Assembly: GCA_036275915.1 (NCBI GenBank) | Contig: DASUCV010000004.1 | Coordinates: 1-64,000 of the forward strand | Direction of reading: 5' to 3' | DNA: 64,000 nt | Source: Candidatus Polarisedimenticolaceae bacterium | Lineage (GTDB): Bacteria; Acidobacteriota; Polarisedimenticolia; Polarisedimenticolales; DASRJG01 | Shown: positions 1-64,000 of the stretch, piece by piece | How the letters are laid out: every line of letters starts with the position of its first letter | Numbering within the stretch: the stretch's first letter is position 1 | Translations under genes and position numbers: made by a program | Notes under the pieces: generated by a model | Database searches by the model: none | Told to the model about the DNA's origin: nothing | What the model saw: the letters and a program-made list of their open reading frames with translations, nothing else

Positions 1-1
1 C

Positions 2-1411
2 TGGAACATGATCCTCGTCGTCCTGACCTTCTGCCTCGCGATCTTCGGCACCTTCCTCACGCGGAGTGGGATCCTCTCGTCCGTGCACTCGTTCGCGACC
101 TCCGACATCGGACCGGCGTTCGCGTGGTTCCTCGGGATCACCTTCTTTGGCTCCCTCGCCCTCCTCGTGCTCCGCCTGAACGACCTTCGGTCGGAAGCGG
201 TGCTCGAATCGGTGCTCTCGCGCGAGTCGAGCTTCCTGTTCAACAACATGGTCCTCGTCGGCATCGCCGGGACGGTCCTCCTGCTCACGACCTTCCCGCT
301 CGTCTCGCAGGCGGTCGTGAACCGGCGGGTCACGATGGGACCGCCGATCTTCAACCTCGTCAACATTCCCTGGGCGCTCGTCCTCCTCTTCCTCGTGGGG
401 GTCGGGCCGCTCATCGCGTGGCGGAAGGCGACCGCGGAGAACCTCCGCCGGAACTTCATCGTTCCGGGGCTCGTGGGGCTCTGGACCCTTCTTCTCTTCC
501 TGGCGCTCGAAGGGCGGGATGGGCTCACGGCGGCGGGGACCGTGCTCCGGAGTCTCGTCCACGCGGACTTCGGCGCGATGTTCGACGCGCTCAAGACCTT
601 CTACCCGCCGGCGTGCTTCGGTCTCGCCGCGTTCGTCCTCGCGACGGTCGTCCTCGAGTTCTGGCGCGGCACGCGGGCGCGCATGCACCAGTACGGCGAG
701 AACCCGGCGGCCGCGCTCGGCCTCCTCGTCTGGCGTAACAAGCGGCGCTGGGGCGGCTACGTCGTCCACGTCGGCTTCGTCATCGTGTGCATCGGCGTCG
801 CCGCGTCGTCGGCGTACCGGAAGGAGCTGGTCCAGCAGATCGCGCCGAAGGGGACGATCAAGCTCGACGGCTACGCGATGGTCTACGACGGGTACCGCCT
901 CGAGGCGCAGGACGACTACATCGCCGCCGTCACCGAGGTCTCGATCTGGCAGGACGGCCGCTTCGTCGCGCGCCTCGAAGCGCAGCAGCGCGCGCACCCG
1001 AACATGCTCTTCCCCGACCTCAAGGCGGCGTTCCTGCAGGCCAAGAGCATGCGCGGCGGCGACCCCGGGGCGTACCACGACGCCGTCGCCGGGCTTTACA
1101 CGCTCATGAGCCGGCTCGAGGAGATCGCTGGTCGCGAGGTGAAGACTCCGTCGACCGAGGTCGCGATCCACAAGAGCTTCTCGCTCACGCGCCCGCAGCG
1201 CTTCGCCGAGGACTTCTACGTGACGCCGCTTGGCGTCGACCCGTTCACCGGCGAGGCGAACTTCCGCGTCTTCGTGAATCCGCTCGTCAATTTCCTCTGG
1301 TTCGGCGGGCTCGTCCTCGTGATCGGCGCGACGATCTGCGTTTTCCCCGACGCGCGCGAGCGCAAGCGGCTCCAGGCGGCGCGTGCGCTCGAGGAGCGCG
1401 CCGCGGCATGA
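2..1411 (+). CDS. ccmF: CcmF, cytochrome c heme lyase subunit (5' partial)
   Basis: C-terminal part of CcmF, the inner-membrane protein that with CcmH ligates heme to apocytochrome c in System I maturation. The reading frame is open to the window edge, so the N-terminal part and true start lie upstream. The first visible residues (TFLTRSGILSSVHSF) are the conserved CcmF segment bearing the heme-contact histidine region. Several hydrophobic segments follow, then a long periplasmic stretch and a last membrane span near residue 440 of the visible part. The stop overlaps the ccmH start by four bases (ATGA). Assignment is confident from the signature segment and the operon. Confidence 0.95.
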   Translation, partial: WNMILVVLTFCLAIFGTFLTRSGILSSVHSFATSDIGPAFAWFLGITFFGSLALLVLRLNDLRSEAVLESVLSRESSFLFNNMVLVGIAGTVLLLTTFPLVSQAVVNRRVTMGPPIFNLVNIPWALVLLFLVGVGPLIAWRKATAENLRRNFIVPGLVGLWTLLLFLALEGRDGLTAAGTVLRSLVHADFGAMFDALKTFYPPACFGLAAFVLATVVLEFWRGTRARMHQYGENPAAALGLLVWRNKRRWGGYVVHVGFVIVCIGVAASSAYRKELVQQIAPKGTIKLDGYAMVYDGYRLEAQDDYIAAVTEVSIWQDGRFVARLEAQQRAHPNMLFPDLKAAFLQAKSMRGGDPGAYHDAVAGLYTLMSRLEEIAGREVKTPSTEVAIHKSFSLTRPQRFAEDFYVTPLGVDPFTGEANFRVFVNPLVNFLWFGGLVLVIGATICVFPDARERKRLQAARALEERAAA

Positions 1412-1830
1412 TCCCGGCCGTCGTCGTCCCCGAGGGTCCGGCGAAGGGAGCGTACGAGAAGGCGGCGACGTCGCTCCTCTGCGATTGCGGCTGCGCGCCG
1501 CAGTCGATCAAGGAATGCGCCTGCATGCGGGCGGAGGAGCTCCGCACCTCCATCGCCGCCGACGCGACCGCGGGGAAGAGCGGCGATCAGATCATCGCCG
1601 GGTACGTCGCCCGGAACGGGCAGAAGATCCTCGTCTCGCCCCCGGCCGCGGGGTTCAACCTCATCGCCTGGCTCGGGCCCGCGGCCGGCCTCCTCGCCGC
1701 GGCGCTCCTCATCGGCGGGGTCATCTCCCGCTGGAAGCGCGCCTCGAAGCCGGCGGCCGGGTCGCCCGCGGCCGGCGTCAGCGACGCCGATCTCGCGCGT
1801 CTCGCCCGCGATCTCGAGGACCTCCGTTGA
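1408..1830 (+). CDS. ccmH: CcmH-type apocytochrome thiol reductase, variant cysteine motif
   Basis: 140-residue CcmH/CycL family protein, expected to present reduced apocytochrome c to CcmF. The usual site is LRCxxCQxxSI. Here the same position reads LLCDCGCAPQSIKECACM, with cysteines 25, 27, 29, 37 and 39, so the CxxC spacing is replaced by CxCxC plus a CxC pair. The downstream helical segment and a C-terminal membrane anchor (about residues 85-110) fit the family. No clear signal peptide is seen ahead of the motif. ATG overlaps the ccmF stop, and the stop overlaps the next start as TTGA. Family call is good; the redox chemistry of the variant site is uncertain. Confidence 0.87.
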   Translation: MIPAVVVPEGPAKGAYEKAATSLLCDCGCAPQSIKECACMRAEELRTSIAADATAGKSGDQIIAGYVARNGQKILVSPPAAGFNLIAWLGPAAGLLAAALLIGGVISRWKRASKPAAGSPAAGVSDADLARLARDLEDLR

Positions 1831-2114
1831 GCGCCGCCGTCATCGGCCTGCTCGCGCTCGCCGTCGCCGTCTTCGTCCTGGCGCCGCTCTTCCGCCCGGA
1901 CGCGCGGGAGGCCGAGCGCGTCGCCAAGAGCCTGAGCCACGAGCAGGACGTCGGCGCGCGCCACGCGATGGCGCTCTCCGCGCTCCGCGACCTCGAGGAG
2001 GACCGGACGACCGGCAAGATCGGGGACGCCGATTACGCCGACATGAAGGCGAGGCTCCAAGCGACGGCGATCGGCCTCATGAAGGAGCTCGACGCCTTGG
2101 CCGAGCGCCACTAG
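1827..2114 (+). CDS. Small CcmI-like membrane protein
   Basis: 95-residue protein starting at a TTG that overlaps the ccmH stop (TTGA). One N-terminal hydrophobic segment (about residues 3-20) is followed by a charged helix containing LRDLEEDRTTGKIGDADY, the typical start of CcmI-type proteins (ALxDLExDRxxGKLxxxDY). It lacks the TPR domain of full CcmI, so only the membrane anchor and adjoining helix are present. Its place after ccmF-ccmH supports a scaffold role for the heme lyase complex. Function is inferred from this segment and from context. Confidence 0.7.
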   Translation: MSAAVIGLLALAVAVFVLAPLFRPDAREAERVAKSLSHEQDVGARHAMALSALRDLEEDRTTGKIGDADYADMKARLQATAIGLMKELDALAERH

Positions 2115-2121
2115 GAGCCCC

Positions 2122-2829
2122 TTGGACGCGCCTCCCCTCGTCGCCGCCGTGGGCGTCACGCGGCGATTCGGCGCCACGACCGCCCTGGACGGCATCGACC
2201 TCACGGTCGCGGCCGGCGAGCCCGTCGCGCTCTTCGGGATCAACGGCGCGGGGAAGACGACGCTCCTCCGCATCGTCTCCGGCGGCTTGCGTCCCGACGG
2301 CGGCCGGATCCTGATCGACGGCGCCGACCCGCGGCGCTCGCCGGCCGCGGCGCGCGGGAGGATCGGATTCCTCTCGCATCACACGCTGCTCTACGACGAC
2401 CTCTCCGCGCGCGAGAACCTCGAGTTCTTCGGACGGCTCCACGGCCTCCCGGATCCCGCCGCCCGCGCCACGGTCATGCTCCGGGAGGCCGGGCTCGAGG
2501 AGCGCGCCGACGAGCCGGTACGCGGGTTCTCGCGAGGCATGCAGCAGCGGGTCGCGCTCGCGCGCGCGCTCCTGCACGAGCCGCGCCTCCTCCTCCTCGA
2601 CGAGCCGTCGTCGGGGCTCGACCTCCGCTCCACAAGCCGTCTCCGCGCGGCGCTCCGCGAGACCGCGGCGCGGGGCGTCACCTGGCTCCTCGCGACGCAC
2701 GACCTCGACGAGGGGCTCGCGCTGTGTCCCCGGTGGGTCGCCCTCGACCGCGGTCGCGCCCTGGACGCGGGCGCCAGCACCGGCCCGGACGCCGCGCGCC
2801 TCCGCTCCCTCGTCCGCGGAACGGCATGA
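2122..2829 (+). CDS. ccmA: CcmA, heme-chaperone release ABC ATPase
   Basis: 235-residue ABC ATPase with Walker A GINGAGKTT (residues 39-47), signature FSRGMQQR (136-143) and Walker B LLLLDEP followed by SSGLD (near 160). It fits CcmA, which with CcmB and CcmC drives release of heme-loaded CcmE. The start is TTG, seven bases after the preceding stop. The stop overlaps the ccmB start (ATGA). The sequence alone would also suit a generic ABC exporter ATPase; the neighbours decide for CcmA. Confidence 0.92.
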   Translation: MDAPPLVAAVGVTRRFGATTALDGIDLTVAAGEPVALFGINGAGKTTLLRIVSGGLRPDGGRILIDGADPRRSPAAARGRIGFLSHHTLLYDDLSARENLEFFGRLHGLPDPAARATVMLREAGLEERADEPVRGFSRGMQQRVALARALLHEPRLLLLDEPSSGLDLRSTSRLRAALRETAARGVTWLLATHDLDEGLALCPRWVALDRGRALDAGASTGPDAARLRSLVRGTA

Positions 2830-3521
2830 ACGCTCCCCCGGGATTCTTCAAGGCCGCCTGGATCGTCGCGCGGAAGGACCTGAGGATCGAAGGGCGCACG
2901 AAGGAGACGCTCGCTGCGAGCCTGCTGTTCGCGCTCGTCACGCTCGTCGTCTTTGCGTTCGCCTTCGGGATCGACACGATCAAGCGCATGGGGAGCCCCC
3001 AGGTCATCCCGGGGATCCTCTGGGTCACCGTCGCGTTCTCCGCGATCGTCGGGTTCACCCGCTCGTTCCGCCTGGAGCGCGACCGGAGCGCGTTCGTCGC
3101 CGTGGCCATGGCGCCGATCGACCGCGGCGCCGTCTTCGCCGGGAAGTGGATCGCGAACGTCGTCCTCCTGATCGCGATCGAGGCGATCCTGCTCCCCTTG
3201 ACCGCCGTCTTCTTCGACGCCGACATCGTGACCCCCGCGGGTCCGTTGGCCCTCGTCGTCCTCGTGCACACGCTCGGGCTCGCGGCGCTCGGCACGCTCT
3301 TCGGCGGCGTCGTCTCGCGGCTCGGCCGCGGGGAGGCGCTCCTCGCGACGCTCCTCCTCCCGGCCGCGACGCCGCTCTTCCTCTCCGCGGTCCAGTGCAC
3401 GTCATCGGCGCTCGACGGGCGTCTCGCCGACGCGCGCACGTGGCTCCTCCTCAGCGCGGGGCTCGACGTGTTGTATGTTCTCGTCGCTCTCCTCGTCTTC
3501 GACGCCCTCATGGAGGACTGA
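2826..3521 (+). CDS. ccmB: CcmB, heme exporter membrane subunit
   Basis: 231-residue integral membrane protein. An N-terminal amphipathic segment (AAWIVARKDLRIEGRTKE) typical of CcmB precedes about six hydrophobic spans. It is the membrane partner of CcmA in the CcmABCD complex. ATG overlaps the ccmA stop by four bases, and the stop TGA shares one base with the ccmC ATG (TGATG). Confidence 0.93.
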   Translation: MNAPPGFFKAAWIVARKDLRIEGRTKETLAASLLFALVTLVVFAFAFGIDTIKRMGSPQVIPGILWVTVAFSAIVGFTRSFRLERDRSAFVAVAMAPIDRGAVFAGKWIANVVLLIAIEAILLPLTAVFFDADIVTPAGPLALVVLVHTLGLAALGTLFGGVVSRLGRGEALLATLLLPAATPLFLSAVQCTSSALDGRLADARTWLLLSAGLDVLYVLVALLVFDALMED

Positions 3522-4213
3522 TGGCACGCCGCTTCGACGCCGGCTTGATGCTGCTCCTCGCCGCCACTGCGGCCCTGATGGCCCTCGCCCTCGCCCTCGT
3601 GTTCTTGAACGCGCCCGAGGAGAAGGTCATGGGCGCGGTGCAGAAGATCTTCTACTTCCACGTGCCGATCGCTGCGATGACGTTCCTCGCGGTCTTCGTC
3701 CTGCTCGCCGGGAGCGTCGGCTATCTCTGGACGCGGCGCGCCGTGTGGGACCACGTCTCGGTCGCGGCCACGGAAGTCGGCCTCGTCTTCTGCACGCTCG
3801 TCCTCATCACCGGCCCGATCTGGGCCAAGCCCGCGTGGGGCGTGTGGTGGACGTGGGAGGCGAAGCTCACGACGACGCTCATCCTGTGGCTCCTCCTCGC
3901 GGGGAGTCTTCTCGCGCGCGCCTACGCGACCGCGCCCGACCAGGCGGCGCGGATCGGGTCGATCCTCGGCGTCGTCGCCGCGCTCGACGTGCCGGTCGTC
4001 TACAAGGCGGTCGACTGGTGGCGCGGACAGCACCCGATCGTCTTCGGCGCCGGAAAGACCGATCCCCTGGCGCCGGGAATGGGCTCCGCCCTCATGGCCT
4101 GTATGTTCAGCTTCCTGCTTCTCTTCACCCTGCTGGTCGCCGCTCGCGCGCGCCTCGCCGCGCTCGAAGGCCAGCTCGCCGCGCTCGAAGACGCGGCCGC
4201 GAGGGCGCGATGA
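3521..4213 (+). CDS. ccmC: CcmC, heme-handling membrane protein
   Basis: 230-residue six-span protein of the heme handling family. The tryptophan-rich periplasmic motif is WGVWWTWEAKLT (residues 106-117), and a conserved histidine lies in FYFHVPIA (His47). Family members usually have an aspartate after the last tryptophan of the motif; here it is glutamate. CcmC loads heme onto CcmE. The C-terminus carries a short charged helix with a repeated RLAALEGQLAALE pattern. It overlaps ccmD by ATGA. Confidence 0.94.
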   Translation: MARRFDAGLMLLLAATAALMALALALVFLNAPEEKVMGAVQKIFYFHVPIAAMTFLAVFVLLAGSVGYLWTRRAVWDHVSVAATEVGLVFCTLVLITGPIWAKPAWGVWWTWEAKLTTTLILWLLLAGSLLARAYATAPDQAARIGSILGVVAALDVPVVYKAVDWWRGQHPIVFGAGKTDPLAPGMGSALMACMFSFLLLFTLLVAARARLAALEGQLAALEDAAARAR

Positions 4214-4353
4214 AGAGCTACTCGTTCCTGTTCTGGGGCTATCTCGTCGTCTGGGCCGGGCTCGTCGTGTACTTCGCGCTCCTCGCGCGACGGATCGCCG
4301 ACGTCGGCCGCCGTCTCGACGCGCTCGAGAGGAAGACGAAAGCTACGGCTTGA
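4210..4353 (+). CDS. ccmD: CcmD-like small membrane protein
   Basis: 47 residues: one membrane span (SFLFWGYLVVWAGLVVYFALLA region, residues 4-25) then a positively charged helix, the usual CcmD pattern. CcmD links CcmE release to CcmABC. It overlaps the ccmC stop by four bases and is the last gene of the ccm run. Its 3' end overlaps the convergent gene on the other strand by 11 bases. Confidence 0.8.
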   Translation: MKSYSFLFWGYLVVWAGLVVYFALLARRIADVGRRLDALERKTKATA

Positions 4354-4819
4354 TCGCGAGGTCGAGCGCGTCGCCCGGGCCGAGGCGCTCGCGCGAGGTC
4401 GACGGGAGCCTTGCCTGGAACGCCGACGCGAGCGCTGGCTCGACCGCCTCGCCGCGCGACCAGGCGCGCCAGGCGTCGCGCACGCGCAGATAGGCCGCGC
4501 CGTCGATCCCGAGCGCCCCCGCGGTGCTCAATCGGGCGACCCGGCACGCCGCGAGCGCCTCGTCGCCGAACGTCCGGTCGTCGGCCTTAACGCCGAGACG
4601 CTCCGCCGCGCGGGCCTGCGCCGCGCGCACGGCGAGGAAGGCATCGACGAGGGGGAGCGCCGCCCCGGCATCCGCCTTGGTGTCGTGGGAGACCGCCGCC
4701 TGCGTCGTCGCCTTGGGTCCCAGCGCGCGCTCGTACTGGTGGGCGACGAACGCGAGCGCGCCGACACCCGCGGCGCCGAAGCCGACGAGGATGACGATGA
4801 TGCGTGTCTCGCGCGTCAT
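4343..4819 (-). CDS. Membrane-anchored protein of unknown function
   Basis: 158 residues. One N-terminal membrane segment (about residues 7-25) is followed by a soluble, mostly helical, alanine-rich region presumably in the periplasm. No family is recognised. ATG was chosen just before the hydrophobic segment; six bases separate it from the stop of the upstream metalloprotease gene, so the two are probably co-transcribed. The end overlaps ccmD head-on by 11 bases. Confidence 0.7.
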   Translation of the reverse strand: MTRETRIIVILVGFGAAGVGALAFVAHQYERALGPKATTQAAVSHDTKADAGAALPLVDAFLAVRAAQARAAERLGVKADDRTFGDEALAACRVARLSTAGALGIDGAAYLRVRDAWRAWSRGEAVEPALASAFQARLPSTSRERLGPGDALDLAIKP

Positions 4820-4824
4820 GACGA

Positions 4825-6675
4825 TCAGTCTGCCCTCTCGTTCCCGCACGCGTCGACCGGGCGCACCTCGTAGCAGGCGGCGCCGCTCGCCGCGTCGTCC
4901 CAGGTCGTGAGCGACGTCTCGGCCGCGAGGGTGAACGCCTGGGACGGCGCCGCCGCGCGGTAGATCCGGTACGTCGCGGCACCCGGGCAGGCGCTCCACT
5001 GAAGGGTGGCGCCCGGTCCCGCGTCCCGCCCGACCCGGACGGTGTCGCCGAGCGGGCTCGAGCCCGGGGCGACGAGGATGCTCGCCGATCCGGGCACCGC
5101 GTCCACGTTCCCATGATCGTCGATCGCGCGCGCCTCGACGGTGTGCGGCCCCGACGAGAGGGTCGGGAGCGCGGCGCTGAACCGCTCGACCGGGCCTCCC
5201 CACGCGCCGTCCTCCGGGCTCGCCGCGATCCACGCGCCTCCGTCGGCGCGCACCTCGACGCCGGCGATCCGGTTGATGCTGATGTTCGAGGCCGGTGTCG
5301 CGGTGTAGGTGTTGCGGTTCGTGGCCGCGACGACGGTGGCGACGCCGGTCACCGCCGGGATGCGACATGCCTGCGCCGGCAGCGCATCCAGGAACGTGTC
5401 CGGGTTCTCGCCGACGACGTCGAGGTCGCCGTCCCCGTCCAGGTCGGCCCAGCCGATCTGCCGCCGCGTCGCGTCGCACATGGAGTCGCCGTTCGCGATC
5501 ATGACGCACGCCGCCGCGGCCGCATTGCACGCCGCGCAGTTCGCGTTCGGCCCATCCAGGTAGCCGCGGTGGTCGGTGCAGACGCAGCCGCTCGACGCGT
5601 ACTCGTCGAAGGCGTAGAAGGCGTGCTCGATCTCGTGGCGGAGGACCTGGTCCATGCGGTCGATCCCCCACGCCTGGTTGTCGTAGGTCATGACGATGTG
5701 CGGTCCGCCGACCCACGTGTACGCGAAACGTCCGTCCGCGAACTTCCCGTCGACGTCGTTCAACGAGTCGACGACGAAGACGTTGACCGCCCAGTCGGTG
5801 CCGTCGTAGCGGCGCGTATCGGCCGCCAGGGCCCGCGAGCGCGCGAAGCGGTCGCCGCTCGTGTAGCCGAGCTTCCCCAGGACCTGCGTCGCCCAGAGCG
5901 CCTCGCCGGTCGTGCCGTAGGGATCGGCGGCGTGCCGGATCGGCTCGTAGCCGGTCCGTGCCGCGGGCTGCACCCGACCCGCCAGGACGTGGTAGACGAA
6001 GCGGAGACCCGCGCGCGGTTCTTGAAGGCGCACCCACTCCAGCCCCGCGGCGATCTTCGCGACGACCTCGTCCTCCCGGTCGGCGCTCCAGTTCTCGGAC
6101 TGGAACTCGATCGTCCCGTCGCTCTCGACGAGGATGACGTTGATGCTCACCGCTCCTGCGAAGAACTCGCTCGTGTTGAGATCGGTCGCCCCGTACGGGG
6201 CGCCCGGGCTCCCGGTCGACGACGCCGCGACCTTCCTCACGCCGGCGCGCGCCGCGCGCACGGCGTCGAGCGTGGTCGCCGGAGGCACGAGCGCATCGTC
6301 GCCGATCTCCGCCGGCGGACGCTCGTCGGTCCGGTCGCCGAGGTGCGCGATCGCGCTCCAGGCCGCGAGCCCCCATCCGGGGACGCCGCGCCCCGCCCGG
6401 GCCGCGGCACCTTTGAGCGCGACCTCGCGCACGCCGGCGAGCTTGAGCGCGCGGAACTCGGATCCCGGCGGCAGCTCGACGATGAGGACGCCGTCGAACG
6501 CGTGCACGGTCCGTCCACCGAGCGAGGCGATCCCCGAGAGCGCCGCGGCTCGTGTCGCCGGCGAGGCGTCGTCGAGGATGAGCGCCACCACCGGCCGAGG
6601 CGGAGACTCGGCAGACGCTCGGCCTCCCAGGAGCGCCAACGACACCACCGCCGCACGAGCGAAGGACCGGCTCAT
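4825..6675 (-). CDS. Secreted zinc metalloprotease-like protein (HEIEHAFYAFDEY)
   Basis: 616 residues with a signal peptide (hydrophobic core about 8-22, cleavage near ASAES). A zinc-site candidate reads HEIEH (His347, Glu348, His351) followed by FYAFDEY. The HExxH...DEY layout resembles IgA-peptidase-like (M64-type) metalloproteases. Right after it comes a cysteine-rich stretch with six cysteines in about 35 residues (SSGCVCTDH, NCAACN, ACVMIAN), then a calcium-loop-like DLDGDGDLD near residue 410. The C-terminal 200 residues look like beta-sandwich (Ig/fibronectin-type) modules. Protease activity is inferred from the motif; the substrate is unknown. Confidence 0.75.
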   Translation of the reverse strand: MSRSFARAAVVSLALLGGRASAESPPRPVVALILDDASPATRAAALSGIASLGGRTVHAFDGVLIVELPPGSEFRALKLAGVREVALKGAAARAGRGVPGWGLAAWSAIAHLGDRTDERPPAEIGDDALVPPATTLDAVRAARAGVRKVAASSTGSPGAPYGATDLNTSEFFAGAVSINVILVESDGTIEFQSENWSADREDEVVAKIAAGLEWVRLQEPRAGLRFVYHVLAGRVQPAARTGYEPIRHAADPYGTTGEALWATQVLGKLGYTSGDRFARSRALAADTRRYDGTDWAVNVFVVDSLNDVDGKFADGRFAYTWVGGPHIVMTYDNQAWGIDRMDQVLRHEIEHAFYAFDEYASSGCVCTDHRGYLDGPNANCAACNAAAAACVMIANGDSMCDATRRQIGWADLDGDGDLDVVGENPDTFLDALPAQACRIPAVTGVATVVAATNRNTYTATPASNISINRIAGVEVRADGGAWIAASPEDGAWGGPVERFSAALPTLSSGPHTVEARAIDDHGNVDAVPGSASILVAPGSSPLGDTVRVGRDAGPGATLQWSACPGAATYRIYRAAAPSQAFTLAAETSLTTWDDAASGAACYEVRPVDACGNERAD

Positions 6676-6733
6676 CGGGGAGAAAACTAAGGAAGGCGGA
6701 AGAGGCCCGCCATGACGATTCCGTACCCGTCGA

Positions 6734-7264
6734 CTACAGGTGGTCTTGGATCGCTTTCTCGAGGATCGCTCGCGGGACCGGGCCGATCCAGTAGCCCACG
6801 ATCTTGCCGTCGCGGTCGATCAGGTACTTCGTCGGGAAACCGACGACGCCGCCGTAGGCGGAGGCGACCGCCTCGGAGCCGATGAGCGTCGTGTAGGGGA
6901 GCTTGTTCTCGTCGACGAACGGCTTGACCTTCGACGCACCCTCGTCGTCCATCGCGATCCCGAGGAGGGTGAATCCCCTCGCGCCGTACGTCGCGTTCAG
7001 CTCCTTGAACATCGGGATCTCCTCGCGGCAGGGAGCGCACCACGTCGTGAAGAAGTCCACGAGCCGGAGCTGTCCCTTGCTGTCGGAGAGGTGGACCGCC
7101 CTGCCGTTGACGTCCTTGAGCTCGAAGTCGGGAGCCGCGCGGACGGCAGCGGCGGCCGGAGCCGCGGCGTCGGCCGGCTTGGCGTCGGCGTTGCGCGGCT
7201 GAGAACCGCCGCAGGCGGCGAGGAGCGAGATCGAAAGGGCCACGAGAACGGATGAACGCGTCAT
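6734..7264 (-). CDS. TlpA/ResA-like thioredoxin lipoprotein
   Basis: 176 residues. A lipobox LLAAC puts the acylated cysteine at residue 18; an Ala/Pro linker follows, then a thioredoxin fold with active site WCAPC (Cys76, Cys79). Ahead of it is the AhpC/TSA-like start DFELKDVNGRAVHLSD, and the cis-proline region GFPTKYLIDRDGKIVG lies near the end. Such anchored periplasmic reductases commonly serve cytochrome c maturation (CcmG/ResA role), and the ccm operon is nearby on the other strand. The ATG chosen sits 8 bases after a TAAAAT box; a start nine codons upstream would overlap that box. Confidence 0.9.
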   Translation of the reverse strand: MTRSSVLVALSISLLAACGGSQPRNADAKPADAAAPAAAAVRAAPDFELKDVNGRAVHLSDSKGQLRLVDFFTTWCAPCREEIPMFKELNATYGARGFTLLGIAMDDEGASKVKPFVDENKLPYTTLIGSEAVASAYGGVVGFPTKYLIDRDGKIVGYWIGPVPRAILEKAIQDHL

Positions 7265-7300
7265 GACCGGAGATTTTATCAGGTCGGGCATAATCCGGCC
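7265..7300. promoter_or_regulatory. Divergent, apparently leaderless promoter pair
   Basis: The 36 bases between the thioredoxin gene and ggt hold a -10-like hexamer for each direction. On the plus strand CATAAT (7289-7294) ends 6 bases before the ggt GTG. On the minus strand TAAAAT lies 8 bases before the thioredoxin ATG. There is no Shine-Dalgarno in either gap, so transcripts should begin at or within a few bases of the start codons. No convincing -35 was found. Confidence 0.5.
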
Positions 7301-8992
7301 GTGCGCCGCCTCGCTGCCGCCCTCGCCGCCCTCCTGGTGCTCCTCCCCGGAGCGCTCGCGGCGTCGGCGACTCCCGTCGTCGGGCCGCGCGGGATGGTGG
7401 CGTCGCCCGAGAAGCTGGCCGGTGACGTGGGGCTCGACGTTCTCGAGAAGGGCGGGAATGCCGTCGACGCCGCGGTCGCAACGGCGTTCGCGCTCGCGGT
7501 GACCTTTCCGCGTGCCGGCAACCTCGGCGGGGGCGGATTCCTCATCTATCGCGCCCCCGGCGGCCGCTGCTCCGCGATCGATTTCCGCGAGACGGCGCCG
7601 GCGGCGCTGACCGCGGCGCACTTCAAGAACGCGCGAGGCGAGATCGACCCGAAGAAGAGCCAAGAGGGCGGGCTTGCCGTCGCGGTGCCGGGATCGGTGG
7701 CGGGGCTCGCCCTCGCCCACGCCCGCTACGGCACGAGACCCTGGGCCGAGCTCCTGGCACCGGCGATCGAGCTCGCCGAGACCGGCTTCCCGATCTCCGC
7801 CGTGTCCGCCAAGATCTTCGGCGACGAGAACGCGCGCCTCGCCGCCGATCCTGCGGCGCGCGCGCTCTTCACGCACGACGGTGCGCCGCTCCAGGCGGGC
7901 GACCGCCTCGTCCAGAAGGATCTCGGAAAGACCCTCCGCGCGATCGCGGCCGGCGGTGCCAAGGCGTTCTACGAAGGCGACACGGCGGAAGCCGTCGTGC
8001 GCACGGTGACGGCAGCCGGCGGGGTCCTCGCCGCCGCGGACCTGGCCGGCTACAAGCCGGTCGAGCGCGAGCCGCTCGTCGGCGCCTACCGCGGCCACCG
8101 CGTCGTGACCTTTCCCCCGCCGTCGAGCGGCGGCGTGATCCTGCTCCAGATGCTCGCCATGCTCGAGCGCTTCGACCTGGCGGCGTCGGGCGCGGGGTCG
8201 TCGCTCACGCTCCACCGGCTGGCGGAGGTCGAGCGCCGGGCCTACGCCGATCGCAGCGGGGCGCTCGGCGATCCGGCGTTCGTCGACGTCCCGGTCAAGG
8301 CGCTGCTCGATCCGGCCTACGTCGCGAAGCGCGCCGCGTCGATCCGGGACGACCGCGCCACGCCGTCGTCCGCGGTCCGCCCGGGAGTCGCAGGGCGCGA
8401 GGGAGGCGAAACCCTCCACCTCTCGATCGCCGACGCGCGCGGCGGCGCCGTCTCGCTGACGACGACGATCAACTCGTGGTTCGGGGCGGCAATCGTCGCG
8501 AAGGGAACCGGCGTCCTTCTCAACAACGAGATCGACGACTTCGCGCTCGGCGAAGGTGTGGCGAACCAGTGGGGCCTCCTCGGTGGATCCGCCAACGCCG
8601 TCCGCGGCGGCAAGCGCCCGCTCTCGTCGATGAGCCCGACGATCGTCGAAGCGGTCCCCCCCGGGCCCCGTCCGTTCCTCGTCGTGGGCTCGCGGGGCGG
8701 CGCCACGATCATCACCGCCGTGCTCCAGACGATCGTCCATGTCGTCGACGACGGCTTCACGCTCCAGGAAGCGATCGACTTCCCGCGGGCGCACCACCAG
8801 TGGCAGCCCGACGTCCTCCAGGTCGAGCCGCACGGTCTCTCCGAGGACGTCGCGCGCGCGCTCCGCGCCCGCGGCCACGTCCTGAAGACGAGGGAGCCGA
8901 TCGCGAACGTCGTGGCGATCGGGCTCGACGCCCAGGGACGCTACACGGGAGCGCCCGACCCCCGCGAGGAGTCGGTGGCGGTCGGCTATTGA
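7301..8992 (+). CDS. ggt: Gamma-glutamyltransferase
   Basis: 563 residues with a Sec signal peptide ending near LPGALAASA. It follows the GGT Ntn-hydrolase pattern: N-terminal AGNLGGGGFLIYR, the predicted autocleavage and nucleophile threonine at Thr371 (ETLHLS, matching TTHYS in known enzymes), LLNNEIDDF after it, and the glycine/serine loop KRPLSSMSPTI. It should act in the periplasm, hydrolysing or transferring the gamma-glutamyl group of glutathione and related peptides. The GTG start lies directly after a -10-like box. The stop overlaps the next start (TTGA). Confidence 0.95.
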   Translation: MRRLAAALAALLVLLPGALAASATPVVGPRGMVASPEKLAGDVGLDVLEKGGNAVDAAVATAFALAVTFPRAGNLGGGGFLIYRAPGGRCSAIDFRETAPAALTAAHFKNARGEIDPKKSQEGGLAVAVPGSVAGLALAHARYGTRPWAELLAPAIELAETGFPISAVSAKIFGDENARLAADPAARALFTHDGAPLQAGDRLVQKDLGKTLRAIAAGGAKAFYEGDTAEAVVRTVTAAGGVLAAADLAGYKPVEREPLVGAYRGHRVVTFPPPSSGGVILLQMLAMLERFDLAASGAGSSLTLHRLAEVERRAYADRSGALGDPAFVDVPVKALLDPAYVAKRAASIRDDRATPSSAVRPGVAGREGGETLHLSIADARGGAVSLTTTINSWFGAAIVAKGTGVLLNNEIDDFALGEGVANQWGLLGGSANAVRGGKRPLSSMSPTIVEAVPPGPRPFLVVGSRGGATIITAVLQTIVHVVDDGFTLQEAIDFPRAHHQWQPDVLQVEPHGLSEDVARALRARGHVLKTREPIANVVAIGLDAQGRYTGAPDPREESVAVGY

Positions 8993-9546
8993 GCGCGCGC
9001 GGCGCGGTCGCGGTGTTCGGCTCGTCCGAGCCGGCCGAGGGCGATCCGCTCTACGAGGCGGCGCGCCGCGTCGGCGGTCTCCTCGCCCGCGCGGGCTACG
9101 ACGTCGTCACCGGCGGCTACGGCGGCGTCATGGAGGGCGCCTCGCGCGGCGCTGTCGAGGGCGGCGGCCGCTCGGTCGGCGTCACCTGCTCGATCTTCGC
9201 GGCGAGGACACCGAACGCCTTCCTGAGCGCAGCGCACGAGACCGACGACCTCATCGCGCGGATGGCCGAGCTGGTCCGGCGGTCCGACGGCTTCGTCGTG
9301 CTCCACGGGAAGTCCGGCACGCTCGCCGAGCTGACGCTGCTCTGGGCGCTCCACCGGGCGGGGAGCCTCGGCCCGCGCCCCGTGGTACTTTTGGGGGCCG
9401 CGTGGCGGCCGTTCCTCCATCACCTGGTGAAGGGGAACATGATCGAGAGCGCCGAGCTCGCGATCACGCGCGTGGCGGACGAACCGGAGGAAGCGGTCGC
9501 CTCGATCGACACGCTCCTCTGCGCGGAGGGCGGACGTGGGGAGTAG
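8989..9546 (+). CDS. LOG-like Rossmann-fold protein
   Basis: 185 residues, TTG start overlapping the ggt stop. It has the Rossmann features of the LOG/TIGR00725-type group: VAVFGSSEP at the N-terminus and TGGYGGVMEGASRGA, which matches the GGxxGxMxxxxxGA nucleotide loop. The PGGxGTxxE motif that marks active phosphoribohydrolases is altered here to HGKSGTLAE. A nucleotide-binding role is likely, but LOG-type cytokinin-riboside activity cannot be assumed. It overlaps lepB by 11 bases. Confidence 0.8.
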   Translation: MSARGAVAVFGSSEPAEGDPLYEAARRVGGLLARAGYDVVTGGYGGVMEGASRGAVEGGGRSVGVTCSIFAARTPNAFLSAAHETDDLIARMAELVRRSDGFVVLHGKSGTLAELTLLWALHRAGSLGPRPVVLLGAAWRPFLHHLVKGNMIESAELAITRVADEPEEAVASIDTLLCAEGGRGE

Positions 9547-10237
9547 GACGGGCTACGGGGACGACCGCGCGACGGTGGGCGACGGGCCGCCGCCGAAGGG
9601 GATCGTCCGCGACTACGCCGAGACGATCCTGATCTGCGTGATCTTCGTCGTCTTCACGCGGGCGTTCATCTTCCAGCAGTCCAAGATTCCCAGCGGCTCC
9701 ATGGAAGACACGCTGCTCATCGGCGACTACATCATGGTCAACCGCTACATCTACTCTCCCGCGGACTCCGCGATCGAGAAGATGCTGCTCCCCTCGCGCG
9801 ACGTGCGCCGGGGCGACGTCATCGTCTTCAAGTATCCGGACACCCCCGAGATCGACTACATCAAGCGCGTCATCGGCCTGCCGGGAGACACGGTCGAGAT
9901 CCGCCGCGGCTACGTCTACGTCAACGGCGAGAAGCTCGACGAGCCTTACGTGAAGGACGCCTACCGGCTCGCCGACTCGCGGGAGCCGGTCAAGATTCCC
10001 GAGGGCCACTACTGGGTCATGGGCGACCACCGCGACCGCTCGGCCGACAGCAGGGTCTGGGGCACGGTCCCCCGCGAGCTCATCAAGGGCCGCGCGGTCC
10101 TCATCTGGTGGTCGTACACCGAGGGTCCGAACGACATCAATCTGCGGGGGTGGGACCAGCTCAAGGCGATCCTGAGCAAGGTCGCCCACCTCGTCACCCG
10201 GTCGCGCTGGAGCCGCTGCTTCACCCTGATCCACTGA
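9536..10237 (+). CDS. lepB: Signal peptidase I
   Basis: 233 residues, GTG start. One N-terminal membrane span (about residues 30-45) precedes the catalytic serine in IPSGSM (Ser55). The general-base lysine is in YIKRVIGLPGD (Lys110). The conserved box GHYWVMGDHRDRSADSR follows near residue 160. It cleaves signal peptides on the periplasmic side of the inner membrane. It lies in the ggt-LOG-lepB run with an 11-base overlap with the gene before it. Confidence 0.96.
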   Translation: MGSRTGYGDDRATVGDGPPPKGIVRDYAETILICVIFVVFTRAFIFQQSKIPSGSMEDTLLIGDYIMVNRYIYSPADSAIEKMLLPSRDVRRGDVIVFKYPDTPEIDYIKRVIGLPGDTVEIRRGYVYVNGEKLDEPYVKDAYRLADSREPVKIPEGHYWVMGDHRDRSADSRVWGTVPRELIKGRAVLIWWSYTEGPNDINLRGWDQLKAILSKVAHLVTRSRWSRCFTLIH

Positions 10238-10244
10238 ACGCGTC

Positions 10245-10250
10245 TATATT
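10245..10250 (+). promoter_or_regulatory. -10 box TATATT close to an ATG
   Basis: TATATT lies 9 bases before the ATG at 10260, with no Shine-Dalgarno in the gap, in the 22-base space after lepB. The position predicts a leaderless or nearly leaderless transcript for the SPOR gene and those following it. Confidence 0.4.
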
Positions 10251-10259
10251 GGCTGGGCG

Positions 10260-10853
10260 ATGAGCGAGGAGCAGGAGTCCGCCAGGGACGACGGCGGGAC
10301 GCGTGAGGCCGGGGTCCGCGGCTTCGCGTCATCGGCGCTCCTCGTCGGCGCGGTCGGTGCGGTTCTCCTCGCCGGCTGGTCGCTCAGAGGCAGTCCCACG
10401 CCCCCGCCCGCGGCCGCCGCTCCCGAGGTGAAGCTCGGCAAGACCGTCCCGGTCGAGGCCGCGCCGCCGCCCCCCGTCGAGGCGGCGGTGACGGTCCCCG
10501 AGGTCGAGACCCCGCCGCCCGCTCCGCCTCGCGCGGCCGCTCCCGTCCCCGCCGCCGTCCCCGTCGCCAAGCCGGCGGACGACGCCGGCCGCCTCGCCGC
10601 GACCGGCCGAGCGTTCACCGCTCAGCTCCTCGTCGCTTGCCGCGCCGACACCGTCGACCGGTTGCGCGCGGAGGCGCGCGGCGCCGACAAGCTCTACGTC
10701 CTCCCCGCGACGGTCCATGGGAGCTCCTGCTGGCGCGTCTGCTGGGGCGCGTACGGCTCCGCCAAGGAAGCGTCCGCCGCGGCCGATCTGCCGAAGGCGC
10801 TCCGCGGCAAGGAGCATCCCGGCGCGGTCGAGATCGCCAAGGTGCTGCCGTGA
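10260..10853 (+). CDS. Membrane-anchored SPOR-like protein
   Basis: 197 residues: a short cytoplasmic N-terminus, one membrane span (about 22-43), a Pro/Ala-rich linker to about residue 110, and a C-terminal SPOR-like domain (FTAQLLVAC ... WRVCWGAYGSAKEA). SPOR domains bind glycan strands at division sites, so a cell-envelope role is inferred. Two cysteines in SSCWRVCWG could pair in the periplasm. The stop overlaps the next gene's GTG (GTGA). Confidence 0.78.
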   Translation: MSEEQESARDDGGTREAGVRGFASSALLVGAVGAVLLAGWSLRGSPTPPPAAAAPEVKLGKTVPVEAAPPPPVEAAVTVPEVETPPPAPPRAAAPVPAAVPVAKPADDAGRLAATGRAFTAQLLVACRADTVDRLRAEARGADKLYVLPATVHGSSCWRVCWGAYGSAKEASAAADLPKALRGKEHPGAVEIAKVLP

Positions 10854-12091
10854 CGCCGGCGACCTTGATGCTCGCCGCCCTGATTCACCTCCAGGGGGGC
10901 GGAACCGTCGAGGCCGACCGCTGGTGGATCGACGGCGACACGCTCTTCGTGGAGTCCGCGACCGGCACGGTCGGCATGCCGCGCGCGCTCCTGGTCAGCG
11001 TCGACGAGTCCGCCGCCGCGCCCAAGGGAAAGGCCTCGCAGCCTCCCGCGAAGAAGCCGCCGGCCGCGCATCCGGATCCCGAGGCGATCGCCGCGATGAA
11101 GGCCGGGAACGAGGCGCTCATGGCGCGCGACTACGAGACCGCGGTCCTCAAGTTCCACGACGTCATCGAGCGTGAGCCCGATGCGGCGGGAGCGCGCGTC
11201 GGCCTCGCCGTCGCCGAGATGAAGCTCGGCCGGGACAACATGGCGTTGCCCGTCGTCCTCGACGGTCTCGTCCGCGATCCGGCGTCGGCGGAGCTGCAGG
11301 AGGTCCTGGGCGACCTGCGCGACCGCGACGAGCGGGTCGACGAGGCGCTCACCGCGTGGCGCGAGGCATTCCGCCTGGCGCCGAGCGACCGCGTGCGGGA
11401 GAAGATCGTGAAGGGCGAGCGCGAGATGGCGGCCGCGAAGAACTACGCCTTCTCCGCCGCGGCGCACTTCAACATGCGTTACGACGGCGACCTCGATCAG
11501 GACCTCGTCGCGTCGATCACCGACTTTCTCGAAGAGCGCTATGTCGACTTCTCCTCGACCTACCATCATGCGCCGAGCCAGCCGATCACCGTGCTCCTGT
11601 ACCCGAAGCAGGCGTTCCACGACGTGACGCAGGCCGGGAGCGAGGTCATCGGGCTCTACGACGGCAAGATCCGCGTGCCCCTGGCCGGCCTGAAGAAGCT
11701 CGACCCGGCCGCGGAGAAGGTGCTGGCGCACGAGCTGACGCACGCCTTCGTGCACTCGAAGACGCGCGGCAACTGCCCGAAGTGGCTCCACGAGGGGCTC
11801 GCGCAGATCGCGGAGCCTCGCGAGCTCCGGCGCTCGCAGCGCGCGGACCTCGCGGCGAAGGTGCGGCCCGACGATCCGAAGACGTGGCCGAACGTCGCCT
11901 TCAGCTATCCGGCGGCGCTCTCGCTCACGAGCTACATCGCCGATCAGCGAGGGCTCGACGTCCTCGTCGCCGTCCTGGACCGCCTCGGCGCGGGCGACTC
12001 GCTCGACGAGGCGCTCCACGCCTACTACGGCGCCACCTACGCCGAGATGGCGAAGGCCTGGGCGGAGTCGGTCCGCGCGGGGACGCCGTGA
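10850..12091 (+). CDS. TPR-containing peptidase MA-like metalloprotease
   Basis: 413 residues, GTG start overlapping the previous stop. A weak signal-like N-terminus is followed by two or three TPR-like repeats (about 75-200) and a gluzincin-type zinc site HELTH (His294, Glu295, His298), then PKWLHEGLAQ, where the glutamate is the likely third ligand. This layout matches the peptidase MA-like group. The domain after the motif is short and helical. The stop overlaps the next GTG, so the SPOR protein, this peptidase and the DnaJ-like protein are translationally coupled. Confidence 0.8.
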   Translation: MTPATLMLAALIHLQGGGTVEADRWWIDGDTLFVESATGTVGMPRALLVSVDESAAAPKGKASQPPAKKPPAAHPDPEAIAAMKAGNEALMARDYETAVLKFHDVIEREPDAAGARVGLAVAEMKLGRDNMALPVVLDGLVRDPASAELQEVLGDLRDRDERVDEALTAWREAFRLAPSDRVREKIVKGEREMAAAKNYAFSAAAHFNMRYDGDLDQDLVASITDFLEERYVDFSSTYHHAPSQPITVLLYPKQAFHDVTQAGSEVIGLYDGKIRVPLAGLKKLDPAAEKVLAHELTHAFVHSKTRGNCPKWLHEGLAQIAEPRELRRSQRADLAAKVRPDDPKTWPNVAFSYPAALSLTSYIADQRGLDVLVAVLDRLGAGDSLDEALHAYYGATYAEMAKAWAESVRAGTP

Positions 12092-13554
12092 GGCCCGCGG
12101 CGGCGCCGCCGTCACCCCCTTCACCGTTCCGGCAGTTCCCCCGCCTCCTCTGCGAGAAAGCGGCCGGCTCGGGAATCCTGACCGCATCGCGCGGCCGCCT
12201 GAAGCGCCTCTTCTGTCTCGAGAAGGGCTGGGTCGTCTACGCCACGTCGAACCTGCTCGAGGAGCAGTACGCCGAGTATCTCGTCCGCTCGGGCATCCTC
12301 ACGCCCGATCAACGCGCCCACGCCGTGGAGACGGCGGCGCTCAAGAAGATCTCCGTCGCGGCGGTCCTTCTCGATGCCGGCCGTCCGTCGCCGGAGAGCC
12401 TGCGCCGCGCGATGGACGGGCTGATCCGCGAGCTCCTCACGTCGACCTTGGAGTGGCCCGACGGCGCGTTCTCCTTCGAGGACGGCGCGCCGAAGCTCGA
12501 CGGCGAGGTGACCGCGCGCCTGGCGATCCGGCCGTTCGTCATCGCCCATGCGAAGCGGCATCCCGCGTCGCTGGACGCGCTCAGGATCCGGATCGGTCCT
12601 CCCGACCTCCGGCCGGTCGTCCCGCCGAAGGCTGCGGCGTCCGCGGGCGATATGGACGCTCTCGGCACCTATCTCCTCGAGCACTGCGACGGGAGCCGCG
12701 ACCTCGCGGAGCTCGTCAAGGGCTCGCCCGCCGAGGAGGAGCCGACGCTCCGGCTGATCTACGGCCTGCTCCTCGCCGGCTGGCTCGAGCCCGAGGATCC
12801 CAAGATCCGGCGCTCGCGCGAGCTCAAGACCGAGGCGACGATCACACGCGAGGAGGCGCTCGGGCGGCTCAGCCTCGCCACCGGCCAAGACCACTACGGC
12901 GTGCTCGGCCTCGACCGGACCGCGCGTCCCGACGCGATCCGTGAGTCGTACTACGCGCTCGCGCGCCGTTATCACCCGGACCGCTTCCGCTCCGGGTCGC
13001 TCGCCGACCTGCTCCCGCGCTTCGAGGAGTTCTTCACGCACGTCACCGAGGCCTACAACACGCTCTCGGACGCCGAGGGCCGCGCGGAGTACGACCAGAT
13101 GCTCCTCTCCGCGCACACCGATACCGACCGCAAGGGCGCCGACACCGGCGGTTACGCCCGTCAGAACTACCTGCGCGGCCGCGCGCTCATCGCGCAGCGC
13201 AAGCTCAACGAGGGGATCACCTTCCTCGAGAACGCCGTGCAGATCGATCCGTCGCACGCCGAGTACCACCTCGAGCTCGGGCTCGCGCTCGCCAAGAACC
13301 CGCGCCATCGCGAGGCCGCCGAGATCCGCCTGCTCCAGGCGATCGAGCTGGCCCCGACGTCGGTCGCCGCCTACCTCGCGCTCTCCCAGATGTACCTGAA
13401 GGCAGGCCGCCCCGGCCGCGCGGTGAGGATGGCGAAGGAAGCGCTGCGGTGGGAGCCGGGCCACCTCGAGGCGCAGGAAGTCATCGTCCAGGCGGGAAGC
13501 GCCGCGACCGACGATCGCGACGACCTCAAGCGCGCGATCTTCGGCGGCTCGTAG
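12088..13554 (+). CDS. DUF4388-DnaJ-TPR multidomain protein
   Basis: 488 residues, GTG start within GTGA. The N-terminal part (about 15-165) resembles DUF4388/PatA-type regulatory domains (LLCEKAAGSGILTASRG, then FCLEKGWVVYATS). A winged-helix-like middle (about 195-245) is followed by a J-domain at about 265-330 with the HPD tripeptide in RRYHPDRF. TPR repeats fill the C-terminus (about 350-470). No membrane segment is seen, so it is probably cytosolic and may recruit Hsp70. J-domain and TPRs are clear; the DUF4388 label is less so. Confidence 0.8.
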   Translation: MRPAAAPPSPPSPFRQFPRLLCEKAAGSGILTASRGRLKRLFCLEKGWVVYATSNLLEEQYAEYLVRSGILTPDQRAHAVETAALKKISVAAVLLDAGRPSPESLRRAMDGLIRELLTSTLEWPDGAFSFEDGAPKLDGEVTARLAIRPFVIAHAKRHPASLDALRIRIGPPDLRPVVPPKAAASAGDMDALGTYLLEHCDGSRDLAELVKGSPAEEEPTLRLIYGLLLAGWLEPEDPKIRRSRELKTEATITREEALGRLSLATGQDHYGVLGLDRTARPDAIRESYYALARRYHPDRFRSGSLADLLPRFEEFFTHVTEAYNTLSDAEGRAEYDQMLLSAHTDTDRKGADTGGYARQNYLRGRALIAQRKLNEGITFLENAVQIDPSHAEYHLELGLALAKNPRHREAAEIRLLQAIELAPTSVAAYLALSQMYLKAGRPGRAVRMAKEALRWEPGHLEAQEVIVQAGSAATDDRDDLKRAIFGGS

Positions 13555-13561
13555 GACCGCC

Positions 13562-13987
13562 ATGCCCCGCGTCGTCGACGGGGACAACGTGCTCGGCACC
13601 TGGCCGGGCCGCACCCGGTCGGACGCCGAGAAGCGGAAGCTCGTTCGGGAGATCGCGAAGCTCGCCCGCGTCGAGCGCCGCCGGATCGTCGTCGTCTTCG
13701 ACGGCACGTCCCCGCCGGGCGTCTCGTACGGCCCCGACGTCCTCTTCTCCGGCCCCGGCCGCAAGGCCGACGCCGTCATCCTCGATCTCCTGAAGCGCGA
13801 GAAGGACGTCGCCGGGTGGGCCGTCGTCACGAGCGATCGCGCGCTCGGCGATCAGTGCCGCTGGGTCGGCGCCTCGGTCGAATCGCCGTCGTCGCTGCGG
13901 ACCAAGCTCGCGAAGGACGATGCCGGCGAGAAGCCGGAGAGCGCGGACGACGTCGACTACTGGCTGAAGCAGTTCGGCGAGGAGTGA
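13562..13987 (+). CDS. NYN-domain (YacP-like) ribonuclease
   Basis: 141 residues with the NYN/PIN fold signature: VVDGDNVLGTW at the N-terminus, VVVFDGT in the second strand, KADAVILDLL with an acidic residue, and VVTSDRALGDQCR. These acidic residues are expected to bind metal for RNA cleavage, as in YacP/Rae1-type RNases. It starts seven bases after the DnaJ-like gene and ends just before a large hairpin, so it probably closes this operon. Confidence 0.85.
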   Translation: MPRVVDGDNVLGTWPGRTRSDAEKRKLVREIAKLARVERRRIVVVFDGTSPPGVSYGPDVLFSGPGRKADAVILDLLKREKDVAGWAVVTSDRALGDQCRWVGASVESPSSLRTKLAKDDAGEKPESADDVDYWLKQFGEE

Positions 13988-13989
13988 AA

Positions 13990-14081
13990 TGGGGACATTC
14001 AGCTTTTGATCAAAGGGGACAGTAACCAGGTTTTTGTTACACACGCAGTTCGTGTGTAACAAAAACCTGGTTACTGTCCCC
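13990..14081. repeat. REP-like element with a perfect 31-bp hairpin
   Basis: Between two convergent genes, arms 14015-14045 and 14051-14081 are exact inverted copies of 31 bases around the 5-base loop CAGTT. The outer end begins GGGGACAGTAACC. A partial related start, TGGGGACATTCAGC, lies just upstream at 13990. This is not a classic Rho-independent terminator because no T-run follows the stem, but it would still form a very stable RNA structure. It resembles REP/RAYT-type palindromes, and its GGGGACAG tip recurs at 29309. Confidence 0.85.
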
Positions 14082-14087
14082 CCCGTT

Positions 14088-16454
14088 TTACCGAAGCGTG
14101 ACGACGGTCGCGCCGTCGCCCCCTTCGCCGGTTCCGCCGGGGCGGAACGACGCGACGAGCGGATGAGCCTTGAGATGGGCGCGGACCCCGACGCGCAAGC
14201 GCCCGGTGCCGTGGCCATGGACGATGCGGACCTCGTCGCGACCCTCACGCGCGCAGGCGTCCAGGAACTTGTCGACCTCGGGGAGCGCCTCGTCGACCGT
14301 CTTCCCGAGGAGGTGGAGCTCGAGCGGCGGCCCTTCGGGACGCTCGTCCGATGACGGGCGCCGCGAGGCGATGAGCGACGCGATCTTGGATTTCTTCTCC
14401 GGAGCCGGCGCCGCCTCCTGACCCGCGGCGGCGAGATCGGCCTTCGAGACCAAGAACGTCGCCGCCCCCATGCGGACGTCGATCTTCTCGCCGCGCACGG
14501 CGACGATCTCCCCTTCGCGCTCGAGCGAGATGATCCGCACGCGTGCGCCGGGCGCGATCGTGAGCGGCCCCGCCGCGACGGGGGCCGCCGGCGCGATCCG
14601 CCGCGCTTCCGCTCGAAGACGCGACTCCGCGCGGAACTGCGCGCGCTCCGCCTTCGCCCGCTCCTTCGCATCCTGGATGCCGGCGAGCTCCTTCTTCGAC
14701 TGCTGCCGGAACTCGCGCAGGGCGGCGTCCAGCGTCTTCGCTGTGGCCTCCCGGCGCTCCGAGGCTTCCGCGGCGGCCTTCTTCTCGAGCCGCTCGCGTT
14801 CTGCGGCGAGGCGGGCCTCCGCCTCGCGGAGACTGCCGGTCTTCTCCTCCGCTTCCGAGGTGAGCGCGCGCAGGCGCGCCATGTACTCCTCGGCGCGGAC
14901 ACCGGCGCCGACGAGCGCCCGCGCCCGTGCGACGAGCGACGCCTCGAGACCGAGCCGTGAGGCGACGTCGATCCCCGCCGACGATCCCGCGGCCCCGGCG
15001 AGCACGCGGTAGGTCGGCTTCAGCGTCTCCTCGTCGAACTCCATCGCAGCGCTCTGCACGCGCGGATCCGAGAACGCCCACGCCTTGAGCGCCGCGTGGT
15101 GCGTCGTCGCGATCGCCGTGATCTCGAGGTCGAGGAGGCGCTCGAGGACCGCCTGCGCGAGTGCGGCACCCTCCCCCGGCTCGGTCCCGGTGCCGATCTC
15201 GTCGAAGAGGAAGAGCGCGGGTGCCGCGGCCTCGTCGAGAAACCGCACGACCGCGCGCACGTGGCCGGAGAAGGTCGAGAGGTCCGCCGCGATCGACTGA
15301 TGGTCGCCGATGTCGGCGCGAAGCTGGCGGAAGATCGGGAGCGTCGCCTCGTCCGCGGCGACGGGCAGCCCGCACTGCGCCATGAGCACCGCGAGGCCGA
15401 CGGTCTTCAGGGCCACGGTCTTGCCGCCGGTGTTCGGTCCGGAGACGACGAGCACGCGATCGTACGGGTCGATCGCCACCGTGATCGGAATGCACCGGAT
15501 GCGGCGGTCGAGGAGCGGGTGACGGACGGCGTCCAGGCGGAGCGGTTCCGACGGGGCGAGGCGCGGCGTCGTCCCACGGATCGCGCGGGCGAACGCCGCC
15601 CTGGCCTGGACGACGTCGGCGCGGGCGAGGCCCGCGATCGCCGCATCGATCTCGGGAAGTCGTGCGCGATAGCTCTCCGTCCAACCGCGGACGATTCGGA
15701 GCGCCTCGGCCGCTTCCTGCTCCGCGAGACGGACCAGCTCGTTGTTCGTCGCGACCGAGGCGATCGGCTCGACGAAGAGGGTCTGCCCGGACGACGAAGC
15801 GGCGTGGACGATCCCTTCCACGGGGCGCGGCGCATCGGCGCGGACCGGGATGACGAAGCGGCCGTTCCGCTGGGTGACGAAGTCGTCGCGGACGACGCTC
15901 GCCGCCGAGGGATCGTGGAGGAACGCCTCGAGCTGCCGGCGCAAGCGCTCGCCGGCCTTGACGATCGCGACGCGCAGGCGCCGGAGCTCGGCCGAGGCGT
16001 CGTCCTCGAGGCGGCCGTCGGGTCCCACGAAGCGCACCACGTCGCGCGTCAGAGCGCCCAGGTCCGAAATGCCGTGCGACAGCGCCTGGAGCGACGGGAA
16101 CTCCCCGGCGTCGAGACGGCCGAGGCGCTTGCCGAGATCGGCGGCTTCCGCGAGCAGCGACGCGAGATCCCGCAGCGCCACGGGGTCGACGACGTGCCCT
16201 TCGATGCCGAGCGTGCCGCGCGCGGGCGCGGGATCGGGAAGAGCCGCCGGGATCAGGCGGCCGAACCGCTCGGCGTACCGGCCCGCCTCGTCGTTCGCCG
16301 CGTGCTCCGCCGCGAGCGCCGCAGCGTCCGCGATGGGACGCGCGTCCTGGAGCGCCGAGCGCCCGGGCGGACTCGCCGCGAAGCCGGCCGCGTAGGCGAG
16401 GACCTCCTGGAGCTCGAGCGCCTCCTCGGAGACGGCATCGAGATCGAACGTCAC
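14088..16454 (-). CDS. mutS2: MutS2 family ATPase with Smr domain
   Basis: 788 residues, GTG start overlapping the pgsA stop (GTGA). Order: helical core/clamp, MutS ATPase with Walker A SGPNTGGKT and Walker B LFLFDEIGTGTEP, a long Lys/Glu/Ala-rich coiled coil (about 510-620), a KOW-like linker, and a C-terminal Smr domain with ELHLLGKTVDEAL and HGHGTGRLR. MutS2 proteins act in anti-recombination or on collided ribosomes, not in mismatch repair. Length fits the family. Confidence 0.96.
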   Translation of the reverse strand: MTFDLDAVSEEALELQEVLAYAAGFAASPPGRSALQDARPIADAAALAAEHAANDEAGRYAERFGRLIPAALPDPAPARGTLGIEGHVVDPVALRDLASLLAEAADLGKRLGRLDAGEFPSLQALSHGISDLGALTRDVVRFVGPDGRLEDDASAELRRLRVAIVKAGERLRRQLEAFLHDPSAASVVRDDFVTQRNGRFVIPVRADAPRPVEGIVHAASSSGQTLFVEPIASVATNNELVRLAEQEAAEALRIVRGWTESYRARLPEIDAAIAGLARADVVQARAAFARAIRGTTPRLAPSEPLRLDAVRHPLLDRRIRCIPITVAIDPYDRVLVVSGPNTGGKTVALKTVGLAVLMAQCGLPVAADEATLPIFRQLRADIGDHQSIAADLSTFSGHVRAVVRFLDEAAAPALFLFDEIGTGTEPGEGAALAQAVLERLLDLEITAIATTHHAALKAWAFSDPRVQSAAMEFDEETLKPTYRVLAGAAGSSAGIDVASRLGLEASLVARARALVGAGVRAEEYMARLRALTSEAEEKTGSLREAEARLAAERERLEKKAAAEASERREATAKTLDAALREFRQQSKKELAGIQDAKERAKAERAQFRAESRLRAEARRIAPAAPVAAGPLTIAPGARVRIISLEREGEIVAVRGEKIDVRMGAATFLVSKADLAAAGQEAAPAPEKKSKIASLIASRRPSSDERPEGPPLELHLLGKTVDEALPEVDKFLDACAREGRDEVRIVHGHGTGRLRVGVRAHLKAHPLVASFRPGGTGEGGDGATVVTLR

Positions 16455-17065
16455 GGCGTCGCTTCCGGCCCGCGCTCCCGGAGATGCGCGACGGTGCGCC
16501 AGAGGTAGTGGAAGCCCGAGAGCAGGATGAGCACGAGCGTCGTCCTGATCGCGAACGGGACGATTGGGTTCGTCTCGAGGCGCGCGTTGAAGAGGAGCAC
16601 GAGACCGATCGTGACGAGCTCGGTGCCGGTCGTCACCTTCCCGATGACGGAGGGGAGGAACCGCTTCTGGCCGTACGCGAGGTGGAGCATGAGCGCGATC
16701 GCGAGAATGAGGCCGTCCCGGCTGATGACGAGGATCGTCAGGTAGAGGGGGATCCGGTTGACCATCGGGATCCCCTGGAACAGGTTCGGGTAGCGCGTCA
16801 GCAGGATGAACCCCGAGATGAGCAGCATCTTGTCGGCGGCGGGGTCGAGGTAGGCCCCCAGCGCCGTCCGCTGCCGGAAGACCCTTGCGATCAGGCCGTC
16901 GAGGAGGTCGGTCACCCCGGCGCCGATGAAGATCCCGAGCGCGAGCGAGAACCTCGCCTCCAGGACCGCCAGGATGAAGAACGGCACCGCGACCAGACGC
17001 AGGAAAGTGAGCTGGTTCGCGAGCGTCCAGTTCCCGACACGTGTCTTGAGCTCACCCGACCCCAT
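16451..17065 (-). CDS. pgsA: CDP-diacylglycerol-glycerol-3-phosphate 3-phosphatidyltransferase
   Basis: 204 residues. The CDP-alcohol phosphotransferase motif is complete: DLLDGLIARVFRQRTALG, then AYLDPAADK (D-G-x2-A-R-x8-G-x3-D-x3-D). About five or six membrane spans. It makes phosphatidylglycerol phosphate at the inner membrane. ATG is preceded by GGAG at a suitable distance. It is transcribed away from pilT and runs into mutS2. Confidence 0.92.
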   Translation of the reverse strand: MGSGELKTRVGNWTLANQLTFLRLVAVPFFILAVLEARFSLALGIFIGAGVTDLLDGLIARVFRQRTALGAYLDPAADKMLLISGFILLTRYPNLFQGIPMVNRIPLYLTILVISRDGLILAIALMLHLAYGQKRFLPSVIGKVTTGTELVTIGLVLLFNARLETNPIVPFAIRTTLVLILLSGFHYLWRTVAHLRERGPEATP

Positions 17066-17091
17066 GCGAACTCCGGCTTATATCACGTGGT

Positions 17092-17121
17092 TTGACTCCG
17101 CCCGGACCCGGCACCTATGTT
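17092..17121 (+). promoter_or_regulatory. Promoter of pilT
   Basis: TTGACT (17092-17097), an 18-base spacer and TATGTT (17116-17121). The -10 box overlaps an in-frame ATG at 17117, which argues that this ATG is not the pilT start and that translation begins at 17183, about 55 bases into the transcript. Confidence 0.6.
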
Positions 17122-17182
17122 CGGTCGGGCCGGGGTCCATCCCGGCGTCGAGGACGCCATTTCGGAGAAGGATGACACCCCG

Positions 17183-18637
17183 ATGACGATCGACGATCTC
17201 TTGCGCTTCATGGTCAAGCAGGAGGCGAGCGACCTCCACCTGAAGCCGATGCGCCCTCCCCTGCTCCGGATCAAAGGCAAGCTCCTCCCCTTGAAGACCG
17301 ACGCGCTCCATCCCGACCTCCTCAAGGAGATGATCGGCTCGCTCCTGAACGACCGGATGAAGGGCCAGATCGAAGAAAACTGCGCCGCCGACTTCGGGCA
17401 CAGCGTCCCGGGCGTGTCGCGCTTCCGCGCGTCGGTGTTCCTGCAGCGCGGGACCTACTCCGCGGTCTTCCGGCGCGTGCCGTTCGAGTTCCCGTCGATG
17501 GACGACTGGGGGCTGCCGCCGATCCTGACCGAGTTCACGAAGCTCAACCAGGGCCTCGTGCTCATCACCGGGCCGACCGGCTCGGGGAAGTCCTCGACGC
17601 TCGCGTCGCTCATGCGGATCATCGTCAACACGCGCCTGATCCACCTCATCACGATCGAGGACCCGATCGAGTTCTTGTTCAAGGACAACCTCGGGGCGGT
17701 CACCCAGCGCGAGGTGGGAACCGACACGCCGTCGTTCTCCGCGGCGCTCCGGAACGCGCTCCGCCAGGACCCCGACGTGATCATGGTCGGCGAGATGCGC
17801 GACCTGCCGACGATCCAGACGGTCTTGACCGCGGCGGAGACGGGCCACCTCGTCTTCTCGACCGTCCATACGAACAGCGCGGTACAGACGATCGACCGGA
17901 TCATCGACCAGTTTCCCGAGTCGAATCACCGTCAGATCCGCCAGCAGCTCTCGAACGTGCTCCAGGCGATCGTCTCCCTGAAGCTCGTCGAGAAGACCGA
18001 CGGATCGGGCCTCATCGCCGCGGTCGAGATCTTGCGGACGTCGCCGCGCGTGCAGAAGCTGATCCTCGAAGGGAACCTCGACGCCCTCGAGGAGGAGATC
18101 GAGAACTCGGTCTCGTACTACAAGATGCAGTCGATGAACCAGTCTCTCGCCTCGCTCGTGCTCAGGGGGGCCGTCGCGCGGGACACCGCGCTCGCGATCT
18201 CGATCAAGCCGGGCGACCTCGACCTCATGCTGAGGAAATTCCTCTACGCGGCGGAGAACCGCTCACCGGAGGAGGGACACGACATGGCCGAACCGCTGAG
18301 CGACTTCTCGAAGATCCTCGAGCTGCAGGAGATCAAGCGGCTCTACGACGAGCTCCAGGACAAGTTCCGGCAGGAGATCGGCGAGCGCGACGAGGAGATC
18401 GCACGCCTGCGATCCGAGGTGTCGCATGCCCAGCCGGTCGCCGCGGTCGGCAGCGAAGCCGACCACCTGCGCGCCGAGAACGAGCGTCTCGGGAAGCAGA
18501 TCCAGCTCGTGCGCCAGGAGTACGAGGCCAAGGTCGAGCGGATGAACGCGCGCCTTCGCGAGCTCTCGAGCACGGGAGCGCAGGCGCCCGCCGGCGGTTC
18601 TCCCGAGCCGGGCAAGGGTGGCTTCTTCCGCCGCTAG
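17183..18637 (+). CDS. pilT: PilT-like twitching ATPase with C-terminal coiled-coil extension
   Basis: 484 residues from the ATG at 17183, chosen because MTIDDLLRFMVKQEASDLH is the normal PilT beginning and because the promoter overlaps the earlier ATG. Walker A GPTGSGKSS (130-138), the acidic box around ITIEDPIEF, Walker B with VGEMRD, and His-box STVHTN are all present. PilT powers pilus retraction. The ATPase core ends near residue 360; the rest (about 117 residues) is a Glu/Arg-rich coiled coil ending in GKGGFFRR, which ordinary PilT lacks. A strong internal ribosome site precedes Met368. Confidence 0.94.
   Translation: MTIDDLLRFMVKQEASDLHLKPMRPPLLRIKGKLLPLKTDALHPDLLKEMIGSLLNDRMKGQIEENCAADFGHSVPGVSRFRASVFLQRGTYSAVFRRVPFEFPSMDDWGLPPILTEFTKLNQGLVLITGPTGSGKSSTLASLMRIIVNTRLIHLITIEDPIEFLFKDNLGAVTQREVGTDTPSFSAALRNALRQDPDVIMVGEMRDLPTIQTVLTAAETGHLVFSTVHTNSAVQTIDRIIDQFPESNHRQIRQQLSNVLQAIVSLKLVEKTDGSGLIAAVEILRTSPRVQKLILEGNLDALEEEIENSVSYYKMQSMNQSLASLVLRGAVARDTALAISIKPGDLDLMLRKFLYAAENRSPEEGHDMAEPLSDFSKILELQEIKRLYDELQDKFRQEIGERDEEIARLRSEVSHAQPVAAVGSEADHLRAENERLGKQIQLVRQEYEAKVERMNARLRELSSTGAQAPAGGSPEPGKGGFFRR
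18268..18286 (+). promoter_or_regulatory. Internal Shine-Dalgarno and in-frame ATG inside pilT
   Basis: GGAGGAGGG (18268-18276) stands 7 bases before an in-frame ATG (18284), exactly where the ATPase domain ends and the coiled coil begins. It could give a free 117-residue coiled-coil protein. The underlying codons also encode PilT residues, so this may be coincidence, but the site is among the best ribosome-binding sequences in the window. Confidence 0.45.
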
Positions 18638-18643
18638 GCGCGG

Positions 18644-18910
18644 CTAACCTTCGCGCCGCTCCGAGCCGTGCCCCGCGTGCGCGGCATCCTCCTCGCCGGC
18701 ACCCATGCGCGCGGGTCCGACGGTCGAGATCGCGTGCTTGAAGATCATCTGGTCGCCGTGGTGCGTCTCGAGCAGGATCGTGAACTTGTCGAACGCCCGG
18801 ATGCGCCCGACCAGGCGCTTGCCGTTGGCGAGGAACACGGTGACGAGCGCGCGCTCCTTGCGTGCCCGGTTGAAGAACTCGTTCTGGATGCCTCCGGTCT
18901 CGGTGTCCAT
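18644..18910 (-). CDS. hfq: RNA chaperone Hfq
   Basis: 88 residues with Sm1 (VTVFLANGKRLVGRIRAFD) and Sm2 (QMIFKHAISTV; the usual box is YKHAIS). It forms a ring hexamer that pairs small RNAs with mRNAs. A strong AGGAGG precedes the ATG at good spacing. miaA lies immediately upstream, the same order as in proteobacterial miaA-hfq. The last 20 residues are acidic and variable. Its stop is 6 bases from the convergent pilT stop. Confidence 0.96.
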   Translation of the reverse strand: MDTETGGIQNEFFNRARKERALVTVFLANGKRLVGRIRAFDKFTILLETHHGDQMIFKHAISTVGPARMGAGEEDAAHAGHGSERREG

Positions 18911-18944
18911 CGGGTCCTCCTGCGGACTCTCACGTGGGTCGAGT

Positions 18945-19877
18945 CTAACACGCGACGAAGCGGCGCCATGACGCCACGATCTCGCCGGCGAGCGCGTCCG
19001 GGTCGCCGGACGCGTCCATCCAGACAACGCCGGGCTCCCGCCGGAACCAGGTGCGTTGCCTCTTGGCGTACCGGCGCGTGGCGGTGACGATCGCGTCGCG
19101 CTCGGTGCCGAGATCGAGCCCGAGAGAGCGCGCGCGGAGTGCCTCGCGGTAGCCGATCGCCTTGAACGCGTTCGCGGATTCCGGCACCCCGGCGGCGAGG
19201 AGGTGCGCGACCTCCTCTTCGAGCCCGGATTCCAGGAAGCGGTCGACCCGGGCCGTGAGGCGGGCCGCGAGCAGGTCGCGGTCGAGCGTGAGGCCGATCT
19301 TGAGCGCGTCGTAGCGCTCCCCCGGCGTGGACCAGGTGCCGGCCGCCGCGATGCGGTCGCTCCAGATCGGGCCGGGCCCGGCGAGCTCCAGAGCGCGGAG
19401 GAGGCGCTGGGTGTCGGCGGGAGCGATCCGTGCCGCCGAGCCCGGGTCCCGGGCCGCGAGCGCGCCGTGGAGCCGCGCGGCGCCGAAGCGGGCCAGGAGG
19501 CGTCTCAGGCGGTCGCGTCGCGCCGCGTCACGCCCCGGCGCCGGGACGACCCCCTTGAGCAGGCCGCGGAGGTAGAGACCCGTGCCGCCGACGACGATCG
19601 GGACGCGTCCCCGCGCGGCGATCGCCGCCACGGCGGCGTCGGCATCGCGGACGTATTCGGCAAGCGAGTAGTCGTGCCGCGGGTCGACCGTGCCGACGAG
19701 CGCGTGCGGAACGCGGTGCCTCTCGTCGTCCGTGGGCTTCCCCGTGGCCGCGTCGAGGCCCCGATAGATCTGGAGCGCGTCGCAGCCGACGATCTCGCCG
19801 CCGAGCGCCTCGGCGACCTCGACGGCGACGCGCGACTTGCCCGTACCGGTCGGACCGAGGAGGACGAGGATCCTCAG
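18945..19877 (-). CDS. miaA: tRNA dimethylallyltransferase
   Basis: About 310 residues. P-loop GPTGTGKS near the N-terminus, the substrate region DALQIYRGLDAATGKPT, and the tRNA-binding box RRYAKRQRTWFRRE near the end. It isopentenylates A37 of tRNAs reading UNN codons. No ATG, GTG or TTG is available near the expected start. The best placed codon is a CTG at 19877 that overlaps the preceding stop as CTGA; the nearest GTG in frame is 40 codons upstream at 19997. Function is sure, start is not. Confidence 0.93.
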   Translation of the reverse strand: MRILVLLGPTGTGKSRVAVEVAEALGGEIVGCDALQIYRGLDAATGKPTDDERHRVPHALVGTVDPRHDYSLAEYVRDADAAVAAIAARGRVPIVVGGTGLYLRGLLKGVVPAPGRDAARRDRLRRLLARFGAARLHGALAARDPGSAARIAPADTQRLLRALELAGPGPIWSDRIAAAGTWSTPGERYDALKIGLTLDRDLLAARLTARVDRFLESGLEEEVAHLLAAGVPESANAFKAIGYREALRARSLGLDLGTERDAIVTATRRYAKRQRTWFRREPGVVWMDASGDPDALAGEIVASWRRFVAC

Positions 19878-20200
19878 CGGTGGTGCTTGGTCGTCATCCG
19901 GCCGTGCGCTTCGTCGCGGTACTCGTTCACCGTCTCCTGCATGTGGTCGTGACAGTAGATCTGCCCGCGATCGATCCCCCGGCCGCAGCGCGCGCACCGC
20001 CCGCGCACCACCTGCTTCGTGACCGGCGTGACGACACGGAGGACGATCGACGCCGCGAACACGACGAGCGTCGCCTTGAGCGTCAACGCCGACCAGCGGT
20101 CGTCCGCCGCCTCGGGGAGCCATCCGGCGACCCCGGCGATCCACAGCCCGACCGTGAGGACGAGCAGGATCCACCCCAAGCTGAATAGTCCGCGTCCCAT
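19874..20200 (-). CDS. Two-span membrane protein with a zinc-ribbon-like tail
   Basis: 108 residues: two membrane spans (about 6-28 and 40-62) and a cytoplasmic tail with CARCG and YCHDHMQE, a CxxC...CxxH metal-site pattern. No named family is recognised. Its stop overlaps the miaA start. It sits between spoIID and miaA without an evident promoter of its own. Confidence 0.75.
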   Translation of the reverse strand: MGRGLFSLGWILLVLTVGLWIAGVAGWLPEAADDRWSALTLKATLVVFAASIVLRVVTPVTKQVVRGRCARCGRGIDRGQIYCHDHMQETVNEYRDEAHGRMTTKHHR

Positions 20201-20254
20201 GTGCCCGACTTTCCGGCCCCCCGGTTCCGGCCGACGATGAATATAGGTCCCGCA

Positions 20255-22483
20255 TCAATGCGCGCTATCCGCGCCGTCGGCCGATTTCGAGATCGCAATG
20301 CCGGGATAGTAATGCTCGAGGATCTCGCGGTAGGACGCGCCGCGGAGCGCCATCCCGTACGCGCCGACCTGGCACAGACCGACCCCGTGCCCCCATCCCT
20401 TGCCGGCGAAGACCGCCGCGGTGATCGCTCCGCCGGCGTCGCGCTGCAGCTCGATGACCGTCAGGCTCTCGCGGAGGTCGAGCAGGTTCCTGACGTCGAA
20501 CCCCGTGACGACCGTGCTGCCGGCCTGACCGACGACCTCGATCTGCACGATCCGGCCCGAGACGCCCCGCTTGAGGATGCGCAGGTCGCGCAGCTTGCCG
20601 ACCGAGACGCGCTTGTTGATCGCGGCCTCGAGATCGGCGCCGCTCGTGCGCACCTCCCACTGGTAGACCGCCGCCGATCGGTCGTCGGACAGCCCCTTCG
20701 CCGGCGGACGCAGCTCGAGGAAATCGACGCGGCCGCTTCCGTCGTGGTGGGCGCGGACCCGGTCCCCCGGCCAGAGGGCGAGCGAGGCCACGGGGAAGTT
20801 CCGCGTGCCGGCGGCGGTGAAGAGGCGCGGCGCGTCGGCCAGGGTCCACGAGGCGCTCGCCTTCCCGCGCGCGACCTGGAGCTTCCGGCCCTCGACGGCG
20901 ACGATCGTCCCCTCCTCGAGGTCGAAGGCGTCGTAGGCGTCGCCGATCCGCGCGAGTGCCGCCGCGAGCGTCGCCCCCGTCGGCTCGCGCTCCAGGAGCC
21001 AGCGGCCGTCGGGCGCCGGGTGGAGCGCGCCCTGCGCCACGAGGTAGACGAGCGCGCGGCGCTCGTCCTCGGGGAGGGTGCGGATCGCGGCGTCGCGGAG
21101 AACCGCATCGACATCCGCGTCGGCGAGCAGGATGCGCGCCCTCTCGTCCCACGCGAAATCGCGCGCGATCGCCAGGGCCGCCTTCGGCAGGCTCGACGGG
21201 GCGATGGGAGTGCCCGCGGGAGCGGGCCGGCCCGACAGGCGGGCGACCGCCGCGGTCCACTGCCGGAGCGTCGTCGCGCTCACGGGATGCGCCAGCACCT
21301 TCGCGAGGCGGGAGGTGTCCCCGAAGACTCCGGATACGCCGAGGAGCCAGGCGTCGCGCGTGACGTCCTCGCCGCTCTCGGTCGTGATCCCCGCCGGTGC
21401 GGCCCCCGTCACCGTCTTTCGTGTCCGCGCGAGCGCCTCGCCCTCCGCGCGGCAAGGGACGCCGACCAGGTAGGGCGCCGCCTGCTCGGGGAAGATCTCC
21501 TTCGCATCCTCGGTGTGGCCGCCGCAGGTCGCGGTGTAGAGGGCATCGATCGGCTTGCCCTCGTAGCTCGCGATCTCGCCGCGCGTCTCGGAGACCGCGC
21601 GGTCGGAGAGCGGATGCTCGGCCTCGGCGCCGCCGTACGCCTGGCAGCGCGGAGTCGCGCAGATGTCGAACCCTTCGTCCTCGAACTGGCCGGCGTTCGC
21701 CATCGCGTAGGTGCGCGCGGCGACCGCCTGCGCCTTCAGCGCCTCGATCTGCGGCCAGATCTCCGGCCCCAGCTCGGAAGGGACCACGCCGCGCAGGTAG
21801 CTCTCGAGCTCGACCCAGTCGACGGCGCGCAGGCGCCCGGACGCGTCGACACGAACCTCGACGACGCCGCGGTACGGCTTGCCGCCGACCTTGAGCGTGC
21901 CCCCATCCGTGGGAATCGCGAGCAGGCGCTTCGACGTGGTGAGCTGCGTGTTCCACAGCGTGTCGACGAGACGGATCGTGACCGGACCCGGCGCCTCCTG
22001 CGGCTCCTCCGCGATCCAGATCCCCTTCCGTCCCATGTCGCGCAGCTTCGCCAGGAGCGGGGCCAGGGCCGCCCGGTCCTTCGCGGCGCCGGCGCGGACG
22101 CGCCACGAGCCGCGATCGGGGACGAAGCGCGCGACGACCGGTGCGCCGAGCGCCTTCTCGAGCGCGGCGCGCTCCTGCTCCGCCGCCTCCTGCGTTCCGT
22201 AGGCGCCGACCTGGATCCGGAAGACCGACGCCGGCTCCCCTTCCGGCCCGCCGTCCGCGAGGAACGCCAGCTCTGCCGTGTACGTGTCCTTCCACGGGGT
22301 GGCGCCCGTCTGAGGTTCGACGACGCGGAACGGCCGGTCGGAGCCGATCATGACCCGGTGGCCGAGGTCGAGGCCGACGCGGTAAAGCGTTCCCTTGGCG
22401 TTCGCCGCCGTGGCCGCGGCGCGGATCGCGTCGTCGGCGGGAGACGCGGCCGAGGCCGCGAGCGCGAGGAGAAGTGCGGTCAA
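20255..22483 (-). CDS. SpoIID/LytB-domain protein with SPOR domain
   Basis: 742 residues, TTG start within TTGA at the folE stop. A signal-like N-terminus (about 1-20) is followed by a SPOR-like domain (about 84-160, VFRIQVGAYGTQEAAEQE), then the first SpoIID block (YLRGVVPSELGPEIWPQ, about 223, and ALKAQAVAARTYA). The closing SpoIID block (GKGWGHGVGLCQVGAYG, about 690) is about 350 residues further on because of a long insertion. SpoIID proteins are peptidoglycan lytic enzymes; in a likely non-sporulating cell a division or remodelling role fits. Confidence 0.85.
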   Translation of the reverse strand: MTALLLALAASAASPADDAIRAAATAANAKGTLYRVGLDLGHRVMIGSDRPFRVVEPQTGATPWKDTYTAELAFLADGGPEGEPASVFRIQVGAYGTQEAAEQERAALEKALGAPVVARFVPDRGSWRVRAGAAKDRAALAPLLAKLRDMGRKGIWIAEEPQEAPGPVTIRLVDTLWNTQLTTSKRLLAIPTDGGTLKVGGKPYRGVVEVRVDASGRLRAVDWVELESYLRGVVPSELGPEIWPQIEALKAQAVAARTYAMANAGQFEDEGFDICATPRCQAYGGAEAEHPLSDRAVSETRGEIASYEGKPIDALYTATCGGHTEDAKEIFPEQAAPYLVGVPCRAEGEALARTRKTVTGAAPAGITTESGEDVTRDAWLLGVSGVFGDTSRLAKVLAHPVSATTLRQWTAAVARLSGRPAPAGTPIAPSSLPKAALAIARDFAWDERARILLADADVDAVLRDAAIRTLPEDERRALVYLVAQGALHPAPDGRWLLEREPTGATLAAALARIGDAYDAFDLEEGTIVAVEGRKLQVARGKASASWTLADAPRLFTAAGTRNFPVASLALWPGDRVRAHHDGSGRVDFLELRPPAKGLSDDRSAAVYQWEVRTSGADLEAAINKRVSVGKLRDLRILKRGVSGRIVQIEVVGQAGSTVVTGFDVRNLLDLRESLTVIELQRDAGGAITAAVFAGKGWGHGVGLCQVGAYGMALRGASYREILEHYYPGIAISKSADGADSAH

Positions 22484-23046
22484 GACCGTCCGGGTGCGAG
22501 GCGCTCGAAGATCTCCCGGCGCGCCGCCTCGTCCCGCTCCCAGAGCCCCGAGGCCGCGTACGTGAGGAGCGCGCTCCCCTCCTTGCGCACGCCGCGGAGC
22601 GTCATGCAGGTGTGCTCGGCGTCGAGAACGACGAGCACGGCACGCGGCGCGAGCGCGCGCTCGACCGCCGCGGCGACCGCGATCGTCAGATGCTCCTGGA
22701 TCTGGAGGCGCCTCGCGAGCGCGTCGACGACGCGGCCGAGCTTCGAGAGGCCGGCGAGCCTCTCGCCCGGAAGATACGCCACGTGAGCCTTGCCGAAGAA
22801 CGGCAGGAGGTGGTGGACGCACACCGACGCGAACTTCACGTCGCGGAGGAGGACGGGGCCGCACCCCTTCGGCGCCGCCGTCCACGTCAGCTCGGCGACT
22901 GGATCGACGCCGTAGCCCGAGACGAGGTCGTCGGCCCAGGCGCGCGCGACCCGCGCCGGCGTCTTCTCGAGGTCGTCGCCCGGAAAGCGCTCGCCGAGCC
23001 CCTCGAGGAAGAGGCGGATCCCCGCTTCCATCTTGGCGGCGTCCAT
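22480..23046 (-). CDS. folE: GTP cyclohydrolase I
   Basis: 188 residues. Zinc and active-site residues are present in SVCVHHLLPFFGKAHVAYLP and EHTCMTLRGVRKEGS. It converts GTP to 7,8-dihydroneopterin triphosphate for folate and queuosine synthesis. ATG follows the queD stop by two bases. The run folB-queD-folE groups pterin genes. Confidence 0.95.
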   Translation of the reverse strand: MDAAKMEAGIRLFLEGLGERFPGDDLEKTPARVARAWADDLVSGYGVDPVAELTWTAAPKGCGPVLLRDVKFASVCVHHLLPFFGKAHVAYLPGERLAGLSKLGRVVDALARRLQIQEHLTIAVAAAVERALAPRAVLVVLDAEHTCMTLRGVRKEGSALLTYAASGLWERDEAARREIFERLAPGRS

Positions 23047-23048
23047 CG

Positions 23049-23396
23049 TCAGGCCCCCCGGTAGACGACCGAGCAGTCCTCGGTCTCCCACAGCTCGATC
23101 TCGGCGAGGCCGTCGAGGTGGGGATGCAGGCGCTCCCAGGCCCACGCCGCGATGACCTCGGCGGTCGGGTTGTCGAGGAGGTCGTTCAGGCTGCGATGAT
23201 CGACCCGATCGACGACCTCGCGGCGGACGATCGCCTTCAGATCGCCGAAGTCGATCGCCATCCCCGACGCGGCCTCGACCGGACGGTCGACGGCGACGAC
23301 GAGCCGGTAGGAATGACCGTGCAGCTCGCGGCACTTCCCCGGATGATGCGGGAGGCGGTGCGCCGCCTCGAAGCGGAAGACGCGGCGCACGATCAT
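23049..23396 (-). CDS. queD: 6-carboxytetrahydropterin synthase QueD (PTPS family)
   Basis: 115 residues. Zinc histidines in FEAAHRLP and ELHGHSY, catalytic cysteine in GKCREL, DHRSLND and WETEDC near the end. The cysteine favours QueD (queuosine pathway) over the glutamate-type PTPS-III that can replace FolB. Its start overlaps the folB stop (ATGA), and folE follows two bases after its own stop. Confidence 0.9.
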   Translation of the reverse strand: MIVRRVFRFEAAHRLPHHPGKCRELHGHSYRLVVAVDRPVEAASGMAIDFGDLKAIVRREVVDRVDHRSLNDLLDNPTAEVIAAWAWERLHPHLDGLAEIELWETEDCSVVYRGA

Positions 23397-23767
23397 GCGT
23401 GTTTCCCGTTCCGCGCGCGCGTCATCTCGACCCCGACCGCGTCGACGATCCCGTCGAGCATCGGGGTCTCCTTCCGGACACGCACCGTCACGCGATCGAT
23501 CCTTTCATCCTGCAGCAGCTCATCGAGGAGCTGCCGCGCGAACGTCTCGAGGAGCTTGTAGGAGCGGCCGCGCCCGACCTCGATGACGATCTTGTGGACC
23601 TTCGCATAGTCGAGCGTGTCGGCCATGCGATCGGACCGGCCGGACTTCTCGAGGTCCATCTCGATCCCGACGTCGACCGAGAGGCGCACGCCGACCTGCC
23701 GCTCCAGGCGCGTCAGGCCGTGGAAGCCGTGGAACTTGATCCCCTCGACGAAGATCCGGTCGGCCAT
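23393..23767 (-). CDS. folB: Dihydroneopterin aldolase
   Basis: 124 residues with IFVEGIKFHGFHG at the N-terminus, the usual FolB opening (catalytic residues include the conserved tyrosine/histidine and lysine), TLDYAKVHKIV, and VRVRKETPMLDG. It cleaves dihydroneopterin to the hydroxymethylpterin of folate synthesis. First gene of the pterin trio; the upstream amidohydrolase ends 15 bases before it. Confidence 0.92.
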   Translation of the reverse strand: MADRIFVEGIKFHGFHGLTRLERQVGVRLSVDVGIEMDLEKSGRSDRMADTLDYAKVHKIVIEVGRGRSYKLLETFARQLLDELLQDERIDRVTVRVRKETPMLDGIVDAVGVEMTRARNGKHA

Positions 23768-23782
23768 CGGGGCCGCATCTTA

Positions 23783-24907
23783 TCAGGCGGTCATCGCGGC
23801 CAAGGCCTCCGCCTCGCCGAGCGCTTCCTCACCGCGATCGGGGTCGGTCGCGGCGCGCAGAATCGCGCGCGGAGAATGGTCGGAGACCGGCCAGTCGCTG
23901 CCGAAGAGAAGCGTCGCGCCGGCGCGCGCGAGCGACGCGAGCGGGTACGAGATCACACCGTCGCGCGCGCCGAGGCGCGCCTCCCGGAACGCCGCATCGT
24001 CGAAGAAATGGCGCGGCTGCACGGAAGCGACGATCCCCGCCGCGGCGAAGCGCGGCAGGTCCCGCTCTCGTACGACTTGCGCGTGCTCGATGCGATGCGG
24101 CCCCGCGGGACTCTTGGGCGCACGCTCGAGCGCGCTCAACGCTGCGTCGACCGCGCGATCGCCGATCGCGTGAAGGGCGACCCGATAGCCGCGCCCGGCA
24201 AGCTCCTTCACGCGGGCGTTGAGATCGTCCGGGTCGCTCCGGAGGCGTCCCGACGTCTCCGGATCGTCGGCGTACGGCTCGAAGAGCGCCGCGGTGCGCG
24301 CACCGAGCGTGCCGTCGACGAAGATCTTGATGCCGGCGAAAGCGAGAGGAGCATGCGTCGCGTACGCGTCGTATGCCTCCTTCGCGCTCGTGCGGAGTGA
24401 ATCGGGGGTCCACATCGTGACGCTGAGCGGCAGCTCGGAGCGTTCGGCGAGCTCGTTGTACACGCCGATCGCCCACGACTCGACGATGTCGTCGACGGCG
24501 GCGACGCCATCGTCGGCGAAAGCCTTGGCCCGGCGCGCGACGGCGATCATCCGATCCTCCCGGGTCGGTCGCGGAAGGCGGGGGCGAAGGCGGTCGTAGT
24601 CGTGCTCCGTGACGATCGGGACGGCGCATCCCAACACTCGCCTCGCCGCGAGGTTTAGCCACGCACCGTGGCCGTCGGCCCGGGCGAGCACGACGGGGTG
24701 CGCCGGCGTCGCCCGATCGAGCGTCTCGATCTTCGCGGTGGGATCGCCGTGCCAACCCCAGCCACCGATCCACCTGCCCGCCGGACGCCGCGAGACTTCC
24801 CGGACGACCTCGACAAGCGCACCGTCGGCATCGAGCCCCCTGAGATCGAGATCCGCGAGGTCCATCGCGCCCGACGATAGGTGCGTGTGCGCGTCGCGGA
24901 ACGTCAC
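23783..24907 (-). CDS. Compact amidohydrolase_3-type hydrolase
   Basis: 374 residues, GTG start within GTGA at the thrC stop. The metal motif DAHTHLSSG is at residues 4-12, so the usual N-terminal half of the beta-sandwich is missing. Catalytic features WIGGWGWHGDP, IKIFVDGTLGAR, LHAIGDRAVDAAL, RIEHAQVV and LLFGSDWPV follow in order. The protein stops at GEAEALAAMTA, where YtcJ-like relatives continue for another 80-100 residues. The barrel is complete but both sandwich parts are absent. The substrate is unknown. Confidence 0.82.
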   Translation of the reverse strand: MTFRDAHTHLSSGAMDLADLDLRGLDADGALVEVVREVSRRPAGRWIGGWGWHGDPTAKIETLDRATPAHPVVLARADGHGAWLNLAARRVLGCAVPIVTEHDYDRLRPRLPRPTREDRMIAVARRAKAFADDGVAAVDDIVESWAIGVYNELAERSELPLSVTMWTPDSLRTSAKEAYDAYATHAPLAFAGIKIFVDGTLGARTAALFEPYADDPETSGRLRSDPDDLNARVKELAGRGYRVALHAIGDRAVDAALSALERAPKSPAGPHRIEHAQVVRERDLPRFAAAGIVASVQPRHFFDDAAFREARLGARDGVISYPLASLARAGATLLFGSDWPVSDHSPRAILRAATDPDRGEEALGEAEALAAMTA

Positions 24908-26079
24908 GGCACGCGCAGCCCCGGGATGCGCGGGTACTTGAGTCCGGTGCCGGTGTTGAAGAGGACGACCTCGTCGTCGTGGCCGATCTGGCCGCTCGCG
25001 ACGAGACGCCGCGCGGCCGCGAGCGTCGCGCCGCCCTCGGGGCACGCGAAGATCCCCTCGCCGCGCGCGATCGCGAGCTGGCCGCCGGCCATCTCGGCCT
25101 CCGACACCGCGACCGCCGCGCCTCCGGACTCGCGCACCGCCTTCAAGATCAGCGTGTCGCCGAGCGGCCCGGGGACTCGCAGCCCCGAGGCGTAGGTATG
25201 CGGATCGGGCCACGGCACCGCCTTCGACTCTCCCGCGTCGAACGCCGCGACGATCGGCGCGCACCCTTCCGCCTGGGCCGCGATCATCCTCGGCCGCCGT
25301 CCCGCCGCGACGAGTCCGAGGTGCTCCATCTCCTCGAACGCCTTCCACATCCCGATGAGGCCGGTGCCGCCGCCGGTCGGGTAGACGATGACGTCGGGCA
25401 GCCTCCAGCCGAGCTGCTCGGCGATCTCGTAGCCGAGCGTCTTCTTTCCCTCGGCGCGATAGGGCTCCTTGAGCGTCGAGAGGTCGAACCACTGCGCGGC
25501 GTCCTCGTGCTCGCGCATCGTGCGGCCGCACACGCCGATGTCGCCGCGGACGAGGTGGACCACGGCACCGAACGCCGCCGCCTCGAGCCGGAACGGCTCG
25601 GGGGTGTCGTCGGGGAGGAAGAGATCGACTCCGAGCCCGGCGGCGGCGCCGTACGCCGCGGCGGCGCTCCCGGCGTTCCCGGCCGACGGGAGCGCGATGC
25701 GGCGGATGCCGAGCGCGCGCGCCATCGTGACCGCAGTCGCCATCCCGCGCGCCTTGAACGAACCCGTGGGGTTCGCCGCCTCGTCCTTCACGAGCACGCG
25801 GTCGACACCGAGGTCCTGGGCGAGGAACCGCGCGGGGAGGAGCGGCGTCATCCCCTCTCCGAGCGTCACGGGGTCATCGGAGCCGGGCAGTACCTCGGCG
25901 TACCGCCACAGCGACGGGGGGCGCGAGGCGATCGCGGCCTTCGTCATCGTCCGTGCCGCCTCCTCGAGGCGGTAGCGGGCGAGGAGGACGCCGCCGCAGC
26001 GGCAAAGGGCGCGCGGGCCCGAGAGATCGTGCGCCGTCCCGCATCGCGAGCATTCGAGCCATTCCAGAGTCGAGACCAC
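24904..26079 (-). CDS. thrC: Threonine synthase
   Basis: 391 residues, GTG start. The N-terminus carries a zinc-ribbon-like CSRCG ... CRCGG, followed by TLGEGMTPLLPAR and the PLP lysine in NPTGSFKARG. The glycine-rich phosphate loop is SAGNAGSAAAAY; YPTGGGTGLIG and ACPEGGATLAA come later. It makes threonine from O-phosphohomoserine. A cysteate or diaminopropionate lyase-type relative is a weaker alternative. Confidence 0.88.
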   Translation of the reverse strand: MVSTLEWLECSRCGTAHDLSGPRALCRCGGVLLARYRLEEAARTMTKAAIASRPPSLWRYAEVLPGSDDPVTLGEGMTPLLPARFLAQDLGVDRVLVKDEAANPTGSFKARGMATAVTMARALGIRRIALPSAGNAGSAAAAYGAAAGLGVDLFLPDDTPEPFRLEAAAFGAVVHLVRGDIGVCGRTMREHEDAAQWFDLSTLKEPYRAEGKKTLGYEIAEQLGWRLPDVIVYPTGGGTGLIGMWKAFEEMEHLGLVAAGRRPRMIAAQAEGCAPIVAAFDAGESKAVPWPDPHTYASGLRVPGPLGDTLILKAVRESGGAAVAVSEAEMAGGQLAIARGEGIFACPEGGATLAAARRLVASGQIGHDDEVVLFNTGTGLKYPRIPGLRVP

Positions 26080-26151
26080 CGGCTTGCCCCCTCCCGCTCC
26101 ATGCCTAGGTTAAGCTGCGGAACCGCGAAGGTAACCCATGCTGAGGATCTC

Positions 26152-27315
26152 GTGAACCGGGTCGGCGTTCCGGTGGCCTTCACCCGGCTCGACCGCTGGC
26201 TGATCGGCGCGGGGGTCGCCGCGGCGGCCGCGGCCGTGCTGCTGCTCTACCTCTCGCAGGCGATCGTCGCGCCTCCCCGTCCCCGTGTGTCGGAATCGGG
26301 GCGCCCGACGATCGGCGTGGCGCTGCGCTCCTCGTCGCAGGGACTCGTCCTGGCCGCGGCCTCGGGTAGCGCGCATCAAGCGGGCCTCAAGGCCGGCGAC
26401 CGTATCGTCCGCATCGGCGATCGCACGAGCCCGACCGCGGCGATGTTCGATGCGGCGATCGCGGAGCGGCGCGAGGGCGACACCGTCGAGATCGAGGCGA
26501 TGCGCGACGAGACCCGGGTCCTCGCCAACGTCACCGTGGCGGTCAAGCCGGTCACCCCGGCCGACATCGGCCTCCCGTTCGAGGAGGTGGCGTTCCGGAA
26601 CGGCGACGGGCTCACCCTGCGCGGCTGGTACGTGCCGCCGCCCGCCGGGACTCCGGGCCGCGTGCCGGCGGTGGCGTACGGTCATGGGAACGGCACCGAT
26701 CGCCGGCACTGGCTCCCGGTCGTCCTGGCGATCCACCGCGCCGGGTTCGCGCAGATCCTCTTCGATTTCACCGGGCGCGGCGAGAGCGACGGCGACGTCA
26801 TCACGCTCGGCTACCACGAGGCGAACGATCTGCGCGCCGCCTGCGACCTCCTCGCCGGGCGGAGCGAGGTCGATCCACTCAAGCTTGCGATCGCCGGACG
26901 GAGCATGGGCGCCGTCGCCGCTATCTACGAGGCGAAGGACGATGCGCGCGTGAAGGCGCTCGTCCTCGATAGCCCGTACGCCGACCTTCCCTCCCTCGTG
27001 GCGCGGACGCTCGGGGCGTTTCACCTTCCGGCGTTCCTCATCGAGCGGCCGCTCCTCGCGGTCGCCGGATGGCGCGCGAACTACACGCCGTCGTCCGTCC
27101 GGCCCGTCGACGCGATCAAGGACGTTCGCGTGCCGATCCTCCTCTTCCACGGCGACGCCGACCGCCTGATCCCCTTCGACGACGCCAAGGCGCTCAAGGC
27201 GGCGGCGACCGGTCCCGTCACCTTCGTCCCCTTGCCCGGCCTCGACCACAACGACCCGCGCCCCGACGCGGTCACCGACCAGATGGTCGCGTTTCTCGCC
27301 AAGACCCTTCGCTGA
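26152..27315 (+). CDS. Membrane-anchored PDZ-alpha/beta hydrolase fusion
   Basis: 387 residues. A TM anchor (about 16-38), a PDZ-like domain (about 52-130: AAASGSAHQAGLKAGDRIVRIGD), then an alpha/beta hydrolase with an oxyanion-type YGHGNG, nucleophile elbow GRSMGA (Ser251), acid FHGDADRL and histidine GLDHNDP. The GTG at 26152 has GAGG five to six bases upstream; an ATG at 26101 is possible. The hydrolase should face the periplasm. The substrate is unknown. Confidence 0.82.
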   Translation: MNRVGVPVAFTRLDRWLIGAGVAAAAAAVLLLYLSQAIVAPPRPRVSESGRPTIGVALRSSSQGLVLAAASGSAHQAGLKAGDRIVRIGDRTSPTAAMFDAAIAERREGDTVEIEAMRDETRVLANVTVAVKPVTPADIGLPFEEVAFRNGDGLTLRGWYVPPPAGTPGRVPAVAYGHGNGTDRRHWLPVVLAIHRAGFAQILFDFTGRGESDGDVITLGYHEANDLRAACDLLAGRSEVDPLKLAIAGRSMGAVAAIYEAKDDARVKALVLDSPYADLPSLVARTLGAFHLPAFLIERPLLAVAGWRANYTPSSVRPVDAIKDVRVPILLFHGDADRLIPFDDAKALKAAATGPVTFVPLPGLDHNDPRPDAVTDQMVAFLAKTLR

Positions 27316-27321
27316 GTCACG

Positions 27322-27404
27322 GTGGCCGCAATCTTGTTGGTGGCTTCGGGCCAACGCGCAGAAACAAGAGCTGCTCAAGTGCCGACCAACAACCTCGCGG
27401 CCAC
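27322..27404. repeat. Imperfect inverted repeat GTGGCCGCAA...TTGTTGG, long form
   Basis: Arms 27322-27341 and 27385-27404 match in 17 of 20 positions, separated by 43 bases. They carry the same sequence as the short palindrome at 27809, so two copies flank the orphan gene at 27471. A weaker inverted repeat (CCATGGaGGCC ... GGCCATGG) lies further on at about 27432-27459. No other gene is seen in the 155-base gap. Confidence 0.75.
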
Positions 27405-27470
27405 AGAGCGCGATCCGTGCGATGCTTTGTCCATGGAGGCCATCCGACGACGGCCATGGGAGGCTGAGCC

Positions 27471-27803
27471 ATGAAGCGACCCCAGGCGATCTTCCGCTCT
27501 CTCGGCGTTTTTCTTCTCCTCGTCGCGACCACCGTCGGGATCTCGCGGTCGGTTTCTCCCGATACGACCGATGACAAGGCGGCGCTTCTAGCGCAGGTCA
27601 AGGATCTCGAGTCCCAGCTCGAGACCTGCAATCAGCAGATCACGAGGCTGCGAGCCGAGAACGATTCGCTGCGGGGCGTCTTGTCGGAAGTCGTCGCGAA
27701 ACAGGCGCGAGAGACTCCCAAGAATTTCGTTCCTTACGACTACAACGGCATGCGCTTCTACGTCGGACCGGCGATGCCTGGGCACGAGGTCCCGTCCAAG
27801 TGA
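27471..27803 (+). CDS. Small anchored coiled-coil protein of unknown function
   Basis: 110 residues: an N-terminal signal anchor (about 8-25), a coiled-coil-prone segment (about 35-75, LLAQVKDLESQLETCNQQI), and a short globular end YDYNGMRFYVGPAMPG. GGGAGG precedes the ATG. No family is recognised. It is bracketed by two copies of one palindrome family and is less GC-rich than its neighbours by eye, which could mean recent arrival. Confidence 0.65.
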   Translation: MKRPQAIFRSLGVFLLLVATTVGISRSVSPDTTDDKAALLAQVKDLESQLETCNQQITRLRAENDSLRGVLSEVVAKQARETPKNFVPYDYNGMRFYVGPAMPGHEVPSK

Positions 27804-27808
27804 CCAGG

Positions 27809-27847
27809 GTGGCCGCAAGGTTGTTGGACCAACAACCTTGCGGCCAC
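27809..27847. repeat. Perfect 19-bp palindrome GTGGCCGCAAGGTTGTTGG, short form
   Basis: Arms 27809-27827 and 27829-27847 are exact inverted copies around a single central base. It begins five bases after the stop of the orphan gene. It shares its sequence with the long form at 27322-27404. It may cap the 3' end of that gene's transcript or be a REP-like element. Confidence 0.85.
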
Positions 27848-27878
27848 GTAGGGAACTTCCCGGGTCCGTGGCGGTCTC

Positions 27879-27900
27879 TATAATCCGAGGCCCCTGGAGG
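27879..27900 (+). promoter_or_regulatory. -10 box and ribosome site of the DUF4139 gene
   Basis: A consensus TATAAT (27879-27884) and a GGAGG (27896-27900) precede the ATG at 27906. No good -35 is found 17 bases upstream. Unlike the leaderless cases, this gene has a conventional ribosome-binding site. Confidence 0.5.
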
Positions 27901-27905
27901 ACCCG

Positions 27906-29300
27906 ATGACGACGCTCATTCCCCTTCTCGCCGCTGCTGCGCTCGCCGCCGAGCCCGTTCCCCAGAGCACCGCCGCCGACCGCACCTCGGTCGCGGTGAC
28001 CGTGTACAACCAGAACCTGGCGCTCGTGCGCGAGACGCGAAACGTGGTGCTGTCCAAGAACGGAACGACGTTCCTGCGCTTCATGGACGTACCGTCCCAG
28101 ATCAACCCGCGCACCGTACACGTCGCGGCGCCCGGTCTTACGGTCCTCGAGCAGAACTACGAGTACGACCTGATCTCCCCCGAGAAGCTCCTCGAGAAAT
28201 ACGTCGGGCGCGACGTCGAGATCGTCGAGCAGGCCGAGGACCTCACGCAGCGGACGGTGAAGGCGACGCTCCTGTCGACGAACGGCGGAACGGTCTATCG
28301 GATCGGCGACCGGATCGTCATCGGCCAGGGCGGCAAGGTCACGCTCCCCGAGCTTCCGGCGGAGCTGGTCGCCCGCCCGACACTCGTCTGGAGTCTGAAC
28401 GCGACGAAGCCGGCGACGGTGCCGGCCGAGGTCTCCTACCTGACTGATGGGATGAACTGGTCGGCGGACTACGTCGCCGTCGTCGATGCCGACGACAAGA
28501 AAGCGGGCCTCTCGGGCTGGGTCACGATCGACAACCACTGCGGCGCGGCGTTCGAGAACGCCACGCTCAAGCTCGTTGCGGGCGACGTGCGGCGCCTCGC
28601 CGCGCCCCAGGTCATGCAGATGGAAGCCGACATGCGCATGAAATCGATGGCCGCCGCCGCTCCGCAGTTCCAGGAGGAGTCGTTCTTCGAGTACCACCTC
28701 TACACGCTCGATCGCCCCGCGACGATCAAGGACAACCAGACGAAGCAGCTCTCGCTGTTCTCGGCGTCCTCGATCCCGGTGACGAAGCGCCTCCTCGTCG
28801 CGAGCCAGCCCAACTGGTTCCGCAACAATTCTCTCGGCACGGGCTCGCAGAGCCAGAAGGTCCAGGTCGTCCTGGAGATCAAGAACGACCAGGCGAGCGG
28901 CCTCGGCCTTCCCCTCCCGAAGGGCGTCGTCCGCGTCTACAAGAAGGACAAGTCCGGTGCCGAGCAGTTCGTCGGCGAGGACCAGATCGACCACACGCCC
29001 AAGGACGAGATGGTCCGCCTCCAGGTCGGCGACGCCTTCGACGTCGTCGCGGAGCGATCGCAGACCGACTACAAGGCTGTCTCGCCCCGCGAGCTCGAGA
29101 CCGCGTGGTCGCTCTCGCTCCGCAACCGCAAGGACGAGGACGTCGTCGTCACCGTGCGCGAGCCGATGGCGGGCGACTGGAAGCTCATCTCGTCGAGCAT
29201 CCCCGGCCAGAAGATCGACCAGTCGACCCTCGAGTTCCAGGTGCCGGTCCCGAAGGGGAAGGAAGTGAAGCTGGTGTACCGGGTCGGCGTGCGGTGGTAG
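27906..29300 (+). CDS. DUF4139-type secreted protein
   Basis: 464 residues with a short hydrophobic N-terminus cleaved near ALAAEP. Beta-rich throughout. VTVYNQNLALVRETR near residue 35 and the later WSLNATKPATVPAEVSYLTDGMNW are typical of the DUF4139 group, as is the closing VREPMAGDWKLI ... VPVPKGKEVKLVYRV. An extracytoplasmic location is inferred; biochemical function is not known for the family. A consensus -10 and good ribosome site precede it. Confidence 0.82.
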   Translation: MTTLIPLLAAAALAAEPVPQSTAADRTSVAVTVYNQNLALVRETRNVVLSKNGTTFLRFMDVPSQINPRTVHVAAPGLTVLEQNYEYDLISPEKLLEKYVGRDVEIVEQAEDLTQRTVKATLLSTNGGTVYRIGDRIVIGQGGKVTLPELPAELVARPTLVWSLNATKPATVPAEVSYLTDGMNWSADYVAVVDADDKKAGLSGWVTIDNHCGAAFENATLKLVAGDVRRLAAPQVMQMEADMRMKSMAAAAPQFQEESFFEYHLYTLDRPATIKDNQTKQLSLFSASSIPVTKRLLVASQPNWFRNNSLGTGSQSQKVQVVLEIKNDQASGLGLPLPKGVVRVYKKDKSGAEQFVGEDQIDHTPKDEMVRLQVGDAFDVVAERSQTDYKAVSPRELETAWSLSLRNRKDEDVVVTVREPMAGDWKLISSSIPGQKIDQSTLEFQVPVPKGKEVKLVYRVGVRW

Positions 29301-29305
29301 CTCTC

Positions 29306-29360
29306 AGAGGGGACAGCTTCCGAAACTCTTGAACGGCAAGTTTCGGAAGCTGTCCCTTCT
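29306..29360. repeat. REP-like inverted repeat, 22-bp arms
   Basis: Arms 29306-29327 and 29339-29360 pair with a single mismatch around an 11-base loop. The tip GGGGACAGCTTCC resembles GGGGACAGTAACC in the element at 14015. It fills the gap between the convergent DUF4139 and tyrS genes, where it could end transcripts from both sides. Confidence 0.8.
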
Positions 29361-29361
29361 G

Positions 29362-30600
29362 TCACGAGAATCGCGCGCGCGCGAAGTGACGCTTGCCGAC
29401 CTTCACGAGCACGGTGGCGCCGGCCGGCGCGTCGACGTCGCGAGTGCCGGGAGCGACCTTCTCGCCGTCCACGTGGACACCGCCCTGCGCGATGACCCGC
29501 ATCGCATCGCTGTTCGACTTCACGAGACCGCACGCGACGAGGAGCTTCGGCAGGAAGACCCTGCCGCCCGTCGACTCGACGTCGAACACGGGCACGTCGT
29601 CGGGCACGCCGTCTCCGGTGAACACGCGCTCGAACTCGGCGAGCGCGGTTTCTGCCGCCTTCTCGCCGTGGAAGTCCGCGATGATCCGCATCGCGAGCCC
29701 CTGCTTCACCTTCTTCGGGTGCAGCGTCTTCTCGGCGACGAGCTTCTTCATCTGGCCGATCGCCGACTCGGAGACGTCGGTGCAGAGCAAGTAGTAGCGC
29801 CACATCAGGTCGTCCGAGATCGACATGATCTTCCCGAAGACCGATGACGGCGCCTCCTCGACGCCGACGTAGTTCCCGAGCGACTTCGACATCTTCTCGA
29901 CGCCGTCGAGCCCCTCGAGCAGCGGCGTCGTCAGCACGATCTGCGGCTCGACGCCGTAGCCCGGCATGATGTCGCGCCCGACGTTGAGGTTGAAGAGCTG
30001 GTCGGTCCCGCCCAGCTCGACGTCTGCCTTGAGGAAGACCGAGTCGTACGCCTGCGCGAGCGGGTAGAGAAACTCGTGAAGCGAGATCTGCACCCCGGCT
30101 GCGAAGCGCTCCTTGAAGTGCTTCCGCTCGAGCATCCGCGCCACGTTGTAGCTCGCCGCCAGACGGAGGAACCCCTCCGACCCGAGGGCGCCGAGCCACT
30201 CGCTGTTGAAGCGGATCTCGGTGACCTCCGGGTCGAGCACCTTGAAGCACTGCCGCTTGTACGTCTCGGCGTTCGCCTCGATCTGATCGCGCGTGAGCGG
30301 CGGCCGCGTTTTCGACCGCCCGGTCGGGTCGCCGATCATCGCGGTGAAGTCGCCGATCACGAAGACGACCCGGTGCCCGAGGTCCTGGAACTGGCGCATC
30401 TTCCGCAGGAGCACGACGTGCCCCAGGTGGATGTCCGGCGCCGTCGGGTCGAACCCGACCTTCACCGTCAGGGGCGTCTGCGTCTCGATCGAGCGCGCGA
30501 GCTTGCGCTTCAGCTCGGCGATCGTGACGAGGTCGACGGCGCCCCGGCCGAGGACCTCCATTTGCTCATCGACGGGCAAAAACGAACCTGTGGCGCTCAC
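29362..30600 (-). CDS. tyrS: Tyrosyl-tRNA synthetase (TyrZ type)
   Basis: 412 residues from the GTG at 30600. Class I signatures HLGH (58-61, in PTAPDIHLGH) and KMSKS (236-240) with a C-terminal S4 RNA-binding domain (LPKLLVACGLVKSNSDAMR). The KMSKS form and length fit the TyrZ/TyrRS-2 branch. A TTG at 30618 is an alternative start, but it would overlap the -10 box; an internal Met14 is also possible. Confidence 0.95.
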   Translation of the reverse strand: MSATGSFLPVDEQMEVLGRGAVDLVTIAELKRKLARSIETQTPLTVKVGFDPTAPDIHLGHVVLLRKMRQFQDLGHRVVFVIGDFTAMIGDPTGRSKTRPPLTRDQIEANAETYKRQCFKVLDPEVTEIRFNSEWLGALGSEGFLRLAASYNVARMLERKHFKERFAAGVQISLHEFLYPLAQAYDSVFLKADVELGGTDQLFNLNVGRDIMPGYGVEPQIVLTTPLLEGLDGVEKMSKSLGNYVGVEEAPSSVFGKIMSISDDLMWRYYLLCTDVSESAIGQMKKLVAEKTLHPKKVKQGLAMRIIADFHGEKAAETALAEFERVFTGDGVPDDVPVFDVESTGGRVFLPKLLVACGLVKSNSDAMRVIAQGGVHVDGEKVAPGTRDVDAPAGATVLVKVGKRHFARARFS

Positions 30601-30608
30601 GATCGCGG

Positions 30609-30614
30609 ATTGTA
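30609..30614 (-). promoter_or_regulatory. Extended -10 box of tyrS
   Basis: TTGCTACAAT on the minus strand, with TACAAT at 30614-30609, ends 8 bases before the tyrS GTG. The same ten bases precede purF. The short gap without a Shine-Dalgarno predicts a leaderless message. Confidence 0.5.
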
Positions 30615-30659
30615 GCAAGCGTTTCGGGCGGCACTCACCTTGCTACCTAATGACGCGCG

Positions 30660-30917
30660 ATGGCTTACGGCGCTTCGATGGCGGATTCGGGTCTGGCGCT
30701 TCTCGTCGGTGGCGGGATGGTGGGCATCGTCCTCACCGTGCGCGCGCTCCTCTCCGGCCGACGGATCGATGCGATGGCCCGCGCCGACGACGGCACCGAG
30801 CGCCGATGGGCGTTCCATTGGCCGCGCCTGCTCACGGCGTTTTTCCTGATCGTCGTGCTCGCCTACATCGTGCTGCGCTTGGGAAGCTGCATGCACGCGT
30901 CGATGCAGCCTCAGTGA
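30660..30917 (+). CDS. Small two-span membrane protein
   Basis: 85 residues: two hydrophobic segments (about 10-30 and 55-75) joined by a basic loop. No family recognised. It is divergent from tyrS and its stop lies four bases from the convergent radC stop. Coding support comes mainly from the consistent hydrophobic pattern and codon use. Confidence 0.55.
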   Translation: MAYGASMADSGLALLVGGGMVGIVLTVRALLSGRRIDAMARADDGTERRWAFHWPRLLTAFFLIVVLAYIVLRLGSCMHASMQPQ

Positions 30918-30921
30918 TCGG

Positions 30922-31641
30922 TCAGAACGCTCCCCTCTCCCTCAAGCTCGTCCATCCTCTGCCCGCGACGATGACGTGGTCGTAGAGGGCGATGCCGAGC
31001 GTCTCGCCGGCGTGGTGGACGGAGCGCGTGAAGGCGACGTCTTCGTCGGAGGGGTCGAGGGAGCCCGACGGGTGGTTGTGGACGAGGATGAAGCCGAGGG
31101 CGAGGTGCGCGATCGCGGGGTGGAAGATCTCCCGCGGGTGCGAGCGCGTCGTGTTCAAGGCGCCGATCGAGATCGTCTCGCGGTGGATGAGGGCGTTCTG
31201 AGCGTCGAGGTAGAGGCCGACGAGGTGCTCCTTCCTGGCGCGCGCGAGATCGCGCGTGACGCGCCACACGTCCTTCGGGCTCGTGATGCGCGGGCGCGCT
31301 TCCTCCTCGCCCGCCTGGAGACGGCGGCCGAGCTCGAATGCGGCGGCGAGGCGGGCGCCTTGCGAGGCTCCGATGCCTTCCTCGCGCCGCCACTCCTCGG
31401 GCGTGAGGCCGGCGAGGCGCTTCAGGCCGTGGCGGCGCAGGATCAGGCGCGCGGTGTCGAGCGCGGGACGCTTGGCGGATCCGGTGCCGAGGACGAGGGC
31501 GAGAAGCTCGGCGTGGCCGAGGAAGGCGACGCCCTTCGCGAACGCCTTCTCGCGCGGGCGGAACGCGCGGGGCGGCTCGCCTCGCGGCTCGGGGAGAGAA
31601 AGTACGGGCACGGACTCGTGCGAGGTCCAGGGATCGGACAT
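30922..31641 (-). CDS. radC: RadC family JAMM-domain protein
   Basis: 239 residues. A helix-hairpin-helix-like N-terminal part (LLALVLGTGSAKRPALDTAR) and the JAMM metal motif HNHPSGSLDPSDED near residue 200. Despite the name, RadC has no established repair role. Start at MSDPWTSH, 17 bases after the purN stop, so it is probably the last gene of the purine run. Confidence 0.92.
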   Translation of the reverse strand: MSDPWTSHESVPVLSLPEPRGEPPRAFRPREKAFAKGVAFLGHAELLALVLGTGSAKRPALDTARLILRRHGLKRLAGLTPEEWRREEGIGASQGARLAAAFELGRRLQAGEEEARPRITSPKDVWRVTRDLARARKEHLVGLYLDAQNALIHRETISIGALNTTRSHPREIFHPAIAHLALGFILVHNHPSGSLDPSDEDVAFTRSVHHAGETLGIALYDHVIVAGRGWTSLRERGAF

Positions 31642-31658
31642 GGGACGCTTCCGGGAGG

Positions 31659-32273
31659 CTAGGGACGGATCGTGACGCGGCGGCCCCAGACGGCGAGACG
31701 GTTCTCCGCCAGGAGAGCGAGCGCCTGGGGATACAGCTTGTGCTCTTGCACCAGGATGCGCGCGGAGAGGGCGTCGACGGTGTCGTCTTCCAGGATCGGG
31801 ACGGCGGCCTGGAGGACGATCGGTCCGTGGTCGAGCTCTTCGTCGACGAGGTGGACGGTGCACCCCGAGACCTTGGCGCCGTGGTCGAGCGCCTGCTTCT
31901 GAGCGCCCTGGCCGGGGAACGCCGGGAGGAGCGCCGGGTGGATGTTGAGGATGCGCTGTGGGAAGGCGCGCACGAGGACCGGAGAGAGGAAGCGCATGTA
32001 CCCGGCGAGGCAGACGATCGTCGCGCCGTGCTTCTTCAGGACGTCGATGACCTCGCGCTCGTGAGCGGCACGCGGCTTGACGGCGGTGTGATCGACGACG
32101 GCGGTGGGGACGCCGTGGAGCTTCGCGAAGGCGAGACCGGCCGCCGCGGGGACGTTCGAGACGACGACCGCGGGATCGGCGGGGACCCGCCCCGATTGCA
32201 TCGCGTCGACGAGCGCGGCCATGTTCGAGCCGCGGCCGGAGATGAGGATGCCGACGCGCGGCCGGTCAGGCAT
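31659..32273 (-). CDS. purN: Phosphoribosylglycinamide formyltransferase
   Basis: 204 residues. N-terminal VGILISGRGSNMAAL, folate and catalytic region MRFLSPVLVRAFPQRILNIHPALLPAFPG (Asn-His pair) and VHLVDEELDHGPIV with the catalytic aspartate. It formylates GAR with 10-formyl-THF. The start overlaps the purM end by eight bases. Confidence 0.95.
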   Translation of the reverse strand: MPDRPRVGILISGRGSNMAALVDAMQSGRVPADPAVVVSNVPAAAGLAFAKLHGVPTAVVDHTAVKPRAAHEREVIDVLKKHGATIVCLAGYMRFLSPVLVRAFPQRILNIHPALLPAFPGQGAQKQALDHGAKVSGCTVHLVDEELDHGPIVLQAAVPILEDDTVDALSARILVQEHKLYPQALALLAENRLAVWGRRVTIRP

Positions 32274-33318
32274 AGACGACGCGGCCGTCGCCCGGAACGA
32301 TGCGGCCGATGCGGTGGTGGGCTTCCCCGAGGCCGTCGAGGTGACGCTCGAACGCCTCGGCGCTCCCCGGCGCGACGACGCAGACCATCCCGATCCCCAT
32401 GTTGAAGGTGCGAAGCATCTCGTCGTCGGCGACGCCGCCGAGACGTTGAAGGACTTCGAACACGGGGAGCGCCGGCCACGAGCCTCGCTCGATGCGGGCG
32501 GCGGTTCCTTCGGGGAGGATGCGCGGCAGGTTGTCGGTGAGGCCTCCGCCGGTGATGTGCGCGAACCCACGGACGAGACCGAGCACGCCGCGCAGTGCAG
32601 GAAGGTACGAGCGGTGCTCGGCCAAGAGCACCTCGGCGATCGTCCCCGTCAGGCCGTCGATGCGATCGCCCGGCTGCTTTCCGGCACGGTCGAAGACGAT
32701 CGCACGGGCGAGCGAGTAACCGTTCGTGTGGAGGCCCGCCGACGGAAGGCCGATCAGGAGATCGCCCTGCTCGATCGCTTTGCCGGTGATCGCCTTCGAC
32801 TTGTCGACCATGCCCACAATGAAGCCGGCGACGTCGTATTCGCCCTCGGCGTAGAAGCCCGGCATCTCCGCGGTCTCGCCGCCGAGGAGCGCGCAGCCGT
32901 TTTCCTTGCATCCTCTGGCGACGCCGGAGACGACGGCCTCCATGACCTCGGGCTTCAGGCGTCCGGTCGCGAGATAGTCGAGGAAGAAGAGCGGGATCGC
33001 GCCCTGCACGAGGATGTCGTTGACGCAGTGGTTGACGAGATCGCGACCCACCGTGTGATGGACGCCGGCCATGAACGCGACCTTGAGCTTGGTCCCCACG
33101 CCGTCGCAAGAGGCGACGAGGACCGGCTCCGCGAGCCCGGCGAGATCCGGCGCGAACATGCCGCCGAAGGCGCCGAGATCGGCGAGGACGCCCTTCGTGC
33201 GCGTCGCCTGCAGCGCGGCCTTGATCCGGCGGAGCCCTTCGTCCTGGGCGTCGATGTCGACACCGGAATCCTTGTAGCTGAGGCCCGAGGGCTTCTTCGG
33301 CTCGCTCATCGTCGTCAT
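32266..33318 (-). CDS. purM: Phosphoribosylformylglycinamidine cyclo-ligase
   Basis: 350 residues. SYKDSGVDIDAQDEG at the N-terminus, CDGVGTKLKVA, NDILVQGAIPLFFLDYLA and ALLGGETAEMPGFY are the AIR synthetase signatures. It closes the imidazole ring in purine synthesis. An ATG nine bases further in (33309) has a better-spaced AGG and is an alternative start. It is coupled to purN. Confidence 0.96.
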   Translation of the reverse strand: MTTMSEPKKPSGLSYKDSGVDIDAQDEGLRRIKAALQATRTKGVLADLGAFGGMFAPDLAGLAEPVLVASCDGVGTKLKVAFMAGVHHTVGRDLVNHCVNDILVQGAIPLFFLDYLATGRLKPEVMEAVVSGVARGCKENGCALLGGETAEMPGFYAEGEYDVAGFIVGMVDKSKAITGKAIEQGDLLIGLPSAGLHTNGYSLARAIVFDRAGKQPGDRIDGLTGTIAEVLLAEHRSYLPALRGVLGLVRGFAHITGGGLTDNLPRILPEGTAARIERGSWPALPVFEVLQRLGGVADDEMLRTFNMGIGMVCVVAPGSAEAFERHLDGLGEAHHRIGRIVPGDGRVVYA

Positions 33319-33370
33319 CCTACCGCCGGCGCGTGCAATTGATTCCGCCGCCGCGGTTGCGTTCCGGAAA

Positions 33371-34756
33371 CTAGCGCCGGGTCTTCTCGAAGAGGCGGAG
33401 CTGGCCCTCTCCCACGCGCGGCACCGGCACCGGGTGCTTGTCGGTCCAGCAGGCGGTGCAGTACTGGTCCTCGGTCCCGCCGATCGCGCGCATCAACCCT
33501 TCGAGGCTCAGGTAGCTGAGCGTGTCGGCGCCGACGAAACGCCGGATCTCCTCGACGGAGTGCTTGGCCGCGATGAGCTCTTCCGGCCGCGGCGTGTCGA
33601 TCCCGTAGTAGCACGGCCCGATCGTCGGCGGGCACGAGATGCGGAGGTGGACTTCCTTCGCGCCGGCGTCGCGGCACATCTGGACGATCTTCTTGCTCGT
33701 CGTCCCCCGCACCAGGCTGTCGTCGATGAGCGCGACGCGCTTGCCCGCGAGGATCTCGCGCACCGGGTTGAGCTTCACGCGGACGCCGAAGTTGCGGATC
33801 TGCTGGCTCGGCTCGATGAAAGTGCGACCGACGTAGTGGTTCCGGACGAGACCCATCTCGAAAGGAAGCTTTGCCTCCGCGGCGTATCCGAGCGCGGCAT
33901 AGGTGCCCGAATCGGGAACCGGGCTCACGAGGTCGACGGCGGCCGGATGCTCGCGCGCCAGCTCGGCCCCGAGGCGCTTCCTGACCGCCTGGACCGACTG
34001 ACCGAAGACCGAGCTGTCGGGCCGCGCGAAGTAGACGTGCTCGAACCCGCAGGGGGCGGGACGCACCGGGGCGAACGGCTTGAACGAGTGCACGCCCGCG
34101 ACGTCGATGACGACGACCTCGCCCCGCTCGATCTCGCGGACCACCTCGGCGCCCAGGAGGTCGAAGGCGCACGACTCGCTCGCGATGACCCACGCCCCGT
34201 CGACCCGGCCGATCGAGAGCGGCCGGAACCCCATCGGGTCGCGCACGGCGACGAGCCGCCCCGGAACGAGGAAGAGCAGCGAGTAGGCGCCGCTCACGTG
34301 CCGGATCGCCTCGACGATCGCGTCGACGACGTCGGCCGCGCGGGAGCGCGCGATGAGGTGGAGGAGGACCTCGGTGTCGGTCGTCGTCTGAAAGATCGCG
34401 CCGTCGGCCTCGAGATCGGCGCGGAGCAGCGCGCCGTCGACGAGGTTGCCGTTGTGCGCGACCGCGATCGGCCCCCGGTGGTGCTGGAGGAGGAACGGCT
34501 GCGCGTTGGCGGGGTTCGAGTCGCCCGCCGTCGAATAGCGGACGTGGCCGATGGCGAGGTTACCGGGAAGCTCGTCCAAGACCTCGCGCGAGAAGATCTC
34601 GGCGACATGGCCCATGCCGCCGCGCCGCGTCAGTCGCTGGCCCTCGGCGGTGACGATCCCCCCGGATTCCTGGCCGCGGTGCTGGAGCGCGTAGAGTCCC
34701 AGATAGGAGAGCTTGGCGGCTTCGGGATGCCCGAAGATGCCGACGATGCCGCACAC
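33371..34756 (-). CDS. purF: Amidophosphoribosyltransferase, 4Fe-4S type
   Basis: 461 residues, GTG start. MCGIVGIFG puts the glutaminase nucleophile at Cys2, so there is no propeptide. The PRPP loop is VALIDDSLVRGTTSKK. Cysteines at APCGFEHVYF, LRISCPP and QYCTACW match the positions that ligate the 4Fe-4S cluster in Bacillus-type PurF. It catalyses the first committed step of purine synthesis. Its own -10 box lies right after purB. Confidence 0.96.
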   Translation of the reverse strand: MCGIVGIFGHPEAAKLSYLGLYALQHRGQESGGIVTAEGQRLTRRGGMGHVAEIFSREVLDELPGNLAIGHVRYSTAGDSNPANAQPFLLQHHRGPIAVAHNGNLVDGALLRADLEADGAIFQTTTDTEVLLHLIARSRAADVVDAIVEAIRHVSGAYSLLFLVPGRLVAVRDPMGFRPLSIGRVDGAWVIASESCAFDLLGAEVVREIERGEVVVIDVAGVHSFKPFAPVRPAPCGFEHVYFARPDSSVFGQSVQAVRKRLGAELAREHPAAVDLVSPVPDSGTYAALGYAAEAKLPFEMGLVRNHYVGRTFIEPSQQIRNFGVRVKLNPVREILAGKRVALIDDSLVRGTTSKKIVQMCRDAGAKEVHLRISCPPTIGPCYYGIDTPRPEELIAAKHSVEEIRRFVGADTLSYLSLEGLMRAIGGTEDQYCTACWTDKHPVPVPRVGEGQLRLFEKTRR

Positions 34757-34801
34757 GTCTTGGGGGACCCTCGCGAGTTCGTTTGCGACCGCTACGGGAC
34801 G

Positions 34802-34807
34802 ATTGTA
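34802..34807 (-). promoter_or_regulatory. Extended -10 box of purF
   Basis: TTGCTACAAT on the minus strand (TACAAT at 34807-34802) lies in the 60-base space between purB and purF, giving a leader of roughly 40 bases. The ten bases match those before tyrS. A TTGACG seen slightly upstream is only 7 bases away and cannot be the -35. Confidence 0.45.
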
Positions 34808-34816
34808 GCAACCGCG

Positions 34817-36115
34817 TCAATCGGCCTGAAACGCCCGCGTGTAGATCGCGTCGACGTGCGCGAGCGTCCGCTCCGGATCGAACAGCGCGGCGAGCGCTTT
34901 CGCGTCGAGAACGGCGAGCACCTCGGGATCGGCGGCGAGCAGATCGTGGAGCGTTCCTTCCCCCGCCCATACCTGCATCGCGTTCCGCTGCACGACGGCG
35001 TAGGCCGCTTCCCGCGACATTCCCGCCTTCGCGAGCGCCAAGAGCACCGCCTGCGAGAAGATGAGCCCCTTCATCCGCGCCATGTTCTCCGCCATCCGCT
35101 CCGGGTAGACGAGGAGGCCGTCCAGGATCCCGGTCATGCGGTGGAGCATGTAGTGGCAGAGCGTCGTCGCGTCCGGGAGGATCACCCGCTCGACCGACGA
35201 ATGCGAGATGTCGCGCTCGTGCCAGAGCGGGATGTCCTCGAGCGCGGCCTGCACGTGCGAGCGGACGATCCGTGCGAGGCCCGAGACGTTCTCGCAGCCG
35301 ATCGGATTCCTCTTGTGGGGCATCGCCGACGACCCCTTCTGGCCCTTCGCGAACGGCTCCTCGACCTCGCGGACGTCGGTCCGCTGGAGGTGCCGGATCT
35401 CGGTCGCGATCCGGTCGAGGGAGGACGCGAGGATCCCGAGCGTCGCGACGAGCGCCGCATGGCGGTCTCGGGGCACGACCTGGGTCGCGAGCGTCTCCGG
35501 GGCGAGGCCGAGCGACGCCATGACCTCCGCTTCGATCCCGGGATCGAGGTGCGCGTAGGTCCCGACCGCTCCCGAGAGCTTCCCGACACCGATCTCCCCC
35601 TTCGCCTGGGCCAGGCGTGCGCGGTTCCGCTTCGCCTCGAGGTACCAGCCGAGGAACTTGAGCCCGAGCGTGTACGGCTCGGCGTGGATCCCGTGCGTCC
35701 GGCCGACCATGACCGTGCGCTTGTGCTCCTTCGCACGCCGCTCGAGAACGCGAAGCAGGCCGTCGTGCGCTTCCAGGATGAGATCGCATGCCTGGACGAG
35801 GAGGAGCGCCTGCGCCGTGTCCACAACGTCCGACGACGTGAGGCCGTAGTGCACGTGCCGCCCCGCGGGACCGATCTTCTCGGCGACGCTCGTGACGAAG
35901 GCGATGACGTCGTGCTTGACCTCGGCCTCGATCGCGGCGATCCGCGCGACGTCGAACGCGGCCTTCTCGCGGATCGCGGCGAGGTCGTCCGGCGGCACGA
36001 GGCCGCGCTTCGCGAGAGCCTCGGTCGCCGCCATCTCGACCCGGAGCCACGCGCGGTACTTCGCCTCGTCGCTCCAGAGCTCCTCCATCTCGGGCCGTGT
36101 GTAGCGGGCAATCAT
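34817..36115 (-). CDS. purB: Adenylosuccinate lyase
   Basis: 432 residues. The fumarase/aspartase superfamily signature GSSAMPHKRNPIGCEN is complete, with the catalytic histidine region GRTHGIHAEPYTLG and TSSDVVDTAQALL. It acts twice, on SAICAR and on adenylosuccinate. It starts eight bases after the MBL hydrolase stop and is followed by purF. Confidence 0.96.
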   Translation of the reverse strand: MIARYTRPEMEELWSDEAKYRAWLRVEMAATEALAKRGLVPPDDLAAIREKAAFDVARIAAIEAEVKHDVIAFVTSVAEKIGPAGRHVHYGLTSSDVVDTAQALLLVQACDLILEAHDGLLRVLERRAKEHKRTVMVGRTHGIHAEPYTLGLKFLGWYLEAKRNRARLAQAKGEIGVGKLSGAVGTYAHLDPGIEAEVMASLGLAPETLATQVVPRDRHAALVATLGILASSLDRIATEIRHLQRTDVREVEEPFAKGQKGSSAMPHKRNPIGCENVSGLARIVRSHVQAALEDIPLWHERDISHSSVERVILPDATTLCHYMLHRMTGILDGLLVYPERMAENMARMKGLIFSQAVLLALAKAGMSREAAYAVVQRNAMQVWAGEGTLHDLLAADPEVLAVLDAKALAALFDPERTLAHVDAIYTRAFQAD

Positions 36116-36123
36116 CGCGGTCT

Positions 36124-36900
36124 TTAGACCTCCACCGCCGGCGTCGGTGCGGAGCGAAGGGCGACGCGCATCGCGACGCGGCGGCGGCCGGCGCGGTCGA
36201 GCGCGTTCGCGACCGCGGCCCGTGCGAGGGCGGCCGTGTTGTTCTTGTCCGAAAGGTGGGCGAGGACCACCGCCTGGGTCTCGTCGTCGGCGACGGCGGC
36301 GACGAGCGTCGCCGCCTCGTCGTTCGACAGGTGCCCGAGCCGCCCGCCGATGCGCTGCTTGAGCGCCCACGGGTACGACCCCTTGAGGAGCATGGCGTCG
36401 TCGTGGTTCGCCTCGACGAGGAGGACGTGGCAGCCCCGGAGACGCTGCTGGACGAGGGTCGTCATGTGGCCGATGTCGGTGACGATCCCCACCCGGATCC
36501 CCTCGGCCCGCAGGACGAACCCGACGGGATTCACCGCGTCGTGCGGGACGGAGAACGGCGTCACCTCGATCCCTGCGGTCTCGAAGGCGGAGCCGGGCGT
36601 GAAGGCGTGCCAGGCGGGTAGGTGGTGCGGCGCGAGGTTCAGTGCGTCCAGGACCTCCGGCGTCGTGAACACCGGCACGCGGTGGCGCGTCGCGAAGCGG
36701 AAGAGCCCGCGCGCGTGGTCGTGGTGCTCGTGCGAGAGCAGGATCGCGTCCAGGCGCTCGGCGGCCTGGCCGGCCGCTGCGAGGCGGAGGGCGAGATCGC
36801 GGGCCGAGAGCCCGGCGTCGACGAGGACCGTCCGCTCGCCGAAAGCGATGAGCGTCGCGTTGCCCGATGATCCGCTCCCCAGGGGGACGACACGGACCAT
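36124..36900 (-). CDS. MBL-fold metallohydrolase (YycJ/WalJ-like)
   Basis: 258 residues. N-terminal PLGSGSSGNATLI and metal motif LLSHEHHDHARGL are those of the YycJ/WalJ subgroup, as are ANHDDAMLLKGSYPW and HLSNDEA. Related proteins act as exonucleases in mismatch repair or affect wall regulation; which applies here is not decidable. ATG shares a base with the dut stop (TGATG). Confidence 0.85.
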   Translation of the reverse strand: MVRVVPLGSGSSGNATLIAFGERTVLVDAGLSARDLALRLAAAGQAAERLDAILLSHEHHDHARGLFRFATRHRVPVFTTPEVLDALNLAPHHLPAWHAFTPGSAFETAGIEVTPFSVPHDAVNPVGFVLRAEGIRVGIVTDIGHMTTLVQQRLRGCHVLLVEANHDDAMLLKGSYPWALKQRIGGRLGHLSNDEAATLVAAVADDETQAVVLAHLSDKNNTAALARAAVANALDRAGRRRVAMRVALRSAPTPAVEV

Positions 36901-37358
36901 CACGTCGTCCCGGTGTGGCCGAAGCCCCCGGCGCCGCGCGCGCTCTCGGGCAACGCGTCGACGGCGACGAGGCGGACGGTCGGTAGCCGGTGGATGACGA
37001 GCTGCGCGATCCGCTCGCCCCGGCTCACGGTGAACGGCGCGTCCCCATGGTTGACCACGATGACACCGATCTCGCCGCGGTAGTCGGCGTCGATCGTCCC
37101 CGGCGTGTTGAGGAGCGTGACGCCCGCCTTGAGCGCGAGCCCGCTCCGGGGGCGGACCTGTCCCTCGAATCCGGGCGGCAGCGCGACCGCGATCCCCGTC
37201 GGAACGAGCGCGCGCCCCCCCGGCGCGATCGTGACCGCGCCGTCGACGCACGCCCGAAGGTCGAAGCCGGCGGCATGGCCGCTCGCACGGGCGGGAAGCG
37301 GCAGGTCGCGTCCGTGCGGAAGGAGCAGGACGCCGACCTCCGCCGCCTCGTCGGTCAA
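36900..37358 (-). CDS. dut: Deoxyuridine triphosphatase
   Basis: 152 residues, TTG start within TTGA at the M16 peptidase stop. All five trimeric dUTPase motifs are visible: [39 protein letters not shown], and [11 protein letters not shown] (usual end GGFGSTG). It hydrolyses dUTP to dUMP. Confidence 0.96.
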
Positions 37359-38629
37359 AGGGCGAACCCTGTGCGCGCCGCGGCGAGCCGCTTCGTCTTT
37401 CCCACGACCGCGAGGGCGGGTGCGCCAGGGCGCAGGACATCCTTCGCCGCGCGGTGAACCTCGGCGAGCGTCACCTTCTCGAGGCGCGCGAGCGTCTCCC
37501 CCATCGGGAACGTGCGGCCGTGGTAGAGGTACTGCCGCGCGAGGTTCGACATGCGGCTCGAGGTCGACTCGAGCGAGAGCATGAGACTGCCCTTGAGGTG
37601 CTCCTTGGCGACCTCGACTTCGTGCGCGTCCGGCCCGCGCTCGCGCAGGTCGCGCAGCTCGTTCCGCACCACGTCCAGGACCTCGTCGGCCTTCTCGGGG
37701 CTCGTCCCCGCGTAGATCATGAGGATTCCGGCGTCGCGGAAGGCGTTGACCGCCGAGTAGACGCTGTACGCGAGGCCGCGCTCCTCGCGGATCTTCTGGA
37801 ACAGGCGCGACGACATCGTCCCGCCGAGGAGAGCGTTCATGACGAAGAGCGGATAACGCCGCTCGTAGCCTTCGGGGAACGCCGGGACGCCGAGGAGGAG
37901 GTGGAGCTGCTCGAGCTCTTTCTTGGTCCTCGTGACGACCCCGCCGCGCGCCCGCGGGGGCGGCATCTTGCCGTCCTTCCCGCTTCCTCGCGGCATACGC
38001 CCGAACGCCTTCTTGATGAGCCGCCCCAGCCCCTTGTGCTCGAGGTTCCCGGCGGCGACGATCATGAGGTTCTCGGGCACGTAGACGGTCTGGAAGAAGC
38101 GCAGGAGGCGCGCGCGGCTCAGGCCGCGCACGGTGTCCTCGGTCCCCTGGATCGGCCGCCCGAGGGCGTGCCCCGGATAGAAGTGGGTCGAGAAGAGGTC
38201 GTAGATCAGCTCCTCGGGAGAATCCTCGACCATCCGGATCTCCTCGACGATGACCTTGCGCTCGCGCTCGAGCTCGTCGTCGTCGAAGCGGGGCCTGAGC
38301 ACGATGTCGGCCAGGAGATCGACCGCCTCCGCGAGGTTCGTGTCGAGAACCTTCGCGTAGAAGCAGGTGTACTCCTTCGACGTGAAGGCGTCCATCTGGC
38401 CGCCGATCGAGTCGACCGCGAGCGCGATCTCGCGCGCCGTCCGGTTCTCCGTTCCCTTGAAGACGAGGTGCTCGATGAAGTGCGACGCGCCGTTCAGCGA
38501 CACCGGCTCGTGACGGCTCCCGCGCTTCAGCCAGATGCCGAGGGTGACCGACCGCACGTGCGGCATGCGCTCGGAGAGCAGGGTGATGCCGTTCGGCAGC
38601 GTTTCCTTGCGGATCGTCCCACGGGTCAT
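37355..38629 (-). CDS. M16 family zinc peptidase
   Basis: 424 residues. The inverted zinc motif HFIEH (His50, Glu53, His54) is in [15 protein letters not shown], and the distal glutamate lies in [15 protein letters not shown]. The C-terminal half has the R/Y pair region [18 protein letters not shown]. No signal peptide is seen, so it is probably cytosolic, like the YmxG/PqqL-small group. It is preceded by a TATACT box. Confidence 0.92.
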
Positions 38630-38681
38630 CGGTGCCGGCCTCGCAAGGCACCGCGCGAGCGCGCGGCGTGAAAGGGCGGCG

Positions 38682-38687
38682 AGTATA
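38682..38687 (-). promoter_or_regulatory. Candidate -10 box before the M16 peptidase gene
   Basis: TATACT on the minus strand lies directly after the stop of the pseudopilin-like gene and about 50 bases before the peptidase ATG. It would let the M16-dut-MBL-pur genes be expressed apart from the secretion operon. No good -35 is seen. Confidence 0.4.
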
Positions 38688-39425
38688 TCAGCGGGGTGGG
38701 AAGCTCGCGCTGCCTCCCTGCTGCTGGCCGAGGTTCTGACCGTTGTTGCTCGGGTTCGGAGCTCCCGTTTGACCCGGATTCGGCGCCTGGCCCGGCGCCG
38801 GCGTCGTCTGCTGGTCGAAGATCGAGAAGACCCAGTCCTTGTACTGGTCCTTGTCGCGGTAGCGGCGGAAGGGCATGTCGGTCGAGCGGGTCTTGACGCC
38901 GGCGATCGGGAGGCCGGTGACGTCCGACGTGCCGTCGTCGTGGTGAATGATGTCGGGGATGCCGCCCGAGTTCTGATTCGGCAGCTGCGTACCCGCGAGC
39001 GGCGAGCCGAGCGACTGGCCGCCGCCGAACGGCGTCTGCGCGGTCGTCGTCGGGTTGCTCCCGTCCGGGGGAGGCGCCGCCGACGGGTCGAACAGCCCAC
39101 CGCCCGGTGCGGCGTAGAGGAGCTGCCACTTCCCGCCCTTGACGAGCGGATCCTTCCAGAGGTGGCGGATGAAGTACTGGCCCTTCGTTCCCGGCTCGCG
39201 GAGGTCCTTGAGCTCGTTCGGGAGCTTGCCCTGGTCCTTCTGGTAGCGGCGCAGGGCGCGGACGATGTCCTGCGCGCGGAACATCATCTCGGCCTCGTTG
39301 TCGCGCCTCACGACGTCGGCCCACTTCTGCACGGCGACGGCGGAGAGGATCATCATGATGGCGAGCCCCGCCATGAGCGCGACCATGAGCGCGCCTCGCT
39401 CCTTGCGCCGCCGGGGCATCGCCAC
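38688..39425 (-). CDS. Pseudopilin-like protein with Pro/Gly/Gln-rich tail
   Basis: 245 residues. A basic N-terminus MPRRRKERGA leads into a hydrophobic helix like a prepilin, but the usual GFTLIE is GALMVAL, so Glu5 is missing. The region NEAEMMFRAQDIVRALRRYQKDQGKLPNELKDL resembles GspG-type pseudopilins. The last 60 residues are low-complexity Pro/Gln/Asn/Gly. It is the last gene of the secretion operon. It may be a minor pseudopilin. Confidence 0.7.
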   Translation of the reverse strand: MAMPRRRKERGALMVALMAGLAIMMILSAVAVQKWADVVRRDNEAEMMFRAQDIVRALRRYQKDQGKLPNELKDLREPGTKGQYFIRHLWKDPLVKGGKWQLLYAAPGGGLFDPSAAPPPDGSNPTTTAQTPFGGGQSLGSPLAGTQLPNQNSGGIPDIIHHDDGTSDVTGLPIAGVKTRSTDMPFRRYRDKDQYKDWVFSIFDQQTTPAPGQAPNPGQTGAPNPSNNGQNLGQQQGGSASFPPR

Positions 39426-39429
39426 CTCT

Positions 39430-40554
39430 CTAGCCTCCGGCCTGAGGCGTCACCAGCAGCTGGATCGTCGCCGGGGTCGACTGCTTCACACACTGGTACT
39501 GGCCGTTGACGATCTGGCCGTTCCCGCGGTCGGTTACGACGAGCGTGACGGTGTAGGTGCGCTGTACGCCGTCGACGAGGTACGAGCAGACCGCGCGCGC
39601 CGGAGGAACCACCTGAGGAATGGAGCCGTTACCGCAGTTCCAGGTGTAGGTATCGATCGGCGTCTCGGCATCGGTCGAGAGGCTGCCGTCGAGCTGGACC
39701 GTGGCGAGGCTCCCGGCGCCGCCAATGATCTGCTGGGTCGCGGGGCCGGCGATCACGGCGGTCGGCGCGGTGTTGGCGCACCCCGTGATCGTGTAGTTGA
39801 TCGTCTGCTGCGCGCGGTAGGCGACCGGCTGGCCGGCCGCGAAGGTCGCGGGGGCGGTCGGATCGTCGGTGGCCAGGAGCGTCACCGTCAGGCCCTGGGC
39901 GTTCTGGAACGCGGTGATCGCGTCGTTCGGAATCGAGACCCCCGAGACGCCCGGCCCCTCCGCGATGATCGGGTTCGGTTTCCCGACGTCCGGATTCGTC
40001 GACGTGATGACCCACTTGTACATCGTGATGAACTGTCCCGTGTCGGGGTCGGACGAACCCGAGCCGTCGAACACCACCGCGCCGCCCGACGCCTGCGTGT
40101 TCTGCGGGGACGCCACGATGAGCACCGACGGCGGGCGATTCCCCGCGACGGCCGTCTTCGTCACCGTGGCGGTGCCGGAGATCGATGCGGAGGTCGCCGT
40201 CACCGTGATCGACGCCGGGTCGTTGGCGCCGACCGTGAGCACGTCGGTGGCGATGCCTGCGCCGCTCGTCTTCACGCCGTGGGCGCCCGACGACAGGGAG
40301 CCGCCGTTGGCCGAGAAGTAGACGGTGATCCCCTGCTGGGGAACCGAGTTGCCGTCCAGCACCGTCGCCAGCAGCGTCGACGTCCCCTCGTTGATGTTGT
40401 TCGCGGGGTCGATGACCACCGCCCCGGGCTGCGCGATGAGCGTGATCTTGAAATCCTTGCCGGCGCTCAGCGGCGAATTCTCGCACCCCGGCAGGACGAT
40501 CGCCGCCGCCGCGAGCGCCGCCGCCGCGATCCAGGCTGCTCTCCTCGTCGTCAT
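39430..40554 (-). CDS. Ig/PKD-domain lipoprotein
   Basis: 374 residues from the ATG at 40554, chosen because GAGGAG stands six bases ahead. Lipobox VLPGC near residue 25. An Ig-like (big-1 type) domain comes first (about 40-135, QQGITVYFSANGGSLSSG), then two PKD-like regions (PPSVLIVASP ... FDGSGSSDPDTGQ and PTAVIAGPA ... LDGSLSTDAETPID). It probably sits on the outer membrane and may be a substrate or adhesin of the nearby machine. Confidence 0.8.
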   Translation of the reverse strand: MTTRRAAWIAAAALAAAAIVLPGCENSPLSAGKDFKITLIAQPGAVVIDPANNINEGTSTLLATVLDGNSVPQQGITVYFSANGGSLSSGAHGVKTSGAGIATDVLTVGANDPASITVTATSASISGTATVTKTAVAGNRPPSVLIVASPQNTQASGGAVVFDGSGSSDPDTGQFITMYKWVITSTNPDVGKPNPIIAEGPGVSGVSIPNDAITAFQNAQGLTVTLLATDDPTAPATFAAGQPVAYRAQQTINYTITGCANTAPTAVIAGPATQQIIGGAGSLATVQLDGSLSTDAETPIDTYTWNCGNGSIPQVVPPARAVCSYLVDGVQRTYTVTLVVTDRGNGQIVNGQYQCVKQSTPATIQLLVTPQAGG

Positions 40555-40564
40555 CGCACTCTCC

Positions 40565-40981
40565 TCAGAATTCGGCATACGAGCGTCCGTCGAGGGCGGT
40601 CCCCTCGGCCCCGCTCTTGACGTTCGCGATCCCCGGCTCCTGCGAAATGTCCTCTTGCGAGTCGATCTCGGCCTGCTCGGTCTGCCAGGTGTCCGAGCTG
40701 TCCGTGAACGGGTCCCGCGGGATGACCGCGAGGTAGTGGTCGTCCACGAGCGCCTGGAGGCCGTCCGGATACTTCCCCTTGTCGGCGAAGTACTGGTTGA
40801 TGAGGGTCCGCATCGTGTAGAGGTCCTGCTGGAGGGCCGCCTCCTTCGCTTTCACGATGCTCCTCCGATAGTTCGCCACGGCGACCGTCGAGAGGATCCC
40901 GATGATCGCGCAGACGACGATGAGCTCGATGAGCGTGAAGCCGCGCTCACCCGAGCGCCTCCGGGACCTACCAATCCGCAT
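40565..40981 (-). CDS. GspG-like type II pseudopilin
   Basis: 138 residues. Prepilin site GERG|FTLIELIV with Glu5 present and a hydrophobic helix of about 20 residues. The C-terminus ends SGAEGTALDGRSYAEF. It overlaps the preceding pseudopilin gene by 14 bases. A prepilin peptidase should process it; that gene is not in the window. Confidence 0.88.
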   Translation of the reverse strand: MRIGRSRRRSGERGFTLIELIVVCAIIGILSTVAVANYRRSIVKAKEAALQQDLYTMRTLINQYFADKGKYPDGLQALVDDHYLAVIPRDPFTDSSDTWQTEQAEIDSQEDISQEPGIANVKSGAEGTALDGRSYAEF

Positions 40982-41447
40982 ACTTCGTCCCGTCCAGAGC
41001 TTTGGCCTCGCTCTTCGAATGTACGTCGAAGATGTTCATCCCGTCGGTCGCCAAGGAATCCGGGCGATCCTTGTTCGAGCGGGTCCCCCAGTCGGATTTT
41101 CCGGTGATCGGGTCGAGCGGCAGGCGGCGCAGATACTTGATTTTCGTCCCCGCCGCGTCGCCGATGTCGTAACCCTGGTAGAGCCAGTCGAGCTTTTCCG
41201 GGTAGCCGTCTTCGTTGGTGGCGTTGATCTTGGTCCCTCGCATGCCGGGGTTGTGCTCGACGTCCCACTGGAACCGGTCGATCGCGGAGCGGATGTCGCG
41301 AAGCGCCCGCCTGAGCTCGAGCTCCTTCCGGCGTTTGACCCACGTGTTCGCCACCGGCACCGCGACGCTCGCGAGAATGATGATGATCGCCGAGCAGCAG
41401 ACGAGCTCGATCAAGGTCAGGCCCCGCTCCCCGCTCCTCGTCATCAT
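40968..41447 (-). CDS. GspG-like type II pseudopilin, paralogue
   Basis: 159 residues. Cleavage site GERG|LTLIELVC with Glu5 present. The C-terminus ends SEAKALDGTKYADW, closely like the neighbouring pseudopilin (ALDG-x-x-YA-acidic-aromatic). Two successive ATG codons are possible (41447 or 41444). It follows the secretin by eight bases. Confidence 0.88.
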   Translation of the reverse strand: MMTRSGERGLTLIELVCCSAIIIILASVAVPVANTWVKRRKELELRRALRDIRSAIDRFQWDVEHNPGMRGTKINATNEDGYPEKLDWLYQGYDIGDAAGTKIKYLRRLPLDPITGKSDWGTRSNKDRPDSLATDGMNIFDVHSKSEAKALDGTKYADW

Positions 41448-41455
41448 CGCGGCTC

Positions 41456-43930
41456 CTACGGCTCGACCGCGACCGGCGCCGTGAGGAAGCTCGCCGGGAG
41501 GTTGCGCGCCTGTGGGTCCTTGACCGACGCGCCGTTCCACGCGAAGCCGCAGTCGCCCGCGTTGATCGCCTGGAACTGGAAGGTCGCGAGCGTGCCGCCG
41601 CCGGTCATCCCGTCGCCGCTTCCGAGCCGCGAGAGACCGACGACGATCTCGCCGCCGTTGTCGTTGGCGAGGAAGACGGTGTTCGCGCCGTCGGCGTTCA
41701 GGAACGGCCCCTGGACCGCGGGCGGGACGAATTCGATGACCTGACGGTTGTACTTGAGGTGGAACGGGACCGAGCCGACGTTCGTCGCGTTGTCGATGCG
41801 CACCTCGACGACGACGCGGTCGCCGATGTGGTACGACGGCGCCGACGGCACGATGCGCACCGTGGCCGGGCTCGTAACCGGCGGCTGCTCGGGCGGCGAA
41901 CCCTCCGCCGGAGGGTTGACGACCTCGCCCCCACCCTGCTCGCCACCCTGGGGCGGCGGCGCGGGTGGCGGAGGCGGCGTCTCTTGCGTCCCCGAGCCGC
42001 CGACCGTACCGCTCGATCCACCGGTCGGGGCCGGAGTCGGAACGGGCACCGGAACCGGCGCCTCGGCACGGTTCTTCTCGACCGCGACGCCGCCGATCGT
42101 GCCCGCGGCGCCTTGGGCCCCGGCCGTCGCCGGCTTCTGCGCGTCGGGCGAGAGCGGCGGGAGATAGGGCTTCGTCGGGTTCGGCCCGGCGACGGCCTTC
42201 CCGGTGTCCTCGTCGGCGTCCTGGAACGGCGACACGCCCATGACGCCGCGCACGGAACCGCGGAGGCGCATGTTGTCCTCGGTCCCGACCCACAGCGTCT
42301 GAAGGTCGTCCTCCGAGATGTCCGGGATGCGCACGATGTACGGGGTCAGGGTCAGGACGAGATCGGTGTCCTGCCGGTCGGTGTTGTGACTCGAGAGCAC
42401 GTCGCCGATCCCGGGGACGTCGCTGAGGCCGGCGACCCCCGACTTCGTCACCGTGTCGTCGCGCTTGATGAGGCCCGCGAGCAGGTTCGTCTCGCCGTCG
42501 CGCAGGCGGATGACCGTCTGGACCTGACGCGTGCCGATGATCGGCTGCGTAACCCCGGTGCCGAGGTCGACGGTGCCGGCGAGGTTCGAGACCTCGACCT
42601 GCACCTTGAGCGACACCTCCTTGTTGTGGTGGACGCGCGGCTCGATCTGGAGCGTGATGCCGACGTTCTGATAGGTGAACGAGGTGATCGGCACGATGTT
42701 GCCGCCGACGGTCTGGGAGCTGTTGAACGACGTGTTCGGGATCGGGATGCGGTTCGCGATGACGATCTCGGCCTTCTCGCCCTCCGAGACGCGGAGCTGC
42801 GGCTGGGCGATCGTCTTCGAGTCGGTGTCGCTCTTGAGGAAGTTGATGACGACCGAAGGGATCGGCCCGAGGAGCCAGTTCCCCTGCTGCTTGAGGCTGG
42901 AGAGGTTGTTCAGCGGGAGCGACGTCTTGCCGTCCAGGAACTGGAGGCTGAGCGATTTGGAGGACAGGTCGATGCCGACGTTCTGGAGCGTGTGCCGGTT
43001 GACCTCCATGAGCTCGACGTCGATGATCACCTCGCCCTTGGACTTGTCGTTCGAGTCGATGAGCTTCTCGGCGATCGCGACCTTGTCGGGGGTGTCCTTG
43101 ATCGACACGGAGTTGAGCGCGTCGTTCTCGGCGACCTGCCGCGAGTTCAGGAGCGTGCGGACGACCGAGACGACCTGCTTGGTCTCGGCGGACGAGAGGT
43201 AGAACGTGCGGATGACCTGGTCTTCGAGCTCCGTCCGCTTCTGCCGGCTGTCCGGCGCGATCAAGAGGGTGTGCTCGTCGATGACCTTGTAGAAGTTCTT
43301 CGTCTGCAGCATCAGGATGTCGAGCGCCTTCTCGAGCGTGACGCTGCCGATCTCGATCGTCATCGGCTTGTTCAGGTCGGTCTTCTCATCGTAGATGAAG
43401 TTGATCTGAGACGCCTTGCCGATGACGTCGAAGATCTGGCCGATCGGCTTGTCGCGGAACTGGACCTGGATCGGGATGTTCGATTTCGCCGAGAGCTTGG
43501 GCGGTGCCAACGCGTCCTTCTTGGCCTGCTCCTTCAGGCGCTCGATCTCGGAGGGTTGCTCGTCGCGGCGCCTGATCATCGTGAGCGCCTTGTCCATCTC
43601 GTCCGCCGCGTGCTGGTTCCCGGGATTCAGGAGGAGCGTCTGCTGGTACTCGGCCACCGCGAGGTCCCACTGCTGGGACTTCGCGTAGCGCTTGGCCTTG
43701 TCGAAGTGCTCGGCGGAGGCCTTCAGCTTCGCGCGGGACAGCGCGATGTCGTAGCGCGAGTTGCCCGGATCGAGCGCCGAGGCCTTGCTGAAGGCCAGGA
43801 CCGCCTGGTCCCAGTTCTCGCGCCGCGCCGCCTGCTCGGCGGTGTGGTACGCCTTCTGCGCGGCGCAGCCGCTTCCAGCGAGGATCAGGAGCGCCAGGGC
43901 CGCCCCCGCCGTGCGTTGCGTGATCGACAC
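41456..43930 (-). CDS. Secretin lipoprotein with C-terminal cohesin-like module
   Basis: 824 residues. Signal with lipobox LAGSGC (Cys near 22), two TPR-like repeats (about 25-115), a secretin N0/STN-type domain (about 150-230), an N1 domain (about 240-310), and the secretin channel (about 310-565, ending VPGIGDVLSSHNTDRQDTDLVLTLTPYIV). A Pro/Gly-rich linker (about 600-690) precedes a cohesin-like beta domain (about 695-820, VRIVPSAPSYHIGDRVVVEVRI). It forms the outer-membrane ring of a PilQ/GspD-type machine. The cohesin end is unusual. Confidence 0.93.
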   Translation of the reverse strand: MSITQRTAGAALALLILAGSGCAAQKAYHTAEQAARRENWDQAVLAFSKASALDPGNSRYDIALSRAKLKASAEHFDKAKRYAKSQQWDLAVAEYQQTLLLNPGNQHAADEMDKALTMIRRRDEQPSEIERLKEQAKKDALAPPKLSAKSNIPIQVQFRDKPIGQIFDVIGKASQINFIYDEKTDLNKPMTIEIGSVTLEKALDILMLQTKNFYKVIDEHTLLIAPDSRQKRTELEDQVIRTFYLSSAETKQVVSVVRTLLNSRQVAENDALNSVSIKDTPDKVAIAEKLIDSNDKSKGEVIIDVELMEVNRHTLQNVGIDLSSKSLSLQFLDGKTSLPLNNLSSLKQQGNWLLGPIPSVVINFLKSDTDSKTIAQPQLRVSEGEKAEIVIANRIPIPNTSFNSSQTVGGNIVPITSFTYQNVGITLQIEPRVHHNKEVSLKVQVEVSNLAGTVDLGTGVTQPIIGTRQVQTVIRLRDGETNLLAGLIKRDDTVTKSGVAGLSDVPGIGDVLSSHNTDRQDTDLVLTLTPYIVRIPDISEDDLQTLWVGTEDNMRLRGSVRGVMGVSPFQDADEDTGKAVAGPNPTKPYLPPLSPDAQKPATAGAQGAAGTIGGVAVEKNRAEAPVPVPVPTPAPTGGSSGTVGGSGTQETPPPPPAPPPQGGEQGGGEVVNPPAEGSPPEQPPVTSPATVRIVPSAPSYHIGDRVVVEVRIDNATNVGSVPFHLKYNRQVIEFVPPAVQGPFLNADGANTVFLANDNGGEIVVGLSRLGSGDGMTGGGTLATFQFQAINAGDCGFAWNGASVKDPQARNLPASFLTAPVAVEP

Positions 43931-43942
43931 GTCTGTCCCCCG

Positions 43943-44581
43943 TTACTTCCCGCGGCTGAGCGGCAGCTCGCGGGTCTGCCCCTTGAACTCCGGGTTGACG
44001 AAGCTGATGAGCACCGACTCGTAGCGGATCTCGTCGATCCGGTAGTCCTTGCGGACGACCTCCCCGGCCTTCGCGACGAAGGTCTCGTTGTTGAGGTCGA
44101 AAGCGGCGACGCGGTCCTTCGGCGGTCCGACGAAGCCGATGTAGCGGAACGTGACCGGAGGCGGCTGCGGCTTGGGCGGAGGAGGCGGGTGCAGCTTCGC
44201 CTCGATTGCGGCCGCGGCCGCTCGTTGCGCCGCTTCTTCCGCGGCTTTCCTCTGGGCTTCGGCCGCCAGGGCCGCTGCCTTCTGCGCCGCGGCGAGCTCC
44301 GCCTTCATCCGCCTGACCTCCGCCACCGAGGGCGGGCGGGTCGAGTACTTGAAGAGGTCCCGTCCGTGGGAGTCGTAGTTGGTCTCGGCCTTGTCGAGGA
44401 GCTCCATGTGGACGAGGGGCACCTTTCCCATGACGAGCGCGCTCTTGGCCTTCTCGGCCTCTTTCTTGGCGGCGACCGCCGGAGCGTCGCCTGACCCCCA
44501 CGAATACCACATCCAGATCCCGGCGCCGAGCGCCAGGGCGGCGAGGAGGTTCCTCTCGCGTTTGGAGAGCGCGCGCGCCAT
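43943..44581 (-). CDS. PilP/GspC-like periplasmic coupling protein
   Basis: 212 residues: a membrane anchor (about 13-27), an Ala/Lys/Glu-rich helix (about 90-125), a proline hinge PPPPPKPQPPP, and a beta-rich C-terminal domain (TFRYIGFVGPPKDRVAAFD ... RIDEIRYESVLI), the pattern of PilP or GspC homology regions that contact the secretin. It lies between pilO and the secretin, exactly where pilP belongs. The family is inferred mainly from architecture. Confidence 0.78.
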   Translation of the reverse strand: MARALSKRERNLLAALALGAGIWMWYSWGSGDAPAVAAKKEAEKAKSALVMGKVPLVHMELLDKAETNYDSHGRDLFKYSTRPPSVAEVRRMKAELAAAQKAAALAAEAQRKAAEEAAQRAAAAAIEAKLHPPPPPKPQPPPVTFRYIGFVGPPKDRVAAFDLNNETFVAKAGEVVRKDYRIDEIRYESVLISFVNPEFKGQTRELPLSRGK

Positions 44582-45201
44582 CAGCTCTCCTTCGGCGGGG
44601 CCACGGGCTTCTTGCCGAGCTGATCGAGCTTCGCGTCGGGCGCGATGAAGTAGGTCGCCAGCGTGATGTTGAGCTCGACCGAGTCGGGCGTCTTCCCCTG
44701 CCCGAGCGCGACTTTCTCGATGACGAGGAAGTTGTCGGAGCTTTCCACCGCGTGGATGAACTTGCGCAGGTTCGTGTAGCCGCCCTGGAGCGGCACCTGG
44801 ATGCCGAACCGCTCCATCGCGCCGTTGTCGCTCGTGGGATTGTCGTACTGGACGCGGTCGGCGGCGATCCCGAACTCCTTGACGAGCTTCGTCACCTCGA
44901 GCTGGACCGCGATCATGCGCCGCTGGCGCGTGGAGAGGACGTCCTCGGCGAGGCGCTTCATGTCGTCGCGCGCCTTGTTCAAGGATGCCGCGTACGTCTC
45001 GCGCTGCTGGACTTCCTTCTCGCGATCCTTCACCACCTTGCGGTGCGGTCCCGTCTCGTCGGTGAGCTGCCGCCACTCCGCAACCTTCGGCCGCACGAGA
45101 ACGATCGACACCACGACATTCGCGAGCAGGAGAGCGCCGAGCACGAGCGCGATCTGACCCGACGAGCGGCGGATGTCGAAGCGGGCGCGCGGGGCCGTCA
45201 T
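44581..45201 (-). CDS. pilO: PilO-like alignment protein
   Basis: 206 residues: a cytoplasmic start, one membrane span (about 16-36), a coiled coil (about 45-100) and a ferredoxin-like C-terminal domain (FGIQVPLQGGYTNLRKFIHAVE). It pairs with PilN in the inner-membrane ring of the pilus machine. Its ATG overlaps the pilN stop (ATGA) and its own stop shares a base with the next ATG. Confidence 0.87.
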   Translation of the reverse strand: MTAPRARFDIRRSSGQIALVLGALLLANVVVSIVLVRPKVAEWRQLTDETGPHRKVVKDREKEVQQRETYAASLNKARDDMKRLAEDVLSTRQRRMIAVQLEVTKLVKEFGIAADRVQYDNPTSDNGAMERFGIQVPLQGGYTNLRKFIHAVESSDNFLVIEKVALGQGKTPDSVELNITLATYFIAPDAKLDQLGKKPVAPPKES

Positions 45202-45902
45202 TGCGGCGCCTTCATCGCGTCGGGCGGGGCTTCGCCCCCCTCTTCTTCCGCTTTCTTCGCCGCGTCCAGGACATGGGGCAGCTTCGGATGCTCGCCGCCG
45301 AGGCGGCCCTGCGGGTCGTAGAGGAAGGTGAGCTCGAACTTGAGATCGGTCCCGCCGGTCACCGCCTCGGTGCGGAGAGGCTCGACCGCCGAGTAATGGG
45401 GGTCCATGATGAGCGCGCGCTCGAACTCGAGGAACGCCTCGAAGCTCTGCGCCTGTCCTTCGACGGAGATCGGGACCGTCCCCTCGAACTTCCCGCGCGC
45501 CGCGGGCGAGGCACCTCCCGGGCCGTACAGCGGCCTGACCGCCGTCGCGCGGACCTCGTAGGGGATGACCTTCTCGAACTGATTGAAGAGATCGGTCCAC
45601 GAGAGGCCGCGCCTCAGGATGATCTCGTTCGCGACGTCGGCCTGAGCCTGGAGGGTCTTGAGGTCGTACGCGTGAGCCGCCTTGATCGCCTCGTCGTCCC
45701 GATGGTCGAGCTCGGCCATCTGGCGGGCGACCGAGCCGATGTCGGCCTGGACCTTCTCGATCGCGCTGCGTGTCGCCAGATAGGTGCGCACGTTCCACGC
45801 GGTGAACGCGAGGACGAGGGCCAGTCCGAGCGCGTGGCCCGCCCAGAACGGGACGTTGTTCTCGAAGGGCCGGCTGGCGAGGTTGAGGTCGAGCGCGCGC
45901 AT
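45198..45902 (-). CDS. pilN: PilN-like alignment protein
   Basis: 234 residues. The short N-terminus MRALDLNLASRPFENN is the PilN motif (INLLPxR-type) that binds PilM, followed by one membrane span (about 20-38), a coiled coil and a ferredoxin-like domain. It partners PilO. Start and stop overlap its neighbours. Confidence 0.86.
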   Translation of the reverse strand: MRALDLNLASRPFENNVPFWAGHALGLALVLAFTAWNVRTYLATRSAIEKVQADIGSVARQMAELDHRDDEAIKAAHAYDLKTLQAQADVANEIILRRGLSWTDLFNQFEKVIPYEVRATAVRPLYGPGGASPAARGKFEGTVPISVEGQAQSFEAFLEFERALIMDPHYSAVEPLRTEAVTGGTDLKFELTFLYDPQGRLGGEHPKLPHVLDAAKKAEEEGGEAPPDAMKAPQ

Positions 45903-46914
45903 CACGCGGCCGTCCTTCCCGCGGCCGCCCCGAGTGCGGGCGCCGCGCGGAGGAAATCGTCGGGGCCGAGCCGCGTCGAGGCCGCGAGGAGCCCGGCCGG
46001 CTCGACCGCGCGGACGGCGCCGAACCCGATGCGCTGGAGCATCGGCGCGACCTCGTCCAGGCCGGGGTCGAGGGCACGCACGAAGACGGTGCCGATGCCG
46101 GCGCCCGACAGCTTCTCCTGGTAGTACGACAAGGACGACGCGAGCTCGCGCGCCATGACGGAGAGCGGCTCCGGCCGCCCCGCCTCGTCGCCCCCCGCGT
46201 ACGACTTGCAGCGGAAGAAGACGACCTGCCCTTCGCGCACGAGGATGAGCGTGAAGTAGCCGCGCGTGCAATTGAGGAGCGCGGCGTCGCCGCCCGCCGC
46301 CGACGCGGCGACGAGATCGCGCCTCAGAAGGTTGAACAGGCTCGGCGTGCAGAGATCGACGAGGCCGGGGCGTCCCCCCGCGGCCTCGCACGCCGCCTCG
46401 TACGGCTCGACGACCGATCGCAGCATGACCGCGACGAGGACGCCGACCTCCGGCCCGGGCCCGGGGAGGAGGCTCGCAGTCAGGACGGCGTCCTCGAGGC
46501 GGAACGGGACCGAGCGGCGCAGCTTGAACCGCAGGAGCTCCAGGAGCTGCTTCCGGGTGCGCGGCTTCTCGGGGAGCGTGACGATCGAGACCTTCGCCAA
46601 GTTGTCGGGGAGGACGAGCGACACGCGCCCGGGCTTCGTCCCCGTCTGGAGGAACAGGTCGCGGAGGCGCTTCGCGAGCTCCGCTCCCGCCCCGCCGCCC
46701 GGCTTCAGGATCGAGGCGGCAGCGGCGTCCTCGGGGGCGCTCAAGACGTGGAACGCCTCGATCGCGGGCCGCTCGCGCTTCTGCGGGCGGATGCGGACGA
46801 GACGCAGGTCGGCGCGGTCGATCTCGATCGCGACCGGCGGAAAGCTCGGCGGCAGGTGGAGGAGCGCCTCGGGCTCGAGGCGCCGCACGTGCTTGAGGAT
46901 CGGCTCGAGTGCGT

Positions 46915-46918
<4 letters not shown>
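45902..46918 (-). CDS. pilM: PilM-like actin-fold protein
   Basis: 338 residues. VAIEIDRADLRLVRI near residue 30 is the first phosphate-loop strand; LRFKLRRSVPFRLEDAVL matches the PilM/GspL helix K-x3-PF; LLNCTRGYFTLILVREGQVVFFR is the second subdomain. It couples the cytoplasmic ATPases to PilN/PilO. The sequence is divergent from classical PilM, but position and fold motifs agree. Confidence 0.83.
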
Positions 46919-48567
<1,649 letters not shown>

Positions 48568-48577
48568 CGCCGCGCTC

Positions 48578-49795
48578 CTAGAACTTCGAGTTACCGACCG
48601 CCTGGAAGAGCGGCATGTAGATCGCCAGGATCATCCCGGTCACGATGAGCGCCATGAACACGAGCATGAGCGGCTCGATGAGCGTGACCATCTTCGACAG
48701 GCGGTAGTCGATCTCCTCCTCCGAGAACTCGGATGCGTTGTCGAGCATCTCGACGAGCGCGCCCGTCGACTCGCCGACCTTGACCATCTCGATCGCCATG
48801 TCGCCGATGTACCCCGTCCGCTCGAGCGACTCCCACAGCGACTGCCCCTCGCGGACGCGGACGGTGGCGTCCATGAGCTCCTTCTCGAGGACGTAGTTGC
48901 CGACGGCGCGCGCGGCGAGCTCGAGCGAGGTCACGAGCGGGATGCCCCCCGCGAGGAGCGTCGAGAGGGTCCGCGTGAAGCGGTTCTGGGCGTAATCCTT
49001 GATGGCCGGCCCGATGAGCGGGATCTTCATTTTGAGCCGGTCGAAACCGACCCGCCCCGACGGGCTCCGCTTCCATACGGCGAAGGCGACGACCCCGCCG
49101 ACGATCGCCGCGACGAGGACCTGCCACATCGACCGCAGGAACGTCGCGGCGTCGACCAGGAGCTGCGTCATCCAGGGGAGTGTCGTGCCGAGATCCTTGA
49201 AGAGCGAGGCGAACGTCGGGATCACGTAGAAGAGCATGATGACGACGATGATGATCGACGCCGTCACGAGGATCGCCGGGTAGATCATCGCGCCGACGAC
49301 CTTCTTCTGGATCGTCATGACGTTCCGCGTGTAGGAGATGTAGCGCTTGAGCACGCTCGGCAGCTCGCCCGAGCGCTCGCCCGAGGCGAGCGATGCGGCG
49401 TAGAGCTTGGGGAAGAGATCGCCCTGCGCCGCGAACGCCTCCGACAGCGCCTCGCCCGACCGCACGCGCTCGCGGATGTTGACGAGCGCCTTCTTGAAGA
49501 CCTGGTTCTTGCGGCGGTCGATCAGGATGTCGAGGCTGGCGAGGATCGGAAGGCCGGCCTTGAGCAGCGCCGAGAACTCCTGGTTGAAGAAGAGGAACTC
49601 GCGCGACGCGATCCGCGACCGCACCGCCATCGCGTCGGAGAGCGCCGAGGCGAGCGGGTTCGCGCGACGCGACTCCAGGAGAAGCATGTCCTTCTCCTCG
49701 AGCTCGCGCCTCAAGGCCGACTCGCTGTCGGCGACCATCGTGCGCTCGACGATCTCCCCGGTCGGGAGCGCCATGCGGCAGACGAACTGCGCCAC
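48578..49795 (-). CDS. pilC: PilC/GspF inner-membrane platform protein
   Basis: 405 residues from the GTG at 49795. Two GspF repeats: FFNQEFSALLKAGLPILASL (about 70) and FTRTLSTLLAGGIPLVTSLE (about 270), with three membrane spans. It organises pilus assembly with PilB. It starts two bases after the upstream gene ends. Confidence 0.95.
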   Translation of the reverse strand: MAQFVCRMALPTGEIVERTMVADSESALRRELEEKDMLLLESRRANPLASALSDAMAVRSRIASREFLFFNQEFSALLKAGLPILASLDILIDRRKNQVFKKALVNIRERVRSGEALSEAFAAQGDLFPKLYAASLASGERSGELPSVLKRYISYTRNVMTIQKKVVGAMIYPAILVTASIIIVVIMLFYVIPTFASLFKDLGTTLPWMTQLLVDAATFLRSMWQVLVAAIVGGVVAFAVWKRSPSGRVGFDRLKMKIPLIGPAIKDYAQNRFTRTLSTLLAGGIPLVTSLELAARAVGNYVLEKELMDATVRVREGQSLWESLERTGYIGDMAIEMVKVGESTGALVEMLDNASEFSEEEIDYRLSKMVTLIEPLMLVFMALIVTGMILAIYMPLFQAVGNSKF

Positions 49796-49797
49796 GG

Positions 49798-50499
49798 CTA
49801 CCTCGGCCTCGCGCGGAGCGTGAGGAAGAGGGCCCGCTTGGACTCGGGGTTCTGCGCGGCGCCTAGCATGAGCATGCGGCCGACGGGAAGCACGACGGCC
49901 GCGGAGTAGACGTCCTGGACCGTCTCCTTCCCCTCGGGGCTGCGCGTGACCCGCTGGAGCACGAAGTTCGTGAGGCGCACGGTGTCGTCGCGCACCGTCT
50001 CGACGTCGTAGGCGACGCGGTACTCGTCGGAGAGCGAGGCCGTGACCCTTCCGCCCTCCGCCGCCGTCACCGCGCGCCCGCCGAGCGGCTCGTACGAGTT
50101 CCACTTCGTGAAGTCGCCGAGCGTTTCGGCGATCCCGCGCACGTCCCGCGTCATCGTCTCGGGCGGGACGGAGCGCCCCGCTTCCTGCTCGCGCCGGTCG
50201 GTGCCGAGGAAGAGGCTCATGGCGATCTCGACGTCGCGCGGGGCCGTGTCGAAGCTCTTGAGCACCGCGGCGATCCGGTCCAGGACCTCGGCTTGGTCCT
50301 GGACGGTGAGGGTCTTGAGGCGCGGCTGGAGCGTCACGGTGCCCTGCGGCGAGAGGAGCGGGCTCACGAGCTCGGCCGCATCGGCGAGCGACTTGAATTT
50401 CACCTCGAACGCGCGCGCCGTGACGCCGGAGAAGGCCGGGGACGCGAGGGCGACGGTGAGGGCGACGAGCCCCGCGATGGAGAGCACGGGGCGCTTCAT
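49798..50499 (-). CDS. Stand-alone secretin N1-like periplasmic protein
   Basis: 233 residues with a signal peptide ending near LASPAFSG. The segment FEVKFKSLADAAELVSPLLS ... LTVQDQAEVLDRIAAVLKSFD follows the repeat pattern of secretin N1/NolW domains (alternating strand, helix, strand, with a final xLDxP-like end). The remaining 150 residues are beta-rich and not recognised. There is no secretin channel. Coupled to the anti-sigma gene by ATGA and followed by pilC. Confidence 0.7.
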   Translation of the reverse strand: MKRPVLSIAGLVALTVALASPAFSGVTARAFEVKFKSLADAAELVSPLLSPQGTVTLQPRLKTLTVQDQAEVLDRIAAVLKSFDTAPRDVEIAMSLFLGTDRREQEAGRSVPPETMTRDVRGIAETLGDFTKWNSYEPLGGRAVTAAEGGRVTASLSDEYRVAYDVETVRDDTVRLTNFVLQRVTRSPEGKETVQDVYSAAVVLPVGRMLMLGAAQNPESKRALFLTLRARPR

Positions 50500-50951
50500 A
50501 GATGGAGATCTCCGTTGTAGACCATGACGACCTGCGTCTCGCCGACGCTGAAGTCGACGACGCCGGACACAGCCTGCTGCGGGCTGACGTCGACCGCCGC
50601 ACGCGGCAGATCGTGCGGGAGGACCGCGATCGCGGAGGCGGGCGCCGGCAGCGGCGAGCGGCCGGCGACGAAGCCGCAGACGAGGGCGAGCGCGAGCATC
50701 GCCGCCGCCGCGAAGCGACGGACCGTCTGCGGGCGGGGCACCGCCTGGATCTCCCGCCGGACGCCGGACGCGACGTCGTCGAGGATGCGCGCGGGGACCG
50801 GAGTCCGGTCGAGGAGCGCGAAGAGGATCGTGGGATCGTGCGCGAGCGCGGAGGCGCGGCAGCCGGAGCAGACCCGGAGATGATCGACCGCCTCGCGGCG
50901 GGCGGCGCCGGTCAGCGCGTCGAAGCCGGCCGGATCGAGGTGCGCGCTCAC
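50496..50951 (-). CDS. Zinc-finger anti-sigma factor
   Basis: 151 residues, GTG start overlapping the sigma gene stop. A zf-HC2/ZAS motif HLRVCSGC (His24, Cys28, Cys31) in the cytoplasmic domain, one membrane span (about 79-97), and a periplasmic tail. It should hold the cognate ECF factor inactive until a signal arrives from the envelope. Confidence 0.85.
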
Positions 50952-51502
50952 GGCTTCTTGAACCCCTCGCGGAGCACGCGCCGCGCTTGCAGAAGATGGT
51001 TACGGACGGTCGACTCGGTGATCCCCAGGATGCGGGCGATCTCGGCGGTGTCGAGCCCTTCGATCTCCTTGAGGACGAACGTCGCCCGCTGCTTGGGGGC
51101 GAGGCGCGCGGCGAGACGCAGGAACGTCCGCTGGAGTTCGCGGACGTCGAAGGCGTCGGCCGGTCCGTGACCCGGATCGACGAGCCGCTCTCCGGCATCG
51201 TCGGGAAGGGGCTGGAGGAAACCCTTCGGTCCTCGCTGCCGGATGAAATCGATCGCCAGGTTCACGGTGATGCGGTACAGCCAAGTGTCGAACTTCCGCT
51301 GAAGGTCGAACCGCTGCAACACCCTCCAGAGCCGGAGAAAAACGCTTTGGGCCACATCCCGCGCGTCCTCCAGGTCGCCTACGATCTGAAACGCCGTCCG
51401 GACGACACGTTCGCGCTTTCGCAGGACGAGATCCTCGAAAGCCCGGTGGTCGCCGCCCGCAGCGGCGCGGATCAGATCGGTCAGGTCCTCGTCGTCCCGC
51501 AT
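50948..51502 (-). CDS. ECF sigma factor (RpoE-like)
   Basis: 184 residues. Region 2 includes [19 protein letters not shown]; region 4 includes [41 protein letters not shown] with a helix-turn-helix. It is followed by its anti-sigma in GTGA overlap. It heads the secretion/pilus operon. An inverted repeat lies in the space upstream. Confidence 0.94.
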
Positions 51503-51526
51503 GCTCAGGTAAACCCCGCCAGGACG

Positions 51527-51564
51527 TTTCGGACCCGCTTCGTGGTACGGGGGATGGTCCGAAA
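51527..51564. promoter_or_regulatory. Inverted repeat upstream of the ECF sigma gene
   Basis: TTTCGGACC (51527-51535) and GGTCCGAAA (51556-51564) are exact inverted 9-mers with ACG/CGT-like continuations, 25-62 bases before the sigma start. A second small palindrome pair CCCGGG...CCCGGG lies at 51584-51602, closer to the lon end. Either may be an operator or the lon 3' hairpin. No clear promoter was found. Confidence 0.45.
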
Positions 51565-51630
51565 GCGTCTAGTCGGACTCTTTCCCGGGCAAAGACCCCG
51601 GGGGAACGCGGGAGTTTATCAGCCGGCCGG

Positions 51631-54054
51631 TCAGTGGGCGGGTTGCAGGGGGACCCGCTTGGGCCGCGGCTCGCGGGCGGGCTTGCCGCCGGTCAGCTCG
51701 AGCGCCTCCCGGAAGGCGAGCCGGAAGACGTCCCGGACATCCTCGACGAATTCGAGCCTCAGGTCCTTCCGGAGGGCTTTCGGGATCTCTTCGAGGTTTT
51801 TGCGGTTCGCCTCGGGGAGCAGGATCGTCCGGATCCCCGACCGGCGGGCCGCGAGGACCTTCTCCTTGATGCCACCGACCGGGAGCACGTTTCCGCGCAG
51901 GGTGATCTCCCCCGTCATCGCGAGATCGCGGCGGATCGGACGGTCCATGAAGGCCGAGACCATCGCGGTCGCGATCGTGATGCCGGCGGACGGCCCGTCC
52001 TTGGGGATCGCCCCCTCGGGGACGTGGATGTGGATGTCACGGCTCTCGAAGTACTCCGGCTCGAGGCCGAGATCGTGCGCGTGGGAGCGTGCGAACGAGA
52101 GCGCCGCCTGAGCGGACTCCTTCATGACGTCGCCGAGCTGGCCGGTGAGGATCAGGCCGCCGCGGCCGCGCATCGTCGTCGCCTCGACGAAGAGGACGTC
52201 GCCGCCGGCCTCGGTCCAGGCGAGGCCCGTCGCGACGCCGACCTGGTCCGTGGCCAGCGCATCCTCGCGCGTGGCGGGCGCCGGCCCCAGGAACGATTCG
52301 AGGCTCGAGGCGATGACGCGGACCTTTCCCTTGCGGCCCTCGGCGACCTGGCGCGCGACCTTACGGCACACCGCGGCGACGTGCCGCTCGAGATTCCTGA
52401 GGCCCGCCTCGCGCGTGTACCCGGAGATGAGCGCCTTGAGCGCGTTGTCCGAGAACTCGATCCGGCTCGTCTTGAGGCCGTTCTCCTCGACCTGCTTCGG
52501 CACGATGTGCCGCTCCGCGATGACGAGCTTCTCTTCCTCGGTGTAGCCCGAGAGGCGAATGACCTCCATCCGGTCGCGGAACGCGGGGTGGATCGGGTCC
52601 AGCAGGTTCGCGTTCGCGATGAACATGACGTCGGAGAGATCCCACGGCACGCCGAGGTAGTGATCGCGGAACGTCCCGTTCTGCTCCGGGTCGAGCACCT
52701 CGAGGAGCGCCGCCGAGGGATCGCCGCGGAAGTCCTGCCCGATCTTGTCGACCTCGTCGAGCATGAAGACCGGATTGGCGGAGCCCGCCTGGTGAATTCC
52801 CTGGACGATGCGGCCCGGCATCGCACCGACGTAGGTCCGGCGGTGGCCGCGGACCTCGGCCTCGTCCTTGACCCCGCCGAGCGAGAGACGCACGAACTGC
52901 CGACCCAGCGCGCGGGCGATCGAGCGGCCGAGCGAGGTCTTGCCGACGCCGGGCGGTCCGACGAAGCAGAGGATCGGCCCCTTGCTCTTCTTCTTGAGCT
53001 TCCGGACCGCCAGGTACTCGAGGATGCGGTCCTTGACCGGCTCGAGACCGTAGTGGTCTTCGTCCAGGATCGCGCGCGCCTTCTCGAGGTCGAGGTTGTC
53101 CTTCGTCGTCTTGCCCCACGGCATCCCGAGGACCCAGTCGAGGTAGTTCCGGACGGTCGAGGCCTCCGCGGCGTCGGGGTGCATGCGCTCGAGCTTCTTG
53201 AGCTGGCGCTCGACCTCTTCTTGCGCCTGCGCGGAGAGCGTCAGCGTGCGGGCGCGCTCGCGGTACCGCTCGATCTCCTCGCCGAGGTCGTTGCCCTCGC
53301 CGAGCTCCGACATGATCGCCTTCATCTGGTGCCGGAGGTAGGCCTCGCGCTGGCTCCGGTCCATCTCGTCCTTCGCCATCGAGTCGATCTCGCGCTGCAT
53401 CGAGAGGAGCGACATCTCACGCTGGACGAGATCGTTGACGCGCTTCAAGCGCTCGATCGGGTCGGCGAGCTCCAGGACTTCCTGAGCCTCGTGGACCTTG
53501 AGATCGAGATTCGAGGCGACGAGGTCCGCGAGGCGTCCGGGGTCCTCGAGATTCCCCGCGATGACCATGACCTCGGACGGGATGTTCTTGCCGAGGCCGC
53601 TCGCGCGCTCCAGCGCGCGCTTGACCGAGCGGACGAGCGCCTCCTTCTCGATCGACGTGCCGTCGTACGGCGGATCGACGAGGCGCTCGATCTTGGCGGT
53701 GAGGTGCGGCCGCGTGCCTGTGAACTCGGCGACGCGCGCGCGGCAGACCCCCTGGACGAGGACGCGGATCCGCTCGTCGGGCAGCTTGAGCATCCGCATG
53801 ATGACGGCGACCGTCCCCACGTCGTGAAGGTCCTCGCGCTCCGGCTCTTCCTCGTCCTTGTCGCGCTGCGCGACGAGAAGGATCATCCGGTTCTCGGAAA
53901 GCGCGTGATCGACCGCTTGGATCGAGAGGTCCCGCGCGACCGAGAGCGGCGCGATGATGAACGGGAAGACGACCATGTCCCGGAGCGGGAGCACCGGGAG
54001 CTCGGACGGGATCCTGGGCTCGCCCTCGTGTCCGGGAGCGCTCGGCTTCGTCAT
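51631..54054 (-). CDS. lon: ATP-dependent protease La
   Basis: 807 residues. LON substrate domain ([15 protein letters not shown]), AAA+ with Walker A GPPGVGKT and Walker [11 protein letters not shown], and the Ser-Lys protease domain with PKDGPSAG (Ser689) and [10 protein letters not shown] (Lys732). It degrades misfolded and regulatory proteins. ATG overlaps the hsp20 stop, forming a heat-shock-type pair. Confidence 0.97.
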
Positions 54055-54491
54055 GACGTCCTCACGTCGATCGCGACCTCTTCGCCGCGGCGATTGGCGA
54101 CCTTGGGGAAGCGGATCCGGAGCGTGCCGTCGGCGAGCGACGCCTCCGCCTTGTGCGTGTTGACGGGAACGCCGAGATGGATCACGCGCCGGAACCTCCC
54201 GTAGGCACGCTCCGCGACGAGGAAGCGCGCGGGACCGCTCGGCCCCGGCTTGCCCTTCTCGCCTTTCAGGATCAGGTCGCCGCCGTTCGTCGAGACGCTC
54301 AGGTCATCCTTGGCGACACCCGGGAGCTCGACGGTGAGGACGAGCGCGTCCTCGGTCTCGACGATGTCCGCCATCGGCATCCAGCTCCCGCTCTCGCGTC
54401 CGTCGTCGAGCGTGAGCAAGTTGTCGAATAGGCGGTTGATCTCGCTCTGGATCCGCGCCGCCTCGAGCATCGATCCCAATCCCTTCGTCAT
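54051..54491 (-). CDS. Small heat-shock protein (Hsp20 family)
   Basis: 146 residues with an alpha-crystallin domain: MADIVETEDALVLTVELPGV, KGEKGKP, RAYGRFRRVIHLGVPV and ADGTLRIRFPKV. It holds unfolding proteins for refolding or Lon. Starts eight bases after nrdR and overlaps lon. Confidence 0.94.
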   Translation of the reverse strand: MTKGLGSMLEAARIQSEINRLFDNLLTLDDGRESGSWMPMADIVETEDALVLTVELPGVAKDDLSVSTNGGDLILKGEKGKPGPSGPARFLVAERAYGRFRRVIHLGVPVNTHKAEASLADGTLRIRFPKVANRRGEEVAIDVRTS

Positions 54492-54498
54492 CGGCCCC

Positions 54499-54957
54499 TC
54501 ACTTCCGCGTGTCGACGAGATTCCTGAGCTCGGACATGAACTCCTCGACGTCCTCGAACTGCCGGTAGACGGACGCGAACCTGACGTAGGCGACCTTGTC
54601 GAGGTCCTTGAGCCTGTCCATGACGCGCTCGCCGATCGTCCGCGCCGGGATCTCCCTCTCGGGGTTGTCCTGGACCATCTGCTCGACCTCGTCGACGATC
54701 GCGGTGAGCGCGCGCGCGGGGACCGGACGCTTCTCGCACGCGCGGTGCAGGCCGACGATCAGCTTCTGGCGATCGAACGGCTCGCGGCGGCCGTCCTTCT
54801 TGACGACGAAGTACGGAATCTCCTCGACGCGCTCGTACGACGTGAAGCGCCGCCCGCAGGACAGGCACTCGCGGCGGCGCCGGATCGCATCGCCGGACCC
54901 GGTCTCGCGTGAATCGACGACCTTGTCCTTGAGGTGGCTGCAGAACGGGCACTTCAC
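54499..54957 (-). CDS. nrdR: Transcriptional repressor NrdR
   Basis: 152 residues, GTG start within GTGA. N-terminal zinc ribbon CPFC ... CLSC, with the [20 protein letters not shown] sequence, then an ATP-cone ([17 protein letters not shown]). It represses ribonucleotide reductase genes according to dATP/ATP. No nrd gene or NrdR box was recognised in the window. Confidence 0.96.
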
Positions 54958-55982
54958 GGGGCCGCCTCGGCCGTTTCCAGGTGCCCGAGCGTACGTACCT
55001 GCTTCGCCGCCGCGACCATGTCCGACCACGAGATCTTCTCGGTCTTGAGGAGGATCATGCCCGCCACGAAGATCGGAATCGCGATCGCGAGGTGCATGAG
55101 CACCCCCGCGCCGGCCGCCAAGGTCGGATCGACGCCGAAGAGCGTCGTCAGCCCGAACTTCATCGTGGCGTGATAGCCGCCGGCCGCGCCCGGCGTCGGG
55201 ATCGCGATCCCCGCGGCGAGGAGCGGCATGAGGACGAAGACGTCCGACAAGCTCACCGCCGCCCCGACCGACCGGATCCCGAGCCAGGTTCCGACGGCGA
55301 TCGTGAACCACGCGGCGACGCTCGCGAACACGATGGGAACGAGCCGGCGCAACGAACGGAGCGCGGCAGCCCCTTCGGCGAAGCCGAGGATCGCGCCACC
55401 GATCCATCGGACCAGCGCAGACCGGCCCGCGAGCCACCGCCGCCCGCGCGCGACCGCGGTCGAGAGGAGCGCTAGCGCGACGAGGCCGACGACGACGCAC
55501 GCGAACGCGATCCAAGCGCCGGCCCGGATCTTCGCCGCCATCGGCAACGCCGAAGGCGCGAACGAGGCCAGCGCACTGCCGATCGCGAAGAGGGCGACGA
55601 TGCTGAAGCCATCCAGGAGCCGATCGGTGACGATCGTCCCCATCGTCGGGCCGAGCGGCAGCTTCTCGCGCGCCGAGAGGAGGGCGGGTCGTACGAGCTC
55701 TCCGATGCGGCCGCCGGCGAGGGTCGTCATGTAGCCGAGGATCACCGCAGCGAACATCGGACGGAACGGGACCGCATGGCGCGTCGGCTCCAGGAGCCAG
55801 CGCCAACGAAGGACCCGGAACGCGTTATGCGAGAAGTTGACGATCGCGGCGAGGGCAAGGAGCCACCACGACGCGGCCGCGAGGCTGCTCCGCAAGTCCT
55901 TGGGGTCGATCCCGCGAAGAACCCAATATATGAGCGCCGCCGCGAGGAGCGTGCCGAGAACACCGCGGATCACCGACGTCAT
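54954..55982 (-). CDS. LPG-synthase-type transmembrane protein (UPF0104)
   Basis: 342 residues, about eight hydrophobic spans. [11 protein letters not shown] and [16 protein letters not shown], the conserved arginine-rich and GE-R motifs of the lysylphosphatidylglycerol-synthetase transmembrane family, are present; [14 protein letters not shown] is the other signature. The soluble aminoacyl-transferase domain is absent, so it is more likely a flippase-like or polyprenyl-related protein than an LPG synthetase. Confidence 0.82.
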
Positions 55983-55998
55983 GGCGGCGCCAATCTAG

Positions 55999-56034
55999 GG
56001 CACCGGAATCGCGGAATCAACCGCGGACGGTGCC
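55999..56034. other. Two-step hairpin between rqcH and the UPF0104 gene
   Basis: GGCACCG (55999-56005) pairs with CGGTGCC (56028-56034), and inside it CGCGG pairs with CCGCG around AATCAA. There is no T-run. It lies 17 bases before the UPF0104 start in the 92-base gap after rqcH and could attenuate or end the rqcH transcript. Confidence 0.4.
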
Positions 56035-56074
56035 ATGTTTGGGTGGAAATGCGCCATCCTCGATGCCGATCGCC

Positions 56075-57769
56075 TCATTTCCTCTCGCTCGGGGGGACGG
56101 CACGAACGCGGAGGGTCTCGAATCGCTTGAGAACGACACGGCCCGCCGCGCCGCCGGCGCGCCGGACGTGCTTCCGGCGGGCCCAGTGGACTTCGACCGC
56201 CCCCTGACTGCGCGCATCGCTGAACCAGGCCGCGGCCTGCGCCGCCTCGCGCAGCGTCGCGTCCGGAACGTCGCCGCGACCGGCCGCCTTCACGACGACG
56301 TGCGCGCCGGTCGTCCCGGCGGCGTGGAGCCAGAGATCGTCGGGCGACGCGAGCTTGAAGGTGAGACGGTCGTTGTCTCGTGCCGTTTTCCCGACGAGGA
56401 TGCTCCAACCGTCGCTGCTCGTGATCACACGGACCCCCGCGATGCGAGGCGCTTCCAGCCGGTCCGCGGCGCGCCCCGCGCGGGTCGCCCGCGCGATTCC
56501 GACGGCGATCCCTTCCCCGCGCATCGCCTCCTCGAGCGCCGCGGCGTCGTCCGCGGTGCGCGCGGTCTGCGCGCGTCCGGCAATCGCCTCGAGCCGCAAG
56601 GCCCGCCTCGAGAGCGCCGCGGACCGCTCGGCGACCGCCTCGAGCCCGCGTCGCGCGCGCCTGCTCTTGCGGAAGAGGTCGTTCGCCGCCGCCGGAAGCG
56701 GAACTCCGGGAGGAACGGCGACGACGATGGGCGCGCCGGCAGGGTCGTAGGGGTCCGGAACCGCCACGCCGTCCTTCACCCGTTCGGCGACGGTCAGCCC
56801 GGCCAGGATCGCTTCGGCTCGGCGGGCTAGCTCGTCCGGCGCTTCGAAGCGCGCCCGCTCGGAGTCGACGCGGGCGCCGGTCTCGACCGCTTTCCGAATC
56901 TCGCCACGGACGATGCGCTGGAGCGCCGCAACGCGGCGGCAGAGGCGTCCGACCGCCTCGACGCCGTCGTGGAAAAGCCCTGCCGTCAGGAGCGGCGTGC
57001 GTTCCTCGAAGACGTGACCCTCATCCTCGTTTGCCGGCCGCCAGGGGAGAAGCCGGAAGGCGGGGACGACCAACGTCGCGGACTCGATCGCCTGCCGGAG
57101 CGGCTCGGGACCGACCGCGACGACGTCGCTCCTCCCCTCCCTGACCTCGGCGAGCCGTCCCGCGAGCACCTCGCCGAACGGCCGCCCGGAGCGCGAGGCT
57201 TCCGCACGGGCGAGCGCCGGTGCGGTGGGACCGAGACCGAGGAAGCGCTCGAGCCCACTGTCGAGATCGGCCGCAGTGGCCTCGAGCGGATCGGATCGAC
57301 CGGGCGGGCACGACGGGGGTGCCCAGGGGATCCCGGCGCTCAGCCGCTCCGCCGACCTTTGACGCGACCGGACGACGATCTCGATGACGCCACCGGGACC
57401 GAGTAGGACCAGGTTCGAGGCGTGGGGTTGCAGCTCGATGACCAGGCCGCTGCCGTCGTCCGCCTCGAGCCGGACGCTACGGTCGAGCCGCGGCTTGTGA
57501 ACGTGCGCGATGCGCAGCCCGGCGATCCGCTTGGCCAGGGTGGCCACCGGTGCGTCCGGTGTCCATCTCGGCCCCTCCCAGGGCAGAGCCGGTGTGCCGA
57601 TCCACGGAGTCTCCGGATCCAGTGAGATAAGGAGGGAGAACGATGCATCGTCGCGGGCGAAAACCAGCCGGAAACGATCGGCAGCTTCTTGGCGGGCCTG
57701 GGAGAGAACAGCTCCAGCCACCTCCGCCGACAGGTCGAGAGCGAGGCGATGGAGGACGAGATTGTCCAC
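56075..57769 (-). CDS. rqcH: NFACT-family ribosome quality-control protein (RqcH-like)
   Basis: 564 residues, GTG start. N-terminal NFACT-N (FbpA) domain with RFRLVFARDDASFSLL and LVIELQPHASNLVLL, a helical coiled-coil middle, and a C-terminal NFACT-R domain: GWSILVGKTARDNDRLTFKL, WLHAAGTTGAHVVVK and RKHVRRAGGAAGRVVL. RqcH directs alanine tailing of nascent chains on stalled 50S subunits. It follows carD by 15 bases. Confidence 0.88.
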   Translation of the reverse strand: MDNLVLHRLALDLSAEVAGAVLSQARQEAADRFRLVFARDDASFSLLISLDPETPWIGTPALPWEGPRWTPDAPVATLAKRIAGLRIAHVHKPRLDRSVRLEADDGSGLVIELQPHASNLVLLGPGGVIEIVVRSRQRSAERLSAGIPWAPPSCPPGRSDPLEATAADLDSGLERFLGLGPTAPALARAEASRSGRPFGEVLAGRLAEVREGRSDVVAVGPEPLRQAIESATLVVPAFRLLPWRPANEDEGHVFEERTPLLTAGLFHDGVEAVGRLCRRVAALQRIVRGEIRKAVETGARVDSERARFEAPDELARRAEAILAGLTVAERVKDGVAVPDPYDPAGAPIVVAVPPGVPLPAAANDLFRKSRRARRGLEAVAERSAALSRRALRLEAIAGRAQTARTADDAAALEEAMRGEGIAVGIARATRAGRAADRLEAPRIAGVRVITSSDGWSILVGKTARDNDRLTFKLASPDDLWLHAAGTTGAHVVVKAAGRGDVPDATLREAAQAAAWFSDARSQGAVEVHWARRKHVRRAGGAAGRVVLKRFETLRVRAVPPSERK

Positions 57770-57784
57770 GGTCGTGGAGCCGGA

Positions 57785-58300
57785 TCAGTGAGCGGTCTTG
57801 ACCTTCGCGCCGCGCACGGAATCGTTCAGGGCGCTGTCGATCTCGGTCTCGACGCGATCGGGCGCTTTGTTCCCGGCCTCGGCGAGTTCCGAGACGAGAA
57901 GAAACCGCGCGCGATCGAGCATCTTCCGCTCGCGGTAAGACAGCGGCTTGATCTCGGCGAGTACTGTCAGGCTCTTCAAGACCTCGGCGACGGCGTGAAT
58001 ATCGCCGGTCCGCATCTTTTCGGAGTTGGCCTGGAAGCGCCCCTTCCAGTCGTCGTACGTCGCGACGTCCCCCGTCCGGAGGACATCCATGACTCGATTC
58101 ACCTCGCGCTTCGTCAGCACCTTGCGGAGCCCGACGGCGATCGTGTTGCCGACGGGAACCATGACCGTGCTGTCGGTGGAGATGATGCGGAGGCAATAGA
58201 ACGACGAAACGATGTCACCGACCGATTTCTTCGTGACTTGTTCGATGACGCCCACGCCGTGGTTCGGATAGACGACCTTGTCACCTACCTTGAAGTCCAA
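57785..58300 (-). CDS. carD: CarD family transcription regulator
   Basis: 171 residues from a TTG at 58300 with GGAGGAGG six to seven bases upstream. The N-terminal RNA-polymerase-interacting Tudor-like domain begins FKVGDKVVYPNHGVGVIEQV; the helical DNA-binding part includes DDWKGRFQANSEKMRTGDI and LSYRERKMLDRARFLL. CarD stabilises promoter open complexes. First gene of the run that goes on to rqcH. Confidence 0.95.
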   Translation of the reverse strand: MDFKVGDKVVYPNHGVGVIEQVTKKSVGDIVSSFYCLRIISTDSTVMVPVGNTIAVGLRKVLTKREVNRVMDVLRTGDVATYDDWKGRFQANSEKMRTGDIHAVAEVLKSLTVLAEIKPLSYRERKMLDRARFLLVSELAEAGNKAPDRVETEIDSALNDSVRGAKVKTAH

Positions 58301-58381
58301 ACGCGGCCTCCTCCGATGCGGGGACAGGATAGCGGAAACGAGTTGAATCCGCAAGACTTGTGCACGCACGGCCCGGCGCGC

Positions 58382-58411
58382 TTGACACCGGCCGAATCTC
58401 GACGCTAGTCT
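58382..58411 (+). promoter_or_regulatory. Promoter of tRNA-Leu
   Basis: A consensus TTGACA (58382-58387), an 18-base spacer and TAGTCT (58406-58411) place the transcript start about 58418-58420, a few bases before the tRNA. This is the best -35 in the window. Confidence 0.65.
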
Positions 58412-58425
58412 GCGAAGCCGCCTTG

Positions 58426-58512
58426 GCCGGAGTGGCGGAATGGCAGACGCAGGGGACTCAAAATCCCCCGATCCTTGCGGTCGTGTGGGTTCGACTCCCA
58501 CCTCCGGCACCA
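58426..58512 (+). tRNA. tRNA-Leu (anticodon CAA)
   Basis: 87 bases. Acceptor GCCGGAG pairs with CTCCGGC; D arm GGCGGAATGGCAGACGC; anticodon stem GGGGA/TCCCC with loop CTCAAAA, anticodon CAA (reads UUG). A long variable arm CGATCCTTGCGGTCG marks a class II tRNA. T arm GTGGGTTCGACTCCCAC. Discriminator A and an encoded CCA end. Confidence 0.97.
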
Positions 58513-58535
58513 TCGAGGGCTTTGGTGAATACCGC

Positions 58536-60332
58536 ATGACGGTCTCCCCCGCGATCGAGGAAACCTGGCGGCTCACCGACCTCTACCCCTCGGACGACGC
58601 GTTCTGGGACGAGAAGGCGCGGGTCGACCGGGCGCTCCCCGGGCTCGGCCGGTTCCGGGACGGCCTGACGGCGTCGGCGGCGGGTCTCGCGGAGGCCCTC
58701 GAGACGATCTGGGGCGACGCCAAGACGCTGGCCCGCCTCCACGCCTACGCGTCGATGAAATCGGACGGCGATCTCCGGGTCGCCGCCCACCAGCGCATGC
58801 GCCAAGAGATCGAGATCTCGCTCACCGAGCTTTCCCGGCAGACCTCCTACATCCGGCCCGAGATCCTGGCGGCTCCTGACGGGCTCGTGGAGCGGCTTCT
58901 CTCGGAGGAGACGCGCCTCCAGCCGTTCGCTCCGTTCCTCCGGAATCTGATCCGCCAGAAGCGGCACGTTCTCTCGCCGCCCGAGGAGCGCCTCCTCGCG
59001 GAGGCCGGCCTCGTCCTCGGCGGCCCGAGCCAGATCTTCGGCGTCCTCAACAACGCGGAGATGCCCCGCGCGACGATCGAGCTCGCCGGCGGCGAATCGG
59101 TCACCCTGACCCCGGCGGTTCTCTCGGTCGTGCGGACGTCCTCGCTCCGTGACGACCGCACCGCGGCGTCGCGCGCGTACTTCGCCGGGTACGTCGACTT
59201 CCAGGGAACCTTCGGCTCGAACCTCTTCGAGGCGGTCAAAGCGCACGTCTTCCGCGCGCGGGCGCGGCACTACGAGTCGTGCGTGGCCGCGACGCTCGAC
59301 GGCGACCACATCCCCGTCGCCGTGTACACGAACCTCATCGAGCAGGTGCGGCGCCACCTGCCGACGCTCCACCGTTACTTCCATCTTCGGGCGCGGGCGC
59401 TCGGGCTCGACCGGCTCACCTACTTCGACCTGCACTGCCCACTCATCGCCGGGCCGAAGCGCGAGTACGGCGTCGACGCGGCGAAGAGCCTCGTCGGCGA
59501 GGCGCTCGAGCCCCTTGGAGCCGAGTACGGCCGCGCGCTCCGCCGCGGGTTCGACGATCGCTGGACCGACTGGCGACCGGCTCCCGGAAAACGGTCCGGC
59601 GCGTACGCGACCGGCGCCGCCTACGACGTCCACCCGTACATGCTCCTCAACTTCAACGGCGACTTCGAGAGCGTGAGCACCCTCGCCCACGAGGCCGGCC
59701 ATGCGATGCACTCTCACTTCAGCAACCGCGCGCAGCACTACGCCTGCGCCGACTACAGCATCTTCGTCGCCGAGGTCGCATCGACCTTCAACGAGGCGCT
59801 GCTCATCGAGAAGCTGATCGCCGAGGCCGCCGGTCGCGAGGAGCGCGTCTTCCTCCTCGGCCACTCGCTCGACGGCATCCGCGCCACGCTCTTCCGGCAG
59901 ACGTTTTTCGCCGAGTTCGAGCTCGAGATCCATCGCGCGGTCGAGCGCGGCGAGGCGCTCACCGGCGAGGCCCTGTCGGCCCGATTCCTCGACCTTGTAC
60001 GGGTCTACCAGGGGCACGACGAGGGCGCCTGCGAGGTCGATCCCCTCTTCGCGATCGAGTGGGCGTGCATCCCCCACTTCTATTACGACTTCTACGTCTA
60101 TCAGTACGCGACCGGGATCGTCGCCGCGACGAGCCTCGCGCACGACGTCCTCCACGAGCGGGACGGTGCGCGCGACCGCTACCTCGCCTTCCTCGCGAGC
60201 GGTGCTTCGGACTACCCGCTCGAGCTCTTGCGCCGCGCCGGGGTCGATCTCGAGTCCCCCACTCCTTACGAGGCGACGTTCCGCGCGATGGACGCGAAGC
60301 TCGACGCGCTCGAGGCCGCCCTAGACGCCTGA
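58536..60332 (+). CDS. pepF: Oligoendopeptidase F (M3 family)
   Basis: 598 residues. Zinc motif HEAGH (His385, Glu386, His389) in STLAHEAGHAMHSHF, with the later glutamate in FVAEVASTFNEALL. It cleaves medium-size peptides in the cytosol. The ATG lies only 23 bases after the tRNA, with no good Shine-Dalgarno and no promoter seen between, so transcription probably comes through the tRNA. The 3' end overlaps DUF2752 by 12 bases. Confidence 0.95.
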   Translation: MTVSPAIEETWRLTDLYPSDDAFWDEKARVDRALPGLGRFRDGLTASAAGLAEALETIWGDAKTLARLHAYASMKSDGDLRVAAHQRMRQEIEISLTELSRQTSYIRPEILAAPDGLVERLLSEETRLQPFAPFLRNLIRQKRHVLSPPEERLLAEAGLVLGGPSQIFGVLNNAEMPRATIELAGGESVTLTPAVLSVVRTSSLRDDRTAASRAYFAGYVDFQGTFGSNLFEAVKAHVFRARARHYESCVAATLDGDHIPVAVYTNLIEQVRRHLPTLHRYFHLRARALGLDRLTYFDLHCPLIAGPKREYGVDAAKSLVGEALEPLGAEYGRALRRGFDDRWTDWRPAPGKRSGAYATGAAYDVHPYMLLNFNGDFESVSTLAHEAGHAMHSHFSNRAQHYACADYSIFVAEVASTFNEALLIEKLIAEAAGREERVFLLGHSLDGIRATLFRQTFFAEFELEIHRAVERGEALTGEALSARFLDLVRVYQGHDEGACEVDPLFAIEWACIPHFYYDFYVYQYATGIVAATSLAHDVLHERDGARDRYLAFLASGASDYPLELLRRAGVDLESPTPYEATFRAMDAKLDALEAALDA

Positions 60333-60722
60333 GGCCACGAGCCAGGCCCAGTTCAGAGCGACCGCCGCGGCGGCGCCCGCGAGGAACGCCGGATGCGGGC
60401 GATGCGGGACGACCGGAATCCCGCCGCCGAGCACGAGCCACAGAGGGGCCAACAAGCCTCCGGCCACGAAGCCCGCCGCGCCGAGCGCGGCCAGCGGGTT
60501 CATCGCGAATCCCGCGGCCACCTCGCCGTTGAGGAGATGGACCAAGGCCCGGGTAGTGCCGCAGCCCGGACATGGAAGTCCGGTCCACGCGTGCCACAGA
60601 CATGCGGGCGCGAGCCGTGCCGCGGCGAGCCAGACCGGGCGGAGCGCTATGGCGCCGGCCGCCGCGAACGCCCACAGCCACACGGTCTGGCGGTCGAGCC
60701 GGCTCGCGGCGCGCCAGTTCAT
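60321..60722 (-). CDS. DUF2752 membrane protein
   Basis: 133 residues, three or four hydrophobic segments. It contains TGLPCPGCGTTRALVHLLNG, the DUF2752 hallmark with its CPxCGxTR box. Function unknown for the family. ATG overlaps the Yip1-like stop (ATGA). The end overlaps pepF head-on. Confidence 0.88.
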   Translation of the reverse strand: MNWRAASRLDRQTVWLWAFAAAGAIALRPVWLAAARLAPACLWHAWTGLPCPGCGTTRALVHLLNGEVAAGFAMNPLAALGAAGFVAGGLLAPLWLVLGGGIPVVPHRPHPAFLAGAAAAVALNWAWLVASGV

Positions 60723-61426
60723 TTCATCTGTTGAAGGGCCTGCCCGATCGCCGCGCCGAAGGCGAACACGCCGGCGACCATGCACAGGCAGCAGAAGACC
60801 ATCGGGAAGATCACGGCCAGGAGCGCCTTCCAAGCGTCGGTTCGGTGCGCCTGAGCGAGACCGACGACCTCGAGGACACGGCGCCAAACGAAGGTGACGA
60901 GCCCTCCCAGGAGCGGGATCGCGAGCCCGACGTCCGCCGTGCGGGCGTAGCAGATCACGCGGAGCGTGGTCGCGAACCCTTCCGGAGCTCCGCCCAACGC
61001 CGCCAGGCCGACATGGATGGCGGCGCTCCAGATGAAGAGGACGACGAGATAGATCAGCGGCGCGACGACGAGACCGACCGCGATCTGGATCGCGCCGGGA
61101 CGGTGGATCAGCGATTGGAACTGCTCCGGGATGAAATTGAAGCGATGGATCAGCTCCATCACTTGGTTCCAAAGCAGGAGCTGCCAGATCTGCCCGAGAA
61201 TCGTTCCCAGCAGCACGAACGCAACGAAAAAGGCGATCGGACGGACCAGATCCGCCGTCTTGCTCATCTTGCGGTACGCGAGTACCGGGTGCGCGAGGAA
61301 CTCGCCGGCGGTCGGGAAGATCGAGCCGAGGCCGGCGTTGGGGGCCTCCCACGGCAAGGCCTCGGGCGGCGCGGGCGGCGCGGGAGGAGGCGGTGGCGGC
61401 GGCTCGTACGGGGGGAAGTCGGTCAC
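60719..61426 (-). CDS. Yip1-domain membrane protein
   Basis: 235 residues from a GTG with AGGAGG upstream. A Pro-rich N-terminus (about 5-25) and five membrane spans; the pattern PIAFFVAFVLLGTILGQI ... RVICYARTADVGLAIPLLGG is that of Yip1/YIF1-type proteins. A role in membrane organisation is possible but not established. Coupled to the metallophosphoesterase by GTGA. Confidence 0.83.
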   Translation of the reverse strand: MTDFPPYEPPPPPPPAPPAPPEALPWEAPNAGLGSIFPTAGEFLAHPVLAYRKMSKTADLVRPIAFFVAFVLLGTILGQIWQLLLWNQVMELIHRFNFIPEQFQSLIHRPGAIQIAVGLVVAPLIYLVVLFIWSAAIHVGLAALGGAPEGFATTLRVICYARTADVGLAIPLLGGLVTFVWRRVLEVVGLAQAHRTDAWKALLAVIFPMVFCCLCMVAGVFAFGAAIGQALQQMK

Positions 61427-62160
61427 GGGGGACCTCCTGGGCGGTTTCGGCCGCGCAGTGTAACCGCGACCGGCACCGGCGTGAAGCCGACCGCATCCGA
61501 GGCGACGAGCTGGTAGACGATTCCATCCCGCTCGCCGGTCGTCGCGCGGGCATGGTCGGCGCCGTGAAGGTGGCCGTAGACGCAGACCTCGATCCCTCCC
61601 TTTTGCATCGTCGCGACGAGATCGGTCGGGGGCCGGCCCGCGAGCCACGGCGGAAAGTGCAGCATGGCGATCCGCGGCAGCGCACGGTCGAGTCGGCGGT
61701 CCGCGTCGGCGATCGACAGCCTGAGCCGCTCGAGCTCGCGAAGGAAAACCGGACCGTCCTCGGGGGTGGCGATGGGATCGTCCGGCGCCGTCCATCCCCG
61801 GGCGCCGACGAGGACCGCGTCGCCGAGATCGTACGCGTCGTTCTGGAGGGCGAAGCATCGCGGTGGAAGCGCGTTCCGGACCTGCGCGGCGCTCTTCCAC
61901 CAGGAATCGTGATTTCCGCGCAGGAGGTACTTGCTCCCCGGCCTCCGGCCGATCCAGGCGAGGTCGCCCTGCGCTTCGGCGAGATCGCGCGCCCACGAGA
62001 GGTCGCCCGGGAGCAGGACGCGGTCCTCGTCGCGAACGGTCTCGTCCCACGCGCGCGCCATCCGCTCGGCGTGATCGGTCCACTCGGGGCCGAAAATGTC
62101 CATCGGCTTGGCCCCCGACGTGGAGAGATGAAGATCGGCGATCGCGAAGATCCGCGACAT
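61423..62160 (-). CDS. Calcineurin-like metallophosphoesterase
   Basis: 245 residues. Metal-binding motifs in order: IADLHL (residues 7-12), PGDLSWARD, LRGNHD, LHFPPWLAG and YGHLHGADH. Substrate unknown; relatives are nucleases or phosphatases. First gene of a three-gene run with Yip1 and DUF2752. A TAGCAT box lies ten bases before its ATG. Confidence 0.92.
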   Translation of the reverse strand: MSRIFAIADLHLSTSGAKPMDIFGPEWTDHAERMARAWDETVRDEDRVLLPGDLSWARDLAEAQGDLAWIGRRPGSKYLLRGNHDSWWKSAAQVRNALPPRCFALQNDAYDLGDAVLVGARGWTAPDDPIATPEDGPVFLRELERLRLSIADADRRLDRALPRIAMLHFPPWLAGRPPTDLVATMQKGGIEVCVYGHLHGADHARATTGERDGIVYQLVASDAVGFTPVPVAVTLRGRNRPGGPP

Positions 62161-62209
62161 GGCGTCCCGAATGCTAGCAGCGGAATTCGACGTGACCGCC
62201 GCCTCCTCG

Positions 62210-62215
62210 TATCAT
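62210..62215 (+). promoter_or_regulatory. -10 box close to a GTG start
   Basis: TATCAT lies 8 bases before the GTG at 62224 with no Shine-Dalgarno between; it predicts a leaderless transcript for the HEEIH peptidase gene, as for ggt and tyrS. Confidence 0.45.
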
Positions 62216-62223
62216 CTGAAACC

Positions 62224-63978
62224 GTGCCGCGCCGATTCCTGGTTTCGCTCGCCTTCTCCGCCGGACTGCTCGCCGCGGGAACGACCGCGCTCGCGGCGCC
62301 GGATCCGGGACCGCCCCCCAGCGAGGCGGCCCCACCCGCCGACCAGCACCGCGGCCCCGACTACATCGGGGAGGCGGCGTTCGTCGGCGTCGGGACGTTG
62401 ACCGTCGTCTATCCCGCCGGTCCGGGTGAGCCGGTCGACGACAACCGGCGCTCGGCGGTCGCCCGGGCGCGATGGCTCACCTCCGCGCACAAGAACAAGG
62501 TCGAGGTCGCCGCGGACGACCAGCTCACCGACGAGCAGAAGAAGGGCAACCTCCTGATCCTCGGCTGGTCCAACCGCCTGCTCGGCTCGCCCGGCATTCC
62601 GCGCCCGTTCACGCACGACGAGACCGGCACACGCTTCGTCGGCGTCGTCGAGCCGAACCCCGGCGTCGACCTGCTCTTCTTCAACCGCAACCCGCTCAAC
62701 TGGCCCTCGTTCCTCGTCTTCTGGTCGCGCATCGACCCCGAGCGCGATCGCTCGCAGCCGGTGCCGCGGATCGGCTCCGATTGGGCGATGTACCGCGATT
62801 ACCAGCCGATCCGCCAAGGGATGTTCAAGCCGGGGCAATTCTGGCCGCCGCAGCGCGACCCCACGGCCGAGGCCGATCACAGTAGCGGCGACGGTCTCCC
62901 CGCGGCGCGCCGCGGCACCTTCGATTCCGCCCGCTACCACATCGTCTACGACGCGAAGAAGATCCCCGACGCGGAGATCAAGGCGATCGCCGACGCGCGC
63001 GAGACCGCGCTCACGAAGGCGATCGAAGCGGTCGGCGCTCCTCCCGAAGGGTTCAAGATCTACCTCGTCGTCTACGAGGACGAGACCTCGAAACGGGATG
63101 CCACCGGGATCGGCGATCCCACGCATTCCGTCCTCCCGACCCACGAGATCTACATGGTGCGGCGCTTCGCGCGCTCGACGAATCCCCACGAGGAGATCCA
63201 CGTGGTCGGGCGCGCCGTGCTCGGTCCCTGTTTCTCGACCGCGCTCTACGAGGGCTACGCGCTGTCGCTCGACAACCTGTGGCGCGGCTACGACATGCCG
63301 ATGCACGCCGCGATGCTGCGGCGCGCGAGCAAGCTGCCCGGTCCGTCGGTGCTCCTGGACGAGGAGCGCCTGCGCGCGCTGCCCGACGAGATCGCGCTGC
63401 CCGCGTCCGGCGTCTTCGTGACCTGGCTCCGCGAGACGTACGGCCCGGGCGTGGTCAAGAAGGTCTACGGATGGAGCGACGGCCAGGTCGCGACCTTCGC
63501 GTCCCGCCTCGGCACGACCGAGGACGCCATGGCCACGGCGTTCGCCACTTGGGCCGACGGCAAGGTCGTCGCCATGAAGTCGTCACTCGAATTCATGGAC
63601 GCCGAGGACGAGGCGAAGGAGAAGCAGCTCGTCAGCGACTGGCCGGGGATGAGCGCGGCGCTCAAGAAGGCGCTCGTCGCGAAGCCGGGCGATCCGCAGA
63701 CTCTTTTCAACCTCGCGTCGGCCCAGATGCGCGCGGACGATCTCCCTGGCGCCGAAGCGTCGCTCAAGGCTCTTCTGACGGAGACGCTTCCCGCCGACTC
63801 GTCGCGCTTCCTGGCGTTCGGCCACTACCAGCTCGGGCGCGTCTACGACCTCGGGGGACGGCGCAAGGCCGCGCTCGCCGAGTACGACGCCGTGCTCGCG
63901 CTCCCCGACGACCACGGTTCGCACGACCTCGCGCGCCAGCGCAAGGAATCGCCCGCGACGAAGGAGCAGCTCGAGTAG
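62224..63978 (+). CDS. Secreted HEEIH metallopeptidase-like protein with TPR tail
   Basis: 584 residues, GTG start. Signal peptide with cleavage near TALAAP. A zinc-site candidate HEEIH (His322, Glu323, His326) is followed by ALYEGYAL, where Glu343 is the likely third ligand, the peptidase MA-like pattern. The N-terminal 230 residues are of unrecognised type. TPR-like repeats occupy the last 120 residues (PGDPQTLFNLASAQMRADDL). It parallels the peptidase at 10850. The final 22 bases of the window after it hold nothing recognised. Confidence 0.78.
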   Translation: MPRRFLVSLAFSAGLLAAGTTALAAPDPGPPPSEAAPPADQHRGPDYIGEAAFVGVGTLTVVYPAGPGEPVDDNRRSAVARARWLTSAHKNKVEVAADDQLTDEQKKGNLLILGWSNRLLGSPGIPRPFTHDETGTRFVGVVEPNPGVDLLFFNRNPLNWPSFLVFWSRIDPERDRSQPVPRIGSDWAMYRDYQPIRQGMFKPGQFWPPQRDPTAEADHSSGDGLPAARRGTFDSARYHIVYDAKKIPDAEIKAIADARETALTKAIEAVGAPPEGFKIYLVVYEDETSKRDATGIGDPTHSVLPTHEIYMVRRFARSTNPHEEIHVVGRAVLGPCFSTALYEGYALSLDNLWRGYDMPMHAAMLRRASKLPGPSVLLDEERLRALPDEIALPASGVFVTWLRETYGPGVVKKVYGWSDGQVATFASRLGTTEDAMATAFATWADGKVVAMKSSLEFMDAEDEAKEKQLVSDWPGMSAALKKALVAKPGDPQTLFNLASAQMRADDLPGAEASLKALLTETLPADSSRFLAFGHYQLGRVYDLGGRRKAALAEYDAVLALPDDHGSHDLARQRKESPATKEQLE

Positions 63979-64000
63979 CGGCTACGCCGCTTCGCGCGCC

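Follow-up and report, generated by a model that had tools for sequence, protein, structure and literature searches.

Does the gene at positions 17183–18637 of the window (the whole 64,000-nucleotide stretch analyzed here) encode one protein or two? An earlier note on this DNA had suggested that it may make both full-length PilT and a free coiled-coil product that starts within the same reading frame. The features to which this question refers are the following:

17183–18637, plus strand: full-length gene, an uninterrupted open reading frame (ORF) for a PilT/PilU-family ATPase with a C-terminal helical tail, 484 aa
17189–18211, plus strand: PilT ATPase domain, residues 3–343 (match to TIGR01420, pilT_fam; fold match to G. 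metallireducens PilT4)
18257–18304, plus strand: flexible, fast-changing linker with the internal start signals, residues 359–374 (loop in the AlphaFold2 model; linker alignment)
18268–18276, plus strand: internal Shine-Dalgarno (SD)-like sequence GGAGGAGGG, duplex energy −12.6 kcal/mol
18284–18286, plus strand: putative internal start codon ATG, Met368 (ATG or GTG in 72/72 orthologues)
18284–18637, plus strand: nested in-frame ORF for a predicted free tail protein, 117 aa, MAEPLSDF..., homologous to a separate 105-aa gene in genome G051 (L042)
18305–18574, plus strand: two long tail helices, residues 375–415 and 424–464 (AlphaFold2 model)
18617–18634, plus strand: C-terminal GGFFRR, within a conserved G-[FIL]-F-[RK]-[RK]-type end (alignments)

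The gene product is a PilT/PilU-family ATPase by score, motifs, and fold. Specifically, its TIGR01420 score exceeds the curated cutoff (397.5 versus 319.1 bits), which meets the criterion for the family, and its translation contains Walker A (GPTGSGKS) and Walker B (DPDVIMVGEMRD) motifs at positions that are mostly invariant in alignment A3. In addition, the AlphaFold2 model matches Geobacter metallireducens PilT4 (6OJX_A; E 3.1e-45, TMt 0.86), with TM-scores by target of 0.81–0.92 across the PilT4 chains listed, and the identity to this protein is about 44% across residues 5–352. Hexamer formation and pilus retraction activity are inferred. Two orthologues (L007 and L008) start at the same Met as the main start at 17183.

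The gene is flanked (14088–19027 in the window) by minus-strand mutS2-like and pgsA-like genes upstream and by a minus-strand hfq-like gene downstream; the mutS2-like and hfq-like neighbors also occur in Acidobacteria bacterium Mor1 (L043) and are absent at distant orthologues. Elsewhere, the source genome (G000) carries tailless PilT-like ATPases at C17:4939-5991, C4:96129-97178, and C24:77325-78335.

The ATPase had been thought to end near residue 360, with about 117 residues of coiled coil following it. The position holds, since the last ATPase helix stops at residue 358 in the AlphaFold2 model, and the tail is present and modeled as helical. However, the tail does not follow directly, as the loop at residues 359–374, which contains the internal start, comes between the two. 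This loop has a pLDDT below 50 at residues 365–368. In the full-length model, the C-terminus beyond the two tail helices is disordered, while the tail modeled alone forms a single continuous helix (residues 4–99). Because the start sits in a disordered linker, the nested product would be exactly the helical tail.

While the ATPase, the Walker motifs, and the fold are common to this protein and to PilT/PilT4 (TIGR01420; 6OJX), the matched PilT chains stop near residue 350–400 and show nothing that corresponds to the helical tail. The residues beyond the ATPase match scored above cutoff for no Pfam or NCBIfam family, and no SctQ or FliN family was among the Pfam and NCBIfam matches listed for the tail, so that sequence homology does not place the protein in the SctQ family. 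Matches to the tail in the PDB were generic coiled coils only, and an identity as HmpF (NF038350), a coiled-coil protein of pilus taxis, was rejected at 18 bits against a cutoff of 200, a match for which coiled-coil composition alone accounts. The G-[FIL]-F-[RK]-[RK]-type ending, found in most tails and missing in some lineages, might serve as a peptide that docks to the membrane or to a partner.

From 60 relatives searched, about 26 tailed orthologues with 47–78% identity were recovered, among many tailless paralogues. At E ≤0.001, a tail profile found matches in 84 of 396 Acidobacteriota genomes, the weakest of which are generic coiled coils, and a broader profile at E ≤1e-8 gave 59 of 395 genomes. 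In all but one of the 59, a single open frame covers both the tail and a PilT-like ATPase. The tail carriers include the cultured Acidobacteria bacterium Mor1 (L013/L043) and Acanthopleuribacter pedis KCTC 12899 (L044). Outside Acidobacteriota, 41 genomes yielded a single weak coiled-coil match, and no tail was found among 19 genomes of the phylum of G399, an empty result that is weak evidence.

We also observed two degenerate second PilT-like paralogues with a longer tail, L039 (G037:C1:3507000-3511000) and L040 (G011:C181:19000-23000), in which Walker A (GPGGSGRSS and GPPASGKSS, respectively) and the Walker B regions are altered. Both retain the internal Met, with weaker SDs (−6.1 and −8.4, respectively), and they are possibly regulatory pseudo-ATPases.

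As the earlier note had stated, GGAGGAGGG lies seven bases ahead of the in-frame ATG at 18284. Its computed duplex with the anti-SD (−12.6 kcal/mol) compares with −6.9 kcal/mol for the next best of 12 other in-frame Met codons tested, and with −6.4 kcal/mol at the main start. These energies rest on an assumed standard anti-SD, since an exact-pattern search detected no 16S 3′ end in the source genome (98% complete) or in most relatives tested; a standard anti-SD 16S tail was found only in G059. The rRNA may be missing from the genome. For this sequence alone, synonymous recodings often score equally well (fraction 0.52), since PEEG readily spells an SD. The inferred signal of selection on the SD rests on comparison across orthologues and not on this single sequence.

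Across the readable tailed Acidobacteriota orthologues, the homologous codon is ATG in 65/72, GTG in 7/72, and nothing else, and an SD-like sequence lies upstream of it in every case. The earlier note would have been refuted by orthologues that keep the coiled coil and lose the SD or the ATG; we found the opposite. The 72 comprise 68 non-identical orthologues placed by a script (62 ATG, 6 GTG) and four read separately (3 ATG, 1 GTG). The script took M first and then V within a seven-residue window, which could bias it toward finding a start; in the alignments, the start codon forms a single column, and the candidate is missing from no sequence. Every Val at the site (seven) is encoded by GTG, a codon used for 39% of Val across these genes, and this Val replaces Met in at least four lineages.

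Upstream of the start, the encoded residues are diverse (EEGHD, PGEES, REGT, RGGI, EGGSD, GGET). The motif GGAGG is found in either of two codon phases (25 and 22 cases), and at least nine peptides spell it, among them GG, REG, EEG, TEG, and REE. Between orthologues of about 50% identity, the linker sequence has been replaced almost entirely, with the start and the SD retained. Directly after the start, 65 of 68 sequences carry A, P, S, T, G, or V, compared with a frequency of 31% for small residues after the other Met codons of these genes. Judged from these sequences, such a bias would be expected if the site were a genuine N-terminus trimmed by methionine aminopeptidase (MetAP), since a residue of this kind permits Met removal. 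The near-invariance of the residue could also be explained by a need of the full-length protein for a Met in its linker. We give this explanation almost no weight, as the region is modeled as disordered, the Met is swapped only for the GTG-coded Val, and the conservation reaches the SD at the nucleotide level.

The strength of the SD was compared with that of synonymous recodings drawn with each gene's own codon usage, using the standard anti-SD. For the 68 sequences, the mean duplex energy is −10.26 kcal/mol, compared with −7.79 (standard deviation 0.26) for the recodings. Since relatedness inflates this test, it was repeated on diverged subsets. The 29 sequences below 70% identity gave −10.18 versus −7.79 recoded (z −5.9, 0/5000 recodings as low), and the 11 sequences below 60% identity gave −10.25 versus −7.30 recoded (z −4.6, 0/5000). 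For the remaining in-frame Met codons of the orthologues, the mean is −3.0, and fewer than 1% attain −10. In addition, the internal SD beats the best candidate main-start SD in 57 of 66 orthologues, a rough count because main starts are uncertain beyond near relatives.

A strong SD-like sequence within a gene might instead act as a translational pause that lets the ATPase fold before the tail is made, with the Met being incidental. Pausing at intragenic SD-like sequences is a known and debated idea (PMC5100845, PMC6107199), and the SD-like sequence does lie at a domain boundary in the AlphaFold2 model. However, pausing requires no start codon at the correct spacing, and it leaves unexplained the ATG or GTG in every orthologue, the exclusive use of GTG for Val, a second residue of the MetAP type, and the existence of the tail as a separate gene in G051. 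We therefore consider it very improbable.

In the distantly related G051 (L042), the pilT ORF closes at a TAA after 358 codons, an in-frame stop just ahead of the homologous ATG, and the tail forms a separate ORF (gcGGAGGAaattATG). The TAA is followed by ttagcGGAGGAaatt and then by the ATG of a 105-aa ORF, MAEEQDERVSYADYSVIDEYLKLK..., which is the tail homologue and has its own SD. With the stop in frame and only five codons from the ATG, very few changes would interconvert the split and fused forms. In a tree of the ATPase part, the G051 sequence falls, on a long branch, among tailless PilTs and outside the clade of fused sequences (99/95). By this comparison, which rests on one genome, the internal ATG is homologous to a real gene start. 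G051 is a 75%-complete assembly, the locus is on a short contig, and it is the only genome of its class; no further split pilT/tail locus was found among the 395 genomes. Three other candidates for split loci (G025:C26, G029:C49, and G018:C10) were rejected, having one internal stop and then a PilC-like ORF, no tail, or an unrelated ORF.

The simplest history, as read from these sequences, is probably that a pilT-tail gene pair fused and that the start of the second gene was kept, although the direction is uncertain because the single split genome has a long branch. Specifically, loss of the pilT stop codon would have fused the adjacent genes, the tail gene would have retained its own SD and start, and selection would have maintained this internal start across Acidobacteriota. 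The same fusion history (G051 and the tree) would also fit a start that is merely an unused leftover of the ancient event, but the start and the SD persist in a linker that has otherwise turned over, and the SD exceeds the prediction from synonymous recoding. Such a relic is in our judgment a remote prospect.

Altogether, we favor the reading that a nested second start was kept from a fusion and that the free tail joins the motor, as the best explanation overall (probability about 0.75). Initiation at 17183 would yield a PilT-type ATPase that forms hexamers and bears a helical tail, and initiation at 18284 would yield the tail alone. The production of both proteins from one gene, as first suggested, is supported by the conserved start and SD and by the separate gene in G051, and we hold it to be highly probable; use of the start by ribosomes in cells is an inference.

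What the free tail would do is less certain. Most likely, it would associate with PilT protomers through their tails and so add a non-covalent subunit to the motor. Since other gene neighbors are not conserved, PilT is the likeliest partner, and since the tail and PilT are separate in G051, the tail can work unbound there, if it works with PilT. As a mode of action, co-assembly stands at about even odds in our analysis, and both binding and stoichiometry are inferred. The free tail could alternatively be made and work apart from PilT, as a scaffold, as a localization factor, or by titrating a tail-binding factor. Here the G051 tail, which is not covalently joined to PilT, and the conserved basic-aromatic C-terminus, which could be a docking or membrane peptide, are consistent with such a role. 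Against it, every strong match to the tail is in the same gene as a PilT-like ATPase or immediately follows one, and a comparison of gene neighborhoods among the orthologues revealed no conserved partner gene beside tailed pilT. We regard a role apart from PilT as possible, though less likely than not.

The favored reading, a nested start with a tail that joins the motor, has precedents in other machines. In type III injectisomes, an internal in-frame start in SctQ (YscQ, SpaO, Spa33, HrcQ) gives a C-terminal product, SctQ-C, that binds the long form and is needed for assembly or efficiency (PMC4295842, PMC13059759). For YscQ, surplus short form did not titrate the long form away. SctQ and the tailed PilT are unrelated proteins, and the short form here is the helical tail of an ATPase for which neither binding nor expression has been shown. 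In the flagellum, the corresponding FliM and FliN exist as two proteins, resembling in this respect the split form in G051. Of the two modes that the earlier note had raised, co-assembly is favored over titration by the precedent of SctQ and by the lack of a covalent link in G051, although this too is a matter of inference.

Similarly, in-frame internal initiation within cas8b, with a possible upstream SD, gives rise to the C-terminal subunit Cas11b (PMC11899642). Cas11b belongs to a CRISPR effector and was demonstrated by mass spectrometry peptides and a Met mutant strain, whereas the PilT tail product is inferred. Of the marks of SctQ/Cas11-type systems, a conserved internal start codon with an SD is met here (72/72 and the SD null tests), and a C-terminal product that exists as its own gene is met in a single genome, G051. 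For PilT or PilT4, no report of an internal start was found in the open-licence PMC papers searched, in keeping with the earlier note's belief that it was undescribed; the subscription literature lay outside the search. Nested in-frame C-terminal subunits are a known kind of device. What appears new is to find one in a pilus ATPase, spread widely through a phylum and with a split form that survives.

The motors of type IV pili are regarded as homohexamers of a single product, or as PilT with PilU. In Acidobacteriota, a single gene, descended from an ancestral operon of two genes, may instead supply the motor with both tailed PilT and free tail subunits, the latter setting hexamer assembly, localization, or activity, a picture that we find as plausible as not. 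If true, the retraction machinery of this large and little-studied phylum would gain a further component in the form of a conserved nested subunit, and the SctQ-type strategy, in which two genes are fused and the second start is retained, would have arisen in an unrelated machine.

Follow-up and report, generated by a model that had tools for sequence, protein, structure and literature searches.

An orphan gene between two palindromes

The window, the whole 64,000-nucleotide stretch analysed here, is derived from the 4.53-Mb genome of a Candidatus Polarisedimenticolaceae bacterium (genome G000). A small gene encoding a protein of 110 residues lies between two inverted-repeat structures, in the gap between a PDZ/alpha-beta-hydrolase gene and a DUF4139 gene. 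The features of the locus, in which MITE denotes a miniature copy of a transposable element, are as follows.

27318..27851, no strand: the whole unit of 534 bp, taken as inserted, composed of a MITE, the orphan gene and a minimal MITE; delimited by its absence from the syntenic genome G001
27318..27408, no strand: left MITE, 91 bp, with terminal repeats at 27318-27341(+) and 27385-27408(-); pattern search
27409..27470, + strand: leader from the left MITE to the gene; sequence
27471..27803, + strand: passenger gene, 110 aa; coding score and AlphaFold2 model
27805..27851, no strand: right palindrome, 47 bp and without interior, two terminal repeats with fused inner ends, 27805-27828(+) and 27828-27851(-)
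27852..27905, + strand: spacer common to G001, forming the right-hand insertion edge before the DUF4139 gene; alignment

The left structure pairs GTGGCCGCAATCTTGTTGGT at 27322-27341 with ACCAACAACCTCGCGGCCAC ending at 27404, the arms being 19-20 bp long and the second occupying 27385-27404. The right palindrome has perfect 19-bp arms within a 39-bp core (27809-27847) with a 1-nt centre, and this core begins five bases after the TGA (27801-27803) of the gene. These inverted repeats, imperfect before the gene and perfect after it, are all present as the preliminary description had reported. The bracketing of the gene that it described also holds, and its 526-bp unit is to be extended to 534 bp since the true repeat reaches about four bases farther outward than the word first read, which places the outer limits at 27318 and 27851.

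The right palindrome is predicted to fold very stably as RNA (-39.1 kcal/mol, z = -7.6), and the fold of the left one is weaker (z = -2.3 only). A very stable hairpin five bases past a stop codon is what would be expected of a transcription terminator or an mRNA-stabilising structure belonging to the small gene and having no mobile origin. This explanation is nevertheless extremely improbable, as a T-run is absent, a terminator scan makes no call and the palindrome has the sequence of insertion sequence ends. An intrinsic terminator was rejected for want of the T-run; a secondary role of the palindrome as a hairpin is possible.

The 110-residue gene is supported as coding because its codon statistics exceed those of all off-frame pieces: its score of 0.25 per codon compares with at most 0.15 in 76 such pieces and falls just short of 0.27, the minimum for 19 true pieces. 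The leader contains GGGAGG, which resembles a ribosome-binding site, 7 bases 5' of the ATG, and a search of the same leader for a sigma-70 consensus promoter found none. The GC content of the gene is 0.609 and its GC3 0.782, where the corresponding ranges for six neighbours are 0.66-0.735 and 0.88-0.94, in line with the earlier remark that it is less GC-rich than its surroundings. The product is predicted to comprise a hydrophobic N-terminal anchor (residues ~5-25), a coiled coil (32-81) and a short beta hairpin (87-98), in a single-sequence AlphaFold2 model of modest confidence (pLDDT 74, pTM 0.44).

The protein belongs to no recognised family, as had also been noted from the sequence: only generic coiled-coil models from Pfam and NCBIfam were matched, all of them under their cut-offs, the best being DUF7310 (E 1.2e-5 and 26 bits, where the cut-off is 40). 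Searches of 60 relatives and of a collection of genome contigs, viral contigs, plasmids and phages gave no homologue. A search of 396 genomes of the phylum returned the protein itself and one weak match in G311 (E 2.9e-4, 38% over residues 30-81, within a 1315-codon frame), which was taken as mere coiled-coil similarity and rejected as a homologue. By these searches the protein appears to have no credible homologue and would be an orphan.

A terminal repeat, its insertion sequence and its miniature copies

The repeat takes the 24-base form CACGGTGGCCGCRAnnTTGTTGGT. A search of the window's genome for further palindromes, which the preliminary description had suggested, gave 11 sites for this pattern at up to three mismatches and 0 for the reversed-pattern control. 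The 19-base form matches 49 sites in the whole genome and its control 17; of the 49, only those with two mismatches or fewer, 13 in number, look real. The 10-base word GTGGCCGCAA alone is not significant in the window, where it has 8 matches at up to one mismatch, a count attained in 7 of 100 shuffles. Among 41 genomes of the class, 13 contain at least one 24-base site and the control gives 0 in all 41, which rules out a chance repeat for the 24-base form; in 8 of the 13 genomes the single site, at 2-3 mismatches, may be due to chance. Five genomes, the window's own, G001, G002, G004 and G031, clearly have several copies of the repeat.

Judged from sequence, each of the two palindromes consists of a pair of terminal inverted repeats belonging to what appears to be a poorly classified DDE-type insertion sequence (IS) of about 1.34 kb. 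The repeats bracket a transposase gene in the window's genome and in five relatives. On contig C11 of the window's genome a repeat pair 1.34 kb apart encloses a gene whose protein has an N-terminal four-cysteine zinc-binding region. Matches to the transposase protein were found in 26 of the 41 genomes, and at 6 of the 30 loci inspected (L043, L044, L045, L046, L052 and L070) an inverted repeat pair lies just outside the transposase gene, giving an element of ~1.33-1.42 kb. At L047, which is at a contig end, one repeat only accompanies the gene; the repeat is lacking at the remaining inspected loci, which are incomplete, situated at a contig end or more distant.

Intact homologues of the transposase are ~385 aa long and share four invariant cysteines, two invariant aspartates and a glutamate, the acidic residues being D139, D222 and E288 in the numbering of L045. 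The alignment kept the 13 of 16 loci that contain the motif RET.AFG, so the invariance of the glutamate is partly by construction, whereas the two aspartates and the four cysteines are free of this selection. The invariance of these residues in the intact homologues suggests that the protein is a DDE transposase. Among curated models (NCBIfam) those for IS1 and ISL3 come closest, both well under their cut-offs; with the IS1 model NF033558 the scores are 13-25 bits, where the cut-off is 100. None of the Pfam transposase models matches the family, to which the loci L034 (2133-2969), L044-L046, L048-L056 and L069-L072 belong, and the palindromes are thereby tied to a transposase family that these models do not recognise. 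Three papers found on MITEs and IS terminal inverted repeats in Acidobacteria contain nothing on this repeat in their titles or opening abstract lines, and the IS group looks undescribed. The copy of the transposase gene in the window's own genome is interrupted, its 278-aa frame ending before RETIAFGRR, which continues in another frame. The 534-bp unit is therefore probably immobile at present.

The family also exists in miniature form. Fifteen inverted pairs without a transposase, measuring 47-325 bp between outer edges, occur in four genomes (3 in G000, 1 in G001, 3 in G002 and 8 in G031), and four further pairs bear a transposase gene. The three in the window's genome are the two described here and one of 196 bp on contig C22. 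All eight pairs in G031 measure 175-178 bp, a uniformity that is the signature of a MITE family, and several contigs of G002 and G031 end soon after a repeat, as expected of assembly breaks at multicopy elements. Since the family has such transposase-less pairs, including the uniform set in G031, the left palindrome is read as a MITE of 91 bp and the right one as a MITE of 47 bp that has lost its interior: both are small, have repeats in common with the autonomous element and contain no transposase, and their family is multicopy in G031 and G002. Compared with the 24-bp terminal repeat, the arms of the left MITE agree at 22/24 and 21/24 positions and those of the right palindrome at 20/24 and 19/24, the outer right repeat being the most diverged of all (19/24).

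No target-site duplication was found on searching around the window unit and its two palindromes. Among 17 other elements of the family, one has an exact adjacent duplication (7 bp, G002 C60) and two have matches of 5-6 bp that are offset. Duplication is thus inconsistent across the family, transposase-bearing copies included, and may be inapplicable as a criterion. A separate observation concerns L106 (G001 C68:222-422), where a 201-bp MITE of the GTGGCCGC family is nested inside a GGGACAGCAACCTATTTC hairpin of another repeat class.

An empty site in a related genome

The preliminary description had proposed comparing the locus in related genomes for presence or absence of the whole unit, and in G001 the whole block is absent. 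This single comparison genome, the nearest relative available, belongs to the same family and to another genus, with protein identities of 54% and 68%. The order of the neighbourhood is identical in the two genomes: folate/queuosine genes, an amidohydrolase gene and a threonine-synthase-like gene on the minus strand are followed by the PDZ/hydrolase and DUF4139 genes on the plus strand, the names other than hydrolase and DUF4139 coming from reading the translations without a search. The gap between the last two genes measures 60 bp in G001 and 590 bp in the window, and the 60-bp spacer aligns over its full length with the window spacer once 27318-27851 is removed. The alignment scores 41, against a shuffle mean of 7.3 (sd 6.3), and none of 2000 shuffles scored as high. 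Conserved stretches within 27852-27905 are GGAACTTCCCG.., TATAATCC and GGAGGACC. The match starts at a common GGGAACTTCCCG beside the right palindrome, the first G of GGGAACTTCCCG being also the last base of the repeat.

Because the G001 spacer matches the window DNA outside 27318-27851, the limits of the insertion are placed at the outer repeats, and the extra DNA relative to G001 is the block between them, with edges defined to within ~0-2 bp. Absence from G001 also means that the gene is not conserved in place in all relatives, the finding that had been set against a mobile cassette beforehand. A search for closer relatives by means of the DUF4139 protein gave a best identity of 54% and none useful for synteny. 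In G006 and G008, considered as outgroups, the hydrolase gene is present and neither genome has a DUF4139 match at E <= 1e-20.

The polarity of the event, an insertion in the window's lineage and not a loss, rests on parsimony. The gene and both palindromes could instead be ancestral and have been deleted in G001, a scenario that is given some room by the single syntenic genome available for comparison and is nevertheless quite improbable. It would require both deletion breakpoints to fall exactly at the outer repeats, and apart from the weak coiled-coil match no homologue of the gene turned up in the 60 relatives or the 396 genomes of the phylum.

Origin of the unit and its likeness to known elements

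It is proposed that 27318-27851 is probably a composite non-autonomous transposable element, arranged as MITE, passenger gene and MITE, a reading held with appreciable doubt. Two miniature elements of 91 bp and 47 bp, each a terminal-repeat pair of an IS1/ISL3-like DDE insertion sequence, would flank a horizontally acquired gene whose product is a small coiled-coil protein with a membrane anchor. The outermost repeats, 27318-27341 and 27828-27851, would have been recognised by a transposase supplied in trans, and the block would have landed after the PDZ/alpha-beta-hydrolase stop codon and ahead of the promoter-proximal spacer of the DUF4139 gene, with neither neighbour disrupted. The sequences show that the repeats form the ends of an insertion sequence family, that MITEs of this family exist and that the block is absent from the orthologous site in G001; the movement of the block as one unit, the foreign source of the gene and the action of the transposase in trans are inferred. 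Two miniature elements bound the passenger DNA, and the block is missing as a unit from the one genome compared. In favour of the composite are this empty site, the lower GC and GC3 of a gene with no credible homologue, and the unlikely proximity of the two elements, as the probability of finding two of seven this close is 0.005-0.018 under three random-placement models, the number seven having been chosen after looking. Counting against it are the lack of a target-site duplication, the broken resident transposase, the diverged outer right arm and the single copy: the 4.53-Mb genome has no second copy of the 534-bp unit, and none of the paired sites listed in the 41-genome search is another gene-bearing repeat pair. 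The earlier suggestion of a non-autonomous mobile cassette is thus borne out as regards the absence of the block in G001 and the nature of the repeats as IS ends, while the missing duplication and the single copy leave its movement as a unit less secure.

The main rival is that two separate MITE insertions flank an orphan gene which arrived or arose in another way, so that the block never moved as one. Each palindrome alone is a complete repeat pair, both have arms that are about equally diverged (19-21/24, with one left arm given as 22/24), and elsewhere in the window's genome repeats are also found by themselves, both singly and in pairs; the absence of a common target-site duplication agrees with separate insertions as well, and on balance favours neither reading. 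This rival must be taken seriously and is on the whole unlikely, in view of the improbable proximity, subject to the same after-the-fact count of seven, and of the extra DNA relative to G001 ending 0-2 bp from both outer repeats, which independent events need not produce.

A broader proposal, and a rather doubtful one, is that, in this bacterial class, minimal palindromic pairs of the terminal repeats of an undescribed DDE insertion sequence family serve as a gene-capture device. Any small gene lying between two palindromes of 50-90 bp would then be moved by a transposase that acts on them in trans, and orphan membrane proteins could be delivered into gaps between conserved genes without damage. 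If this were true, the 47-bp palindrome would be near the smallest functional transposon end-pair. For the composite element itself, the locus would offer a concrete case of an orphan gene carried as a passenger into a conserved neighbourhood by two miniature transposon remnants. Should more such units be found, composite MITEs would represent a general means of entry for orphan genes in phyla that are poorly studied, beyond the resistance genes of plasmids.

Composite MITE elements are already known in other bacteria, and the present unit is another case with a clean empty site. TIME-COMP elements are composites of two Tn3-derived miniature elements that were caught in the act of transposing by means of a trap plasmid and that have 38-bp repeats and 5-bp duplications (PMC4133298). 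Like them, the unit has two non-autonomous miniatures bounding a core that is free of transposition genes, carries an orphan or passenger gene and is lower in GC; unlike them, it has IS1/ISL3-like ends, no visible duplication, a length of 534 bp only and a movement that is deduced (PMC4133298). Because its ends look IS1/ISL3-like and not of the Tn3 family, it would not be a TIME-COMP proper. Mobile insertion cassettes (MIC231 type; qnrD mic) are described as a passenger gene between IS repeats that is moved in trans (PMC3913671). They resemble the unit in the IS-type inverted repeats around a passenger gene, the absence of a transposase inside and the presumed action in trans, and differ in having one repeat per end and usually a target duplication, where the unit has a full repeat pair, a palindrome, at each end (PMC3913671). 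MITEs also occur inside gene cassettes and flanking integrons together with plasmid drug-resistance genes (PMC5444012). The association of MITEs with a mobilised gene is common to both situations, and the difference is that the gene here is a chromosomal orphan (PMC5444012).

The preliminary description had also considered REP-like elements. Short intergenic palindromes beside stop codons, together with two Y1_Tnp genes in the genome, would fit REP/REPIN-type repeats spread by a REP-associated tyrosine transposase, and REPINs resemble the palindromes in being short inverted doublets that form hairpins in intergenic DNA (PMC3116915). They depend on Y1 tyrosine transposases, in contrast to the repeat of a DDE-type insertion sequence seen here (PMC3116915). 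This origin is very improbable and the label is not retained: the identical repeat family bounds a DDE-type transposase gene, GTGGCCGC and TTGTTGG are absent at both Y1_Tnp (RAYT) loci, one of which is bracketed by a different repeat, GGGACAG, and there are ~11 sites, not hundreds.

Other repeats were observed in the same genome. A hairpin at 29310-29356 of the window, GGGACAGCTTCCGAAACT-loop-AGTTTCGGAAGCTGTCCC, lies just 3' of the DUF4139 stop codon and has 38 copies in the genome with identical 18-bp arms (control 0); the loops are almost all different, mostly 9-11 nt long, which is odd for copied elements given the identical arms. At L255 (G000 C1:148699-149031) a Y1_Tnp (RAYT-like) gene lies inside an inverted GGGGACAGTAACCGAGTTTTTCTTACC pair, which links the GGGACAG hairpins to a tyrosine transposase. 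At L041 (G000 C4:125446 and 126521) a sequence resembling the 3' half of a tRNA gene, ATTCAGGATCTAGTGGGCGCAAGCCTGTCGGGGTTCGA, recurs ~1.07 kb downstream, a layout like that of an integrated element with its attachment sites.
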